Assembly: GCA_018340805.1 (NCBI GenBank)
Contig: JACMZG010001913.1
Span: 9,727,531-9,791,530, forward strand
Direction of reading: 5' to 3'
Source: Microvelia longipes
Lineage: Eukaryota; Arthropoda; Insecta; Hemiptera; Veliidae
Length of the DNA: 64,000 nt
A model generated the notes under the pieces. It saw nothing but the letters and a program-made list of their open reading frames with translations, had not been told where the DNA came from and ran no database searches. The stretch's first letter is position 1, and each line of letters opens with the position of its first letter. The translations under genes and the position numbers were made by a program. Of the stretch, positions 1 through 64,000 are shown piece after piece.

Positions 1-1022
1 TCCTCGAAATCTATATCACGGTCTTGAGAAGACGTTCCACAAACAGATATCATTCCTCGAAATCTATATCACGGTCTTGAGAAGACGTTCCACAAACAGG
101 CATCGTGCTTCAAAACGTATATAGTTGTCTTGAGAGCATTTTTCACAAACAGGCATTATGCTTCAAAACCTATATATTAGTTTTTGATAACACGTTCTAC
201 TAACAGATATCATGCTTCAAAATCTATATCGTGGTCTTGAGAAGACGTTCCACAAACAGACAACATGCTTCAAAATTGTATAGATGTCTTAAGAACACGT
301 TCCGCAAACAGATATCACGTTTTCTAAACCTATAAAGGAGTCTTGAGAATACGTTTTATAAACAGACAGCATGCTTCAAAACCTATATAGTGGTCTAGAG
401 GAAACGTTCAACAAACAGATTTTATGCTTCAAAACCTATGTGCCTTAAGAACACGTTCAATAAACAGACAGCATGCTTCTAAAACCTAATATAGTGGTCT
501 AGAGGAAACGTTCAACAAACAGTTTTTATGCTTCAAACCTATGTAAAGGCCTTAAGAACACGTTCAATAAACAGACAGCATGCTTCTAAACCTATATAGT
601 GGTCTAGAGGAAAACGTTCAACAAACAGATTTTATGCTTCAAAACCTATGTGCCTTAAGAACACGTTCAATAAACAGACAGCATGCTTCTAAACCTATAT
701 AGTGGTCTAGAGGAAACGTTCAACAAACAGATTTTATGCTTCAAAACCTATGTAAAGGTCTTAAGAACACGTTCAATAAACAGACAGCATGCTTCTAAAC
801 CTATATAGTGGTCTAGAGGAAACGTTCAACAAACAGATTTTATGCTTCAAAACCTATGTAAAGGCCTTAAGAACACGTTCAATAAACAGACAACATGCTT
901 ATAAACCTATATAGTGGTATTGAAAACACGTTTCAAAAACAGATATAATGCTTCAAAATTTATATCACGGTCTTGAGAAGACGTTCCACAAACAGATATC
1001 ATACTTTAAAACATATATTGTG
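1..1022. repeat. Minisatellite, about 53-57 bp monomers with a two-monomer higher-order unit
   Basis: Tandem copies of a monomer with the core CTTGAGAAGACGTTCCACAA, each followed by an ACAAACAGATATCATG-like stretch. Between about 420 and 890 the array alternates two diverged monomers, one with TGGTCTAGAGGAAACGTTCAA and one with CCTTAAGAACACGTTCAATA, giving a higher-order unit of roughly 108 bp repeated about four times. The array runs off the left edge, so its full length is unknown. No open frame is maintained. Confidence 0.9.
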
Positions 1023-1029
1023 GTCTCTC

Positions 1030-1365
1030 AATATAGGTCTTATTATCAGCATTAGTTCAATTTTTATTGAATGACTTGTGAACCTTATTAAAAAAATTGT
1101 TAAAAACTAAAAAAAAAATTAATTAAGTTGAAATTTAGTAAGTACAAGTGTATACCTTTAACGCAATAATAAACCACACTAAGTTTTGATTAACAAGTAT
1201 AGTTATCAATACGAAAAGTATATCCATAATTTTTGTTGGATCATAAAAGTTAAGCAGTATTGAGCGTGGTTAGTGATGTATAAGTGACCGCTAAAAATGA
1301 TACGGATGCATTTACTATCTGAGGACGAGCGAAGCAAGTTGATGAGGAAAAGTTCTAAGCATAAA
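1030..1365 (+). repeat. Dispersed repeat family A, 3' half
   Basis: Matches the 3' half of a roughly 0.9-kb dispersed repeat seen at least eight times in the window. Diagnostic blocks in order are TTAGTTCAATTTTTATTGAA, then GTTGGATCATAAAAGTTAAG, TTGAGCGTGGT and GAGGACGAGCGAAGCAAG, ending in a GAGGAAAAGTTC block. No coding capacity is visible. The transposon class is unknown; it could be a non-autonomous DNA element or a Helitron-like repeat. Confidence 0.7.
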
Positions 1366-1885
1366 ACTATGTATAGAATGAGCATAACTGATAACAGCAA
1401 ACCGGTTCACTGGCGGTCTTAAGTAATGCTGCCACCCTAACAATATACAATTTTCTATTACAAAAAAGTTGGCAATACTTCCGGTTGCTAAATTATTATG
1501 TTCTATTATTGATTATTCATAAAATTCTAACATAAATATCAGTGTATTACAATACTTTAAGCATTTTAAACTGTATTTTAACATTTTTTAATTAAAACTA
1601 TATTAAAAGTCGTCAACTAAACCTAGATTCTTGCATTCCGCTACCCTTTTAACATCTAAGACCGATTTTATTAAATACTCAGCCCGTTTTTAAGTTATTA
1701 TATTTGTTTCTTCATTAATGGATATTTATGACACATATATAAAATAATGTTTTGTTGTTAGAGTGGTAATGTTTTGTTGGTACCCCTACTTAAGACCACC
1801 AGTCAACTGGCTTTCATGTTATCAGTAGAATTAAATTGTGTTTACGGTCCTATGCTCCTTCTATATTAGTATTATTCTAAGTTTA
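1355..1885 (-). mobile_element. MITE family B, copy 1
   Basis: About 530 bp with inverted ends. The outer TIR contains AGAATAATACTAATATAGAA and the inner part TACTGATAACATGAAAGCC followed by a GACTGGTGGTCTTAAGTA block. A second copy in the opposite orientation lies at 10202-10740, and the interiors align throughout. Non-coding AT-rich interior, so a non-autonomous DNA transposon. Confidence 0.75.
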
Positions 1886-2370
1886 TAACAAAAAATTGTA
1901 AAATTGCATAACACGCACGAAAAATTGTGTAAAATTTGAAATTTCGCACGAAAGTGTGACCATTAAGACCGGCAAATGTATAATTTCATCTTATCATCTA
2001 CTTTATTTCAATTTTTATTATATGAAATAATAATTATAAATAAATCGTAATATCTATTTAAATTTCATTTTACAGAAATAAAATTACAAAATATATAAAT
2101 AAAATGTAATAATTCATATTGAGAATTTGTGAACGCTTTTTTCAAATTGAACTTTGGCATGAGTTCATTATTTGTATAATAATCTATAACATTTAATTAA
2201 TGATTAATTAAATAATTAATTCATAATTTAGTATTTATGTTTCATTTCAATACGGCCAAAAGTATCTGTGGATCATCACCATTGATCCAGTGTGATCACT
2301 TGAATCACTAACGAGCGAGGACAGTCCCTGGATGAGTGACTCATGGTTTTAAAACTGATAATTTCTATAT
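1886..2370. other. AT-rich intergenic or intronic sequence
   Basis: I see no gene, repeat array or strong signal here apart from general AT richness. Confidence 0.5.
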
Positions 2371-2837
2371 AATTTGATACTACCGAGTTTTGCAAAACAT
2401 GAATAGTTGAAAAAATAAAATTGTGCGAGAGACACCTAGGAAATTTAACTAGCAAAATGAAATGCTACATCTGGGAACGTTTCCATCATTCGACATCATT
2501 GATGGCTCGACATAATGTCATGTCTCACTCTGTTTTGACGTCTAACTCATCAGGGCGCCGACAGAGCCTGAACTCACTCTGACTATCAACTAAAATTCTA
2601 AAGAATATAATGTGAAGTATTTAACAGAGAAGAGCGGTGCTCTCTTACCACCATCATGCTTGGCAAGCAAAACATGTATCATTTAATACTAATGAGTGTT
2701 AGAGAACATATATTGCGGCCTGATGAGTTAAACGTAACAAAACAGAGTGGGACATGAGACTATGTATATGATGTAACAGTTCTCAGATGTATAATTGATT
2801 TTGCTAGTTACATTTCCTAGGTGTCTCTCGCACTATT
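2371..2837. mobile_element. MITE family C, copy 1
   Basis: Begins GATACTACCGAGTTTTGCAA and ends with the block CCTAGGTGTCTCTCGCAC, which is the inverted form of GTGCGAGAGACACCTAGG near its start. The interior carries TGATGGCTCGACATAATGTC and GAGCGGTGCTCTCTTACC. A fuller composite copy is at 44283-44945 and a remnant at 7676-7745. Non-coding. It ends less than 20 bp before the putative exon at 2854. Confidence 0.75.
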
Positions 2838-2853
2838 ATATTTTCTGTTTGAG

Positions 2854-2895
2854 GAAGTGCGCAGCGAGTATATTCTGAGGACGAAATTAATTCAG
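2854..2895 (+). CDS. Putative internal exon of the Ser/Pro-rich host gene (weak)
   Basis: A 42-nt stretch between a weak acceptor (TTTTCTGTTTGAG) and a strong donor (TTCAG|GTAAG). It is open in the one frame that joins the exon at 3050: it ends in phase 1 and the next exon supplies the two missing bases. It encodes a short acidic/polar run with SEDEINS. It lies directly beside a MITE end and resembles part of repeat family A, so it may be an exonised repeat or a false exon. The downstream exons are much better supported. Confidence 0.35.
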
Positions 2896-3049
2896 GTAAG
2901 GTTCGAGTTTCCCCGTTCCCAATTTCTACTTTACATGAGGACTCTTTGTACCGATATGTAGTTTATTATACCCATCAATGTCTATGTTAGCTATGTTGCA
3001 TCAATGTCTATATTTACTATGTTGCATCAATATATTTGCTATGTTGCAG

Positions 3050-3117
3050 GGTCATTGTCAGCAACGAGTACAGCGGACTCTCTAAGCTCAAGCTTATTTT
3101 ATAATAATTCTAATGAG
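3050..3117 (+). CDS. Internal exon, Ser/Pro-rich host gene
   Basis: 68 nt between acceptor TATGTTGCAG and donor GAG|GTGAGC. The open frame completes a codon with its first two bases and ends in phase 0, matching the exon at 5158. It encodes a Ser/Thr-rich, probably disordered stretch (SLSATSTADSLSSSS, then an Asn-rich end). No known domain. The phase agreement across four successive exons, not the protein sequence itself, is the main evidence that it is real. Confidence 0.6.
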
Positions 3118-3362
3118 GTGAGCTTAATAAAATAAATTATTTCCCTATGCTAATAAACACCTCAAGTGAAATAGCTAATTATTTTTTTTTTAAATGCTAA
3201 TTACTTGACAACAACGCTTATCACATAGACATAATTTATTTAGCAAGTTACAGCATTTTTAGTTAATTACTCTTTCAATTAATTTTATTATATGATTTCT
3301 TACTTGTGGTGCAAGTGCATTTATTTTTTCTATTTTTTTATTCTCTCATTCCTCTCCTATTA

Positions 3363-4250
3363 TTAGTTAAGTGAATTTCCTATGGAGAATATTTCTGCTT
3401 GAAAAACAGTAGCATAAGCTCCTAGGCTAATGCCGATTTCATGCCTGGGGTCATCACAAAAAATTCCTGCTCCAGATCTGTCTATAATCCTTGAACCATC
3501 AGTGAACCACAATTCATAATCTCTTTTGAGAGTCAAATTTATATTCTCGGTCCTAAAGTGAGACCGATTTCGCTCAAAGTTCCATTGGGGAACCGTTAGA
3601 TCATGAAGCATTTCAGTTGATGTTAAGAAATTAATAACACTGGACCAAATGGAAACATGACCAGTAGCGATGCTAAGCAACTGCCACATTCCTTTGGTGT
3701 GAAGTCGGTAGGCTGCAAACATGGCCTCATGTTTTAGGTATAAATGTAAGGGAGGGATGTTAAGTATCACCTCTAAAGCTAACGTAGGCGCTCCCTTCAT
3801 TGCACCTAGTATACTTCTGCAAGCTACTCCTTGAATTTGTTGCAGTTTCTTTTTTTAGACTCGAGAGAAAGCTTGGGCCACCAAACAACACAAGCATATG
3901 AGATTATTGGTCTGACCAAGGTGGTGTAAATCCATAGTATAACTTTTGGTTTCAACCCCCAGTTGCTAGTTTAGACCTATTGCTCTACGACAAATCCAAA
4001 AAGCAGCCATGACTTTGTCTAATTTTGCATTCAGGTGTTCAATCCATGTTAATCTTCTATCTAAAATTACACCTAAATATTTTACTGATGAAAAAAGATT
4101 AATGGTTTCCCCTCTGAGTGATAGCTGAATGGATTCCCTCAGATTAGTTTTTCTAGTAAAGGGGACAACAACTGTCTTAGACAGATTTACAGATAAATTA
4201 TTCTTTCTGCACCATTTATCTACTATGTTTAAGACTCTTTGGCCGAGTTA
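3363..4250 (-). pseudogene. Jockey-like LINE relic: end of reverse transcriptase plus RNase H
   Basis: Leftward relic in the intron of the Ser/Pro-rich gene. The segment at about 3840-4250 reads on the minus strand as the C-terminal part of a reverse transcriptase: the thumb-side motif NLSKTVVVPFTRKT and a KYLGVILD-type block. The segment 3363-3800 reads as an RNase H start with WFTDGSR and GAGIFC, the first catalytic Asp included. The two parts are separated by stops and frame changes, and the endonuclease, catalytic RT core and remaining RNase H are missing. A closely related RNase H relic lies at 52436-52890. Dead copy. Confidence 0.75.
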
Positions 4251-5157
4251 AAACACAGTTTTATAATATAATAGATAATAGACTCTATAATAGACTAAAT
4301 AGAGGTTAAAGTTAAACATTTCTTGTTAAAAAATGATTATTGATTTGTGTTTTTAGGGCTTTAAATCTAATAAAAATCTCCCAAGTCAATAAAACGCTGA
4401 AAACGGCAAAAATATATTTGTGGTAAACAACAAATAATGAGTATGGTGTCATTAAAATGTTTTTAATGTTTTTTGGGCCTTGGAGTAGTTATGAAACCGG
4501 TCCGCGAAGGTCCGCAAGCCGAACAAATTTCTTTTCGAATGCTTGCTTTTTTTGCACACCAATCAAACTCTTGTCCAGGTTTTCGATTTATGTTTCATTT
4601 ATAGTCAATAGTCAATCCCCAAATGGTTACCTAAATGTAGGATAATAAAAGAAAAGAAGTCTCTCCACAAAACAAAACTTTATTGGCAAAGCGCTTTTAA
4701 CCTAACTAGAGGCCATCATCAGTGCAAAACCGTTGAGATGTTAAAGAAGATGTTATATTCATGTTTTTTTTTAGTAATTAAAAATATAAGGCCACTATCA
4801 ATTTGAACTAAACGTTTAGGGACGTTAATAAAATAAGTTTGTTTAGATTTATTTAAATAAAATAATTTCATTTGATTAAATTTTATTAAATTAAAATGAA
4901 ATACATTAGATTAAGCTTGCTATTAATACTACTCTAGTTAAAAGAAAACCCCTCTACTTGGGAAGCATTATTGCCCCCCCCCCCCTATTGGGCTCCTTGA
5001 GAAGAGGTTTGGGTCCTTTAAGGCCAAATCCCCCTCGGACCTTTTTGGCTCAGTCCGCCACTACTAAGTTAGCCCATTTAAAATAGTGATTATTGTTTTA
5101 GATGTAAAATTTTTAGATGTTAATGTGTAATTTAGTCGTTTTTAATGAATATTTCAG
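4251..5157. other. Intron with MITE debris
   Basis: AT-rich intron. At about 4495-4560 there is a fragment of MITE family D (GGTCCGCAAGCCG, then a run ending in GCTTGC). A poly-C run near 4975-4985 sits in unidentified repeat sequence. No exon candidate seen. Confidence 0.5.
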
Positions 5158-5241
5158 GCTGATTCTTTGATACCACCTCCCTATTCGAGTGCACCTGGAA
5201 GTGTAGATCATATTAACACCTCTCCCCCTGACAGCACATCG
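5158..5241 (+). CDS. Internal exon with PPxY motif, Ser/Pro-rich host gene
   Basis: 84 nt (28 codons, phase 0 to phase 0) between acceptor AATATTTCAG and donor TCG|GTAAGC. It encodes ADSLIPPPYSSAPGS and then a polar segment ending in SPPDSTS. PPPY is a PPxY motif, the ligand of WW domains such as those of Nedd4-family ubiquitin ligases. By analogy this may be a regulatory cytoplasmic tail, which is inference. The exon is symmetric and fits both neighbours in phase. Confidence 0.72.
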
Positions 5242-5339
5242 GTAAGCATTCTAAATTATTACAGATACTTTTCTGATAAATTACTTCTGATACTTTTACA
5301 GATGTAAAAGTAATAACAATACGCTCCTTTATCTGATGT

Positions 5340-5425
5340 AAATAATAATAATAATGCATGATTAGTGTCTTTCGGCTCGTCATCAGGGATAACTCCTGCA
5401 GGAATTTCTTCAGGAGGTAGTAGCA
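5340..5425 (-). repeat. SINE tail fragment, same family as 36432-36683
   Basis: Inverted match to the tail of the SINE at 36432-36683. Shared blocks are the ATT microsatellite end, AGCCG and CATCAGGGATAACTCCTGC. The tRNA-like head is absent here. Confidence 0.6.
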
Positions 5426-5489
5426 AATGTTACACTATAAGTGTACTTTAAAGTTGTCGACAGTTTATTTGAACAATATTCTTATATAA

Positions 5490-5645
5490 ACTGGAGGGTT
5501 CCTAGTAGTGTAGTGGTTAGCACGTGCGCCTTCCACCCAGACAGTTCGGGTTCGATCCCGGTCGGGGCCTCTAGAATTTTCAGGAGGGATGGGAATCCTT
5601 TCACGTGCCGTCCTTCGAATGGAAGTCAATAGATTTACAGCATTT
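5490..5645 (+). mobile_element. tRNA-derived SINE (Gly/Glu-like head)
   Basis: Positions 5497-5570 fold like a tRNA. The acceptor arms GGTTCCT and CGGGGCC pair with G-U wobbles. There is an A-box-like TAGTGTAGTGGTTAGCACG and a clear B box GGTTCGATCCC. It continues without a tRNA 3' end into a body containing AGGAGGGATGGGAATCC and a CACGTGCCGTCCTTC block. A diverged second copy at 6520-6665 shares both head and body, which marks a SINE rather than a tRNA gene. Confidence 0.7.
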
Positions 5646-5762
5646 CATTTTAAAATTAGTGTCCATTTTGAAAATATAGACAATTAAATTTTAAAAGCCT
5701 AAAAATTTAATTATCTATCTGCTTTTCGGCTTATTGGCAGATACCGAAGCTCATAATCATGA

Positions 5763-6010
5763 CATTCGGAGGACGAGCGAAGCGTAACTAAAGTCACAAC
5801 ACCCTACACTTTGGATCACTAATCCATTCTGAGGAGAAGCATAGCGAGATCGAAGAAATGCCACCCAAGGCCATAAGTAATCCTAACATTCTTAAGACGA
5901 GCGAAGCGAGTCCGAATTTATAACACACCAACAAACAATTTGTTCTGACGTCGAGCGCAGCAAGACCGAAGTTGTGAGGAAAAGTACCGATGTACCCAGT
6001 ACCTGATTTT
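5763..6010 (+). repeat. Dispersed repeat family A, 3' end fragment
   Basis: Several variants of the GAGGACGAGCGAAGCGAG block in a row, ending with GAGGAAAAGTACCGATGTAC. Intronic. Confidence 0.55.
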
Positions 6011-6138
6011 ATTAATTATAATCAAAGTGTTCAGGCTACAAATGCCTTCGATGCTTCAAAATTTAACCGATAGAGTTCAGCTTCTCTAGTAATAATATAT
6101 TCATAGCTTTGTCATTAAGAAGTTGTTTTTGTTGATAG

Positions 6139-6318
6139 GAAACAGTGGCGGAAGTGGTTGCTGTCGCTACAACAGAAGTGATAAGACCAGAAGGAGAGAG
6201 ACGTCAAGCCAGACCCTCCCTATGCGGGTTGTCTAACGTTTCAAGCATCTCGACAGCTCCACTTGACTCCCCTCCCCAAGCCACTACTCCAACACTTAAT
6301 AAAATTTCATCTCATCAG
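6139..6318 (+). CDS. Internal exon, Ser/Pro-rich host gene
   Basis: 180 nt (60 codons, phase 0 to phase 0) between acceptor TTTTGTTGATAG and donor CATCAG|GTAGTC, a weaker donor. It encodes ETVAEVVAVATTEV, then a basic EGERRQARPS patch, one Cys, and a Ser/Thr/Pro-rich end (TAPLDSPPQATTPTL). No conserved domain recognised; low complexity suggests a disordered region. The preceding exon ends in phase 0 and the following one starts in phase 0. Confidence 0.7.
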
Positions 6319-8003
6319 GTAGTCTCTATTGTAGAATCTTATAATATGAACTGAATCCTTACATACTAAATAAGTGGAGGCAAGGCACAAAAGTTTATTT
6401 GCTACCACATTACATTTGCATTTATAAGCATAAATTTAATTCCACTATTCTCGTTCGCCCTGCCATTCATTACAACGTATTGGAGGTTTGGTTCTAAGTT
6501 CTTCCGCCAAAAATGTAGTGGAGAGGGTCTTGCTAATGTAATGGTTAGCACCCCTAACATCCAGACAGTCCGGGTTCTATCCTGGTCCAGCCCTCTTGGA
6601 TTTTCATGTGAGGGATGAAAATGTAACACGTACTGTCCTTCTAAAGGGACTTTAAGCCAGTGACTTTAAAGCCTGTGTGATGTCAGGTATTTGTAAAAAA
6701 TCTTTAACTCTAAATGTATCTAGGTTTAGGCAAAATATAAAAACCTCAATATTAGCTAATAATTAAAATATATTTTTCTGTCTTATAATACCAAGAGCAA
6801 AAAAGCTTATTAGTCTTTCAGTCGGGCAGTTAGATTCTTTGGTAAAGTAAAATCTCTTCTGTGGATTAGACACAAAATGCCTTCGACTGCACTCATATCT
6901 AACAGAGTAAGCAAAAATGACTCAAAGATAAGGACCACTTGCTGGGTGATCCATCATCCCTAAGTACTATCAGTATTACAAAGATGTAGTGAAGGAGTCA
7001 ATAAAAAAGTGGTAGCAGAGAGTCGAGACACACCACCGAGCCCCAGCCACATCACTGTGTTCAACTTGTCGTCTTTCCTCTGTCAATTTTCTATATCAAT
7101 ACAAACAGGATAGACTATCCTGAAGGCGAAGCATGCCTGAAAAATTCTGGCACGGTGGTCCGCAAGTAGGGCTATTTTTAATCCTCGTTTGCTTGCTTCG
7201 CTTGACTTCCAACGAAAAGCATGCGTTCCTTTTAGTCCAATGGCTGAACCTGATCAAATTACTTATTTTACACTGCTTTAACCAAATTTTTCGGAAAACA
7301 TTCTGATTGAGAAAGAAAAAAACATATTCTACCTATAGTAAAGGCTTTTATGTGATAGCACATGCTCCAAATTCTACAAACAAAGTGAAAGCATTTGCAA
7401 AATAAACTAAAAAATGCACAAAACGTTGACGTTTTTAAAAGAAATTAGGTGACAAATTTTATAAATTGATTTGGAGGTTTTGCCAATGCTGCAACGTTGG
7501 TTGTAGTTTCCCAATTGATTAATTAATGATTAATTAAAACTCTATTTATTGGAAATTTCAAAAGGTTTAAAAATTTTCTATTTGAAAGACTTCATTCTAA
7601 ATAGGCAGACTATGTTCTTTCTTCGTCATTGAAGGTATATTTGGAGAAAAAGGTGTTAAAAAGAATAATTGATACAACATAATTGTGCGAGAGACACCTA
7701 GGGAATGTAACCAGCAAAATTCAATGCTACATCTGGGAACCGTTAAAAGAAGTTCAAATGAGTCGAATTATATCAGTTATGATATATTGAAGTATCATGA
7801 AGGCATACTTTAATGCTCGGGTTTTCTGTTTTTGCTTCTTTATCTGAACGTTAACACTACTACTTCTTAAGGGAATTCCATAATGTCTAAAGTAATTATA
7901 CTAAGGGTATCCCCCCCTAAAACAAAAAAAAAACTCCTAATATATGGATAATTTACCTGTTGCTCCGTTATGTAGTGATATACTATTTGTTGTGTTGTTA
8001 CAG
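6319..8003. other. Intron with SINE and MITE fragments
   Basis: Holds the SINE copy at 6520-6665, a family D MITE fragment at about 7130-7245 (GGCACGGTGGTCCGCAAGTA) and a family C remnant at 7676-7745 (TTGTGCGAGAGACACCTAGG). Otherwise AT-rich with no exon candidate. Confidence 0.6.
6520..6665 (+). mobile_element. tRNA-derived SINE, diverged copy
   Basis: Same family as 5490-5645. The A-box region is TAATGTAATGGTTAGCACC, the B box is degraded to GGTTCTATCCT, and the body has GTGAGGGATGAAAATG and a TGTCCTTCTAAAGG block. Confidence 0.6.
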
Positions 8004-8138
8004 AGCCTCAGAGCCAAGTACAGGAGCTACTTCAGTCGTTCAGCGCCGAGTACACCGTCATCAAGACTGACTCCCATCACCTTCCCGAGTGGAGAAAGCA
8101 GTCCGCTTCTGCACGATCTGGAAAATACAATGTTTTGA
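8004..8138 (+). CDS. Terminal exon with stop codon, Ser/Pro-rich host gene
   Basis: Acceptor TGTTGTTACAG, then 44 codons in phase 0 and TGA at 8136-8138. It encodes a basic start (SLRAKYRSYFSRS), a Ser/Thr/Pro run and a C-terminus with SPLLHDLENTMF. The four best exons (3050, 5158, 6139, 8004) read in one continuous frame to this stop, so this is the 3' end of a + strand gene whose start lies left of the window. I do not recognise the protein. The last codons fall at the start of a tandem repeat, so the C-terminus may be recently altered. No polyadenylation signal is obvious. Confidence 0.7.
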   Translation, partial: SLRAKYRSYFSRSAPSTPSSRLTPITFPSGESSPLLHDLENTMF

Positions 8139-8645
8139 TCCAGATCTAGGAAATACCATATTTTGAGTTTCCAGATCTGGAAAATACTATGTTTTGAGTT
8201 TCTAGATTTAGAAAATAGGTTTTGATCTAAACCTGGGAAATACTGTTGTACTTTAAGTTGCGATTCCTTCAAAATACCACATGTTTTCACATGATACGGA
8301 AATATGTGGTAAAATTTTAGATTAGGAAATACCATATTTTGAGTTTCCTGCTCTTGAAAATAGCGTGTTTTCACTAGGTATGAAAAATACTGTAAGTTTG
8401 TATTTATGGAAAATACTACACTTTAATTTTGTATTTATGGAAAATACTATACTTTAAGTTTGTATTTATGGAAAATACTATACTTTAAGTTTGTATTTAT
8501 GGTAAATACTATACTTTAAGTTTGTATTAATAGAAAATACTATACTTTAAGTTTGTATTTATGGGAAATACTATACTTTTAGTTTGTATTAATGGAAAAT
8601 ACTATACTTTAATTTTACAGATCTGGAAAATACCGTCTTTTAGGT
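8139..8645. repeat. Tandem repeat, about 27-33 bp unit
   Basis: First part: variants of a unit with CTGGAAAATACTATGTTTTG. Second part (8380-8620): about eight copies of TTTGTATTTATGGAAAATAC followed by TATACTTTAAG. It begins inside the last exon and occupies the likely 3' UTR of the upstream gene. Confidence 0.85.
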
Positions 8646-8682
8646 TTCAGATAATAATTATTTTTCATTAAAAATAATAAAA

Positions 8683-9480
8683 AATCCAACATCAGGTACG
8701 GGGTACTCGGAACTTTTCCTCGTCATATAGGATTCGCTACGCTCATCCTCCCTACTTGGACTCGCTTCTCTCGTCCTCAGAATATACAACTCGACAAATG
8801 AATGCTGAAACATCTCTTCGGACTTGCTTCGCTCGTCCTCAAATATTAAATGCACTCATTTTATCCTCAGCGGCCACCCATACAGCACTGACCACGCTCA
8901 ATGCTGCTTACCTTTTATGATCCAACAAAATCATAAATTTTACTTGTCATATTAAAACGAAACTTAGTGTACTTATTTATCACGTAATTGTACCGAATAT
9001 CAACTTAATTAGATTATTTTCCGATTTTTACAATTTATTAAAAAACGTACACAAGTAATTTGATAACATTTGAACCAATGCTAATAATGAGATGAAACCT
9101 CGCACATATATTAGTCTTATACATGGCTACATGCGTGCCAAATCTCAATCTGATCGTATAATTTTTCCCGCGTTTTATGATTTTTTTATATTTCGCTGAG
9201 TAATTTTGCCGGTTAATGACGTCATAAAAAAATCCGAATAGCACAACTACAGCGGTAGATTCATGTTTGTACAAACTTTTTAACCCTATAGCATAAATAC
9301 ACTAGGAGCTACGATGATAACAGACACACACAGATACAGACAGAAAACTTAGTGAAAACCACTCAGGAGGCTTTAAAAACGCCTGAAACAGATAGTTCCG
9401 GTGACATCCCGGTTTCGGATTTTTTTGGCAACACAATACTTTTCCTATATACCTACTGTATAATGAGAAAAAGGAAGAAG
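8683..9480 (-). repeat. Dispersed repeat family A, near full-length copy
   Basis: Inverted relative to the copies at 33365 and 34085. From left to right it shows the inverted forms of the GTACCCCGTACC end, several CTCGCTTCGCTCGTCCTC blocks, GATCCAACAAAA, the TCAAATGACTTGTG region and finally the TCCGGTGACATCCCGGTTTC start region. Non-coding. Confidence 0.75.
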
Positions 9481-9688
9481 ACATTAAAAAAGTGTGAGTA
9501 AGAGTGTGAGTAAGAGATTTTGATTTTCAATCAAAATAAGCCTTTAATCTCATTTTAATTTTCTGCTATAATTTGAAGCATCGTTTGAAGTACCAAATTC
9601 GATTAAACATTCTTATCTTATAAGGATTTGTATACTAACAATATTAGGTACTATTCTTCATCCTGATTTAACCCTTTGAGAGTAACAC

Positions 9689-9870
9689 TAGGCTATGCCC
9701 CCTCTAGTAATATATCTCTATGTTCGATCTATACTAGTATTCGTCAAAGACTGCGGGAAACTCAATTGTTGAGTCAACTCAAAGATTAGTATATACTAAT
9801 AAAACAATAACTATTGGCTCTAACTACATACTTTGAACATAGAGGTATATACTAGAGGAGGCATAGCCTA
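9689..9870. mobile_element. Small palindromic MITE (about 182 bp)
   Basis: Left end TAGGCTATGCCCCCTCTAGT and right end the inverted ACTAGAGGAGGCATAGCCTA. The arms extend through the TATATCTCTATGTTC block. Non-coding interior. No target duplication confirmed. Confidence 0.65.
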
Positions 9871-10201
9871 TCTTAATACATTAAGAGGCCTGAAACATCT
9901 TCTTAGGGATCTCAGGGGCTCTGTGTAACCTCAATGAAATCTCCATCAAGAGCGAGTTAAGGTTATAATTAATAAATTTATGTCGGTTTCCAGCACATTG
10001 TTTTGGTCAGGTTCTTTTTCGGTGTTTCAAAATTCAACCAATATATCTCTAGCACTAATATCTCTATGACTCTATATTCCACTAGTTGTACTCTGGAGTA
10101 ATGTGACCAACTCATTAATCTTAATAATTATGCACAAATTAATAGCCACAGGGTCTAACACCCCCCTCCCCCCACCTTATCCTTGGAGGGTTAAATCCTT
10201 A

Positions 10202-10740
10202 CAATAATACTAATATAGAAGGACCATATGACCGTAAGCACAATGTAATTCTACTAATAACATGAAAGCCGGTTGACTGGTGGTCATAAGTAGGGGTACC
10301 ACCCTGACAACAAACCATTATTTTAAATATGAGTCATAAATATCCATTAATGAAGAAATATCGTAAAGAACAAATATAATAACTTAAAACACTTGGTGAG
10401 TATTTAATAAAAAACTGGTCTTAGATGACAAAAGGGTAGCGGAATACGAGAATCTACATTTAGTTGACGAGGACTACTTTTTATATAATTTTAATTAAAA
10501 ACGTTAAAATACAATTTAAAATTCATAAAATATTGTAATGCACCGATATTTATATTATATATAATGAAACCAATCATTAAATGAATAATAGAACATAATA
10601 ATTCAGCAACCGGAAGTATTGACAACTTTTTTATAAGAAAATTATATATTGTTAGGGTGGCAGCATTACTTAAGTGCACCATTGAACCGGCTTTCGTGTT
10701 ATCAGTAGTGCTCCTTTTATATATAGTATTATTCTAAGGT
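10202..10740 (+). mobile_element. MITE family B, copy 2
   Basis: Both ends carry the TIR: AATACTAATATAGAAGGACC and CTACTAATAACATGAAAGCC on the left, the inverted CCGGCTTTCGTGTTATCAGT and ATATAGTATTATTCTAAG on the right. The interior matches 1355-1885 in reverse. Non-coding. Confidence 0.75.
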
Positions 10741-11320
10741 TGAATCAAAAGAAATTTAAACCTTTTAAGTTCTTTCATAATTTACTTACTCCCGTATAAG
10801 TTTTGCCTAAAAAGCCTATAAATGTAAATATTTGAAGTGATAAGGATTTAGGATATAATTAGAAATTGATAAGATTAACAATTTTATCTACTCATATAGC
10901 AGGTATAATTAATAGTTACTAATAAGGCCCCACCCACAACGAGACAAAAATAAAATCATACATATTAAACGGTATGATCATAAATATAAATATTACGTTA
11001 AACTTATTGAAACAAAGATTTAACACATGATGAATTTTCAAAAATTCATTTAAAAGAAAAAATGTTTCGTAAAAAGAAAAAAGTTTATTCGCGGATAAAA
11101 ATTTTTAATTTTCCAAATAAGTAAAGTTTAAGATCATGCAGGTATTAAAATAAATGCTAAAAAAAAAAATATTTCTTATAATTTTCGGTTGTTTTTAAAA
11201 ATATGATATAGTTTAAATTAAAAATCAAATACTAGAAACTCTTGAAAAACGTTACGATTTTACAAAGGTTATAGAATTAAATGTAAACAAAACTTGTTTT
11301 TACTTTAGTTATATTAGACA
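10741..11320. other. AT-rich sequence, nothing recognised
   Basis: No coding exon, RNA gene or repeat structure identified. It leads into the 96-bp satellite. Confidence 0.5.
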
Positions 11321-11324
11321 TTAA

Positions 11325-14300
11325 AATACTGCAAACTCATCAAAGAAGTGTTACAGAGGCTGCAGTGTTTATATAATCAACTTGCTCTTAAATGTGTTTT
11401 ATTTGTTTAAATACTGCAAACTCATCAAGAAGTTACCATGTTACAGAGGCTGCAGTGTTTTATATAATCAACTTGCTCTTAACATGTGTTTTAATTTGTT
11501 ATCAAAATACTGCAAACTCTCAAAAGAAGTTACCATTACAGAGGCTGCAGTGTTTTATATAAATCAACCTGTGCTCTACTGCAAACTCATCAAAGAAGTT
11601 ACCATGTTACAGAGGCTGCAGTGTTTTATATAAACAAACTTGCTCTCACTTGTGGTTTATTTGTTACTAAAATACTGCAAACTCGTCAAAGAAGTTACCA
11701 TGTTACATTGGCTGCAGAATTTTATATAAACAAACATGCCCTTACTAGTGATCTATTTGTGATCAAAATACTGCAAACTAATCAATGAAGACCAAGTTAC
11801 AGAGGCTGCAGGTTTTATATAAACAAACTTGCTCTCACTTGTGGTTTATTTGTTACTAAAATACTGCAAACTCATCAAAGAAGTTACCATGTTACAGAGG
11901 CTGCAGTGTTTTATATAAACAAACTTGCTCTCACTTGTGGTTTATTTGTTACTAAAATACTGCAAACTCATCAAAGAAGTTACCATGTTAAAGAGGCTGC
12001 AGTGTTTTATATAAAAAAACCTTGCTCTCACTAGTGGTTTATTTGTTACTAAAATACTGCAAACTTATCAAAGAAGTTACCATGTTACAGAGGCTGCAGT
12101 GTTTTATATAAAGAAACTTGCTCTCACTTGTGGTTTATTTGTTACTAAAACGCAAACTCATCAAAGGTTACCATGTTACAGAGGCTGCAGTGTTTATATA
12201 AAGAAACTTGCTCTCACTTGTGGTTTATTTGTTACTAAATACTGCAAACTCATCAAAGAAGTTACCATGTTACAGAGGCTGCAGTGTTTTATATAAACAA
12301 ACTTGCTCTCCACTTGTGGTTTATTTGTTACTAAAATACTGCAAACTCATCAAAGAAGTTACCATGTTAAAGAGGCTGCAGTGTTTTATATAAAAAAACT
12401 TGCTCTCACTAGTGGTTTATTTGTTACTAAAATACTGCAAACTTATCAAAGAAGTTACCATGTTACAGAGGCTGCAGTGTTTTATATAAAGAAACTTGCT
12501 CTCACTTGTGGTTTATTTGTTACTAAAATACTGCAAACTCATCAAAGAAGTTACCATGTTAAAGAGGCTGCAGTGTTTTATATAAAAAAACTTGCTCTCA
12601 CTAGTGGTTTATTTGTTATTAAAATACTGCAAACTAATCAAAGAAGTTACCATGTTACAGAGGCTGCAGTGTTTTATATAATTCAACTTGCTCTTAAATG
12701 TGTTTTATTTGTTATCAAAATACTGCAAAACTAATCAAAGAAGTTACCATGTTAAAGAGGCTGCAGTGTTTTATATAAACAAACTTGCTCTCACTTGTGG
12801 TTTTTTGTTACTAAATACTGCAAACTAATCAAAGAAGTTACCATGTTACAGAGGCTGCAGGTTTTATATAAATCAACTTGCTCTTACATGTGTTTTATTT
12901 GTTATCAAAATACTGCAAACTCATCAAAGAAGTTACCATGTTACAGAGGCTGCAGTGTTTTATATAAACAAACTTGCTCTCACTAGTGCTTTATTTGATA
13001 TTAAATTACTGCAATCTTATCAATGAAGTTGTCCTGTTACAGAGGCTGCAGTGTTTTATATAAACAAACTTGCTCTCGCTTGTGGTTTATTTGTTACTAA
13101 AATACTGCAAACTCATCAAAGAAGTTGCCATGTACAGAGGCTGCAGTGTTTAATATAAACAAACTTGCCTCTCGCTTGTGGTTTTTACTAAAATACTGCA
13201 AGCTCATCAAAGAAGTTACCATGTTACAGAGGCTGCAGTGTTTTATATAAACAAACTTACTCTCACTTGTGGTTTATTTGTTACTAAAATACTGCAAACT
13301 CATCAAAGAAGTTACCATGTTCCAGAGGCTGCAGTGTTTTATATAAATAAACTTGCTCTCACTTGTGGTTTATTTGTTACTAAAATACTGCAAACTTATC
13401 AAAGAAGTTACCATGTTACAGAGGCTGCAGTGTTTTATATAAAGAAACTTGCTCTTACTTGTGGTTTATTTGTTACTAAAATACTGCAAACTTATCAAAG
13501 AAGTTACCATGTTCCAGAGGCTGCAGTGTTTTATATAAATAAACTTGCTCTCACTTGTGGTTTATTTGTTACTAAAATACTGCAAACTTATCAAAGAAGT
13601 TACCAAGGTTACAAGGCTGCAGTGTTTTATATAAACAAACTTGCTCTCACTTGTGGTTTATTTGTTACTAAAATACTGCAAACTAATCAAAGAAGTTACC
13701 AAGTTACAGAGGCTGCAGTGTTTTATATAAACAACTTGCTCTCACTTGTGGTTTATTTTGTTACTAAAATACTGCAAACTAATCAAGAAGTTACCAAGTT
13801 ACAGAGGCTGCAGTGTTTTATATAAACAAACTTGCTCTCACTAGTGGTTTATTTGATATTAAATTACTGCAATCTTATCAATGAAGTTGTCCTGTTACAG
13901 AGGCTGCAGTGTTTTATATAAACAAACTTGCTCTTACTTGTGATTTATTTGTTATCAAAATACTGCAAACTCATCAAAGAAGTTACCATGTTACAGAGGC
14001 TGCAGTGTTTTATATAAACAAAGTTGGTCCCACTTGTGGTTTATTTGTCATTAGAATACTGAAAACTCGTCAAAGAAGTTACCATGTTACAGAGGCTGCA
14101 GTATTTTCTATAAATAAACATGCTCTCACTAGTGTTTTATTTGTGATCAGAATACTGCAAACTTTTCAAAAAAGTTACCATGTTACAGAGGCTGCAGTAT
14201 TTTATATAAACAAACTTGCTTTCACTTTTGTTCCATTTGTGATCAAAATACTACAAACTCGTCAAAGAATTTACCATGTTATAAAGGATGCAGTATTTTA

Positions 14301-14440
14301 CATACAAGCTTGCTCTTACTAGTTTTCTATTTGTGATCAATATACTGCAAAATCGTCAAAGAAGTTACCCTGTTACAGAGGCCCAGTTACTATAGTTCTA
14401 TTAGATATTAAAATACTGCAAACTCATCATTAAGTTACTA
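11325..14440. repeat. 96-bp satellite array, about 32 monomers
   Basis: The monomer core is ATACTGCAAACTCATCAAAG, then GAAGTTACCATGTTACAGAG and GCTGCAGTGTTTTATATAAA, ending with a CTTGCTCTCACTTGTGG block. The typical period is 96 bp and each monomer has a PstI site (CTGCAG). Monomers at both edges are more diverged, as expected for a homogenised array. Because 96 is a multiple of three, several frames stay open over many units (215 codons at 13178-13825). Frequent 1-2 bp indels break every such frame, so I do not call a gene. A last diverged trace of the core is seen to about 14440. Confidence 0.92.
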
Positions 14441-14839
14441 CGTAGATTCAACAGAATCAACTTCTTTGTTCAATTTTTTAATTAATTTTACCTAATTTAA
14501 AAAAAAAATAGTCGTAAAAAACTGATATTTATTTGACATTGTAATTATTATGGAAAAACAAATTACAGTTATTGTAACTAGCTACCCAGGCAATGATAAG
14601 AGACGTTGGGTCTGTCGTGTCTGTTCGAAGATCAAAATACTACAAAATTAAAAACAAAATACCATGCTACAAACATTGCAGTATTTTGAGATCATTTAAA
14701 CTTAGATGTCAAATATTATTATGTTGATTGTTTAAAGATTTATGTAAAAAATATAATGAAAAAATATATATTTGTTCATTTTCTGGCAAACGAAGTATTT
14801 CTTGTTGTATTGACGGAAGCAATATTAAATTGAGTGACT

Positions 14840-15359
14840 AGACATAATAAGGATCTTGAATAAAGAGGTTGACGCATTAAGGAACTTTTCTGACCCTATG
14901 GAAGTTGTATTAGATAGAGAAATGGAAGCAAACTTACCTTCCCCATGGTTATATTGGAAAAAAGGCGCCAAACGCAGGTTATGCAGCAAGGTTGTCCAGT
15001 ATGCTTCTCGACTTTCTTCTTATCTTCTCGTGATTGTTATATTTGTGATGCTTGTAAAGTCATTTGTGCTTATTTAATTTTAAATTTTGGATTATAGTTA
15101 GCCACTTCAGTGAGTGATAATGTAAGCGTGTTTATAACCTTCTCAAGCAATAAACAATGGGATACCATTGAAAGGTAAGTTTGCCTCTAAAATTTAGGAC
15201 CTGCGCTGTTATAAGAACTGTAAGCATGTGCAGTTGGTGTTTGACGTGTGTTTCGTGTTGAATTCTCTCTATTTTTTGGTTTTCGATGGTGTCACTTTTT
15301 TGTATGGCAAATCGACTTAGTGCGTCATCCCCTTTATTCAAGATCCTTGAGACATAATA
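14840..15359. mobile_element. 500-bp TIR element with 10-bp target duplication (Mutator-like size)
   Basis: The element spans 14850-15349. The ends are inverted: AGGATCTTGAATAAAG on the left, CTTTATTCAAGATCCTT on the right, and homology continues about 31 bp through a GACGCA(T/C)TAAG block. It is flanked by the direct repeat AGACATAATA at 14840-14849 and 15350-15359. A 9-11 bp duplication is the size made by Mutator-like transposases. Short open frames enter from both ends but start without ATG and match nothing I know, so I treat it as non-autonomous. Confidence 0.7.
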
Positions 15360-15394
15360 AGCTTTGTTCAGAGCATGCTGACAAATTATTTGAA

Positions 15395-15470
15395 ATATTC
15401 TGGCGTGGAGGTCCGTAAGCCGGGCGACTTTTTCCTTTGAAATACGTGCTTTCTAGGTCAACAATACTCC
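15395..15470. repeat. MITE family D end fragment
   Basis: GGCGTGGAGGTCCGTAAGCC followed by GGGCGAC and a CGTGCTTTCT block. This is the end of the fold-back family whose complete copies are at 26911-27392 and 31083-31490. Confidence 0.55.
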
Positions 15471-17290
15471 GGCAGCAATGCGTCTGTTGGTTGCGTGCGG
15501 TGACAGCTCAAATTCAACTTATACAATCGTATGGGACGTTCTATAACAACTTGTGGTAGCGTTGCGGAAAATGAAAATTTTCGCAAACCGACTGAACCCG
15601 TACAAATATAAATGATACAGTGATTATATAGCATTTGATTGATTAGGAAACACCTTAGAGATCTGACGCGAAAGAAACATTTACATTTCCCGAGTTTAAG
15701 AATTTTCTTACCCTCTCTTCCGATTTGAGAAGAATACTTTTGTTTTGTTTTAGTTCTGATTTTTCCTGCGCTTAATGTCGTTTTAATCTTTATTATTTTA
15801 ATTAAAGAGTTATTTTTTATCTAAAAAATTGAATATTATCTTGTTATTATAACACAATATTGTTATTTTATTACTTTTGATTGTGTTGTGTCTTTTTAAA
15901 GTGTTTTCCTTTTAGTAGTTATTAGTTTAAAGTTATTTTTTATATTTTTATTCTTAAATCAAATTTATTTTTTTAATATACTTGGTGTTCTTTAATTTGA
16001 ATGGTATAGTTTTACTATCTTGATCAATTTATTTTATCTTAATGTAAATGTTCTGATATGATATTTATTATTTCTATTCTCTTGGTTTACTGCCTAAATA
16101 GTATTTACCAAGTAGATCCTAGAGTTATTTTTTTCAAATACAAATACAAATAAAAATACTTTTATTTCCAATAATACAAACAAAATTTTACAAAAGAATT
16201 ACAAAAGTTACTCAAATATAAGTTATATTTACAGTGTACAGTAACAATTATGGTTGTTGGTGTAAGTGTAATAAAATAGATTTAGTGGGGCTAAAGAATT
16301 TTAAATATGAGTATGCATGCGACGGCACCATGAGTGCCGTTACATGCATATGTTGCCAATAAGACTATTACCATAAATATGGTAAAAAGAAGATGGTTGT
16401 AAGAGTAAGCTCAGGGTCAGTTTTGGAACCCACAAGGCAGAGCCTGTGTGTGGGGATTCATCATTAAGGTTTATTAGTAGCAACACTGGTTTAAATAGAA
16501 AATATTGAACAGTTAGTTAAGATAGAAAAATTGGCGGTAAAAACAGATTAAAATATCACAATTGTTTATCAAGCAAGGTTTATAATCTTGTCATGATATG
16601 AATACTCATTATATTACATAAAATTTACAGAAAAAGAATATATAATATAATAAAAGGTAACAAAAAGATTAGAAAATTTTACATGGTATGTATAAAAAAA
16701 AAGTATAAAAAAAAAAGAATTTGGATCATCTGGAATCATTTGGAGTAAATTTCTATTGAAATATCAAATGTTTTAAATAAAAAAAAGTTGGCTAAGGAAA
16801 AAATGAAAGATATATTAATGAAATATAAATAAAATAAACGCGACTTTTTTAAAACAAGACTATTAATTACCTTTGATAAGTACAAGTACATTACAATATA
16901 ATAAACTAAAATAAAAATAATACTTTGCCGTTTTGATCAGGTTGGTCAGTTAAAAATATTTAAACGTAGACCATATGAAATTTTAAATGAGAAAAAAATA
17001 ATTTGAACAAGAAGAAAAACTATCATTTAGAGTAAGAATAAAAAATTGAAATAATTAAGAAATTAAAATATAATCTAAGCTGTCCAAAACAACCTTTTCT
17101 TTTTCGTTTTTTTTGTCCAACTATTTTTTTGTTTCTAACATTCGGAACTAGAGTGCGCTGAAGCTCCCGGTGTTAGCGGCTTTTGCGCCCTTAGCGTTAG
17201 CTAGTGTGGAACCATCTTTTCCGCATCGCAATGACCGCTACGTACGCAAAGGACAGACGCATCGCTACCGAAGTGTTGTGATTATATCCT
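15471..17290. other. AT-rich region with one hairpin and a GC-rich patch
   Basis: No gene recognised. At about 16313-16350 there is an imperfect palindrome, ATGCATGCGACGGCAC and then GTGCCGTTACATGCAT around a 5-base loop. A short GC-rich patch with several CG dinucleotides lies at about 17145-17275, just before a small ORF. Confidence 0.5.
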
Positions 17291-17315
17291 TATATCTTGC
17301 ATACGGTTTAGGTTT

Positions 17316-17546
17316 ATGCATCACAACCTGAGCGACACTACTTATTACTCCATTTTTCCAGATTTGACAAAGGATATGCGCATACTTATATCAAATGGAT
17401 ACGTCCAACCAATCAAAGGTTTATGCGACGATTTCTTCTTATTTGTAACTTGGAGAGTTGTTTATGGTCCCGATATTCAACTCTACAAGGTTTATCCTAC
17501 ACATTTTACGAGCTACGATGATACCAAAAATGTACCCTCTGGATAA
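17316..17546 (+). CDS. Small ORF of unknown function (76 codons), doubtful
   Basis: ATG at 17316, TAA-type stop at 17544-17546. The predicted peptide is neutral, with aromatic residues and the run DDFFLFVTWRVVYGPDIQLY. No signal peptide, no motif I recognise, and no clear splice sites. A GC-rich patch lies just upstream. Downstream sequence (ACCCGGATAA-like blocks) resembles repeats near 57130 and 59650. It could be an exon of an unseen gene or a chance frame. Confidence 0.2.
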   Translation: MHHNLSDTTYYSIFPDLTKDMRILISNGYVQPIKGLCDDFFLFVTWRVVYGPDIQLYKVYPTHFTSYDDTKNVPSG

Positions 17547-17901
17547 AATTTACCCGGGAAAAATGTACCCCGGATAATGTGTACGTTTTCTAAATATATC
17601 TTGCGTTGCAGGATATAGGTGTTTTTGCGAAGAAATCACTATAGGATATTGTGCACTTACACACACATTTATATTGAGCTTTCAGTGAACAAATTCTAAC
17701 GTTCGAATAAATAGGATAAATATTTGACATATTTTAACGTAAGTATGCTATCACGCTATACTTGTTTATGATTTCAGTACAGTAAAACGACGTAATTCGA
17801 GTCTGGAGTTATTAATTATAATTTTCTTTTTACAAGTATGAATCAACTTAACTAATTTACAAATGTGCTATGCATTGGCTGAATTGAATCCTTGATAGCT
17901 C

Positions 17902-18404
17902 TATAAGGCGCGGTCGAATATCCACGGCCTTCTAGAACATTGGATCACCAACAAACTTTTTTATATTTTTTTTCAAAATTTTCGGTAATTAGCCAAATTT
18001 GTGATAAATGAAGCCTATTTCCGTAATCTGCACGCTCTTTTGGTTAATCTCAAAGAGTATTTACATTCACTCAACGATTTATTTTTAATCTAACTTGGTA
18101 CATACATAACTACTGTTAGACGTCAATGTTATCTACCTGATTTGTGTTATATTTTGTCATGTCATATTTGTTAACATTGACGTCTAACAGTAGTTATGTA
18201 TGTACCACGTTAGATTAAAAATAAATCGTTGAGTGAAAGTAAATACTCTTTGAGATTAACCAAAAGAGCGTGCAGATTACGGAAATAGGCTTCATTTATC
18301 ACAAATTCAGCTAATTACTGAAAATTTTGAAAAAAAAATTGTAAAAAACTTTTGTTGGTGATCCAATGTTCTAAAAGGCCGAGGATATTCGACCGCGCCT
18401 TATA
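17902..18404. mobile_element. Fold-back MITE, 503 bp, possible TA target
   Basis: Ends are TATAAGGCGCGGTCGAATAT and its inverse. Each arm is about 230 bp and the two differ at only a few positions; the loop lies around 18140-18170. The outermost TATA on both sides is compatible with a TA target duplication as made by Tc1/mariner transposases. Non-coding. Confidence 0.8.
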
Positions 18405-18606
18405 CATTTTCACTCTTTCAAAATTAAATATTTATTTCTATTAATAATAATTTTGGAGGTTAAAAAGATATTATTGATTATAATTACTTTGGGACTGGCA
18501 AGTGGAAAAGCCTCTACTAGCATTCCCAGCACATAATGCTGGTAGATGACCAGGCAGATGCTATCACTAAGCTTGCGGAATCGCGTTAACCTAAGGTAGT
18601 AAACCT

Positions 18607-18881
18607 ATTAGCCTAAGAGCCGGACCTGAAAAAATGTGACCATTTTGTACTCCTTAAAACCAAATTTTTCTGAAGTTATACCTTAAATTATGAACTCTGC
18701 CAATCCAGAGTGGAGCCATTCATGTGATTGCGCATGCTCAAAATTTTATAAAACCGCACAATTTCAGTTTTCTTGAAATAATTGGTTCCCTGTAGGTTGT
18801 GTGCACAACACGAAGAGACTATTTTTTAAAGATGACAAAATGTTCTAGAAAACGAGTGTTTAATCATCAAAATCAGATGAC
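18607..18881. mobile_element. Left half of an older fold-back element split by the virus-like insertion
   Basis: Diverged inverted match to about 23985-24183. Shared blocks are CCAGAGTGGAGCC, GGTTCCCTGTAGGT and CAGTTTTCTTG. The last six bases (GATGAC, 18876-18881) are the left target duplication of the 4.9-kb element. The pre-insertion locus was therefore a fold-back of about 0.65 kb. Confidence 0.65.
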
Positions 18882-19716
18882 AGTAGGGGGAAAAAGAGCG
18901 TCCGAGAACCGCCACCACCTCCGCCACCACCGCCACCTCCTCCTCCACCCGCCACCACCACCACCACCCCTCCTCCACCGCCACCACCACCACCTCCTCC
19001 ACCACCACCCTCATCCTCCTCAACCATCTCTTTATAGTTTTATACCCCCCCCCCCTCTTTTGCTTTGCATAGAATAATAACAGTAACATTAAATATGCTT
19101 GCATAGGTAGAAGCAGGATGATTTTAGGTGTGATGTAGTAGGACTTTGCCACCCTAGATTATCAAGTGTCTCTCTTAGTAAAAAGCCTTCCCACCACGTC
19201 AAGGTGGAGACACATCGGGAAGGTGTACAGTGCCCCGTCCTCGCACTGTACTATGGCGACCATCCTCTTTAAAAAAAATATCGCCTCTATATATTTTTTT
19301 TTTTTTTTTTTTATTTTTATATTTTAATTTTTTTGTATTTTTTTATATTTTTAATTTTTTTGTATTTTTATATTTTTTCTAACGTATTTACAAATTACAC
19401 AAACACTTACATCTCTTTAGCGCCATATAGGTTTACGGGACGCTATGCCACGCCAGTGACCTTAAAAGATGGAATAATGCGGTTTACGGGTCGCTATGCC
19501 ACGCCAGGGACCGCTTTGAGGGTTTACGGGTCGCTATGCCACGCCAGGGACCCTCTATGGGTTTACGGGACGCCATGCCACGCCAGGGACCCAATTATGG
19601 CACACTTCGCCATACTAGAGTTCCATCTCGTATTTGCGGCAGCTGCTGAGACATGAGTGTAAGGCTATTTAACATATGATTAAACTCTAAGAATATACTC
19701 GAAAATAAATCCCCAC
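18882..19716 (+). repeat. Left terminal inverted repeat of the virus-like element
   Basis: From the outer end inwards: AGTAGGGGGAAAAAGAG; a (CCN)n polypyrimidine tract to about 19030; a poly-C run; a hairpin (TACAGTGC and GCACTGTA, 19226-19250); a poly-T/AT tract (about 19285-19380); then four copies of a 31-bp GC-rich motif (19430-19592). The inner 120 bp is the mirror of the 3' coding end of the 22632-23075 gene. The arms differ mainly in the lengths of the simple tracts. Confidence 0.88.
19430..19592 (+). repeat. Four copies of a 31-bp motif in the left TIR
   Basis: The motif is GTTTACGGGWCGCYATGCCA followed by CGCCAGKGACC, separated by unrelated spacers of 8-20 bp. The mirror set lies at about 23068-23242. 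The spaced repetition inside both TIRs resembles a protein-binding array; that role is inference. Confidence 0.75.
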
Positions 19717-19725
19717 AAATAAAAC

Positions 19726-20250
19726 TCACGTGGCTACACATGAAACCGGTAGTAAATTTATGGTCAAACCGAGTGCAGGTCCGTTTACGAGCCATTTATA
19801 CAAACTCCATACTCGAGCCTGAGCGCAAGCAAATTTTTTATTGTGCTTATGAAGAAGGCAGGGCCTCCAGCTATAACTCAATGAACTAATTTTGGGACAT
19901 TCTATCGCAAGTAAATCTATAATGACGCAATTATTTGGCAAGTATTTTTTCAATAAACGTACTTTACCCTTTACGACAAAGTGTGTGTACCGATTAGATA
20001 AAAGTTTAAATACTAAATACAATCGCTCGTACTCAACATCACCGTCATCCCAGTTAATTCCGTGAAAATTTAATGTAAGCCAAGAATTTGTTTTCATAGA
20101 TTTAGAATCTTGTATATAATTTGCAGGTGGTAAAAATAACCAGCTCGAAGACGATTTCGTCTCCAGGTCCAAACATGCAAGCTCTTTAACGATGACTTGC
20201 CCCTCATTATCTACAAACCCTTGAATATCTATAATAGCGGTAGAAGGCAT
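19726..20250 (-). CDS. Virus-like element leftward gene, unknown, possibly DEDD-nuclease-like
   Basis: 174 codons from the first ATG (20248-20250) to TGA at 19726-19728; upstream codons in frame lack an ATG. The N-terminus has AIIDIQGF, a hydrophobic strand with D-x-Q. Further in are LNFHGINWDDG, HFVVKGK, CVIIDLLAIECP and a C-terminal ACAQARVWSLYKWL with several Cys/His. A strand carrying D-x-(E/Q) followed later by IIDL recalls the RNase H-fold DEDD exonucleases, but the first motif has Gln for Glu, so this is a weak guess. No signal peptide or membrane segment. It is transcribed away from the capsid operon across a repeat-filled gap, and its stop lies just inside the left TIR boundary. Confidence 0.6.
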   Translation of the reverse strand: MPSTAIIDIQGFVDNEGQVIVKELACLDLETKSSSSWLFLPPANYIQDSKSMKTNSWLTLNFHGINWDDGDVEYERLYLVFKLLSNRYTHFVVKGKVRLLKKYLPNNCVIIDLLAIECPKISSLSYSWRPCLLHKHNKKFACAQARVWSLYKWLVNGPALGLTINLLPVSCVAT

Positions 20251-20317
20251 CTTGACTGCACGGAAGCCGAGATACAACTGACCATATCCCCTGACATCAT
20301 AAACTTATATATTCATC

Positions 20318-20815
20318 TTGTTGGAGCCTATATGAGCCATTTAGAGTCGCTTTGGAGCCTATATGAGCCAATTTGGAGCCATGTTGGAGCCTATATGAGC
20401 CATTTGGAGCCTATATGAGCCAATTTGGAGCCGAGTTGGAGCCTATATGAGCCAATTTGGAGCCGAGTTGGAGCCTATGAGCCATTTAGAGCCGGAGTGG
20501 AGCCAATATGAGCCATTTGGAGCCGGAGTGGAGCCATATAGAGCCGGTGTGGAGCCGTGGAGCCTATATGAGCCAATTTGGAGCCGAGTTGGAGCCATTT
20601 GGAGCCTATATGAGCCATTTAGAGCCGGAGTGGAGCCAATATGAGCCATTTAGAGCCGGAGTGGAGCCAATATGAGCCATTTAGAGCCTATATCGGAGAC
20701 ATTTGGAGCCGGAGTGGAGCCATTTAGAGCCGGTGTGGAGCCTATATGAGCCATTTAGAGCCGATGTGGTGCCAATATGAACTATCGCAGAGCCTATACG
20801 AGCCGATTTGGAGTT
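20318..20815. repeat. GAGCC repeat block in the divergent intergenic region
   Basis: Dozens of GGAGCC/TGAGCC words spaced mostly 10-20 bp apart, in units such as GGAGCCTATATGAGCCATTT and TAGAGCCGGAGTGGAGCC. The block fills the gap between the leftward gene (ATG at 20250) and the rightward capsid genes (ATG at 20944). It is open in several frames on both strands only because the units are near multiples of three. Its position suggests a shared regulatory region or replication origin of the element, which is inference. Confidence 0.8.
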
Positions 20816-20885
20816 GTGTTGCAGCTAATATGGGTCTAACTGGAGTTGTTGAAGCCGCTTCAGCGGTGTTTTAGCTTTCGTTTAG

Positions 20886-20943
20886 TATATATATAGAGCT
20901 AGTGGAGCTCCAACTTTAGTATTGAGCCAGACACCAAACAGAG
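20886..20943 (+). promoter_or_regulatory. Likely promoter and leader of the rightward capsid genes
   Basis: TATATATATAG at about 20887-20897 is about 50 bp upstream of the ATG at 20944 and immediately after the GAGCC block. A TTTAGTATTGAG block lies between them. The spacing fits a TATA-driven start with a short leader. Confidence 0.4.
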
Positions 20944-21276
20944 ATGTTCTCCAAGATACGTGATTCGAGCCTCTACAAGAAGAGATTTGAAAACTTGACA
21001 TTTAGTTGTCCAGACTGCTGTAAAAAGTTTATACATAAAAAGAATTTACTTCGACACCAACGAGATAAACACTGTGAGGGGGTTGAACGCGAGGATGGTT
21101 CAGAGTTGGGATTCTACAAGGACGCCATTGCAGGTAAACATGATGAGTCAATTGAAGACTATAATAACTCTAGCGAGGCAGTATGTGGATCGGAAAAGGA
21201 TAGAAAAAAAGAAGAGAAGACGATGAAGAGGAGGATGAAGAAGATGATGAGGAGGATGAACCTATTGATGATGTAG
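20944..21276 (+). CDS. Virus-like element C2H2 zinc-finger ORF, probably frameshifted into the capsid frame
   Basis: ATG at 20944. Residues about 22-44 form one classical C2H2 finger, C-x2-C-x12-H-x4-H (CPDC...LLRHQRDKH). After an acidic/polar linker the zero frame ends in an implausible Met/Lys/Arg run and stops at 21274-21276. In the -1 frame the same bases encode an Asp/Glu-rich stretch that runs straight into the capsid ORF. The -1 frame is closed by TAG at 21201-21203, directly before a run of seven A (21204-21210), so the switch must occur between 21204 and 21275. It is either a programmed -1 shift or a one-base indel in the A run. The finger may bind element DNA during packaging or regulation, which is inference. 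Confidence 0.72.
   Translation: MFSKIRDSSLYKKRFENLTFSCPDCCKKFIHKKNLLRHQRDKHCEGVEREDGSELGFYKDAIAGKHDESIEDYNNSSEAVCGSEKDRKKEEKTMKRRMKKMMRRMNLLMM
21204..21210 (+). promoter_or_regulatory. Candidate -1 ribosomal frameshift heptamer A AAA AAA
   Basis: In the zinc-finger frame the codons read AGA AAA AAA GAA, so the seven A form X XXY YYZ in the correct phase for a -1 slip. The new frame continues open through the acidic segment into the 415-codon ORF. Downstream sequence is a purine tract with no obvious strong stem-loop, which weakens the case. A sequencing or real indel in the homopolymer is the simple alternative. Confidence 0.45.
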
Positions 21277-21305
21277 TAAGTAACAAAGACATAGAAGAGC
21301 CAAAA

Positions 21306-22553
21306 ATGATTGAGATGTTAAATTTAAGTGAACACCACGAATATGATGAATCTATAGAGAGTCTAGAGTATCATACTCACTATCCGTACGCAAATTCAAA
21401 GCTAGACGCCGGAGAAGAGATACGGATACCGGTACAACTCCAAGACATTTATACGCTTCCGAGTGAAAGTTTTATATATTTGGAACTATCATTTTTAAAA
21501 GAAGGAGGAAATACGGCACCGGCGAAGCACAGACTCATCAACAACGCATTCCCGTTTTTATTCGACGAGATCCGGTATGAAATTTGTGGAGTTGAGATTG
21601 ATAAAGTCAGAAACCCCGGAATGACTTCAACTCTAAAAGGGATTGCATCTCACGCGCCTATATCGTATTCCTTAACAAATATGGGATGGACAATACCCTT
21701 CAATGAAGTACAAGAAGAATCATCCACCCGGTACAACGTTTGTCTACCTTTATCCTCGTTACTCGGATTCGCGGAAGATTACCGAAAAGTGTTGATAAAC
21801 GTAAAGCAAGAGCTAATTTTGGTAAGAGCGAGAAACGATTCAAATTGTTACGCGCAGCACGTCCCATACGTCGATACGGATGCACGGGCAGAAGTTCGCG
21901 AGAAAGTTAAAATTGAACTACTATCGCTTTGTTGGAAAATACCTTACGTTTCGGTTAACGAAGTTCAGAAACTAAATTTAATTAATTATTTAAAAACAGA
22001 AAAAATAATTTCTCTCCATTTCCGAGCGTGGGATATGCACGAGTATCCGCTATTACCTACGTCAAACCGACAAGTATGGTCGATTAAAACTTCGACTCAA
22101 CTCGAGAAACCGCGATTTTTAATTTTAGCCTTTCAAAAGGGTAGAAATAACGTCGTCGATAAGGCATCCAGTTGTTTCGATCACTGCGATTTGACAAATG
22201 TCAAGCTTTATCTCAATTCACGAGTGTTTCCCTACGATGATTTAAATTTAAAATTCTCCCAAAATAAAATTGCTTTATTGTACCACATGTACGCGGCGTT
22301 TCAAACGTCGTACTACAACACTTATCAGAGTCTACCGTACGTATCCTTTACAGATTTTAAGAATAAATGTCCTGTTGTAATCATTGATTGTTCGAAACAA
22401 TCAGAGTCTATCAAAAAGGGTCCGGTAGATGTCAGATTAGAATTTGAATCTGAAAAAGATTTCCCGGCAAATACTACCGCGTACTGTCTATTGTTACACG
22501 ATAGATTTGTTCAGTACAACCCTCTGACTAGCATTGTGCATAAAATGACATGA
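21306..22553 (+). CDS. Polinton-type major capsid protein-like (F54H12.2-like)
   Basis: 415 codons from ATG 21306 (context AAAAATG) to TGA at 22551-22553, uninterrupted. I recognise the architecture of the arthropod and nematode proteins annotated as F54H12.2-like, which are the double-jelly-roll major capsid proteins of Polintons/Mavericks. The length agrees (about 400-460). Recognisable blocks are FIYLELSF (residues about 57-64), the second-half start KPRFLILAFQ, FDHCDLTNVKLYLN, ALLYHMYAAFQTSYY, VVIIDCSKQSES and the C-terminal FPANTTAYCLLLHDR. It would assemble a virus-like capsid shell. The open -1 frame upstream suggests it may be made as a fusion to the zinc finger or start independently at this ATG. 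No inactivating mutation is seen. Confidence 0.75.
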   Translation: MIEMLNLSEHHEYDESIESLEYHTHYPYANSKLDAGEEIRIPVQLQDIYTLPSESFIYLELSFLKEGGNTAPAKHRLINNAFPFLFDEIRYEICGVEIDKVRNPGMTSTLKGIASHAPISYSLTNMGWTIPFNEVQEESSTRYNVCLPLSSLLGFAEDYRKVLINVKQELILVRARNDSNCYAQHVPYVDTDARAEVREKVKIELLSLCWKIPYVSVNEVQKLNLINYLKTEKIISLHFRAWDMHEYPLLPTSNRQVWSIKTSTQLEKPRFLILAFQKGRNNVVDKASSCFDHCDLTNVKLYLNSRVFPYDDLNLKFSQNKIALLYHMYAAFQTSYYNTYQSLPYVSFTDFKNKCPVVIIDCSKQSESIKKGPVDVRLEFESEKDFPANTTAYCLLLHDRFVQYNPLTSIVHKMT

Positions 22554-22631
22554 ATAGACATGTCTGGTCGAGGGGTGGAGGGTATGTATAAATAAAGAAA
22601 GCCAAGCAATAATAAATCAGTATTGCGCAAG
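22554..22631 (+). promoter_or_regulatory. Short spacer with TATA-like and AATAAA motifs between two element genes
   Basis: Contains TATGTATAAATAAAG at about 22583-22597, which could serve as a TATA box for the next gene or a polyadenylation signal (AATAAA) for the capsid gene, and then AATAATAAATCAG just before the ATG at 22632. Its compactness is virus-like. Confidence 0.35.
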
Positions 22632-23075
22632 ATGTCGACCATTTACCATCTAAGTGACGGTAAAAAGGTATTAGTTTGTTTAGTTAAAGGTATAGCTTTT
22701 TTGAGATTAGAACATGGTAAAAGAAGTGTAAACATTCACATGTCCGATTTTGAGATGTTGAGATCCGCGAAAAATGAAATTGATAATTATTTTGTAAAAC
22801 GTAGTAAAGAAGATGTACAACTTGATCAAAAATTTGGTTTAATAAAAGTAAGATTGGTTAATCCTAAATTTCACGGACGTCAAGTAATTATTCGTCCAAT
22901 TTGTTCGTATGAAGAAGATAAAATATTTGTTGGTGTTGTTTTAAAAAAACCAGAGTGGGATTTATTTTCGAGTTTATTCTTAGAGTTTAATCATATGTTA
23001 AATAGCCTTACACTCATGTCTCAGCAGCTGCCGCAAATACGAGATGGAACTCTAGTATGGCGAAGCGTGCCATAA
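22632..23075 (+). CDS. Virus-like element small protein, possibly PC4-like ssDNA-binding; tail lies in the TIR
   Basis: 147 codons from ATG 22632 to TAA 23073-23075; the open frame extends 9 bases upstream without an ATG. Residues 1-55 have a strand-rich pattern, YHLSDGKKVLVCLVKG and then IHMSDFEMLRSAKNEI. This order (short Gly-containing hairpin, V-x-V strand, Lys-Gly turn, strand, then a helix) resembles the PC4/Sub1 single-strand DNA-binding fold, though I cannot confirm it. Residues from about 108 on (FSSLFLEFNHML, LPQIRDGTLVWRSVP) are encoded inside the right TIR. The mirror copy of that tail therefore also sits at 19595-19716 on the minus strand in the left TIR, without the PC4-like part. 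Confidence 0.6.
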   Translation: MSTIYHLSDGKKVLVCLVKGIAFLRLEHGKRSVNIHMSDFEMLRSAKNEIDNYFVKRSKEDVQLDQKFGLIKVRLVNPKFHGRQVIIRPICSYEEDKIFVGVVLKKPEWDLFSSLFLEFNHMLNSLTLMSQQLPQIRDGTLVWRSVP

Positions 23076-23784
23076 TTGGGTCCCTGGCGTGGCATAGCGT
23101 CCCGTAAACCCATAGAGGGTCCCTGGCGTGGCATAGCGACCCGTAAACCCTCAAAGCGGTCCCTGGCGTGGCATAGCAACCCGTAAACCGCATTATTCCA
23201 TCTTTTAAGGTCACTGGCGTGGCATAGCGTCCCGTAAACCTATATGGCGCTAAAGAGATGTAAGTGTTTGTGTAATTTGTAAATACGTTAGAAAAAATAT
23301 AAAAATACAAAAAAAATTAAAAATATAAAAAAATACAAAAAATAAAATAAAAAAATAAAAAAAAAAAAAAAAATATATAGAGGCGATATTTTTTTTAAAG
23401 AGGATGGTCGCCATAGTACAGTGCGAGGACGGGGCACTGTACACCTTCCCGATGTGTCTCCACCTTGACGTGGTGGGAAGGCTTTTTACTAAGAGAGACA
23501 CTTGATAATCTAGGGTGGCAAAGTCCTACTACATCACACCTAAAATCATCCTGCTTCTACCTATGCAAGCATATTTAATGTTACTGTTATTATTCTATGC
23601 AAAGCAAAAGAGGGGGGGGTATAAAACTATAAAGAGATGGTTGAGGAGGATGAGGTGGTGGTGGTGGAGGAGGTGGTGGTGGTGGCGGTGGAGGAGGTGG
23701 TGGTGGTGGTGGTGGCGGTGGAGGAGGAGGTGGCGGTGGTGGCGGAGGTGGTGGCGGTTCTCGGACGCTCTTTTTCCCCCTACT
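22955..23784 (-). repeat. Right terminal inverted repeat of the virus-like element
   Basis: Mirror of 18882-19716: inner coding tail, four 31-bp motifs (about 23068-23242), an A-rich tract, the TACAGTGC/GCACTGTA hairpin (about 23416-23440), a (GGN)n tract (about 23645-23757) and the outer end CTCTTTTTCCCCCTACT. Apart from simple-tract lengths only scattered substitutions separate the arms, for example GCAACCCG in one motif copy where the left arm has GCGACCCG. Confidence 0.88.
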
Positions 23785-24183
23785 GATGACTACAACCAAA
23801 GTTATGGCTCTTTCAAAAACACCAAAAATGGTTAATTTATGTAAAGTAAGCGAATTTCTTTAACAAAATATTGGCTTTTTGTTCATTTTTTGGCCATTTA
23901 ACAAATGTCAAAACTTTAGTTGAAGCTATCGCGATTTTTACTTGCTTTAAAAAATGTTTTCTGTGTGTTTTGCACTTGACCTACAGGGAACCACTTATTG
24001 CAAGAAAACTGGAATTTGTGGGATTTTCTAATATTTTGAGCAAGCACATTTATATGAAGGGCTCCACTCTGGATAGTCAGACTATGTTTTTCCTTTATAA
24101 TTTAGGTATATTTTCAGAATAATTTGGTTTGAAGTAGTACAAAATGAGTCTCATTTTTAGGGCTGGCTCTTGAACTAATAGCT
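23785..24183. mobile_element. Right half of the older fold-back element
   Basis: Starts with the right copy of the GATGAC duplication (23785-23790). From about 23985 it is the diverged inverse of 18607-18800. The segment 23791-23980 has no left-arm partner and would have been the loop. Confidence 0.6.
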
Positions 24184-24730
24184 TGGGACTGATTAAAATA
24201 AGATTTTAATATTTTATTTTTCCCCCTCCATTCAATGTCATTAGTTATAAATAAATCTTATCAATTTATTAAAGGATTTTCTAGGCTTCTTGGCATTTTT
24301 TTGACTTTGTTTTACTGACAGACAACCCAAAATTTACCTGTACCTCGTTTTGCTAGTTTTTTGTTCAACTTTGAAAAATAAGGGTTAGTGGATTCAACTC
24401 ATATGATCATTTGACCTTTGCAAAAAAATGCTTATAAGTTTATAATTATTAAATATAAAAAGTATAAAATTATTATTACACATTTATGACAAAATACGTC
24501 TTTTCTTATCTCGTATAATGTGAGAGAGAAACGTTATAATAAGAGATAACGGGATATCTGTCCCGTTGTTCAAAAAACAAAAGTCCGTGTTTCAACACCT
24601 ACTGATCTCTAAAATCTGTAAAAAGTCGTTTATCAAAAATCAAGTCCAACGAATAACCCGATTATACTCTAGAAACCCCTTTTCATTGGCTTAAAACTAA
24701 GCTATCCAATAACATTTTCTTACTTTACGT
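24184..24730. other. AT-rich sequence, nothing recognised
   Basis: No exon, repeat array or known element identified. It borders the copia relic on the right. Confidence 0.45.
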
Positions 24731-25077
24731 AAATCTTATGGGTCTTATTCGAAGTCACATCTCTCGGGGAATTAAATGTCTATTAACTATAGTAGATGAC
24801 CATTCAAGAAAAATATTTATAATTTTTTTTTAAACCAAAACAGAAACAATTGAGAAATCAACAAATTTTATAAACCAGTTTAAAAACATATAGGATAATC
24901 AGTAAAAAGTATACGCTCAGACAACGGAGGAGAATTTGTGAATAAAGAAATGACTGATTTTAAGCGATTTTTTTAAAAAAAATTAGCTTATGTGTTAAGG
25001 GTAATGGAGGGGGGAGAAGTGTTTTTTGGAATGGGGGAGACTCATTGATCAAGAATACATATAATATTGTTGAGGTT

Positions 25078-25141
<64 letters not shown>

Positions 25142-25156
25142 TATATGTATATATGT

Positions 25157-25240
<84 letters not shown>

Positions 25241-25247
25241 CATATAC

Positions 25248-25318
<71 letters not shown>
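25078..25318. repeat. (AT)n microsatellite, about 240 bp
   Basis: Almost pure TA dinucleotides interrupted by GTATAT/CATATA variants, ending in a short (GT)n run. Interrupts the copia relic. Confidence 0.97.
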
Positions 25319-25320
<2 letters not shown>

Positions 25321-25432
25321 ACGAGATTTTTGTGTTCTAGTTTGTATGAAACATGATAACTTTCGAATGTCCCTAACCCTATTGTTTATGAAGTATGTGT
25401 AACTTCATTGACCCCACAAATATTTGAAAAAA

Positions 25433-25706
25433 TCTCAAATCTTCATAAATATTTAAAGAAATTTGAGTTGAAATATTTCACGCATATACTATGTATGGAT
25501 GGTATACTATGTATGCATATACTATGTATGGTGCACAAACTAATGAACTTCTATATCATTATCATTTTTAGTCCTGTTTTATTGATTGACATATATATGT
25601 TGAACAAAATAATATGTCATTAATTGACATAATGTAAACAAATCAAGTTTTTTTCACTAATACATTCGAATATATAAGCCTTTCCCCATAAGGTAATGGT
25701 GTCGCT
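25433..25706. repeat. Segment duplicated at 29105-29338
   Basis: Shared blocks include TATTTAAAGAAATTTG, CTATATCATTATCATTTTTA, GATTGACATATATATGTTGA and the copia piece AAGCCTTTCCCCA. Because the second copy carries the same unrelated-sequence/copia junction, both come from one composite. Confidence 0.8.
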
Positions 25707-25880
25707 GAAAGAGCTAACCGAGCAATAAAGTGCTACAGCTATGCTAATACAAAGTTAATTACCAATATAGACTTTTGGGCAGAAGCAATAGGTACAGCAG
25801 CATACCTCAAAAATAAAACTCTTAAAAAACACGGAAACAAAACCCCTGATGAACTATCATAAACCGTCAGTTAATCATTT

Positions 25881-26910
25881 AAAATAATTTGGATGAAAAG
25901 AATATTATTGGATTCTTCAAGACAAGCGTAAAGAGTTTCAGCCAAAGATGAACAAAGGTATAATTGTAGGATGTTCTATTGATTGAAGACCATATAGAAT
26001 ATTTGATCCAAGAACAAGACGTGTAATTGAATCAAGAGACGTTCAATTTATATTACTATAAATATTACTATTTGAAACAAGATGTAACTTAAGCTGAAAT
26101 ATTTACAAAATTATTTTAACACAATAATGATAAGAATGGACCAAATAAACAAAATACAGTAACTGGTACAGCAATGAATGGGAAGTATTTTCGATTCTTT
26201 TGGGCCTGTAAGTTGAATAAAAATAGTCCCAAGTCGGACTATTGATTTGCTGAATCTAATAAGCCGGTCCGGAATCAATAACTCTACTCAAAGCTAGGGT
26301 TGCTAGGATCGTAGCTTGGTACCGGCGATCATTTTTATCGCATTTTTACCGTATTTATATTATAGCTATTTATGTTATGTTATATATATATATATATTAT
26401 GTTATAGCAATATGTTATTTATGCTATAACATAAATACGGTAAAAATGCGATAAAAATGATCGCCGGTACCAAGCTACGATCCTAGCAACCCTAGCTTTG
26501 AGTAGAGTTATTGATTCCGGACCGGCTTATTAGATTCAGCAAATCAATAGTCCGACTTGGGACTATTTTTATTCAACTTACAGGCCCAAAAGAATCGAAA
26601 ATACTTCCCATTCATTGCTGTACCAGTTACTATATTTTGTTTATTTGGTCCATTCTTATCATTATTGTGTTAAAATAATTTTGTAAATATTTCAGCATAA
26701 GTTACATCTTGTTTCAAATAGTAATATTTATAGTAATATAAATTGAACGTCTCTTGATTCAATTACACGTCTTGTTCTTGGATCAAATATGCTATATGGT
26801 ATTCGATCAATAGAACATCCTACAATTATACCTTTGTTCATCTTTGGCTGAAACTCTTTACGCTTGTCTATAAGAATCCAATAATATTCTTTTCATCCAA
26901 ATTATTTTAT
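25881..26910. repeat. 1-kb palindrome with about 500-bp arms, containing the end of the copia relic
   Basis: The arm 25881-26385 is followed by its near-exact inverse ending at 26910. Mirror landmarks are GGTACCGGCGATCATTTTTA against TAAAAATGATCGCCGGTACC, and GGATGAAAAGAATATTATTG against its inverse at the right end. The centre is an AT-rich loop near 26360-26440. The arms contain copia coding sequence followed by non-coding sequence, so this is an inverted duplication rather than a normal MITE. Confidence 0.9.
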
Positions 26911-27392
26911 CTGGCACAGGGGTCCGAAAGCCAGGCGAATTATTTTTTAAATGCGCGCTTTCTTACTTATTAATCAAATTTTTGCTTATTTTTCGCTATA
27001 TAACCTTAGTAGTAGCGTCATAACTTGTTATTTTTTTCAAATTTTTCCAAAATATGCTCATATTTATACCATATATAATACACTACGCAGCACAGCATTA
27101 TTTGCACTCAATTGAAACATGCTATTAATAGCATCACAGCTTGTAATTTAATTGTTCTGAATTTTCAAAAATTGGCATAAATGAGTTTCAAATGAGTGCA
27201 AATAATGCTGTGCTGCGTAGTGTATAATCTATGGTATAAATATGAGCATATTTTGGAAAAATTTGAAAAAAATAACAAGTTATGACGCTACTACTAAGGT
27301 TATATAGCGAAAAATAAGCAAAAATTTGATTAATAAGTAAGAAAGCGCGCATTTAAAAAATAATTCGCCTGGCTTTCGGACCCCTGTGCCAG
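26911..27392. mobile_element. MITE family D, complete fold-back copy
   Basis: 482 bp with arms of about 200 bp, ends CTGGCACAGGGGTCCGAAAG and the inverse. The arms look almost identical. It starts at the base following the large palindrome's right end. A diverged full copy is at 31083-31490, with fragments at 4495, 7130 and 15395. Confidence 0.88.
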
Positions 27393-27440
27393 AAATATTT
27401 GCCCTAGATCCCTTTGTTTTAAAAAATCTGCCTACATCCC

Positions 27441-27640
27441 TAAAAAAAAAAAAAAAAAAAAAACAGAAATACTTTTATTGTTAAGCAAGAAATCAGTCGT
27501 TCAATTAAATTGGCGCAGCTTGCAAAACTCCGCGCCAGAGCTTCTAAAATTACCTCCGCCGTAAACTTAGACATAGAATTGCTAGTGGATAAAGCTTAAG
27601 TTACGCATATTGCTCAAGTAAAACCGATTTTCAATCCTCT
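27441..27640 (+). other. A-rich run followed by a short relic of possible coding sequence
   Basis: A stretch of about 23 A at 27441-27463. After it, 27478-27600 is open on the + strand and encodes a Lys/Arg/Ala-rich helical peptide (KLAQLAKLRARASKITSA). It could be a fragment of a mobile-element protein. I do not recognise it. Confidence 0.25.
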
Positions 27641-28015
27641 TTCCATATTTCTTACCAAATACTGAACGTAATTAACACTAAACGTAGTTTCAAATTGTAT
27701 GTATGTGAGAATACCCAAAGCCTGGTGGCTCCTCATTCAGTTTTTGAAGGTTTATATTTATCACATCGCGTTCATTTCCTAAAATTATCATAAAAAAGTT
27801 AAAAATAAAACTTAGATTATGTCTGTTATCACTCATTATCCTAGACCATGGATGACCTAAATTTGTCAACATGATATGTGTATTGTCTGTCCTCGCTTAA
27901 ATCCTGGATGCTGTGATAACAGCTTTGCGGTGATAAGGGATTCCTAAGAGGGGAGACTTCCTCAGCTAAATTTGATGCGTTGGTCGAAACTCGGTAGGTT
28001 CAGTTGGTCGTGAAG

Positions 28016-28098
28016 ATGTGGTCGGTACAAGTCGTGGCCGTTTTGGCCATCTTGGCATGCAATTTGTCTTCAACCAACACTTACTCAAGACATAAGAG
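28016..28098 (+). CDS. Exon 1 of the large modular gene: start codon and signal peptide
   Basis: ATG at 28016 is the first after an in-frame TAG (27995-27997). 83 coding bases end at donor AAGAG|GTACTA in phase 2. The peptide has a typical secretory signal: short start MWSVQV, hydrophobic core VAVLAILACNL, then the polar SSTNTYS. It ends at the splice in RHK plus the first two bases of a further Arg codon, which the exon at 35733 completes. RHKR matches the furin-type R-x-K/R-R rule, so a short propeptide may be removed; this is inference. An Inr-like TCAGTT lies at 28000-28005, only about 14 bp before the ATG, with no TATA box. The protein is predicted to be secreted. Confidence 0.68.
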
Positions 28099-29104
28099 GT
28101 ACTAGTTCGCTTAGAACAAATTTTATTTTTAAATTTGAATTTACCATTACTTGAGGAAAAACACTTCCAAATGTACTTTAACGCTAGAAGATAGTCCCAT
28201 ATGTTTCAGATTACTGACATAACCTTTTAAAAAAGATTACTGCTAATTCAATTAACATTAAAAACAGTATTTCATCTTGAATTTATTTTATTTATTTAAA
28301 ATGAACGAAAACAGTTTTTAAGAGGTCTAGAAGAATCAAACTAACGTCATAGCTGAATATTTGAGCATTGCAGGTCTATTTTCATGAATTTTAAAATTTT
28401 TCGTTAATTTTAAATTAATAAAATAAATTTAAGATGAAATACTGTTATCAATGTTAATTGAGTTAACAGTAATCTTTTTTGAGCTCGGGCAAATGATTAG
28501 TTCAAAAATAAATCAGAATAGTTGTGCCTAGCTGCAGAACATCAGCCGCGTGTAATCACAGTGCTTTCACAGCTCCTAGACTGTGTAATAAATAACTTGC
28601 CCAAAAATATTCTTTCTACTGTCCCTTACAAGCTCTTTAAAAGTAAGAGTAGATATAAGCATTAGATATAAGGAGTAGACTCGTGTCGCGCACAAGCCTT
28701 GAGCTTATGCGACACAAATGGTCAATATATATTATTTTATTTATATATAATCTGTATTTTAATCATAAAAAAAAAATATTTTTTTATTTTATTTATAACA
28801 GCTAATTGTACTTTTAACACACCCTATGACGTATTTATAACAACGTAATCACCAAAAGACACGATTAAAGTTTTCAAAAAAGTATGTTTAAAAAAAGTAA
28901 AGAATTAAATCACCAAGATGTCTAAAAAATTGGTTAAATTTTTCGCCGCACAATCGTGTAACAAGGCTTCCCAACCTATTAGCTTAATATTTAATAACAG
29001 TATATAATTCTGCCGTTAAAACTAGTTAGTTTACAAGAAAAAATCACATTCATAATTTTATAAATTTTATTTATTTTTTATTTTAAATTTTATTTTTTTA
29101 CCTG
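28099..29104. other. Start of large intron 1, AT-rich, with one fold-back
   Basis: A fold-back at about 28205-28485 has inverted arms (AAAAAGATTACTGCTAATTC against the inverse of GAGTTAACAGTAATCTTTTT, and the GTATTTCATCTTGAATTTAT block). Otherwise nothing recognised. Confidence 0.5.
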
Positions 29105-29338
29105 ATAAATATTTAAAGAAATTTGCGTTGAAATTTTTCACGCATAACTACTTTGTATGGAGCACAAACTAATGAAGTTCTATATCATTATCATTTTTAG
29201 TTCTGGTTTTATTGATTGACATATATATGTTGAACAAAATAATATGTCATTAATTGACATAATGTAAAAAAATCAAGTTTTTTCATTAATACATTCGAAT
29301 ATATAAGCCTTTCCCCACAAGGTAATGGTGTCACTAGT
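29105..29338. repeat. Second copy of the 25433-25706 composite segment
   Basis: Diverged by scattered substitutions and a few small indels. It ends within the copia-derived AAGCCTTTCCCCACAAGG block and is followed by unrelated sequence. Confidence 0.75.
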
Positions 29339-29883
29339 TAGTTTACAAGAAAAAATCACATTCATAATTTTATATATCTGAGAACTGTTTAATTTAAAGA
29401 ACTGTGCTACTCACAGAAAACTTCTAGAAATGCCGTCTTGTCCACAACAATATATATATATATATATATTTAAATACCAAAACCGAATTACGGCTTGCGC
29501 CATCAACTGTGCCTGACCTAGAAACAAATTAAAAGAAGAATGTTAAAATCATAAAAAAATATTTAGGAAGGCAGGAGCGTTCCGCCCCGCCAAGTCAAGA
29601 AGAAAAGTAAAAATACTCCGCTTAGTCAGTAAAAAAAGTCAAAAATCTACTCAAGCTGCCAGTGTATATTATATTGTTCGCAACAAAGTAGGGTTTTTGA
29701 GGGTCTGTAGCGTGAAAACGGCCCTAACTACATAAATAATATTATATCTTTTAAGGGCGTGCCTTGTAGATCAAAAATAATAAAAAAATCATATAAATCG
29801 CTCAAGCAGAAGTGGAGAAAAAGAGGTTGAAAATGGCATTTTTGACGACTTCTTATTCTTCCTGCACTTTTTGTTTACGCACC

Positions 29884-30145
29884 TACTGTCTCAACTACAG
29901 AACGGATTTTGATGAGTGACGACTTTTTAGATTCGTCTTATGCTCGTGTGTATTCCTACCTTATAAAATCTCAAATTCGACATTCTTACGCTAAACGCAG
30001 AGCGAAAAACTAACCTGCAACCTAAACTACTGAACACATTTTGATATGTGGTGACTTTTGAATTAGTCTTATGCCTGTGTGTATTCCTACCTGATAAAAT
30101 CTCAAATTCGACATTCCCGTGCTAAACACGGAGCTAGAAACTAAG
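29884..30145. repeat. Two tandem copies of an about 131-bp repeat
   Basis: Both contain GTGTGTATTCCTACC and TAAAATCTCAAATTCGACAT, followed by a GCTAAACRCRGAGC block. Part of an unidentified element that begins around 29560. Non-coding. Confidence 0.65.
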
Positions 30146-30429
30146 CTAGCAAACGCAACATTTATATAAATTGACCCATCTTCACTCTTTACTAATGAAT
30201 GGATTTTGGTTTTTGAGGACTTTTGGATTTTTTCTGATACCTTTTAACATTCCTGTATCAATAAATACCAAATTTATAAATCCTATGTTGTACGCGCCGC
30301 AGAAAACAAAGCTTGAGAGTGATATATACAATACCTTGACACTCTATACAGCTTTATCTACTACACGCATTATTTTTACTTCTGTTTTTACATAAAACAT
30401 GAGCCGCACAAAAAGACATGAAATCTGTG

Positions 30430-31053
30430 GCAAAATACTCCTCGCCAAGTCTTTGGTCCAAAAAAGTAGGGAAATCAACTTTTCTGCCCCGCCAAGTCAT
30501 GTCTGTATTGGGTGGAGACGGTCATAGGCGTTTCAATGTGAAGTTGCTTGGTTGGCAATAGTTAAGGACCCTATTTACATTAAGAGGCAATCATCAGCTT
30601 CTTCTCCTAAGCGGCAAGCCAGAAAATTGAATCACCTTTAAAGGTAGAGTTTGCAAGGGTATAGTGCCTGATTATATCGTATACTCTTAACGTTTCATTT
30701 ATTTATTCATTTCTTTTGTATACTCCTGGATTTATGCAAGTAAGTAAAACTACTACAAATAAACAACAGCTAAAATCTGTTATGATTAATCTCCACGAAC
30801 ACCTGAATTGTTTGGTATGTCAAAATATAGCAAAAGAAAATATAAAACTCGTTCACACAGCTGGTTTGCCGCCAAGAAGAAGAAGCAGATGATTGCCTCT
30901 TAATCTAAATAGTGCCCTTAACTATTGCCAACCTAGCAACTTCACTTTGAAACGCCTATGGCCGTCTCAACCCAATACGGACATGACTTGGCGGGACAGA
31001 AAAGTTGATTTCCCTACTTTTTTGGACCAAAGACTTGGCGGGGAGTATTTTAC
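30430..31053. mobile_element. Fold-back element, about 620 bp
   Basis: The left arm is CAAAATACTCCTCGCCAAGT through CATGTCTGTATTGGGTGGAG and AGGCAATCATC, and the right arm is its inverse (about 190 bp each). The interior is non-coding. The end sequence also occurs singly at about 29579-29625. Confidence 0.8.
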
Positions 31054-31082
31054 TACATAAGTGGTTTTCGATAAGATAAAAT

Positions 31083-31490
31083 TCTGGCACGGAGGTCTGC
31101 ATGCCGGGCGAATTTTCTTCGAAATGCGCGCTTTCTTGCAAATCAATTCAATTTATGCTTAAGTTTTAAGCATTAATCATTTACAATTTAAGTTTAAGTT
31201 TTCGGTATTTAGGTTATTAAAAATAGCAGTAGCTGTAGTGGGCAGAGGCGTCACGAATTACAATTTAATTTTTTAGTATTTTCAAAGAAAATGCGCATAT
31301 TTCACTTATTTTTACTCATTTGGAGCTCAGTTTATGTTAATTTTTAGTGCATTTTTTTGAAAAATTCGATAAAATTAAATAACAAGTCGCGATGCTACTG
31401 CTAAGATTAAGTAAAAATTGGATTGATATGCAAGAGAGTGCGCATTTTGAAGAAAAATTCGCCCGGCTAGGGAGCCTCAGCGCAAGAATT
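31083..31490. mobile_element. MITE family D, diverged full copy
   Basis: The ends CTGGCACGGAGGTCTGCATG and the inverted GGAGCCTCAGCGCAAG are diverged relative to 26911-27392. The GCGCGCTTTCTTGC and AAGAGAGTGCGCATTTTGAA inner blocks are still inverted. Older than the other full copy. Confidence 0.7.
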
Positions 31491-31674
31491 ATTTTGTTAG
31501 AAAATTGTTTAAGTTAGAAACTTAAATACTGCAAAAAAGACGGTAAAAATTTAGCTCTGGTACCAAGATTCGAACCTGGAAACCCTAGTTTAGAATAAAA
31601 AATAAATGTATGAAAAATGCTAAAATTAAATATTACAAACAAAAATTTAAAACTTTAAAATAAATATAAACAAA

Positions 31675-32035
31675 TTGGGTACGGGGCACCTCGGAACTTT
31701 TCCTCATTACATCGGATTCCCTTCGCTCCTCCTCAGAAATACAGTTCGCCAAATTTATACTGCAACACGCCTTTGGACTTCCTTCGCTCCTCTTCTTATA
31801 GTAAATGCATCCGTATCACTCTCGGGGGTCACCTATAAAGCACTGACCACGCTCAATGGTCCTTAATTTTTACGATCCAACAAAAAACATAGATATACTT
31901 GTCGTATTGAAACTTGTCGAAACTTAGTGTACTTATTTATTAGGTAATAATATACACTTGTACCAAATTTCAACTCAATTAGACCATTTCCTATTTTCTT
32001 ACAATTTTTTTTAAAAAACGTACACAAGTCATTCA
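31675..32035 (-). repeat. Dispersed repeat family A, partial inverted copy
   Basis: GGGTACGGGGCACCTCGGAA, then CTTCGCTCCTCCTC blocks, a GATCCAACAAAA block and AACGTACACAAGTCATTC. Confidence 0.65.
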
Positions 32036-32159
32036 AATCTCTAAGACGTAGCGGAGAGGTGAGTATCTATACGTTGTCCAAAATCTCCGTAAAGTGCTTG
32101 GAGCAGACTGATCTACCAACCTTGTCGATCAAAGGAAAAAGATATCCCCTCATTCCATT

Positions 32160-32430
32160 CTTTTTATAGTGAGAGTTATCAGGCTGTTCGTGCTGAATAC
32201 GCCTTATTTGAAGGTTTCAAGAGAATTAAGTTTACTTTCTTTTGAGGCGAAGTGCAAAAATAAAACTTTGTGCTCACCATATCTGTGGTTTTCGGCTGTA
32301 ATGTGTTGATAGAAATTAGAATAAGCCTTTTTGACATGCTCGGCCAAACGTGCTTTAAAGTCCCTTCCAGTTTCGCTGCAATAAACGTCATTGTAATTGA
32401 CTCTGGAAGGACCCGGGGCTGAAATCTCCT
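32160..32430 (-). pseudogene. Penelope-like element relic: GIY-YIG endonuclease part
   Basis: Read leftward, the frame gives VYCSETGRDFKARLAEH, then a His-containing stretch (HITAENHRYGEHKVLFLH) and ASKESKLNSLE before a stop. The Tyr-x-x-Glu-Thr-Gly-Arg block followed by R-x-x-E-H is characteristic of the GIY-YIG domain of Penelope-like retroelements; here the usual YIG is YCS. The RT part is missing: the segment ends at the border with the 329-bp tandem repeat. Confidence 0.55.
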
Positions 32431-33083
32431 AATCTGAAATGGCAAATCACCTGATGTGCCTTTTAATAATGCTCTTTAATCCTTTATTAAAGAGCCAAAA
32501 TAAGTCAATCTATTTGGTGCTAGTTAGCCGCGTTTTTTGCGTCTGGCTCATTGATTATTCTCTTTTGCACAAGAAATATCCGCAAGAAAAGTAGTACCAC
32601 ATGAGTTATAAGGCCATACACAGAGTTATATGACTCTGTCTAAAAGGTCTGATTGACGTAATCTGCCTAGCAACTCTCCGGCACTGATGATGATCGTGAG
32701 ATCGAAAGCCGGCTCGTTTATCTTAATAAACGTTTTGTAGGGAGATTTTGGTGTCTCCTAATCTGAAATGGCAAATCACCTGATTTGCCTTTTAATAATG
32801 CTCTTTGATCCTTTATTAAAGAGCCAAAATAAGTCAATCTATTTGGTGCTAGTCAGCCGCGTATTTTGTGTCTGGCTCATTGATTATTCTCTTTTGCACA
32901 AGAAATATCCGCAAGAAAAGTAGTACCACATGAGTTATAAGGCCATAGACAGAGTTATATGACTCGGTCTAAAAGGTCTGACTGACGTAATCTGCCTAGC
33001 AACTCTCCGGCACTGATGATGATCGTGAGATCGAAAGCCGGCTCTGTTTATCTTAATAAACATTTTGTAGGGAGATTTTGGTG
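32425..33083. repeat. Tandem duplication of a 329-bp unit (two copies)
   Basis: Both units run from TCTCCTAATCTGAAATGGCA to GTTTTGTAGGGAGATTTTGG with only a handful of differences. Near their end they share the hairpin-like CCGGCACTGATGATGATCGT followed by GAGATCGAAAGCCGG. Adjacent to a Penelope-like relic, they may be that element's tandem terminal repeats (pLTRs), but the relative orientation is unresolved. Confidence 0.8.
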
Positions 33084-33364
33084 TCTCTTTTTGCTCCATC
33101 TTATACCAGTCGTTTGTTGACGTATTTGAAAATTCACCATTTATAAGGTACAATCATCTCATGATGTCATTAACTGAATTTGATAGAATATAAAATGGAC
33201 AAAAAATATGATGAATTTCACAAAACGTTTTGACGATAAAGACTAATTTTATCACCAAGCGCTAAGAGATGAGCAGCACCCATTAGATATCTTACGTCGA
33301 ATTTTTTTGATAAAATACTAATAAATATAGATTGTTTGGGGGGAAATATTTGGAACATAATTTA

Positions 33365-33965
33365 ATTTTCCTCTTTTATACCGTAGGTATATTGGAAAAA
33401 TATTGTGTTTGCAAAAAAATCCGGAACCAGGATGTCACCGGAATGATTGGTTTCAGGTGTTTTTAAGGCCACCTGAGTGGTTTTCACAATGTTGTCTGTC
33501 TGTATGGGAGTGTCTGTTATCATCGTAACTCCCAGTGTATTTATGCTAGAGAGTTAAAGCTTTCAACAAAAATTAATGTTTTATGACGGCATTAACTCGC
33601 AATAATGATACAGCAAAAATTTCAAAATATCATAAAACGCAGAAAAATGATTGAGATTTAGCACGCAAAACATATGTGTCAAGTTTTATTATCAGCATAA
33701 GTTTAATTATTATCAAATGACTTGTGTACGGTTTCTTAAAAAATTGAAAAAAATCGAAAAATAATCCTACTAAATTTATACCTTTACGTAATACATAAGG
33801 TACATACTATATTAGGTTTCTATTCAATACGTCAAGCATATGCATGAGTTTTGTTGGATCATAAGAGTTAAGCAACATCCGATTGTCCGAAGCTCGGAGG
33901 ATAAGCTAGCGAATCCGATGTAATGAGGAGAAGTTCCCAGGTACCACGAACCCGATTTTTTGAAT
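33365..33965 (+). repeat. Dispersed repeat family A, copy
   Basis: Starts TTTTATACCGTAGGTATATT, continues with AATCCGGAACCAGGATGTCA, a GTCTGTCTGTATGG block, GTGTATTTATGCTAGAGAG and GATCATAAGAGTTAAGC, and ends near ACGAACCCGATTTTTTG. Confidence 0.75.
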
Positions 33966-34084
33966 TATTTCACAAGTATGAATTTACTATTTAATATACA
34001 CAAGACTACTTATTTACTATTATCATTTTTATATTTTTGCAGTGCAATTTTTATAATATAGTTGTACTATCCGGAAAATATGTT

Positions 34085-34820
34085 TTTACTTTTCCTTATT
34101 TATACCGTAGGTATATAGGAAAAACATTGTGTTTGCAAAAAAATCCGGAACCGGGATGAAACCGGAGTTATACGTTTCAGGCGTTTTTAAGGTCTCTTAA
34201 ATGGTCATTGCAAAGTTATTCGTCTGTCTGTGTGTGTGTCTGTTATCATCGTAGGACCCAGTGTATTTATGCTAAAGAGTTGAAATTTAGTACAAAAACC
34301 ACTCAACCGCAGTAGTTGTACTATTCGGATTTTTTTATGACGTCATTAACCTGCAATGATGACTCAGCAAAAATTCGAAAATTTCGAAAAATCATAAACG
34401 CGAATTAAGATTTGACACGCTAAGATTTGACTATGTATAAGACTAACATATTTGACAAGTTTCATCTCACTATCAGCATTAGTTCAATTTTTATGGAATG
34501 GCTTAAAAATTGGGAAATGGTTCGTTTCTGATTGAAAAGTTTCTTTTCAATACGACAAGTATATTAATGATTTTTGTTGGATCATAAAAATTAAGGAGCA
34601 TTGAGCGTGGTCAATGCTTTATAGGTGTCTGCTGAGAGTGATACGGATGCATTTACTATCTGAATACGAGCGATGCGAGTGCGAAAACATATTGTAGTAT
34701 AAATATGGTGCACTGTATTTCTGAAGACGAGCAAAGCGAGACCGAAGCAGGGAGGAAGAGCGAAGCGAATTGCATGTAATAAGGAAAAGTTCCGAGGTAC
34801 CCCGTACCCGATTTTTTATA
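34085..34820 (+). repeat. Dispersed repeat family A, best full-length copy
   Basis: Same order as 33365-33965 but with the GAGCGTGGTCAATGCTTTAT, GACGAGCAAAGCGAGACCGA and GGTACCCCGTACCCGATTTT blocks preserved. It is a good consensus source. No transposase or RT frame is visible. Confidence 0.78.
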
Positions 34821-34849
34821 TCATTAACATAATATATACAATAATTATT

Positions 34850-35340
34850 CAGAAAAAATTTAAAAAATTGTTAAACGCAAAAAACAACATTGCGATCATT
34901 AGAGATTTATCACTTATGTAGCCATGTATGCAGCATTAGTTCAATTTTTATCAAATGACTAGTGCGCGTGTTTTAAAAATTAAAAAAGTAGAAAATAATT
35001 CAATTGAATTGAAATTCATTATAAGTATGCTTTTACATAATAAATAGGTACACTACATTTCGTTTCAATGTTTTTCATATCATTTTTGTTGGAACTTGAA
35101 AATTAATCAGCATCGAAGGAAATTAATGGTCAGAGCCTAGAAGGGTGACCGCTGGGGATGAAACTGATATATTTAATATCTGAGGTCAATCGAAACGAGT
35201 CCGAAGACGTGCTGCAGTATAAATGTAACAACTATTGTACTATGAGGACGAACGAAGCGAGGCCGAAGTAGAGAGGATGAGCGTAGCGAATTTGATGTGA
35301 TGAGGAAAAGTTCCCGAGGTACCCCCGTACACGACTTTTT
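34850..35340 (+). repeat. Dispersed repeat family A, 3' portion
   Basis: A third copy in direct succession, starting within the AAACGCAAAAAACAACATTG region and ending GAGGTACCCCCGTACACGAC. Confidence 0.7.
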
Positions 35341-35732
35341 CAAAATATAAATTAAAAGTTTCTTAGTATCACGGCGAAAATCGGAAGACGCTATAGACAA
35401 CAGCATGTTTTGCTGAGCATGCGAACTATATTCCAACAGTACGACAAATAGTGACTCAGCAAATTCAGATAATTCGAAAGGGTAAAAAGGCCGGAATAAT
35501 GACTCCACTGAATATGTCAATGAAAAAAAAGGTAAAATATTATATTATTAAACATGTATATTCAACAACCAAGCTCATAAAGGTCATTATCAGTAGCGTT
35601 GAGGTATAACAAATAAAGAAAAAGTCATCCGCGAATTTAGTTTAGGCAAAGCATTCAAAATCTAACTCTAAAATATAATAGAGATATCATAGATTTTACA
35701 TCTGTTTATTAACATCTTACATTTTTAAACAG

Positions 35733-35899
35733 AGCATGGTTCTCAAGAGGAAGCGATAACACTGTGGAAACGCAGACTGAATCAAGTGGATACGGATTGG
35801 GAATAGCTAGCGGCATTGCTGGCGGGGCTAGGAATGCTGGATCCGCTGCAGGCAGTTATTTAGGAAGCTGGTTTGGAGGAGGAGGCTCCAATAATGAAG
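35733..35899 (+). CDS. Exon 2 of the large modular gene: Gly/Ala-rich module with GSWFG end
   Basis: Acceptor ACATTTTTAAACAG, donor AATGAAG|GTACC. The first base completes the Arg codon of exon 1, and the exon ends in phase 1. It encodes AWFSRGSDNT, an acidic/polar linker (VETQTESSG), then a small-residue repeat (GIASGIAGGARNAGSAAG) and the module SYLGSWFGGGGS. The same GS(Y)(L/I)GSWFG module closes exons 3, 4 and 5, which identifies this as part of the same gene. No enzyme domain. Small-residue repeats plus an aromatic end suggest a structural or self-associating secreted protein. Confidence 0.75.
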
Positions 35900-36431
35900 G
35901 TACCAATCATAATCGCTTATTTCAAGCTTATTATTTAACACAGGGTTACACGTGAGCTTAGCGTTCACCCAGGGGGTCCGCGAGCTAATAAAAAAAATAT
36001 TATAACGAATACATAAAAACATTAAAGTAGTATTAATTAAGTACTTTAATTATTATAAAAGTTATCAGCTCTAATATCGTTTTAGTGGGCTTCCAAAAAA
36101 GATCTAAAGAGATTGTTTGTTATTAATTACGAGAACGTTTTCGACAAGTCTATGAAACAAAAAATTATCCACCAAGTTATTATAGGTAAACATAAACATA
36201 TATTTCCTGATGTTGGTAAAAAGAACAAAAAAAAATGTAATCAATATTGGGCATCAAAAAAAAATGTCAAGCTCTTTTGTGTCGCGAAGTCTAAAGCTGC
36301 TTTGCGAGCCTAAATATATAACATTAAAAACTGGAAGTTTATAGATGAGAATGAATTATTGAATTTATCAAGGAGGACAAAGGATAGGGGTGCGCCAAGT
36401 ATCATTTATCTATAATAGGGGTCCATGGTTT

Positions 36432-36683
36432 GCCGCCTCCGTGGCCGAGGTCGTTAAGGCGTTAGTCTTTACACTGACCTTTGACACCCACGGAGGTCTG
36501 GGGTTCGCATCCCAGGTTACGCTCTCAGTTTATAGAACATTATTGTTTAGATAAATTATCGCCAACTTTAGAATACACTTTGAGCGTTACGGTTGCTACT
36601 ACCACCCGAGGTGGTTCCCGCAGGGGTTATCCCTGATGAGCCGCAAGGCTCAAAACAGGCATTATTATTATTATTATTAGGGG
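36432..36683 (+). mobile_element. tRNA-derived SINE (Ser/Leu-like head)
   Basis: The head has a class II tRNA-like A box TGGCCGAGGTCGTTAAGG and B box GGTTCGCATCC with an enlarged variable region. The body contains CCGAGGTGGTTCCCGCAGGG and GTTATCCCTGATGAGCCGC, and the tail is (ATT)n. A tail-only copy in reverse lies at 5340-5425. Confidence 0.72.
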
Positions 36684-36814
36684 CTCCATGGGGCTCTGAG
36701 GTTAAGGTAATCCTTATTTAACACATCATAAAAGTGGTCATCGGACTGCTACGACGCTCCGGGGTGAAGCGGCCACTACTTCGTGGACACAATCAGAAGA
36801 AATCTTTTAACATT

Positions 36815-37210
36815 GTTTTTTACTTTTTCTCATTTATACCGTTGGTACATGGAAAAAAATTGTTAGCGAAAAAATCCGAAACCGAGATGTCACCGGAATT
36901 ATCCATTTTAGATGTTTATAAGGCCTCCTAAGAGATTTTCACAAAATTGTGTGTCTGAGTGTGTTTGTGTGTGTCTATTATCATCGCAGCTCCCAGTATA
37001 TATATGCTAGCTTGAAACTCAGGTAAAAGTCAGTCTATAGGTGTAGTTGTGCTCTCCAGAATATATTTTTTGATGTAATTAACCTGCAAAGATGAGTCAG
37101 CAAAAATATAGAAAAATCATAAAACGCGGAAAAATGTTACGATCATTTGAGATTTAGCACGCATGATGTCAATATATAAGACTAAAATATGTGCCATGTT
37201 TCATCTCATT
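36815..37210 (+). repeat. Dispersed repeat family A, 5' half
   Basis: From TTTCTCATTTATACCGTTGG through AATCCGAAACCGAGATGTCA and TCATCGCAGCTCCCAGTATA to the TTTCATCTCATTATCA block. The 3' half is missing. Confidence 0.65.
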
Positions 37211-37449
37211 ATCATCATTTTAAAATATCCAAATTTGGAATTAGATGGAGAGGGGGTGATTTTGGAAATTTTAATTTTTTAAGGAACTATTGGTCTCAGG
37301 GGGATAATTACACAATTTTATGAAAAATATTTTTTTCGAAAAGACAAAAGTAACTCTTTAGTTTTAAAATTTCTAGAAATCTTCGGAAGTGCCCCCAATA
37401 TGCTTCTAATTAGTTAGTATTATACAAATATATTTCTTGTGTATTTTAG

Positions 37450-37731
37450 CAAACGCCGACACTGAACCACCTCCCTCGGGAGGGATAGTCAGTGGCATAT
37501 ACGACGGAGCTAAAACAGCTGGAGGATATGCTGTGGACGGCGCTAAAGCTGCTGGCGGATTAGCAGTTGATGGTGTATCAGCAGTTGGTTCTAACATTGC
37601 TGGTGGAGCTCAGGCAGCCGGTGGATATGCTGTTGATGGTGCTAAAGCTGCTGGCGGTTATGCTGTCGGTGGTGCTAAAGCTGTTGGAAGTTATATTGGA
37701 AGCTGGTTTGGTGGAGGCGGTGGCAATGCAG
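37450..37731 (+). CDS. Exon 3 of the large modular gene: 11-residue repeats
   Basis: Acceptor TTGTGTATTTTAG, donor AATGCAG|GTATAT; phase 1 to phase 1 (282 nt). After a linker (ANADTEPPPSGG) it encodes consecutive 11-residue repeats: AGGYAVDGAKA, AGGLAVDGVSA, VGSNIAGGAQA, AGGYAVDGAKA, AGGYAVGGAKA. It closes with VGSYIGSWFGGGGG. The 11-residue spacing is exact across six units. Group 3 LEA proteins and some right-handed coiled coils share this period, but the sequence is far richer in Gly and lacks their Lys/Glu, so I infer only a repetitive structural protein. Confidence 0.85.
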
Positions 37732-38238
37732 GTATATGCTAATATTTCTTAGTAGCTATTTTAGAACACGTTTATTTAAATTACACATGGTACAATAATG
37801 CTTTACAAGAGGTTAAGGCTTAGTACTAGGACTGTCAGCCGACGCAATATTTATTATTAATTATTTATTATTTCAGTATTTGTTTAGACATCGCGTCGTG
37901 GACGTCGTACGATTTCGTTCTTCCTTTCTCACGCGTTTACTAAACCTTTTACCTGTTTTATATTATTGATTACTAATATTAACTATCTTGGTTTTATAAG
38001 ATAAATCAATAAAACATTTATTAGTTAAAATATTAATAATTAAATAATAATAACGTGTTTTAGATTAATCGTTCTGATAATCTTTGAATTAATTTATTAT
38101 TTAGACAGCATTGTTTATTAAATAAAACTATTAGCTACTTAGGACTGTAGAACGATTTAATTGTGATTAGTTTAAATTTTTTATCTGAATTCATCATATA
38201 TTACAATCTTTATATCAGTTTTAATCATAGAATAAAAT

Positions 38239-39172
38239 ATGCCGTTTTGCGTGGAATGTAACAAAGAAATAGAAAACCAAAAGCATACAGTAGAATGCTC
38301 CATATGTAAGACGACTTTTCATGCTCAATGTTGTGCGGTTAAAACTAATGATAATTGGGTGAAATTAGGTGCGAAAAAGAGTAGCTGGAAGTGTAAAAAA
38401 AAGCACTGTATAGATAAAGACGACAAGTCTATCGAAGTGACTTTACATGATTTATGGAATGATGTTAAGTCCATAAAAAAAATATGGTGACTCAGGAACA
38501 GCTAGAGGCAGTTAAAACGTCTATGAAGACTCTGTCAGAACAGATAGAAAGCTTTAAAGCTGAGATTAATTCACTAAAAAATCATAGCTCGACTTTTCAA
38601 ACAGAAATTACAAATCTTAAAATTAAAAATTCTGCCCTTAATGCTGAAATTGAAAAGCTGAAGCAACAAAATATAGAGATGAAAGACTCTAATACTGATC
38701 GTGATGATGTAGTATTAGAACTTGAGCAAAGATCTCGGTTATGTAATATTGAAATTCATGGTTTCCAGTAACACCTTATGAAAACTGCGAAAGCATAGTT
38801 AAGAAAATAGCAGAAGTAGCAAATATTACGGTGTCGGATCATGATATCCAGATAGCTCATAGAACAAAACCAATGGATAAAACTAAACAGCCAGCTATCG
38901 TAGCTCATCTCGCTTCAAGAAAATTAAAAAATGAGTGGCTCAAAGTTATAAAACCCTTAGCAATGAAAGCTAAACAGCTATCGGACAGTTTTCCTGAAAC
39001 CAGGATTTATGTTAACGAACATTTAGCCCCTGGTAAAAAACAAATTTTTCGCGAAGTCAAGAAGAGAGCTAAAGCTGCGAACTTTGCTTTCGTGTGGACT
39101 AATGATGGAACAATCATGGCAAGGAGAGCTGCAGAGACAGTATCATGTTTTTCGCAAAAAGAAAGACGTTAA
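38239..39172 (+). pseudogene. LINE ORF1 (PHD-like zinc finger, coiled coil, RNA-binding part), frameshifted
   Basis: ATG at 38239 opens a PHD/RING-like zinc ribbon (CVEC, later CSIC...FHAQC and a C-x4-C end), typical of ORF1 in many insect jockey/CR1 elements. A slip at the A-rich stretch near 38476-38484 moves it to a coiled coil (38484-38771; heptads around LEAVKTSMKTLSEQIESFK). A second break near 38768 leads to 38831-39172, a basic nucleic-acid-binding part (HDIQIAHRTKP, then ETRIYVNEHLAPGKK). The ORF1 protein normally binds the element RNA to form the transposition particle. At least two frameshifts. Confidence 0.75.
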
Positions 39173-39591
39173 CAAACTTGCACCAGCTCCGGCTTCCTCT
39201 CTACCAGATAATCATACTGATAACTGCTGATAACCTTTCACTTAATCTAAACTTTTATCTTATCCAGAAGTATTATTTTCTTTTACTTTTTTTATTCAAT
39301 TTTTATTTTAAATTTTTTAATAACTCATTCAAAAAATACAGTGTCATTATACACAATTTTAATCCTCCAAAATTGTATTCACTCAAGGGCTTTATTCAAT
39401 GTCAACATTTTTATTTAAAACTTATCATATGCTGATTAACTCTTCTTACTATTATTTTCAATTGGTTGTTAAACTTGATTTACTCACTCTTTCACTATGT
39501 AGCGGTTTGCCGTTTTTATATTCTATGATTACTCGATTTTCGTTTGTTAACATCTTCTTATACCATTTAGTTGACATAATTATTTATAACA

Positions 39592-42548
39592 ATGGATAAT
39601 TTCAGTGATATTGACGCGGCGACCGACATCATAGTGAATTTAGAGTTCACAGATATTAAGGAATTAAATAGGACTTATTTAAACAATAATAATAAACTTT
39701 TTGTATTGCACCAAAACATAAGAAGTATCATGGCAAATTATGACAACTTATGTTTACTATTATCATCTCTAAAACGCAAGCCATCCATAATAATTGCTAC
39801 TGAAGCATGGCTACGTAATATTCCTAAGGATTTTATTGAAATCCCTGGATATACTTCGTTTTTAACAACCAACAACTTTAATAGGTCTAGTGGAATCATA
39901 GTATATGTAAAATTAGATATCATGAATATAGTTCAAGTCGAAGAGATTGAGATGACAGATACTAACTGTTTACGCATATCCGTTAATGAAACTATTTCAA
40001 TACAAATTTTAGCGCTATATCGATCACCAAATGGTAGTTCAGATGTTTTTATCAATGAATTAAATAACATTATAAAATTATTAAAAAATAAGAATGTCTT
40101 TACAATAGGTGATATGAATATAGATATTTTAGATAATATAAATGGCATGAGCCAAACAGCTATTGATTACTGTAGCGATATGTGTGTAAACGGTCTTCTA
40201 CCTCTCATCTCAACCTCAACAAGGAATTTTAATAACTCTTCAACCCTGATCGATCATATTTTTTGTTCTAACCAGATGATACCTGTGTCTAGTGCCGCCA
40301 CTTTTGATTCCAATATATCTGACCATTTAACAACTATGGTTCAAATAATTGGTGTAAAAAATAACCATAAATATGTAGCTTCTGAACCGTGTACTAAACT
40401 TATAACCGATTATGAAAAACTTAGTCAACTTCTCAATGACATGTCATGGGATGATGTTGTAAAATGTAATGATCCAAACCAAGCTACAGATCAGTTCTTG
40501 GAAAGAATGGCAGATCTGATACAGAAATCATCTGATTCAAAAATTCTAAGACCTAGTTCAGGAAAGTACAAAATATTGAAACCCTGGATATCTTCTGGGA
40601 TTATTAAATCTATAAGAACTAGGGATAAATTAAAAACTAAGTTAAAGAAACAGCCATTCAATGAAAAACTAAACAAACACTAAAAAAATATTCTAATAAA
40701 CTGAACATAGTAAAAAATAATGCTAAAAATCTTTATTTTGGCACAAAAATAAAAAATAGTGCAAACAATTTTAGAAAAATTTGGGAAACATAAATGAGTC
40801 GATTAATAGAATTAAAAATAAAAAAGATAACATAGTAAATATGACATTAGATGGTATTAATATCGATGCTACTATAAATCCAAAACAATGTGCTGATTCG
40901 ATGGGTAAATACTTCTCATTGGTTGGCGAGAAATTGGCTAATAATATTAAAAATACTGATTTTGAAGATAGTACTGAAATAGTTGATGGTGAGAAATGGT
41001 GTGAGTGTGAAGTGAAAGAAAGTGATGTGTCGGAGGCGGTGTCTCAGCTAAGAGGCGGCAGTGGGCCGGGGTACGATGGTATCGAGGCTGTCATGTTAAA
41101 GAACAATGTTAAGACATTGTTAAAACCTCTTCAGCACATTACTAAATTAAGTTTAAGTTCAGGTATATTTCCTGACGCCTTAAAAATATCTATAATTAAA
41201 CCCATTTATAAATCTGGTTGCACAAGTGATCCTTCAAACTATAGACCAATTTCTATGCTATCTAATGTCTCTAAAGTATTAGAAAAAATAGTTAAAAAAT
41301 ATCTTATTACTTACTTAAATAATACCGACAAACTTTACGCACATCAATACGGATTTAAAAGTGACACAAGTACTGAGGACGCTATATCTGAACTTATTAC
41401 TACTCTAATTGACAAACTAGATAATAAACTTAAGCCTGTAATATTATTTTTGGATCTTGCCAAGGCATTTGATTCTATAAATCATAAGAGATTGATCTAT
41501 AAGTTGAAGTGTGTTGGAGTTGATGGCACCATGTTGAAATGGTTTACTTCCTATCTGACGTCAAGACCTCAGAGAGTTAAGATAAATGGAGTCATGGGCA
41601 AGGCACATACTTCAGAATACTCAATACCACAGGGCACTGTACTAGGACCTATTCTGTTTAATATTTATGTGAATGACCTGAAAAACTTAAACCTAGATGG
41701 CAAAGTATTGTGCTTTGCCGATGACACATGTATTTTGACTTGGTCAAATACGTGGGAAAGTGCTCTCCGAAAAGCAGAGCAAAATATGAATACCCTATAC
41801 AACTGGCTATGCTTGAACAAGTTGTCTTTGAACGTCGATAAGACTAAACTAATGACCATCTCTCTAAACTCAAGTGGTCAACCAGTTCATGATGCTTACA
41901 TCAGAATTCACGAGGACCTCTGTACTACTTTGCATCCCACGAACTGTCAGTGTCCTAAAATACTAACATGCAATACAGCTAAATACCTGGGTATTCGACA
42001 CTCTGCTGGAAGCCTCAATTAGATTTATTAACAAAAAGATTAAAAAAAATGCTTTATGTATTTTTAAATGTCAGAGGGTTTTTAAGGTTAGAACATATAA
42101 AAATGTTGTACTATGCTCTAACAGAGTCTATCTTGAGGTATGGGATCTTAGCGTGGGGCGCGGCTTCGGACGCAGCACTTAACTCGCTGAACATTATGCA
42201 CAGAGCTGTGCTCAGAATAATAGCAAAAAGACAGACTAACAGACACTAAACAACTATTCAAACAATTATCATTTATGAATATAGATAAACTATTTCAGTA
42301 CATCTCATTAATTAGACTTTTCAAATATTTAAATAATTTTGGCCTTTTCGAGCATGCTCACTCAACGAGGTCTCAAACGACTACCTATAGAAATTTGCAA
42401 ATTCCTAAATATAATACCTCGGCAGCACAAAAACAATGGATTTATAAATCTATTACAATATTTAACTCTTCCTAGCCATCTAAAAACCTTTTCTGATTTC
42501 CAAATCTTCAAAAAGAAACTAAAAGAATATTTTCTATCAACTAATTAA
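39592..42548 (+). pseudogene. LINE ORF2 (AP endonuclease and reverse transcriptase), frameshifted
   Basis: 39592-40683 is an APE-type endonuclease: HQNIRS (Asn), ATEAWL (Glu), YRSPNG, IGDMNID (GDxN), LIDHIF (DHIF) and SDHL. After a break around 40680-40780 the RT follows in 40781-42022: SNYRPISMLS, FLDLAKAFDSINH, IPQGTVLGP, CFADDT (FxDD active site) and a KYLGI end block. The C-terminal tail continues in other frames (42049-42249, 42275-42475, 42339-42548). No RNase H domain. All catalytic residues I can check are present; only frame integrity is lost. Confidence 0.85.
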
Positions 42549-43462
42549 TAGAAAATTATAATATAATTAATTAAAACTTAGTTCTGTTTTTCATTCATTA
42601 AATTGTTTATTCATTTAAAGATTAGTCACAATATAAATCAAGATAAAACTGGGTTCACGATAAGATAACATTACTAGTATTTAATTATAACTCTTTGTTT
42701 ATATAAATTATTGCTATTTATATTTATTTTGTATTATAGTAATACAATAATAATATTGTATTATTATTGTCTATAACGCTAAATTAGTTACACAAATGTG
42801 CGTGCGTGTCTGTATAGTGCGCATAGTGCAGATATATTACTCTAACAATGCTTTTCTTCCTTTGCGCGGTGGTTTTTTTGGGCGCGTGCTTGGCATTCTG
42901 GATCTGTTCTTTTGCGGAGTGTAAATGAGGGTTGCTGGTTCGTGATTGTAGATTAGGTTGCTGGTTGTAGATTCGGTTGAGAGCGGAACTTAAATAGGAA
43001 ATTTTTTTTTTTTTTTTTTTTTTTTTTGGCTAGTTTGAATTCTGCTCTTATTCGCGCTTTTAGTCTGCGAGGAATTGGATCTGGGGTGCTAGCCATGCGC
43101 TTGGAATGCTTTCGCGCGTAGTAATTGTCAATAACATCTGTGTGAAAATCAAGCTTGTCGTGAATCTTATGTAAACTTCCACTGTATTTTAAGCTTTGCT
43201 TCTTAATATTTAATATTTAATAATTAAAGCAATATCTTTGAGCTAAATAAGTAAATATATCTAAATGACACTTAAAAAATATGTAAGTAAACCTTAAGAA
43301 CGGATAAATAAATCAAATAAAAATACTCCCTCTCATGCCGCAGGACCTGGTCCTTTTATGAGAGGTACTCTTTGTATTTTGTTTAGTGGTATAGTTTTAT
43401 TTTTTATTTCTTTGGAAAAATTTAATTTTGTCAATTGTAATTTTATATTTTTTAATAAAGAG

Positions 43463-43493
<31 letters not shown>

Positions 43494-43773
43494 TTGTGAG
43501 GGTAGGTGTAAAACCTTTTGCGACTTTGAGTCTTTTGTACACGCAATATACTTTACATGTGGTTAAGGCTTAGTACAAGTTTTTCTAAATTCATAAATTC
43601 TTTAGACCTTGACAAATTAAGTTTATACTTACGTTACCACCTTTTGTAACTTGGAAATGTTAAAATAAAAGCATAGCATAGTCAGTTTTAGAATTTAAAA
43701 AAAATCTAAATAATTATTTTGATAACAATCATCAAAATAATGCGACGACTTTGCACAAAAGCTTATATATAGT

Positions 43774-45125
43774 TATATAGATATAGTAGATATAGTTAAG
43801 TTAGATATAGATTGTGATTTTTTGTTTAAATTTAAAAGGTAACTTTCAGTTTTAACAAAAATATTTTATGTACGTCTTACAATAATATGGTGAAATGGTA
43901 CAGAAACAAGGAAATATTGGTACAAAATCTTTTTATTTTAAAATTAAAGTAAGGTCAAGTTTAATTTCTCTCATTAAGATGAATCAATTTAAATAAAATT
44001 AAATCTTTTTGGTTACATTTTAAAGAAGGATTTAAGTTAATTTTGCTATTTGCTGGGAGTTTATTTATTCTTTTGTGTCTCATATTTGCTTAGCAAATAT
44101 TTAAAAGTTTAATTATTTAATTTATTCACTTATTTATTGTATCTAAAGAAGAAACGTTGATTTGCTTTTATTACAATCATCCACTACCTCCCTTAAGCTA
44201 AAGATGTACTTTATCTAATGTCATATACTTGTATCACTACTCCTTTGTAGAGACTAATTTGTCTAGTCAAATAAAGAATTATATCATTTGATACTACCGA
44301 GTTTTGCAAAACATGAATAGTTGACACAATATAATTGTGCGAGAGACACCTAGGAAATGTAACAAGCAAATGCAATGCTACATCTGGGAACTGTTCCATC
44401 ATTCAACATTCGTCATCATTGATGGCTCGACATAATGTCATGTCCCACTCTGTTTTCGTTACGTCTAACTCATCAGGGCCGACAGAGCCTGAACTCACTC
44501 GGACCTTCAATTAATTCCGAAGAATATAATGTGAAGTACTTACCAGAGACGAGCGGTGCTCTCTTACCGCCATGTAGCATTGCATTTGCTTGTTACATTT
44601 CCTAGGTGTCTCTCGCACAATTATATTGTGTTAACTATTCATGTTTTGCAAAACTCGGTAGTATCAAATGATATATGTTTTGCTTGCCATGCATGATGGC
44701 GGTAAGAGAGCACCGCTCGTCTCTGGTAAGTACTTCACATTATATTCTTCGGAATTAATTGAAGGTCAGAGTGAGTTCAGGCTCTGTCGGCGCCCTGATG
44801 AGTTAGACGTAACGAAACAGAGTGGGACATGACATTATGTCGAGCCATCAATGATGACGAATGTTGAATGATGGAACAGTTCCCAGATGTAGCATTGCAT
44901 TTGCTTGTTACATTTCCTAGGTGTCTCTCGCACAATTATATTGTGTCAAATAAAGAATTATTATATATGGTTATATAGATATAGTAGATATAGATTGTGA
45001 TTTTTTGTTTAAATTTAAAAGGTAACTTTCAGTTTTAACAAAAATTTTTATGTACGTCTTACAATAATATGGTGAAATGGTACAGAAACAAGGAAATATT
45101 GGTACAAAATTTATATAAATTTAAC
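43774..45125. repeat. Direct repeat of about 155 bp (43774-43935 and 44968-45125) flanking a MITE
   Basis: Both contain TATAGATATAGTAGATATAG, TTGTGATTTTTTGTTTAAAT and ATGGTGAAATGGTACAGAAA. The right copy runs up to the exon at 45217. The segment between them includes a family C MITE bracketed by the shorter direct repeat TCAAATAAAGAATTAT. This records a tandem duplication of intron sequence plus a MITE insertion. Confidence 0.8.
44283..44945. mobile_element. MITE family C, composite head-to-head copy
   Basis: A complete unit (GATACTACCGAGTTTTGCAA to the inverted end near 44680) is followed by a second, oppositely oriented partial unit to 44945. Landmarks are TAATTGTGCGAGAGACACCT, TGATGGCTCGACATAATGTC and GAGCACCGCTCGTCTCTGGT. 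Flanked by TCAAATAAAGAATTAT on both sides. Confidence 0.75.
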
Positions 45126-45216
45126 TCCGTTTCAAAAACCATCTATGTTATAGTCAGCTCCAATTTAAATTTACAAAATTACAATGTTTTTAATCAAATC
45201 ATGTCATTCATAACAG

Positions 45217-45585
45217 ATGAATCTCAAAATCAAGTCGATTCAAATCTTAATGCTGATGGCTCAGGTAGTAGACTAGGAAATTTAGCCGGTGGCATTTATG
45301 ATGGAGCCAAAACTGCTGGTGGATTAGCTGTTGATGGAGCATCAGCCGTTGCTGGTGGTGCCAAAACCGCTGGAGGATACGCTGTAGACGGAGTCAAAGC
45401 GGCTGGAGGGTTAGCTGTTGATGGTGTATCAGCAGTTGGATCGAACATTGCTGGTGGAGCTCAAGCAGCCGGTGGATATGCTGTTGATGGTGCTAAAGCT
45501 GCTGGTGGCTATGCAGTCGATGGTGCTAAAGCTGTTGGAGGTTATATTGGGAGCTGGTTTGGAAGAGGGGACGGAAAAAGTGATG
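45217..45585 (+). CDS. Exon 4 of the large modular gene: 11-residue repeats
   Basis: Acceptor CATTCATAACAG, donor GTGATG|GTAATA; phase 1 to phase 1 (369 nt). A linker with ESQNQVDSNLNADGSGSRLG leads into repeats such as AGGLAVDGASA, AGGYAVDGVKA, AGGLAVDGVSA, VGSNIAGGAQA and AGGYAVDGAKA. It closes with VGGYIGSWFGRGDGK. Very similar to exon 3 in its middle (identical VSAVGSNIAGGAQAAGGYAV), so the two arose by duplication. Codon third positions vary between repeats, which argues for selection on the protein. Confidence 0.85.
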
Positions 45586-45979
45586 GTAATATTCCATTTC
45601 TTATACGATGTATTTGTTCCCTGCCATTTCTCAACTAAATATCAATTGCACTTAAACATTCCTTTCCTGATTTGTAATGGATCCAACTGATTTGTCCTGA
45701 GCTATAGCAATTGCAGAGAGAGAATGATAGACTGTGTTGTATTAACCGAAAAACTGAGCCAAAAATAAAATGTTAATAAAAAAATTCTAGGCTATATTTT
45801 CTACAATTTTCTTAACCAAAAAGCTTCTCGTCTTCCTTATGGCTTATTTACGCACACAAATATATAAACTATGATCGTCACAGTCTTTTTTTGTCACTAT
45901 ATAAGCTTGAATATAAAATTGCTCCTCATAATTCAAACTTTTCAATACGTAATCTAACAATAACTACTCGTATTCCCAG

Positions 45980-46372
45980 GTGGAGTTGATGATTCTCAAA
46001 ATAATATCGATTCGTCATTAGGAGTAGATGGTTCACGCCTTGGTAATTTAGCCAGCGGCATCGCAAGTGGTGTAAAAACTGCTGGTGGATATGCTGTCGA
46101 TGGAGCGAAAGCCGCTGGTGGATTAGCTGTTGACGGTGCGTCAGCAGTTGCTGGCGGTGCTAAAGCCGCAGGAGGATACGCAGTAGATGGAGCTAAAGCT
46201 GCTGGTGGATTAGCAATTGATGGTGCATCAGCTGTTGCTGGTGGAGCACAAGCGGCAGGTGGATATGCTGTTGATGGTGCTAAAGCTGCTGGTGGTTATG
46301 CTGTCGATGGTGCTAAAGCAGTTGGAGGATACATTGGAAGCTGGTTCGGAAGAGGAGACGGGAAATCTGGAG
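45980..46372 (+). CDS. Exon 5 of the large modular gene: longest 11-residue repeat exon
   Basis: Acceptor CGTATTCCCAG, donor TCTGGAG|GTGAAT; phase 1 to phase 1 (393 nt), fully open. A linker GVDDSQNNIDSSLGVDGSRL parallels the start of exon 4. About nine 11-residue units follow (AGGYAVDGAKA, AGGLAVDGASA, AGGYAVDGAKA and so on), then VGGYIGSWFGRGDGKSGG. Separated from exon 4 by only a 394-bp intron without recognisable elements, consistent with a fairly recent exon duplication. Confidence 0.85.
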
Positions 46373-46620
46373 GTGAATTATTCATTTAGACTTAACAAAA
46401 GAACGTCGGGACGGGGGGAGTTAAGCTTTAGCGATTGGTTATTCCGTAGTAGAATTGGTCCCCCAAGATAGAAGAAAAAAGTCTTAGTGTCTTCGTATAT
46501 TACAGTTTTAAAAACATCAGAGCGCCAAGTTTTTGACGCAAGTAGTGTGACATTTTGTCCTTTGGCACATTTTTTATTAATCGGAAATAAAACAGAAAGT
46601 ATGCTACGCAGTGCCATTTT
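46373..46620. other. Start of intron 5
   Basis: Donor GTGAAT, then unremarkable sequence up to the (AAT)n tail of the minus-strand LINE. No exon seen. Confidence 0.5.
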
Positions 46621-46622
46621 AT

Positions 46623-46656
<34 letters not shown>

Positions 46657-47072
46657 TATTTTTTATTTCTTTTGACCCTTGCGGGAATGTGAAAATCGTC
46701 AAATTACATATTATTAAATTAATAATACATATGAAAAAAAAAAAAAAAATACAATTTAAACTACTACTAGTACTATGTATAACTTGTATACTGCATCACG
46801 CATATATACAATAATTAAATATTAATAAATAAATAAATAGCTAATAATAAGAAAAAATTAAAATAAGAAACAAAATCAAAAAAATAATTTTATAAGTTTG
46901 TTATAATGTAAAAATTGATAAATTGATAAATAAAGACAAAATTGTTTAAAAAAAGTTACAGAACCATATAATAAAATAACTAAATTTCAAAAATTGAAGT
47001 TTTTAATAGTTGTGTCACTTAAAAATTCATTGTAACTGTAAAAGGATTTATGAAGTAAACATTTTTTTAGCT

Positions 47073-49943
47073 TTAGTTTAAAGCGGGTTTGTCGGTCAGT
47101 GCAGTGATTTCTGTTGGTAGTTTGTTGTATAATACTTGGCCAAGATATAAAGGAGAGCTTTTAAAAATTGACAACTTGTTATTTGTTATAGCCAACTTAG
47201 TTTTGTTTCTGGTTGCGTATATGCCTTTATTAAGTTTTTCAAACTGAGGGTTTTTATGGACGAAACAAAGTAGATGTAAAATATGCATACACGGCAGAGT
47301 GAGTATGTTTAATTTGCTGAACCACTTCTTACAACTTTCCCGAGGCTTAAGCCCCAGAATAGTTCGGATTGCTTTCTTCTGTTTTACAAATACATTGTTG
47401 ATTTTTGTTGACCCTCCCCACTGAATCAGACCATAAATCATTTTGGAATTAAATTTGGCGTTGTAAATTTGAATTAATGTGGCTCTGTTTACAAGTTGTT
47501 TATAATACCTTATGAGGTAGATCTGTTTAGTCAGTTGTTTGTTTAAAGCTTTAATATGCTCTGTCCATATCAAGTTTTGTTGTAGTGTTATACCTAGAAA
47601 TTTCATGGAGTCCGTCAGGGCAATGTCTTCTACTTTTGCAGGAAAGTTGTAATTAGTTTTTCTTATTTTTATTACCATTATGTTTGTCTTTTGTTTGTTC
47701 AGTATAAGTTTATTGCTTGCAAGCCAGTATTGTAGTTTAAGTAAGGTATTTTGAATACATTTCATTAAATCGTCATAGTTGTCAGCAGAAATAAGTAGAG
47801 TCGTATCGTCACAATAAAAAATTACTTTAGTATCTCGCAATAAGTCAGGTAAGTCATTTAAGTATAAAATAAATAACAAAGGTCCTAATACAGAGCCTTG
47901 AGGTACTCCTGAACCTGTTATCAACGTTTCAGATTCCACGGTAAGTTTTCCGTCCAGCAAAACGACCTTCTGTTGTCTGTTTTTCAGATAAGATTTAATT
48001 AAGTCATTGGCCAAACCTCTAATGCCTAAATCATACAACTTGCTAAGTAAAATTAGATGATCTACTACATCAAAGGCTTTAGTTAGGTCTGCTCCAATGA
48101 CTGCTAATTTTTTATTGCTGTTTAAAAGCTGAAACACATGTTGCTGGTAATCAAATATAGCTGTATTTATAGATCTGTCAGGTAAGTATCCATGATGGCT
48201 GTTAGAAATGAGTTGGTTTTCAGTCAAAAATTTAATTATTTGTTTTTGCATAGCTTTTTCTATTATTTTAGATATGACGGGTATGATTGTTATCGGTCTG
48301 TAATTATTTATATTTTTAGGATCCCCTTTTTTAAAAAGGGGAACTACTCTGCTTAGTTTTAAGGCATTAGGAAACTCTCCGGTCGAGAAACAATCATTCA
48401 CTATTTTGTAAAAGCTTCTATCATATAGGTGAAACAAGTTTTAATATTTGTTGTCCAATGAATGGACATCTTTAGCTTCTGAGCTACTTAATTCTTTGAT
48501 AATATCGCTTGTCTCTTTGTAAGAAACAGGACTGAAAAATAAACTTTTTTGAGATGTTTTAGTTCTATATTCTAAATTTAAATCTTTACTTAAATTGTTT
48601 TTAATTTGAAAATTATCTTGCGGATTTAAGAATTCATTATTAGCCCAGTAAGAATTCAGGTTATCAGCAGCATTCTTACCTTCATATACATTTCCATTAC
48701 GAACTAAACTTATTTTTTGATTATTTTTTGTTTGCGAAGCGTCTTGCTCTTTTATCAACCGCCATAGTTCTTTAGGTTTGCTACAAGATTCTGATATTAA
48801 ATTGTGCATGAACAACTCTTTTGCCTTCTTTATAATTTTATTATATACGTTTTTATAATTTTTATAGTATTCTTGAAAGCTTTCTGTCTTATTAAAATTT
48901 TTAATGGCATGTAATTGTTTAAGTTTAGAGCACGACACAAGTATTCCCTTTGTTACCCAAATTTTATTTTTAAGCTCAGACGTATTGTGTTGTTGACATT
49001 CAGATACAGCCTGATTTATATCAGAAACTACTTTCTCAACATATTTAACACTGTCTGGACAAGTATTATTGTTTTGAATGGAAGATATTTTTTCAGCTAG
49101 CCTTTCTTTACAAATCAGCATATTAGGTTTATTTTTGACTTTTTTGATAAATTCCCCCGGTTTCGAATAAACTTTAAAATTAAGGTTAACTGTCATTGCA
49201 ATGGCTTTATGGTCGGAATAAGGCGGATCTATAACTACTGCATCGGTATGGCACAGCGTTTTTGAAATACAGAAATAGTCAAGACAAGTACTGGAACTAT
49301 CAGTTACACGCGTAGGCGTGGAATTGTTTGTAACTTTATAATTATATTCTCCCATTAGAGCTAAAAAATCATCTCTATCACTTGACCTTCCTAGCATGTC
49401 TATGTTAAAATCACCGCACAAAAATAACTTTTTTTTTTCGTTGTTTGCTGTAAAAAACAAAGACTCTAAGATATCAAACATTATATTTATTGTTCCTCTT
49501 GGAGGCCTATAAATATTGGCTAAAATGATATTACCATGTTTTTGATGATATGAAGAAATCTCTATACAAGATATTTCTATGTTGCCTTCTCTCGAAAGCA
49601 AACTTAAATCTTCTCTAGGTTTACAAAACTTAACAAAGTCCTTTATTACGTAAATACAACTGCCACCTCGTGTTACGTTTTTTCTACTATAATTACTGAC
49701 ACGGGTGTAGTTATCTATTTTAAAGATATCAGCTTGGTCGTGATTTTGCCAGTGTTCTGCTATACATATAATATTATAAGGTTGTTTGTCTTTATTTTTT
49801 AAGGATAAAAAAGATTCAATAGACAGCTTTTTATTTTTTAAATTCTGGATGTTATGAAAAAGTATATTTATTGTAAAATTATCTTTTGTTACTTTGGTTT
49901 TATCTATAATTTCTTTATTTTTAATTTTATTCTTATGTTTCAA
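47073..49943 (-). pseudogene. LINE ORF2 (endonuclease plus reverse transcriptase) with one in-frame stop
   Basis: A single reading frame of about 957 codons interrupted only by TAA at 48441-48443. Endonuclease blocks: FHNIQN, CIAEHW (Glu), ANIYRPP, LCGDFNIDML, CLDYFC and YSDHKA. RT blocks: NNYRPITIIPVISK, GADLTKAFDVVDH, VPQGSVLGPLLF and the active site FYCDDT, where the usual Ala before Asp-Asp is Cys. C-terminal KFLGI and a conserved Trp-rich tail (MIYGLIQWGG) are present. No RNase H. It would nick target DNA and copy the element RNA. Confidence 0.87.
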
Positions 49944-50008
49944 ATTTATTTTTATTAAATTTCTATTATTTGATGAAAAATAAACGTCAGAGTTTGTTAT
50001 TGAGGCAT

Positions 50009-51296
50009 TTACTCTAAAAAATAATTATTGTCATGGTTATAATTATTGGTCAATGCACTATGAGGTTCGTAACTATTTGATGTCTGATAATACTGGTCGT
50101 AGTCATTCGTTTGATCGTAGAAATCGTCGCAATTATTAGTCACTTCATCATATGGTTCGTAATTATTTGATGACTGAAAATGTTGATGATAGCTAGAGCC
50201 AGTATGGTTTACATTACTGGTTGTATGCAAGCCATGAAATCTACTCCTTGAAATAAAACGCCTAGGTTTAAAGATGGATCCAGAATTATATTCTACGTTG
50301 TTGAGTACACGATCCGCTATTCTCTTTACAAGAAGTTGTTTTCCAGAACGATTCAAGTGTAATCTGCTTAGTTCTGTGTCTCCACTTAAAGAATGTTGGT
50401 AGCCAACTTAAAGTTTTGCTTTTCTGTTTTAGTATATTTCCTTCTATACGTGAATTTAAATAGTTTATCTTCGAGTTAAATGAAGAGTCGTCAAACCTAT
50501 GAGGGGTCAACGTCACAATCACTTGCATTCTTTTTGAGATATTGCTAAGTTTTTCTGAGACCGAATCTCCCATATTTTTTAAATCCGTTGATTTTAGAAA
50601 ATTTGATCCCCCAATTAGAACGACGAAATCTCTTTCAGTAAAAGTTTTGGTAAGTTCGTCTATTTTATTAGTATAACCTATCATGGAGGCATTAGGGTAG
50701 AAGAAAGAGTGAACGTCATAATCGTATAATCTTGTTTTCATCAAAGGAGCTAGTCCTCTAACATGGCTGTCTCCAATAAGAAAAATTTTTGATTTTATTT
50801 CTTTATTGATCATTTCCGCAGCACTTTCCTTAGCAACATATATTTGACTACTCATTGGTTTAGTTTCTGGCATTTTTTCTTTTCGCGTGCTCTTTCTTCT
50901 GTTCTTTCTTTTAGTTTTAGTTTTGCTTTGCAGTTGAGATGAACTGATGACTTTAGGAGTGGGAGAGGATGTCACTGACTTATTTTCACTCTGTGTTTCC
51001 CATTCTTGATCGTTATCTTCACTTAATTGATACGTTAAATCCGGTACTATACTAACATCTAACATTACACTATCTTCTAAATCCTTCTCCAGAATATTTA
51101 TTGTAGTTTCAAGCTGGTCAATTTTGTCTTCATAAATATTTTTGTCAATTGAACCAAGTCGCCTTATCTCGCTTAATTCTTCCTCAAGAGAATGTATTTT
51201 CTTCTTCTGTTCATCAATAATTTTTATTTGCATTTCAAATTTGTCTAATATTTCCGAGTGTAATGTCCTCATTTCTATAAGTTTGACATCATTCAT
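50009..51296 (-). pseudogene. LINE ORF1 with coiled coil and SGNH esterase domain, one frameshift
   Basis: ATG at 51294-51296. Residues about 5-80 form a coiled coil (KFEMQIKIIDEQKKKIHSLE). A basic Lys/Arg-rich linker follows, then an SGNH/GDSL hydrolase core: IFLIGDSHVRGL (catalytic Ser), VVLIGGSNF (Gly/Asn blocks), VIVTLTPHRFDDS and, after a frameshift near 50365, LHLNRSGK with the catalytic His. Esterase-type ORF1 proteins are known from CR1-clade LINEs and may bind membranes or lipids. The C-terminal part 50009-50356 is Tyr/Asn/His-rich (NSYEPHS, NYEPYDE repeats). Confidence 0.8.
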
Positions 51297-51506
51297 ATTT
51301 TTTTCTTCAGTTATATTGGTAATTTAATTATGAAAAAATTTAATTATGATGTCCCGACACAGCTCGAAGAGCAAATTTGTGCCACTTTCCAAAGAGTGCC
51401 ATATGTTTCTATATTTTACCACTGTTTTGGAGGGCCAGCGCTGTCAAAAGTAGAAGAAGATAAAAGTTGGTAATATTCCCATATAGCGTCAGATTACTTT
51501 CTTAAA

Positions 51507-51835
51507 TATAAACTTAAATATATACAGCTCTCTGATTAGTAGTCAATGTAACATTAACACTAAATTTAAACAGCATCGGTCAATTTCTATGGCAGTTGTA
51601 ATTAGACGTTCAAACAAAAGAATCGCGGAGTGAAATATCGTGCTATTTAACTATCCTATAAACTGTATATATTTAAGTATATAGGATAGTTAAATAGCAC
51701 GATATTTCACTCCGCGATTCTTTTGTTTGAACGTCTAATTACAACTGCCATAGAAATTGACCGATGCTGTTTAAATTTAGTGTTAATGTTACATTGACTA
51801 CTAATCAGAGAGCTGTATATATTTAAGTTCAATCA
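51507..51835. mobile_element. Perfect-looking fold-back MITE, about 330 bp
   Basis: The arm from AAATATATACAGCTCTCTGA to ATTTAACTATCCTATA is followed by a short AT spacer and its inverse. I see no mismatch over about 150 bp per arm. The outer end word (ACTTAAATATATACAG) reappears in the spacer. Non-coding, apparently very young. Confidence 0.85.
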
Positions 51836-52074
51836 GAGAAATATTTTAATGCTTGTTTTCAATAAAAAAATATTCGGTTCGAACAATATGAACGGTGGTC
51901 CGATATGGTCAGACTACTATAAAATCAAGAGGCCTTTGGGCTCTTGGCCCAAATTGAGTTTGAGATAGTAATAGTAAAGTTAGGTATTAATAGTCTTCTA
52001 AAATTAGGGAAAATGGTAACACTGTATTTTTTAAAATTATATATTTAATGAATGATTTGTGATCTTAATTAAAA

Positions 52075-52265
52075 ATTTGGTACGGGGTACCTCGGAACTT
52101 TTTGTAATCACATCGGATTTGCTACTTCGGACTCGCTTCGCTCGTCCTCGGAATGTAAATACATTCCCAGGGGTCACCCATTCAGGCAATGATTATGTTC
52201 GATGTGGCTTAACTTTTATGATAAAAAACCGTAGATTAATTTAGTCGTATTTATACGAAACATAA
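52075..52265 (-). repeat. Dispersed repeat family A fragment
   Basis: GGTACGGGGTACCTCGGAAC, then ACTCGCTTCGCTCGTCCTCG and the GGGGTCACCCATTCA block, in inverted orientation. Confidence 0.65.
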
Positions 52266-52435
52266 AGTATTGCCGTCATAACAAATAATATGTATTGTAT
52301 TAGATATACGTAATTTTATTAGTTCATTTATTACCTAATAATTTTATTAGGTTTATTCATGCCCTATAAACTCTAGCAGTATCACTTTATCCTAACAGCT
52401 TTATTCTACACTTATCCTTTTGTTAGGTACAGGAT

Positions 52436-52890
52436 GGTATGGTTCCTAGGTGGAATTTTGAGTCTAGTTGGACCCATGTGACCCCATCTCGGGAAGATTG
52501 GGAACTCAAGACTCAGGTCATACCTTCCTCCCCTCGAGATATTTGGTTTACCGATGGTTCTCGGATGGAGGGGTTGTCAGGGGCTGGCATATTTTGTGAG
52601 GAACCCCGGGATAACACCAGTGTAAGTCTAGGGAGATTTACCACACTTTTCCAAGCTGAGGTATTTGCCATTCTTGCCTGCTCTCAAACTCTACAAAGAG
52701 AGGCTCACACTAGATCACGGATCTATGTCCAGACAGTCAAGAGGCTATTAACGCCTTGGCTGCTTACAAGTGCTCATCTAAGCTGGTCCAGGAGTGCCTT
52801 GAGTCACTCAACACTCTTGGGCAGGACAATGAAGTTCAACTACTATGGATACCAAGACACCGCGGTGTAGACGGAAATAGATATGTTTCG
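52436..52890 (+). pseudogene. Jockey-like LINE relic: RNase H domain
   Basis: Starts with a linker like that of 3363-3800 (RWNFESSW), then DIWFTDGSRMEG (first catalytic Asp), LSGAGIFCEEP and FQAEVFAIL (catalytic Glu). After a frameshift near 52730 it continues AINALAAYKCSSKLVQECLE, a conserved alpha helix, and LLWIPRHRGVDGN, which corresponds to the final WIPGHxGxxGNE block with Gly changed to Arg. Only the RNase H part of ORF2 survives here. Confidence 0.78.
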
Positions 52891-53207
52891 GCAATACTTA
52901 CTTTACGAATTAAAGTATTAAGATAATAACTATTACACTTATATTATTTATTTTTATTCATTTTTTTTAAATTGACAATATTCCTTAATCAATTTACTAA
53001 CTTATTTTGATACATAAATATCTATATGTCTCTAATCCAATTATTTATTCGTTCATTAAACCATAAATATATATAATTAACATTACAGGCTATGATAATA
53101 TTTAAAGATTCACATGTTAAAATGTTTGCCTCCGCATAAACTTTGTACATAACACATATAATTTCAAAAATGTTGTATTACACGTAAAGAATATCCCAAC
53201 AAAAATA
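52891..53207. other. AT-rich intron sequence
   Basis: Nothing recognised between the RNase H relic and the next MITE. Confidence 0.5.
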
Positions 53208-53594
53208 CATGCGTGTAAAAAAGGAGCCAAGTCTAGCGTAAAAAGTTATGAGATCATTGGATAAGCCAAGTCGTAGGTTTCCAGTAATGCTTGTAAATAT
53301 ATGAGGTCTTGGCGGTTTCACTTGGTGACTTGGTCATTACGCAGCAAACACAGAAGTGAATAGTGCGCTTATTAAATAGGCTGAATGTATTTTTATAATG
53401 CATGTCTACTGTCTACACTCTATACTAGACGTTTAGCATCACACTACCTAAAGCTGCGTAATGGCCAAGTCACAAAGTGAAACCGCCAAGACCTCGTATA
53501 TTTACAACAATATCTAGGAACTTTTGACTTGTCTTATCCATTGATCTCACAACATTTTATGCTAGACTTGGCTCCATTTTTACACGCATGGGTT
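53208..53594. mobile_element. Fold-back MITE, about 385 bp
   Basis: Left end CATGCGTGTAAAAAAGGAGC followed by CAAGTCTAGCG; right end the inverse GCTAGACTTGGCTCCATTTT and ACACGCATG. Arms of about 130 bp extend through GAGGTCTTGGCGGTTTCACT. Arms are diverged, so moderately old. Confidence 0.75.
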
Positions 53595-53926
53595 TTCATT
53601 CCTTTTTGTAAGCTAAGAACTTATGCCTTACAAAAATACGTTTAGAAATATTATTAATTAGTTTCAGTACATCACACTATTAATTTATTGCTAAACATTA
53701 GATAGGTAAATTGCGTAAAATATTATGTTATTTCCCGTCAAAATAAACCTCTTAATATTCCCTAGTTTAATAGTTCTCTATTAGGTAGCACTAGTCGTCA
53801 AATTTTACATTATACGTGAAATTAAGGTAAGGATTGTCTTTCGACGTAGGTAGAACATATTAGGCAGAAGGAACTGCAAATGTTAGATTTTCATAATTTT
53901 TTATTATTTTTTTTTTTATTAAATTT

Positions 53927-53956
53927 ACCATCCTTTACTGAAAAGTAAAGGATGGT
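53927..53956. other. Perfect 13-bp hairpin with GAAA loop
   Basis: ACCATCCTTTACT, GAAA, AGTAAAGGATGGT. It follows a T-rich tract. Probably the end or relic of a small element; no function can be assigned. Confidence 0.6.
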
Positions 53957-54212
53957 ACAACAGTGACCGCTAGATTTGGAGGGGGCACCACCGTGCCCCA
54001 GATGTTAATAAATATATTGTGTATTATAGATAGAGTAAAAAAACGCATACAAAGCGCAAACCTGGTAAAAACCAGGTGCTCTCTAAGATGTTGATAATTG
54101 CTCCTTAAATGTTTTCTACATGAGACATCCATATGTTTGTACAGATTTAGGTTCTAAATCCACACACTTTTAGCGAATTTCTTATTTTTTTTATTTTCTT
54201 ACTTTTTTATTT

Positions 54213-54223
54213 ATATATATATT

Positions 54224-54316
<93 letters not shown>

Positions 54317-54318
54317 TC
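54213..54318. repeat. (AT)n microsatellite
   Basis: About 100 bp of TA dinucleotides with one TTATAT interruption. Confidence 0.95.
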
Positions 54319-54656
54319 GAGACCATTTCTGTAAACATGCCACGCTATCTTTCGAAGTTATAAATATTTATATCGAACTTAAGGAGGATACGAACCCTAT
54401 TGGAAATCCAGGTTAATAACATCAACCTGGTTTGCTGAGCCAGAGAAATTTAAAAAAATCGAATGAACCCGTTCCGGAGTTGATACTACCACTCAAAAAG
54501 ATCAAAACAAGTAATAAATAACCAGAAATTTTAAAATACGGTAGGTTTCCAACAAATGACGATGGGAGTTTCTATATATTTTCAGGATCTGAGTGGAATT
54601 AAATTAGTCTAAAGTCAATCCAAGTACTCAAACCTAGGAGCCTCTTATTTGAATCT
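54319..54656. other. Intron sequence before the triplicated block
   Basis: Unique-looking AT-rich sequence. Contains the inverted pair CCAGGTT and AACCTGG near 54410-54430. No exon candidate. Confidence 0.45.
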
Positions 54657-55626
54657 TGTGCTTTCAAGGCAAATTTTATCGATATATTTGCAACTTACAT
54701 ATTGCTTATATAAAATGCAAATATTAAGTATTTTGCTAGTTGAATCAAAAAATTACTTAATCAATGATGAAAAACTACGAGATAACCTAAACCCAATTTT
54801 TGTTAATTGCACACTAGTAGAACAATTTGGTAACATCGATTAATAATTAGAGAGAATGCTAAGTTTAATATGATTATATAAAAGGAAATATGTGATGCTC
54901 TTTACGCTGCCTTTCCATACTTTCTGAGTCTTTTTTTTTAATCCGTATTCTACTAGAGACATACTTTTTATGGGTTAATTTTAAAAGCCCCGTTTTCTAA
55001 CATTATTTAATGCTCGAGTATTTCGTCGACAACTGTTGAGTTATCTCTAAACTCATAGTTTACATTCTGAAATACCTTAACTCATGTAATGACTAAATCG
55101 TAAAGGAGTTTTTTAGTTCACTATACTAGAGATTAAACCTCTACACATAATTATACATTTTAAAATATTCTAAGGATATAATTTAACAATTGTAAACAAA
55201 GCTAGAATCTATGTACAGTTTAAACAACCTATCTTTCTAAATTATTTTATACGTGAATTATAACACGACCACGCAAGTAAAATAGGTAACGTGGTAAGGT
55301 GCGTAAATAAGATTTTCAGGTATTTATAACGCATTGCCATCATCATGAAATCCAGGTGTACAAATAAAAAAATAAAATCACGACGAAATATATAGTACAA
55401 ATCCTTGGTGTATTGTTTTGGACTTACAATATAGTCAAAAGATATTTATTAAACAGCATAAGAATGATCACAAACTAACTGCTATTTATCGCTGCATAAG
55501 CAAAACAAGCTAACTAATTTGTACTCATAATAAATATATTACTCTCTCCCAGTTCCTACAATCGGTTTGATCCCCCAATATTTTATAAATGCGTAAAAAT
55601 AATTATTATAATTTGGTTAATTGCAG

Positions 55627-56924
55627 CACCTAGTGGTAAAGGAAGTCCTGGATGGGGATTTAATTGGAACTGGAACAAAAGACCTGACGGAAGCGTAGAT
55701 CCTTCTGCACAACCACCAGTAGGACCAGACGGCAAACCAGTGTCAGGATGGGGATGGCCAGGTTTAGGATTTAACTGGAATTGGAACCGAAGACCAGACG
55801 GAAGTATTGATCCTTCTGCCGTGCCACCAGTTGGACCTGACGGCAAACCAGTATCAGGATGGCCAGGTTTAGGATTTAACTGGAATTGGAACCGACGACC
55901 TGACGGAAGTATTGATCCTTCTGCCGAGCCACCAGTCGGACCTGACGGCAAACCAGTATCAGGATGGCCAGGTTTAGGATTTAACTGGAATTGGAACAGA
56001 AGACCTGACGGAAGTATTGATCCTTCTGCCGAGCCACCAGTCGGACCTGACGGCAAACCAGTATCAGGATGGGGATGGCCAGGTTTAGGATTTAACTGGA
56101 ATTGGAACAAGACCTGACGGAAGTATTGATCCTTCTGCCGAGCCACCAGTCGGACCTGACGGCAAACCAGTATCAGGATGGGGATGGCCAGGTTTAGGAT
56201 TTAACTGGAATTGGAACAGAAGACCTGACGGAAGTATTGATCCTTCTGCCGAGCCACCAGTCGGACCTGACGGCAAACCAGTATCAGGATGGGGATGGCC
56301 AGGTTTAGGATTTAACTGGAATTGGAACAGAAGACCTGACGGAAGTATTGATCCTTCTGCCGAGCCACCAGTCGGACCTGACGGCAAACCAGTATCAGGA
56401 TGGGGATGGCCAGGTTTAGGATTTAACTGGAATTGGAACAGAAGACCTGACGAAGTATTGACGAATTTATCAGCCTGGAATCTGACGGAAGTATTGATCC
56501 TTCTGCCGAGCCACCAGTCGGACCTGACGGCAAACCAGTATCAGGATGGCCAGGTTTAGGATTTAACTGGAATTGGAACAGAAGACCTGACGGAAGTATT
56601 GATCCTTCTGCCGAGCCACCAGTCGGACCTGACGGCAAACCAGTATCAGGATGGGATGGCCAGGTTTAGGATTTAACTGGAATTGGAACAGAAGACCTGA
56701 CGGAAGTATTGATCCTTCTGCCGAGCCACCAGTCGGACCTGACGGCAAACCAGTTCCAGGCTGGGGATTTAACTGGAATTGGGGAAAACCTGGAACCAAG
56801 CCTGATAGCTCTGGTGATAAATCAACTGGTAAAGGTGGAGGAGGCTGGGGATGGAACTGGGGAAGACCCAGTAGCAGTGGTGATTCTTCCGCATTATCAA
56901 CTAATGTAGATCCTAGTGGACAGG
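55627..56924 (+). CDS. Exon 6a of the large modular gene: Trp-rich 35/37-residue repeats (frame broken)
   Basis: Acceptor GGTTAATTGCAG, donor GACAGG|GTGAGT, phase 1 at both ends. It begins APSGKGSPGWGFNWNWNKRP and carries about ten repeats of GWGWPGLGFNWNWNRRPDGS followed by IDPSAEPPVGPDGKPVS. It ends in a Gly/Trp segment (KGGGGWGWNWGRPSSSGDSS). The frame is open to about 56115, where AACAAGACC replaces AACAGAAGACC (two bases lost). More 1-base losses occur near 56450 and 56651, so total length is out of phase by one. Repeats are Trp/Asn/Pro/Gly-rich, hydrophilic and likely extracellular. Antisense frames also stay open, only because the repeat length is a multiple of three. Confidence 0.72.
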
Positions 56925-58386
56925 GTGAGTTTAATATTTTTTTTACTCGCTTATTATATATTCTCGGTACTTTGACAACATGTGATACCTATCGCTTTAA
57001 AAATGACCACGTTGTGGAAAAAGAAAATGAGTTAAATACAACATTTATTTTTCCTCTTTTATAATCTAGGTATAAATGAAATGTATTGTTTGTAAAAAAA
57101 TGCGAAACCAGGATGATCCTGGAATTAGGATCCTGGATACAATGTCTCTAATTAAAATGTACCCGGATAAAATGTCTTTAAATAAAATACACCCGCATTA
57201 AATATACCATTTCTACAAATTTTCTCCATAGAAGTATTTATATGGGTGTTTACGGCGTAACAAGATATGCGGGAAGGTCCTGTAGTAAATATTTGTTGAG
57301 TTTACAGAACATATTTTTATTTAGCTTACATGCTTCAAACAAATTTTAACTTTTGATTTAATCTGTTACGAGAAACTAACTAAAGTTGATTTTATTTGTG
57401 CTTTCCAAGCAAATGATCAATTTTTATTAATTTTGCGTTAACTAATACATATTGCTTATAAAATGCAAATAAAATTAAGAGTATTTTGTGTAGTTGAATC
57501 AAAAAATTACTTAATCAATGATGAAAAACTACGAGATAACCTAAACCCAATTTTTGTTAATTGCACACTAGTAGAACAATTTAACATCGATTAATAATTA
57601 GAGAGAATGCTAAGTTTAATATGATTATATAAAAGGAAATATGTGATGCTCTTTACGCTGCCTTTCCATACTTTCTGAGTCTGTTTTTTTTTAATCCGTA
57701 TTCTACTAGAGACATACTTTTTATGGGTTAATTTTAAAAGCCCCGTTTTCTAACATTATTTAATGCTCGAGTATTTCGTCGACAACTGTTGAGTTATCTC
57801 TAAACTCATAGTTTACATTCTGAAATACCTTAACTCATGTAATGACTAAATCGTAAAGGAGTTTTTTAGTTCACTATACTAGAGATTAAACCTCTACACA
57901 TAATTATACATTTTAAAATATTCTAAGGATATAATTTAACAATTGTAAACAAAGCTAGAATCTATGTACAGTTTAAACAACCTATCTTTCTAAATTATTT
58001 TATACGTGAATTATAACACGACCACGCAAGTAAAATAGGTAACGTGGTAAGGTGCGTAAATAAGATTTTCAGGTATTTATAACGCATTGCCATCATCATG
58101 AAATCCAGGACTCAGGTGTACAAATAAAAAAATAAAATCACGACGAAATATATAGTACAAATCCTTGGTGTATTGTTTTGGACTTACAATATAGTCAAAA
58201 GATATTTATTAAACAGCATAAGAATGATCACAAACTAACTGCTATTTATCGCTGCATAAGCAAAACAAGCTAACTAATTTGTACTCATAATAAATATATT
58301 ACTCTCTCCCAGTTCCTACAATCGGTTTGATCCCCCAATATTTTATAAATGCGTAAAAATAATGATTATAATTTGGTTAATTGCAG

Positions 58387-59423
58387 CACCTAGTGGTAAA
58401 GGAAGTCCTGGATGGGGATTTAATTGGAACTGGAACAAAAGACCTGACGGAAGCGTAGATCCTTCTGCACAAGGGACCAGACGGCAAACCAGTGTCAGGA
58501 TGGGGATGGCCAGGTTTAGGATTTAACTGGAATTGGAACCGAAGACCAGACGGAAGTATTGATCCTTCTGCCGTGCCACCAGTTGGACCTGACGGCAAAC
58601 CAGTATCAGGATGGCCAGGTTTAGGATTTAACTGGAATTGGAACCGACGACCTGACGGAAGTATTGATCCTTCTGCCGAGCCACCAGTCGGACCTGACGG
58701 CAAACCAGTATCAGGATGGGGATGGCCAGGTTTAGGATTTAACTGGAATTGGAACAGAAGACCTGACGGAAGTATTGATCCTTCTGCCGAGCCACCAGTC
58801 GGACCTGACGGCAAACCAGTATCAGGATGGGGATGGCCAGGTTTAGGATTTAACTGGAATTGGAACAGAAGACCTGACGGAAGTATTGATCCTTCTGCCG
58901 AGCCACCAGTCGGACCTGACGGCAAACCAGTATCAGGATGGGGATGGCCAGGTTTAGGATTTAACTGGAATTGGAACAGAAGACCTGACGGAAGTATTGA
59001 TCCTTCTGCCGAGCCACCAGTCGGACCTGACGGCAAACCAGTATCAGGATGGGGATGGCCAGGTTTAGGATTTAACTGGAATTGGAACAGAAGACCTGAC
59101 GGAAGTATTGATCCTTCTGCCGAGCCACCAGTCGGACCTGACGGCAAACCAGTATCAGGATGGCCAGGTTTAGGATTTAACTGGAATTGGAACAGAAGAC
59201 CTGACGGAAGTAGCACCAGTCGGATTTAACCCGGAAAACTGACGGAGAAACCAGTCGGACCTGACGGCAAAATTTAACTGGAATTGGGGAAAAACCAAGC
59301 CTGATAGCTCTGGTGATAAATCAACTGGTAAAGGTGGAGGAGGCTGGGGATGGAACTGGGGAAGACCCAGTAGCAGTGGTGATTCTTCCGCATTATCAAC
59401 TAATGTAGATCCTAGTGGACAGG
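58387..59423 (+). CDS. Exon 6b of the large modular gene: Trp-rich repeats (frame broken)
   Basis: Same acceptor and donor as 6a. An 8-base deletion near 58470 (GCACAAGGGACC instead of GCACAACCACCAGTAGGACC) shifts the frame. From 58492 it is open for 245 codons of regular repeats GWGWPGLGFNWNWNRRPDGS...EPPVGPDGKPVS. The end is scrambled around 59210-59290 (partial repeats out of order) and then resumes the GGGWGWNWGRPSSSGD segment. About eight to nine repeats. It is either a decaying duplicate or a badly resolved consensus; splice sites are intact. Confidence 0.65.
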
Positions 59424-60883
59424 GTGAGTTTAATATTTTTTTTACTCGCTTATTATATATTCTCGGTACTTTGACAACATGTGATACCTATCGCTTTAAA
59501 AATGACCACGTTGTGGAAAAAGAAAATGAGTTAAATACAACATTTATGTTTCCTCTTTTATAATCTAGGTATAAATGAAATGTATTGTTTGTAAAAAAAT
59601 GCGAAACCAGGATGATCCTGGAATTAGGATCCTGGATACAATGTCTCTAATTAAAATGTACCCGGATAAAATGTCTTTAAATAAAATACACCCGCATTAA
59701 ATATACCATTTCTACAAATTTTCTCCATAGAAGTATTTATATGGGTGTTTACGGTAACAAGATATGCGGGAAGGTCCTGTAGTAAATATTTGTTGAGTTT
59801 ACAGAACATATTTTTATTTAGCTACATGCTTCAAACAAATTTTAACTTTTGATTTAATCTGTTACGAGAAACTAACTAAAGTTGATTTTATTTGTGCTTT
59901 CCAAGCAAATGATCAATTTTTATTAATTTTGCGTTAACTAATACATATTGCTTATAAAATGCAAATAAAATTAAGAGTATTTTGTGTAGTTGAATCAAAA
60001 AATTACTTAATCAATAATAAAAAACTACGAGATAACCTAAACCCAATTTTGTTAATTGCACACTAGTAGAACAATTTGGTAACATCGATTAATAATTAGA
60101 GAGAATGCTAAGTTTAATATGATTATATAAAAGGAAATATGTGATGCTCTTTACGCTGCCTTTCCATACTTTCTGAGTCTGTTTTTTTTAATCCGTATTC
60201 TACTAGAGACATACTTTTTATGGGTTAATTTTAAAAGCCCCGTTTTCTAACATTATTTAATGCTCGAGTATTTCGTCGACAACTGTTGAGTTATCTCTAA
60301 ACTCATAGTTTACATTCTGAAATACCTTAACTCATGTAATGACTAAATCGTAAAGGAGTTTTTTAGTTCACTATACTAGAGATTAAACCTCTACACATAA
60401 TTATACATTTTAAAATATTCTAAGGATATAATTTAACAATTGTAAACAAAGCTAGAATCTATGTACAGTTTAAACAACCTATCTTTCTAAATTATTTTAT
60501 ACGTGAATTATAACACGACCACGCAAGTAAAATAGGTAACGTGGTAAGGTGCGTAAATAAGATTTTCAGGTATTTATAACGCATTGCCATCATCATGAAA
60601 TCCAGGACTCAGGTGTACAAATAAAAAAATAAAATCACGACGAAATATATAGTACAAATCCTTGGTGTATTGTTTTGGACTTACAATATAGTCAAATAGA
60701 TATTATTAAACAGCATAAGAATGATCACAAACTAACTGCTATTTATCGCTGCATAAGCAAAACAAGCTAACTAATTTGTACTCATAATAAATATATTACT
60801 CTCTCCCAGTTCCTACAATCGGTTTGATCCCCCAATATTTTATAAATGCGTAAAAATAATGATTATAATTTGGTTAATTGCAG

Positions 60884-61931
60884 CACCTAGTGGTAAAGGA
60901 AGTCCTGGATGGGGATTTAATTGGAACTGGAACAAAAGACCTGACGGAAGCGTAGATCCTTCTGCACAACCACCAGTAGGACCAGACGGCAAACCAGTGT
61001 CAGGATGGGGATGGCCAGGTTTAGGATTTAACTGGAATTGGAACCGAAGACCACGGAAGTATTGATCCTTCTGCCGTGCCACCAGTTGGACCTGACGGCA
61101 AACCAGTATCAGGATGGCCAGGTTTAGGATTTAACTGGAATTGGAACCGACGACCTGACGGAAGTATTGATCCTTCTGCCGAGCCACCAGTCGGACCTGA
61201 CGGCAAACCAGTATCAGGATGGGAAGGCCAGGTTTAGGATTTAACTGGAATTGGAACAGAAGACCTGACGGAAGTATTGATCCTTCTGCCGAGCCACCAG
61301 TCGGACCTGACGGCAACCAGTATCAGGATGGCCAGGTTTAGGATTAACTGGAACTTTATCCTTCTGCCGAGCCACCAGTCGGACGACGGCAAACCAGTAT
61401 CAGGATGGGGATGGCCAGGTTTAGGATTTAACTGGAATTGGAACCGAAGACCTGACGGAAGTATTGATCCTTCTGCCGAGCCACCAGTCGGACCTGACGG
61501 CAAACCAGTATCAGGATGGGGATGGCCAGGTTTAGGATTTAACTGGAATTGGAACAGAAGACCTGACGGAAGTATTGATCCTTCTGCCGAGCCACCAGTC
61601 GGACCTGACGGCAAACCAGTATCAGGATGGGTGGCCAGGTTTAGGATTTAACTGGAATTGGAACAGAAGACCTGACGGAAGTATTGATCCTTCTGCCGAG
61701 CCACCAGTCGGACCTGACGGCAAACCAGTATCAGGATGGGGATGGCCCGGTTTAGGATTTAATTGGAATGGTAATAGAAGACCGGACGGAAGTATTGATC
61801 CTTCTGCACTAGGACCTATTGGATCCGGTGGACAATCAAAAGGGGGTGCAGGGTGGAAATGGGTTTGTGGCTGGTTAAAACCTGACGGATCTTTTGCAGC
61901 CCAAACGTCTGATGTAGGCAAGTTAAGATGA
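60884..61931 (+). CDS. Exon 6c of the large modular gene: Trp-rich repeats, possible terminal exon
   Basis: Same acceptor region as 6a and 6b. At least six 1-2 base indels interrupt the repeats (near 61052, 61222, 61315, 61344, 61384, 61630), and one repeat is mostly lost at about 61350. Unlike 6a and 6b it ends in a unique segment, ALGPIGSGGQSKGGAGWKWV, then CGWLKPDGSFAAQTSD and TGA at 61929-61931. No phase-1 donor is visible before that stop, so this copy may be an alternative 3' end of the gene, with exons 7 and 8 reached by skipping it. Confidence 0.6.
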
Positions 61932-62605
61932 CGTTTTAATTCGAAATTTATAGTTTTATTTTTATTCTTTTTAAGTTTTGTGGTTTTTGTTTGATATTTA
62001 AGTGCACTTCTTATAGTTTGTGATATAATTTATTTAATATAATGTTTAGAGATATATAAGAGGTCGAGTGGTTACGAAGTAAAACATCGACAAGGGTTGC
62101 GTAGTTTATATTACATATTATTTCATCTTGCATTGGAGTAATGGCAAATTTACATTTTTGTATGAAACCAATTTTTTAACGTTAATGCTTAATGTTAATG
62201 CTTGTCTTTAAAAGATTTCAGAAACTTCTTTAAAAGGTTACACTAAAAGTTTGATATTTGATGTAAGAACTTATTTCATACATAAGATCAAGTTGGAACA
62301 TATTCCACGATGCAATTGTTCAGTTACAATTTCAATTGTTCCAATATTTTTCTGTGGTTTCTGTTTTCTTTCTTGATAATTGGTCCGAACTATATTGGTT
62401 AATATATATATAATTATAATACTAAATTACTAATACTTATACTAATAATACTAAATTGGATCCGGGAAATTAAAGGACATGAAGTTAGTTGCAGGGTGTA
62501 ACAATTTCAATGAAGTCATAAGAGGAACTATTAAATGAAGTTCAAATTTCTCTACACAACATAATTAATCTAAGCTGGTAATATAATATGTGTGTTTTTT
62601 AGTAG
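61932..62605. other. Possible 3' UTR or intron after exon 6c
   Basis: AT-rich, with no perfect AATAAA close to the TGA. No further exon found before 62606. Confidence 0.45.
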
Positions 62606-62722
62606 GTAGTCAAAATCAAGGTCAGGGAGGATATGGCTGGGGATTAGGCAGCTGGCTTTGGGGTTCCGGTTCCGGTGTTGATCCATCTGCTCAACCATCT
62701 GCTGATTCATCCGCTCAACCCG
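62606..62722 (+). CDS. Exon 7 of the large modular gene: Gly/Trp/Gln segment
   Basis: Acceptor TTTTTTAGTAG, start in phase 1. It encodes GSQNQGQGGYGWGLGSWLWG, then SGSGVDPSAQPSADSSAQPG. The GLGSWLWG stretch recalls the GSWFG module of exons 2-5, and VDPSAQP recalls the Trp-repeat exons, so it belongs to the same gene. It either splices at CCCG|GTTAAT (weak donor, phase 1) to exon 8 or reads two codons on to a TAA at 62725-62727 as a terminal exon. Confidence 0.65.
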
Positions 62723-63373
62723 GTTAATATATTTACTTAATATTTTCTAATTTACTTGATTGTGTTTAGCTAATGTGTTGTCAATGTCACATATCATTAT
62801 TTTTATAACACACGGCGAAAATATTTAGCAAAATCTCACTAAAAACTTCTTACTTATTTAGACTTGTAGAATTTTTTCAGGGTCGTTAAATGGTAAAGAG
62901 ATAAACAAACAAAAAAAGAGTTTATAAACCGGACATATCAGAATTATTAGTTGTAAATTTGTCTTTTAAGTCTCTACAACAAAAATAAACGGAACAATTG
63001 GGGGGAGGGGTTATTGATATCAAAGCTTATAAAGAGACAGAAAGTCAAGCTAAGCAAATCATTTTTCGATTTTGATCATCGATGTTTTGATTCATATGTA
63101 ATAAAACTGATAAAATAATCACTCTAGTTACACGAAGATGTATGATCATAATATTTTATTTTAAAAGTACACACATATTTCTGAAGCGAATATATTTTTA
63201 TTAGCTTTAGAAAATTTACTTAGCTTTCCTACGAGACCAATAGCTTGAACAGTTAAAGAGCAATTTACGATTTTATGATGGGAGGTCAAATCATTTTTAA
63301 AAATATACACCTCCTTCTTTGGTGGGCACTTTATATGAAACACCCTGTAAATATATGTTATTTTTGTTGTCAG
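62723..63373. other. Intron 7
   Basis: AT-rich. No repeat family recognised and no exon candidate. A G-rich run lies near 63000. Ends in the acceptor tract TTTTTGTTGTCAG. Confidence 0.5.
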
Positions 63374-63460
63374 GTGCTAATGAAGGCAGAGGGTGGGGGT
63401 GGAACTGGGGGTGGGGTGGATCTAACCCTGCCACCATAGAGTCGTCACCTCAGCCTCTTA
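63374..63460 (+). CDS. Exon 8 of the large modular gene: Trp/Gly-rich
   Basis: Acceptor TATTTTTGTTGTCAG, strong donor CTCTTA|GTAAGT, phase 1 to phase 1 (87 nt). It encodes ANEGRGWGWNWGWGGSNPAT followed by IESSPQPL. WGWNWGWGG matches the Gly/Trp ends of exons 6a and 6b. The strong donor shows that the gene continues past the right edge of the window. Confidence 0.72.
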
Positions 63461-63771
63461 GTAAGTAATCTCATTAATTTTTTCCCAACTCAAAATAACA
63501 TTGGAAGTGAAGGAACTGATTGCAATTTTTCGTAGCATATGTTATTATACTTATTAATTAAATATTGTTATATATTCATATCCGAGAAAATTAGGCTCTT
63601 TACATAAAATTAGGGTTCAAGTCAGTTTTATTTTAGGGTATCAAATATTTAAAAAAGAAAATACGAAACAGAATCTACAAGTTCAAGTCTGGTTGATTTA
63701 TTGGTCATTATTTTGTGATGATGTAAGTAGATTTATTGTTGCGTATGATTGATCAATGATCAAAGATCAAT
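63461..63771. other. Start of the intron after exon 8
   Basis: AT-rich, with no further signal before the tandem repeat. Confidence 0.5.
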
Positions 63772-64000
63772 GTTAAAGTTATGACATATGAAGACTCTTC
63801 TCAACTTATATTTTGTTAAAGTTATGACATAAAAAGGCTCTTCTCAACTTGTATTCTGTTAAAGTTATGACATAAGAAGGCTCTTCTCAACTTGTGTTCT
63901 GTTAAAGTTATGACATAAGAAGGCTCTTCTCAACTTGTATTCTGTTGAAGTTATGACATAAGAAGGCTCTTCTCAACTTGTATTCTGTTAAAGTTATGAC
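63772..64000. repeat. 43-bp tandem repeat, at least 5.3 copies
   Basis: The unit is GTTAAAGTTATGACATAAGA followed by AGGCTCTTCTCAACTTGTAT and TCT. The first copy is most diverged. The array runs off the right edge. Confidence 0.93.

What the first reader, a model, noticed from the sequence alone, without database searches (positions are those of the whole stretch)
18876..23790. A 4.9-kb capsid-carrying Polinton-like element with no polymerase, integrase or ATPase
Seen: perfect 6-bp duplication GATGAC, AGT-starting near-identical TIRs of about 830 bp, and an intact 415-codon ORF. Established: Polintons/Mavericks make 6-bp duplications, have AG-starting TIRs and encode a double-jelly-roll capsid protein (F54H12.2-type annotations). 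Inferred: this is a minimal element that keeps capsid, zinc-finger and two small genes but lost or never had the replication and integration genes. It may be a satellite that borrows another element's integrase and polymerase but makes its own shell.
Basis: partly seen in the sequence, partly recalled or inferred. Interest (0 to 1): 0.92.

Follow-up and report, generated by a model that had tools for sequence, protein, structure and literature searches.

The report
Capsid-carrying satellite of a Polinton
A 4.9-kilobase mobile element has kept a virus shell gene but none of the copying, inserting and packaging genes found in a larger virus-like transposon of the same genome, and mutation patterns suggest that natural selection still protects the shell gene.

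Summary
The element is 18882-23784 (4903 bp) between 6-bp duplications GATGAC, with 832/828-bp AGT-starting TIRs 98% alike. Its 415-aa ORF matches Pfam's double jelly-roll domain, E=1.9e-112.

The genome holds at least 95 capsid places. By a proxy, the start of the capsid alignment, 39 are this short type, 10 full type, 46 untyped. Four full-type loci share capsid and TIR and carry PolB, A32 ATPase and/or rve integrase genes. These genes are absent from the window element and from all 15 short loci read.

In short copies the capsid is constrained: variants shared by two or more copies are 25 non-synonymous to 64 synonymous, against 2.43:1 by chance. So is a second gene, L174 (1:11). The zinc-finger part and right-hand gene are not. 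In some other copies one frame runs through finger, acidic linker and capsid. All 16 short copies carry 36-96 GAGCC motifs, mostly 10-11 bp apart.

Best reading: a multicopy capsid-bearing satellite of a Polinton. Particles and helper dependence are inferred. The full type's left end was not read.

The parts
18876..18881 (.). left target-site duplication GATGAC
   Evidence: sequence
18882..19713 (+). left TIR, 832 bp, starts AGTAGGGGG
   Evidence: 98.0% to right TIR over 836 columns
19729..20250 (-). L174: 174-codon gene of unknown function, read towards the left TIR; constrained in short copies
   Evidence: ORF; shared N:S 1:11 plus one stop; found in 14 of 15 short loci (not L047); no family at cut-off
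20324..20804 (+). array of 43 GAGCC motifs, 37 of 42 gaps 10 or 11 bp
   Evidence: 36-96 motifs in all 15 short loci
20944..21276 (+). C2H2 zinc-finger and linker part of the finger-capsid gene, here in another frame than the capsid
   Evidence: zf-C2H2 E=0.0026, below Pfam's cut-off; one frame with the capsid in L032, L051
21306..22553 (+). capsid (double jelly-roll) ORF, 415 codons
   Evidence: PF21738 E=1.9e-112
22632..23075 (+). R150: small gene shared with full-type elements, ends inside the right TIR; no detectable constraint in short copies
22957..23784 (-). right TIR, 828 bp
23785..23790 (.). right target-site duplication GATGAC
   Evidence: sequence

Best explanation
It is one copy of a multicopy, non-autonomous element (about 4.3-6.0 kb) related to a coexisting full-type Polinton. 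Shown: Polinton-type ends, 6-bp duplications, a capsid gene and right end shared with the full type, and no polymerase, integrase, ATPase or protease. Inferred: the full type's protein-primed polymerase copies it from the shared TIR ends and its integrase inserts it. Supported by substitution patterns: the capsid gene and L174 were kept by purifying selection while short copies multiplied, so the capsid probably acts for the element that carries it. Inferred mechanism: its capsid, in intact frames made with an N-terminal finger and acidic extension, forms shells alone or together with the full-type capsid, and the full type's protease and ATPase finish and fill them. The GAGCC array is a cis element, either a two-way promoter between L174 and the capsid gene or the address label for packaging.
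For: Ends and 6-bp duplications: window plus 11 of 12 loci with both ends found. Capsid: PF21738 E=1.9e-112. Full-type loci L043, L044, L045, L048 share TIR, R150 and capsid, homology stopping at or near the capsid start, and carry PolB PF03175, A32 ATPase PF04665, rve and chromo domains (each Pfam hit was scored in one locus). Of eight full-type proteins, only capsid and R150 match the window element and the 15 short loci. Capsid shared variants 25:64 in 21 short copies, neutral 2.43, p=1e-16; L174 1:11, p=1e-5; finger, linker and R150 in the same copies near neutral, an internal control. Internal short branches 26:63, no stop gained on 186 terminal short changes. Alleles shared by short copies and absent from all 8 full-type or fold-back sequences 15:36. 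Full-type capsids form a shallow clade within the more diverse short ones, with one short copy, L047, among them.
Against: No full-type element was read end to end, none was shown to be working (L048 lacks a long PolB frame, L043 has a fold-back, L044 has a stop in its capsid), and their duplications were not tested because one end only was read. Constraint is weaker in short than full copies (Fisher p=0.048 internal, 0.036 terminal), private singletons are 41:34 and the capsid's first 60 residues are only weakly constrained (7:8). Finger, linker and R150 show no constraint. Only six full-type capsids were in the tree, so unsampled full types could have donated alleles; L047 shows that exchange or a separate origin occurs. 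Many copies have broken frames. No particle or expression data.
Confidence: 0.72

Rival explanations
1. Passive deletion or recombination product: the short element is moved by the full type and its capsid gene does nothing. The constraint seen was acquired in full-type ancestors, by repeated origin or gene conversion.
For: L047's capsid groups with full types. Shared alleles also found in full types are 26 S to 5 N. Many copies have broken frames. R150 and finger drift in the same copies.
Against: Shared alleles not in any of 8 full-type or fold-back sequences are still 15:36. Full types are a shallow clade in the tree. L174, not found in the read parts of the full type, is constrained too. 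Some broken frames are probably assembly errors: L031 differs from the window by 2 substitutions and 9 one-base indels.
Confidence: 0.18
2. Interfering element: its capsid works not as a shell for itself but by poisoning the full type's assembly, as a defence kept for the host or as competition.
For: Capsid with an N-terminal extension in intact frames; capsid constrained without protease or ATPase; more places typed short than full (39 to 10).
Against: Interference as such would not select L174 or keep an array in every short copy; amplification to tens of copies points to selfish spread. No functional data.
Confidence: 0.05
3. Independent small element that does not need the full type: L174 is an unknown replication or insertion enzyme and host polymerases do the rest.
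For: L174 is constrained and has no relative in the libraries searched.
Against: TIRs (about 89-95% in the main aligned parts), capsid and R150 are shared with a Polinton that has integrase and polymerase genes, and the 6-bp duplication is that of Polintons.
Confidence: 0.05

Closest known systems
Polinton/Maverick (PMC8097293, passages; PMC4028283, passages)
   Same: AGT-type TIR ends, 6-bp duplications, double jelly-roll capsid gene; a full type with PolB, ATPase and integrase in the same genome
   Different: The element lacks PolB, integrase, ATPase and protease. PMC4028283 reports nine elements that lost the capsid and also lacked protease and ATPase: here the capsid is what stays.
Non-autonomous DNA transposons (general, as in PMC6431247 passages)
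   Same: Needs enzymes in trans; shares TIR with an autonomous-type element
   Different: Carries a structural gene under constraint, a second constrained gene and an array not found in the read parts of the full type
Satellite viruses, virophages and phage satellites (recalled; capsid interference by phage islands in PMC6431247 passage)
   Same: Small genome with its own capsid gene, inferred dependence on a larger relative
   Different: Integrated, close kin of its presumed helper; no particle known
Adenovirus packaging domain (PMC5033970, passages)
   Same: Redundant short repeats at whole helical turns, in a virus whose capsid is also a double jelly roll (recalled)
   Different: Other motif, 36-96 copies one turn apart rather than a few two turns apart; between two genes, not at one end; packaging role not tested

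Membership tests
Polinton/Maverick | 6-bp target-site duplication | tested here: met
   window and 11 of 12 loci with both ends found
Polinton/Maverick | long TIRs starting AG/AGT | tested here: met
[quoted passage not shown]
   by profile: PF21738 E=1.9e-112; structure model unusable
Polinton/Maverick | protein-primed PolB | tested here: not met
   no tblastn match of full-type PolB pieces in the element or 15 short loci
Polinton/Maverick | retroviral-type integrase | tested here: not met
   present in full-type L045
Polinton/Maverick | packaging ATPase and adenain-like protease | tested here: not met
   ATPase by Pfam in L044, protease by recalled motif only
Non-autonomous derivative of a Polinton | TIRs shared with a coexisting element that has the enzymes | tested here: met
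   about 89-95% in main aligned parts, right end only
Non-autonomous derivative of a Polinton | internal sequence derived from that element | tested here: inconclusive
   capsid and R150 are; L174, array and finger are not found in the read right part; left part unread
Satellite virus | own capsid gene kept by selection | tested here: met
   with the caveat of unsampled full types
Satellite virus | particle formation and helper dependence | not testable with these tools
   needs experiments
Virophage / Polinton-like virus | packaging ATPase beside the capsid | tested here: not met
Virophage / Polinton-like virus | minor capsid (penton) protein | tested here: inconclusive
   R150 and L174 match no family at cut-off; no structure

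The most novel reading that the evidence does not exclude
A capsid-bearing satellite of a Polinton that travels in particles of its own or mixed make: the finger-capsid fusion recognises a helically phased GAGCC array as a packaging address, so that shells are filled with satellite DNA; an integrated animal or other eukaryotic counterpart of phage satellites that redirect capsids.
Probability: 0.22. Interest if true: 0.93.

Novelty: new variant of a known kind. Interest (0 to 1): 0.77.

Why it matters
Particles of Mavericks/Polintons had not been observed as of PMC8097293 (start of abstract in the listing). A short element that lacks every other Polinton gene recognised here, but whose capsid gene still looks constrained, is separate evidence that the capsid does something worth selecting in cis, which is the argument for particles. 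It offers a minimal natural system (ends, array, capsid, one unknown gene) for testing what a Polinton capsid needs.

Tried and rejected
Programmed frameshifting between finger and capsid frames in the window copy: dropped, because other copies have one open frame through both and no RNA structure stands out (z 0.18). Chance duplication: rejected. Structure prediction without relatives gave unusable models (mean pLDDT 32.7; 30.1), so no fold search was run. Relatives outside this genome: none found in viral contigs, GTDB genome contigs or phage records; no PDB sequence relative of capsid or L174. Empty site: the flanks hold an inverted repeat (18602-18831 and 23945-24181, 79%), but no uninterrupted copy was in the fetched DNA. 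Paper searches showed no title or abstract start describing a capsid-bearing, polymerase-less Polinton satellite; the library lacks most subscription papers, no paper held the name F54H12.2, and I did not read most of the listed papers.

Not answered: a whole-genome search for L174 was asked 30 times between and never answered, so whether the left part of the full type holds L174, array or finger is open. Genome-wide PolB counts, an array pattern search and a genome search for empty sites were planned and not run.

Full report
Observation. The element runs 18882-23784 between two copies of GATGAC. Its TIRs are 832 and 828 bp, 98% alike over 836 columns, and both start AGTAGGGGG. Left and right TIR differ by 4 of 334 sites in their complex inner part; in 16 other loci by 0-3.1%. 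The 415-codon ORF 21306-22553 matches the double jelly-roll domain PF21738 at E=1.9e-112. PHROGs gave nothing better than E=0.05 and the PDB no sequence relative. The fold itself is not confirmed: the single-sequence model is unusable.

Genome context. The window lies in a 665-Mb assembly (G000). A 301-bp TIR probe gave 354 candidates; the 40 that were scored are all at 97% or more. I fetched 20 places. Fifteen are of the window's type. Four (L043, L044, L045, L048) share TIR, R150 and capsid but continue into other genes. One (L036) is a fold-back of that larger type. Both ends were found by motif in 12 of the 20; 11 of these have perfect 6-bp duplications, each different (L032 at its outer right end only); L049 does not at its called ends. 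Short copies with both ends measure 4.3-6.0 kb.

Likely helper. In the full-type loci the capsid is preceded by a protease-like ORF (motif recalled, no Pfam hit), an integrase with rve and chromo domains, an unassigned 323-aa protein, an A32-type ATPase and PolB (Pfam scored ATPase and PolB in L044 and integrase in L045). Homology with the short type stops at or near the capsid start. Of eight full-type proteins only capsid and R150 match the window element and the 15 short loci. Window and L056 capsids are 97% identical. TIRs match the window's at about 89-95% in the main aligned parts, with outer pieces of L044 and L045 near 81%. No full-type element was read end to end. The copies read carry damage (L043 fold-back, L044 capsid stop, no long PolB frame in L048), so a working helper is inferred.

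Numbers. A capsid search gave 112 matches at 95 places after merging, lower bounds. By where the alignment starts, a proxy, 39 places are short type, 10 full type, 6 start at residues 4-6 (five of them at 43-44% identity, other lineages), and 40 could not be typed. Of the 39, 17 have an open frame of 500 codons or more.

Finger-capsid frame. In L032 and L051 one frame of 542 codons covers finger, acidic linker and capsid. L052's frame (517) begins just before the finger; L053's (538) reads differently across the finger; L054 and L055 have shorter frames with the linker. L056 and L057, full type, have 417 codons without finger or linker. In the window copy finger and capsid lie in different frames. 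L031 differs from the window by 2 substitutions but 9 one-base indels over 2051 bp, so some broken frames in this assembly are probably errors. The finger scores below Pfam's cut-off (18.6 against 25.2 bits). Its four ligands do not vary by substitution in 20 copies, but only 19 of 84 positions vary at all, so this is weak evidence.

Selection. In 21 short copies (L047 left out, because its capsid groups with full types; L058 counted as short by its place in the tree) capsid variants shared by two or more copies are 25 N to 64 S and singletons 45:43; the chance ratio is 2.43. L174, 15 copies: shared 1:11 plus one stop, singletons 19:14 plus one stop. Finger: 8:1 and 16:6. Linker: 3:1 and 11:2. 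R150: 5:3 and 10:3 plus one stop. The last three do not depart from neutrality. The capsid's first 60 residues: 7:8 and 9:5. On a tree of 30 sequences, internal short branches are 26:63, terminal short 70:116 with no stop (L047 included), internal full 3:27, terminal full 5:24 plus one stop, mixed 4:16, L036 3:1; the ratio expected from the observed mutation spectrum is 2.29. Short copies are less constrained than full ones (Fisher p=0.048 internal, 0.036 terminal). Scored in wrong frames the changes are at or above the neutral ratio. Among alleles absent from the eight full-type or fold-back sequences, shared ones are 15:36 and singletons 41:34; shared alleles that full types also have are 5:26, plus 3:2 where the short majority is not in full types. 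An earlier count with L047 gave 21:47 and 26:40. These are variant counts, not a fitted codon model, and relatedness of copies is only partly allowed for.

Array. The window has 43 GAGCC motifs at 20324-20804, 37 of 42 gaps being 10 or 11 bp. The 15 short loci have 36-96 motifs, best periods 10.3-10.6 bp except L042 (9.8, weak). Full-type pieces and L036 have no cluster. A tandem array is periodic by nature; what is notable is a unit of one helical turn and its presence in every short copy read. It lies between two divergent genes, so a two-way promoter is as good a reading as a packaging signal. Adenovirus packaging repeats lie 21 bp, two helical turns, apart (PMC5033970, passages).

Mechanism. 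Shown: type of element, missing genes, a coexisting full type. Supported: constraint on capsid and L174. Inferred: copying and insertion by the full-type enzymes, shells, packaging by way of the array. The lack of constraint on finger and linker speaks against my bolder packaging idea, which I keep at 0.22.

Comparison. PMC8097293 (passages) gives AGT ends, 6-bp duplications and purifying selection for Mavericks and takes the last as evidence for particles. PMC4028283 (passages) reports nine elements without a capsid gene that also lacked protease and ATPase, the reverse of this case. The passages seen of PMC6431247 and PMC11071308 mention no such satellite.

Noticed in passing
L036 716-8927 (C562:8556000-8565700): 8.2-kb element with 6-bp duplication ACTGAT made of two inverted copies of the capsid/protease/integrase side of the full type; fold-backs of this kind suit protein-primed replication (recalled).
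   Followed up: partly
L043 1-3945: The PolB region is present twice in opposite directions, both matching L044 about 1154-3161.
   Followed up: partly
L032 6268 and 6448: Two right ends: the inner is followed by TATGTT, the reverse complement of the left duplication AACATA, the outer by AACATA.
   Followed up: no
L046 1285-1888: Left end carries an extra inverted copy of R150 and the capsid's last 31 codons, as if the TIR had been extended.
   Followed up: no
L059, L060: Other capsid lineages in the same genome, 43-44% identical to the window's, with open frames of about 420 codons; L059 hits PF21738 at E=4.1e-103.
   Followed up: partly
window 18602-18831 and 23945-24181: Flanks of the element are inverted repeats of each other (79%): the element sits inside another repeat.
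   Followed up: partly
window 25880-26366 and 26423-26909: A 487-bp inverted repeat, 98% complementary, 56 bp apart.
   Followed up: no
window 55583-61651: Repeat-coding stretches with units such as GWGWPGLGFNWNWNRRPDGSIDPSAEPPVGPDGKPVS.
   Followed up: no
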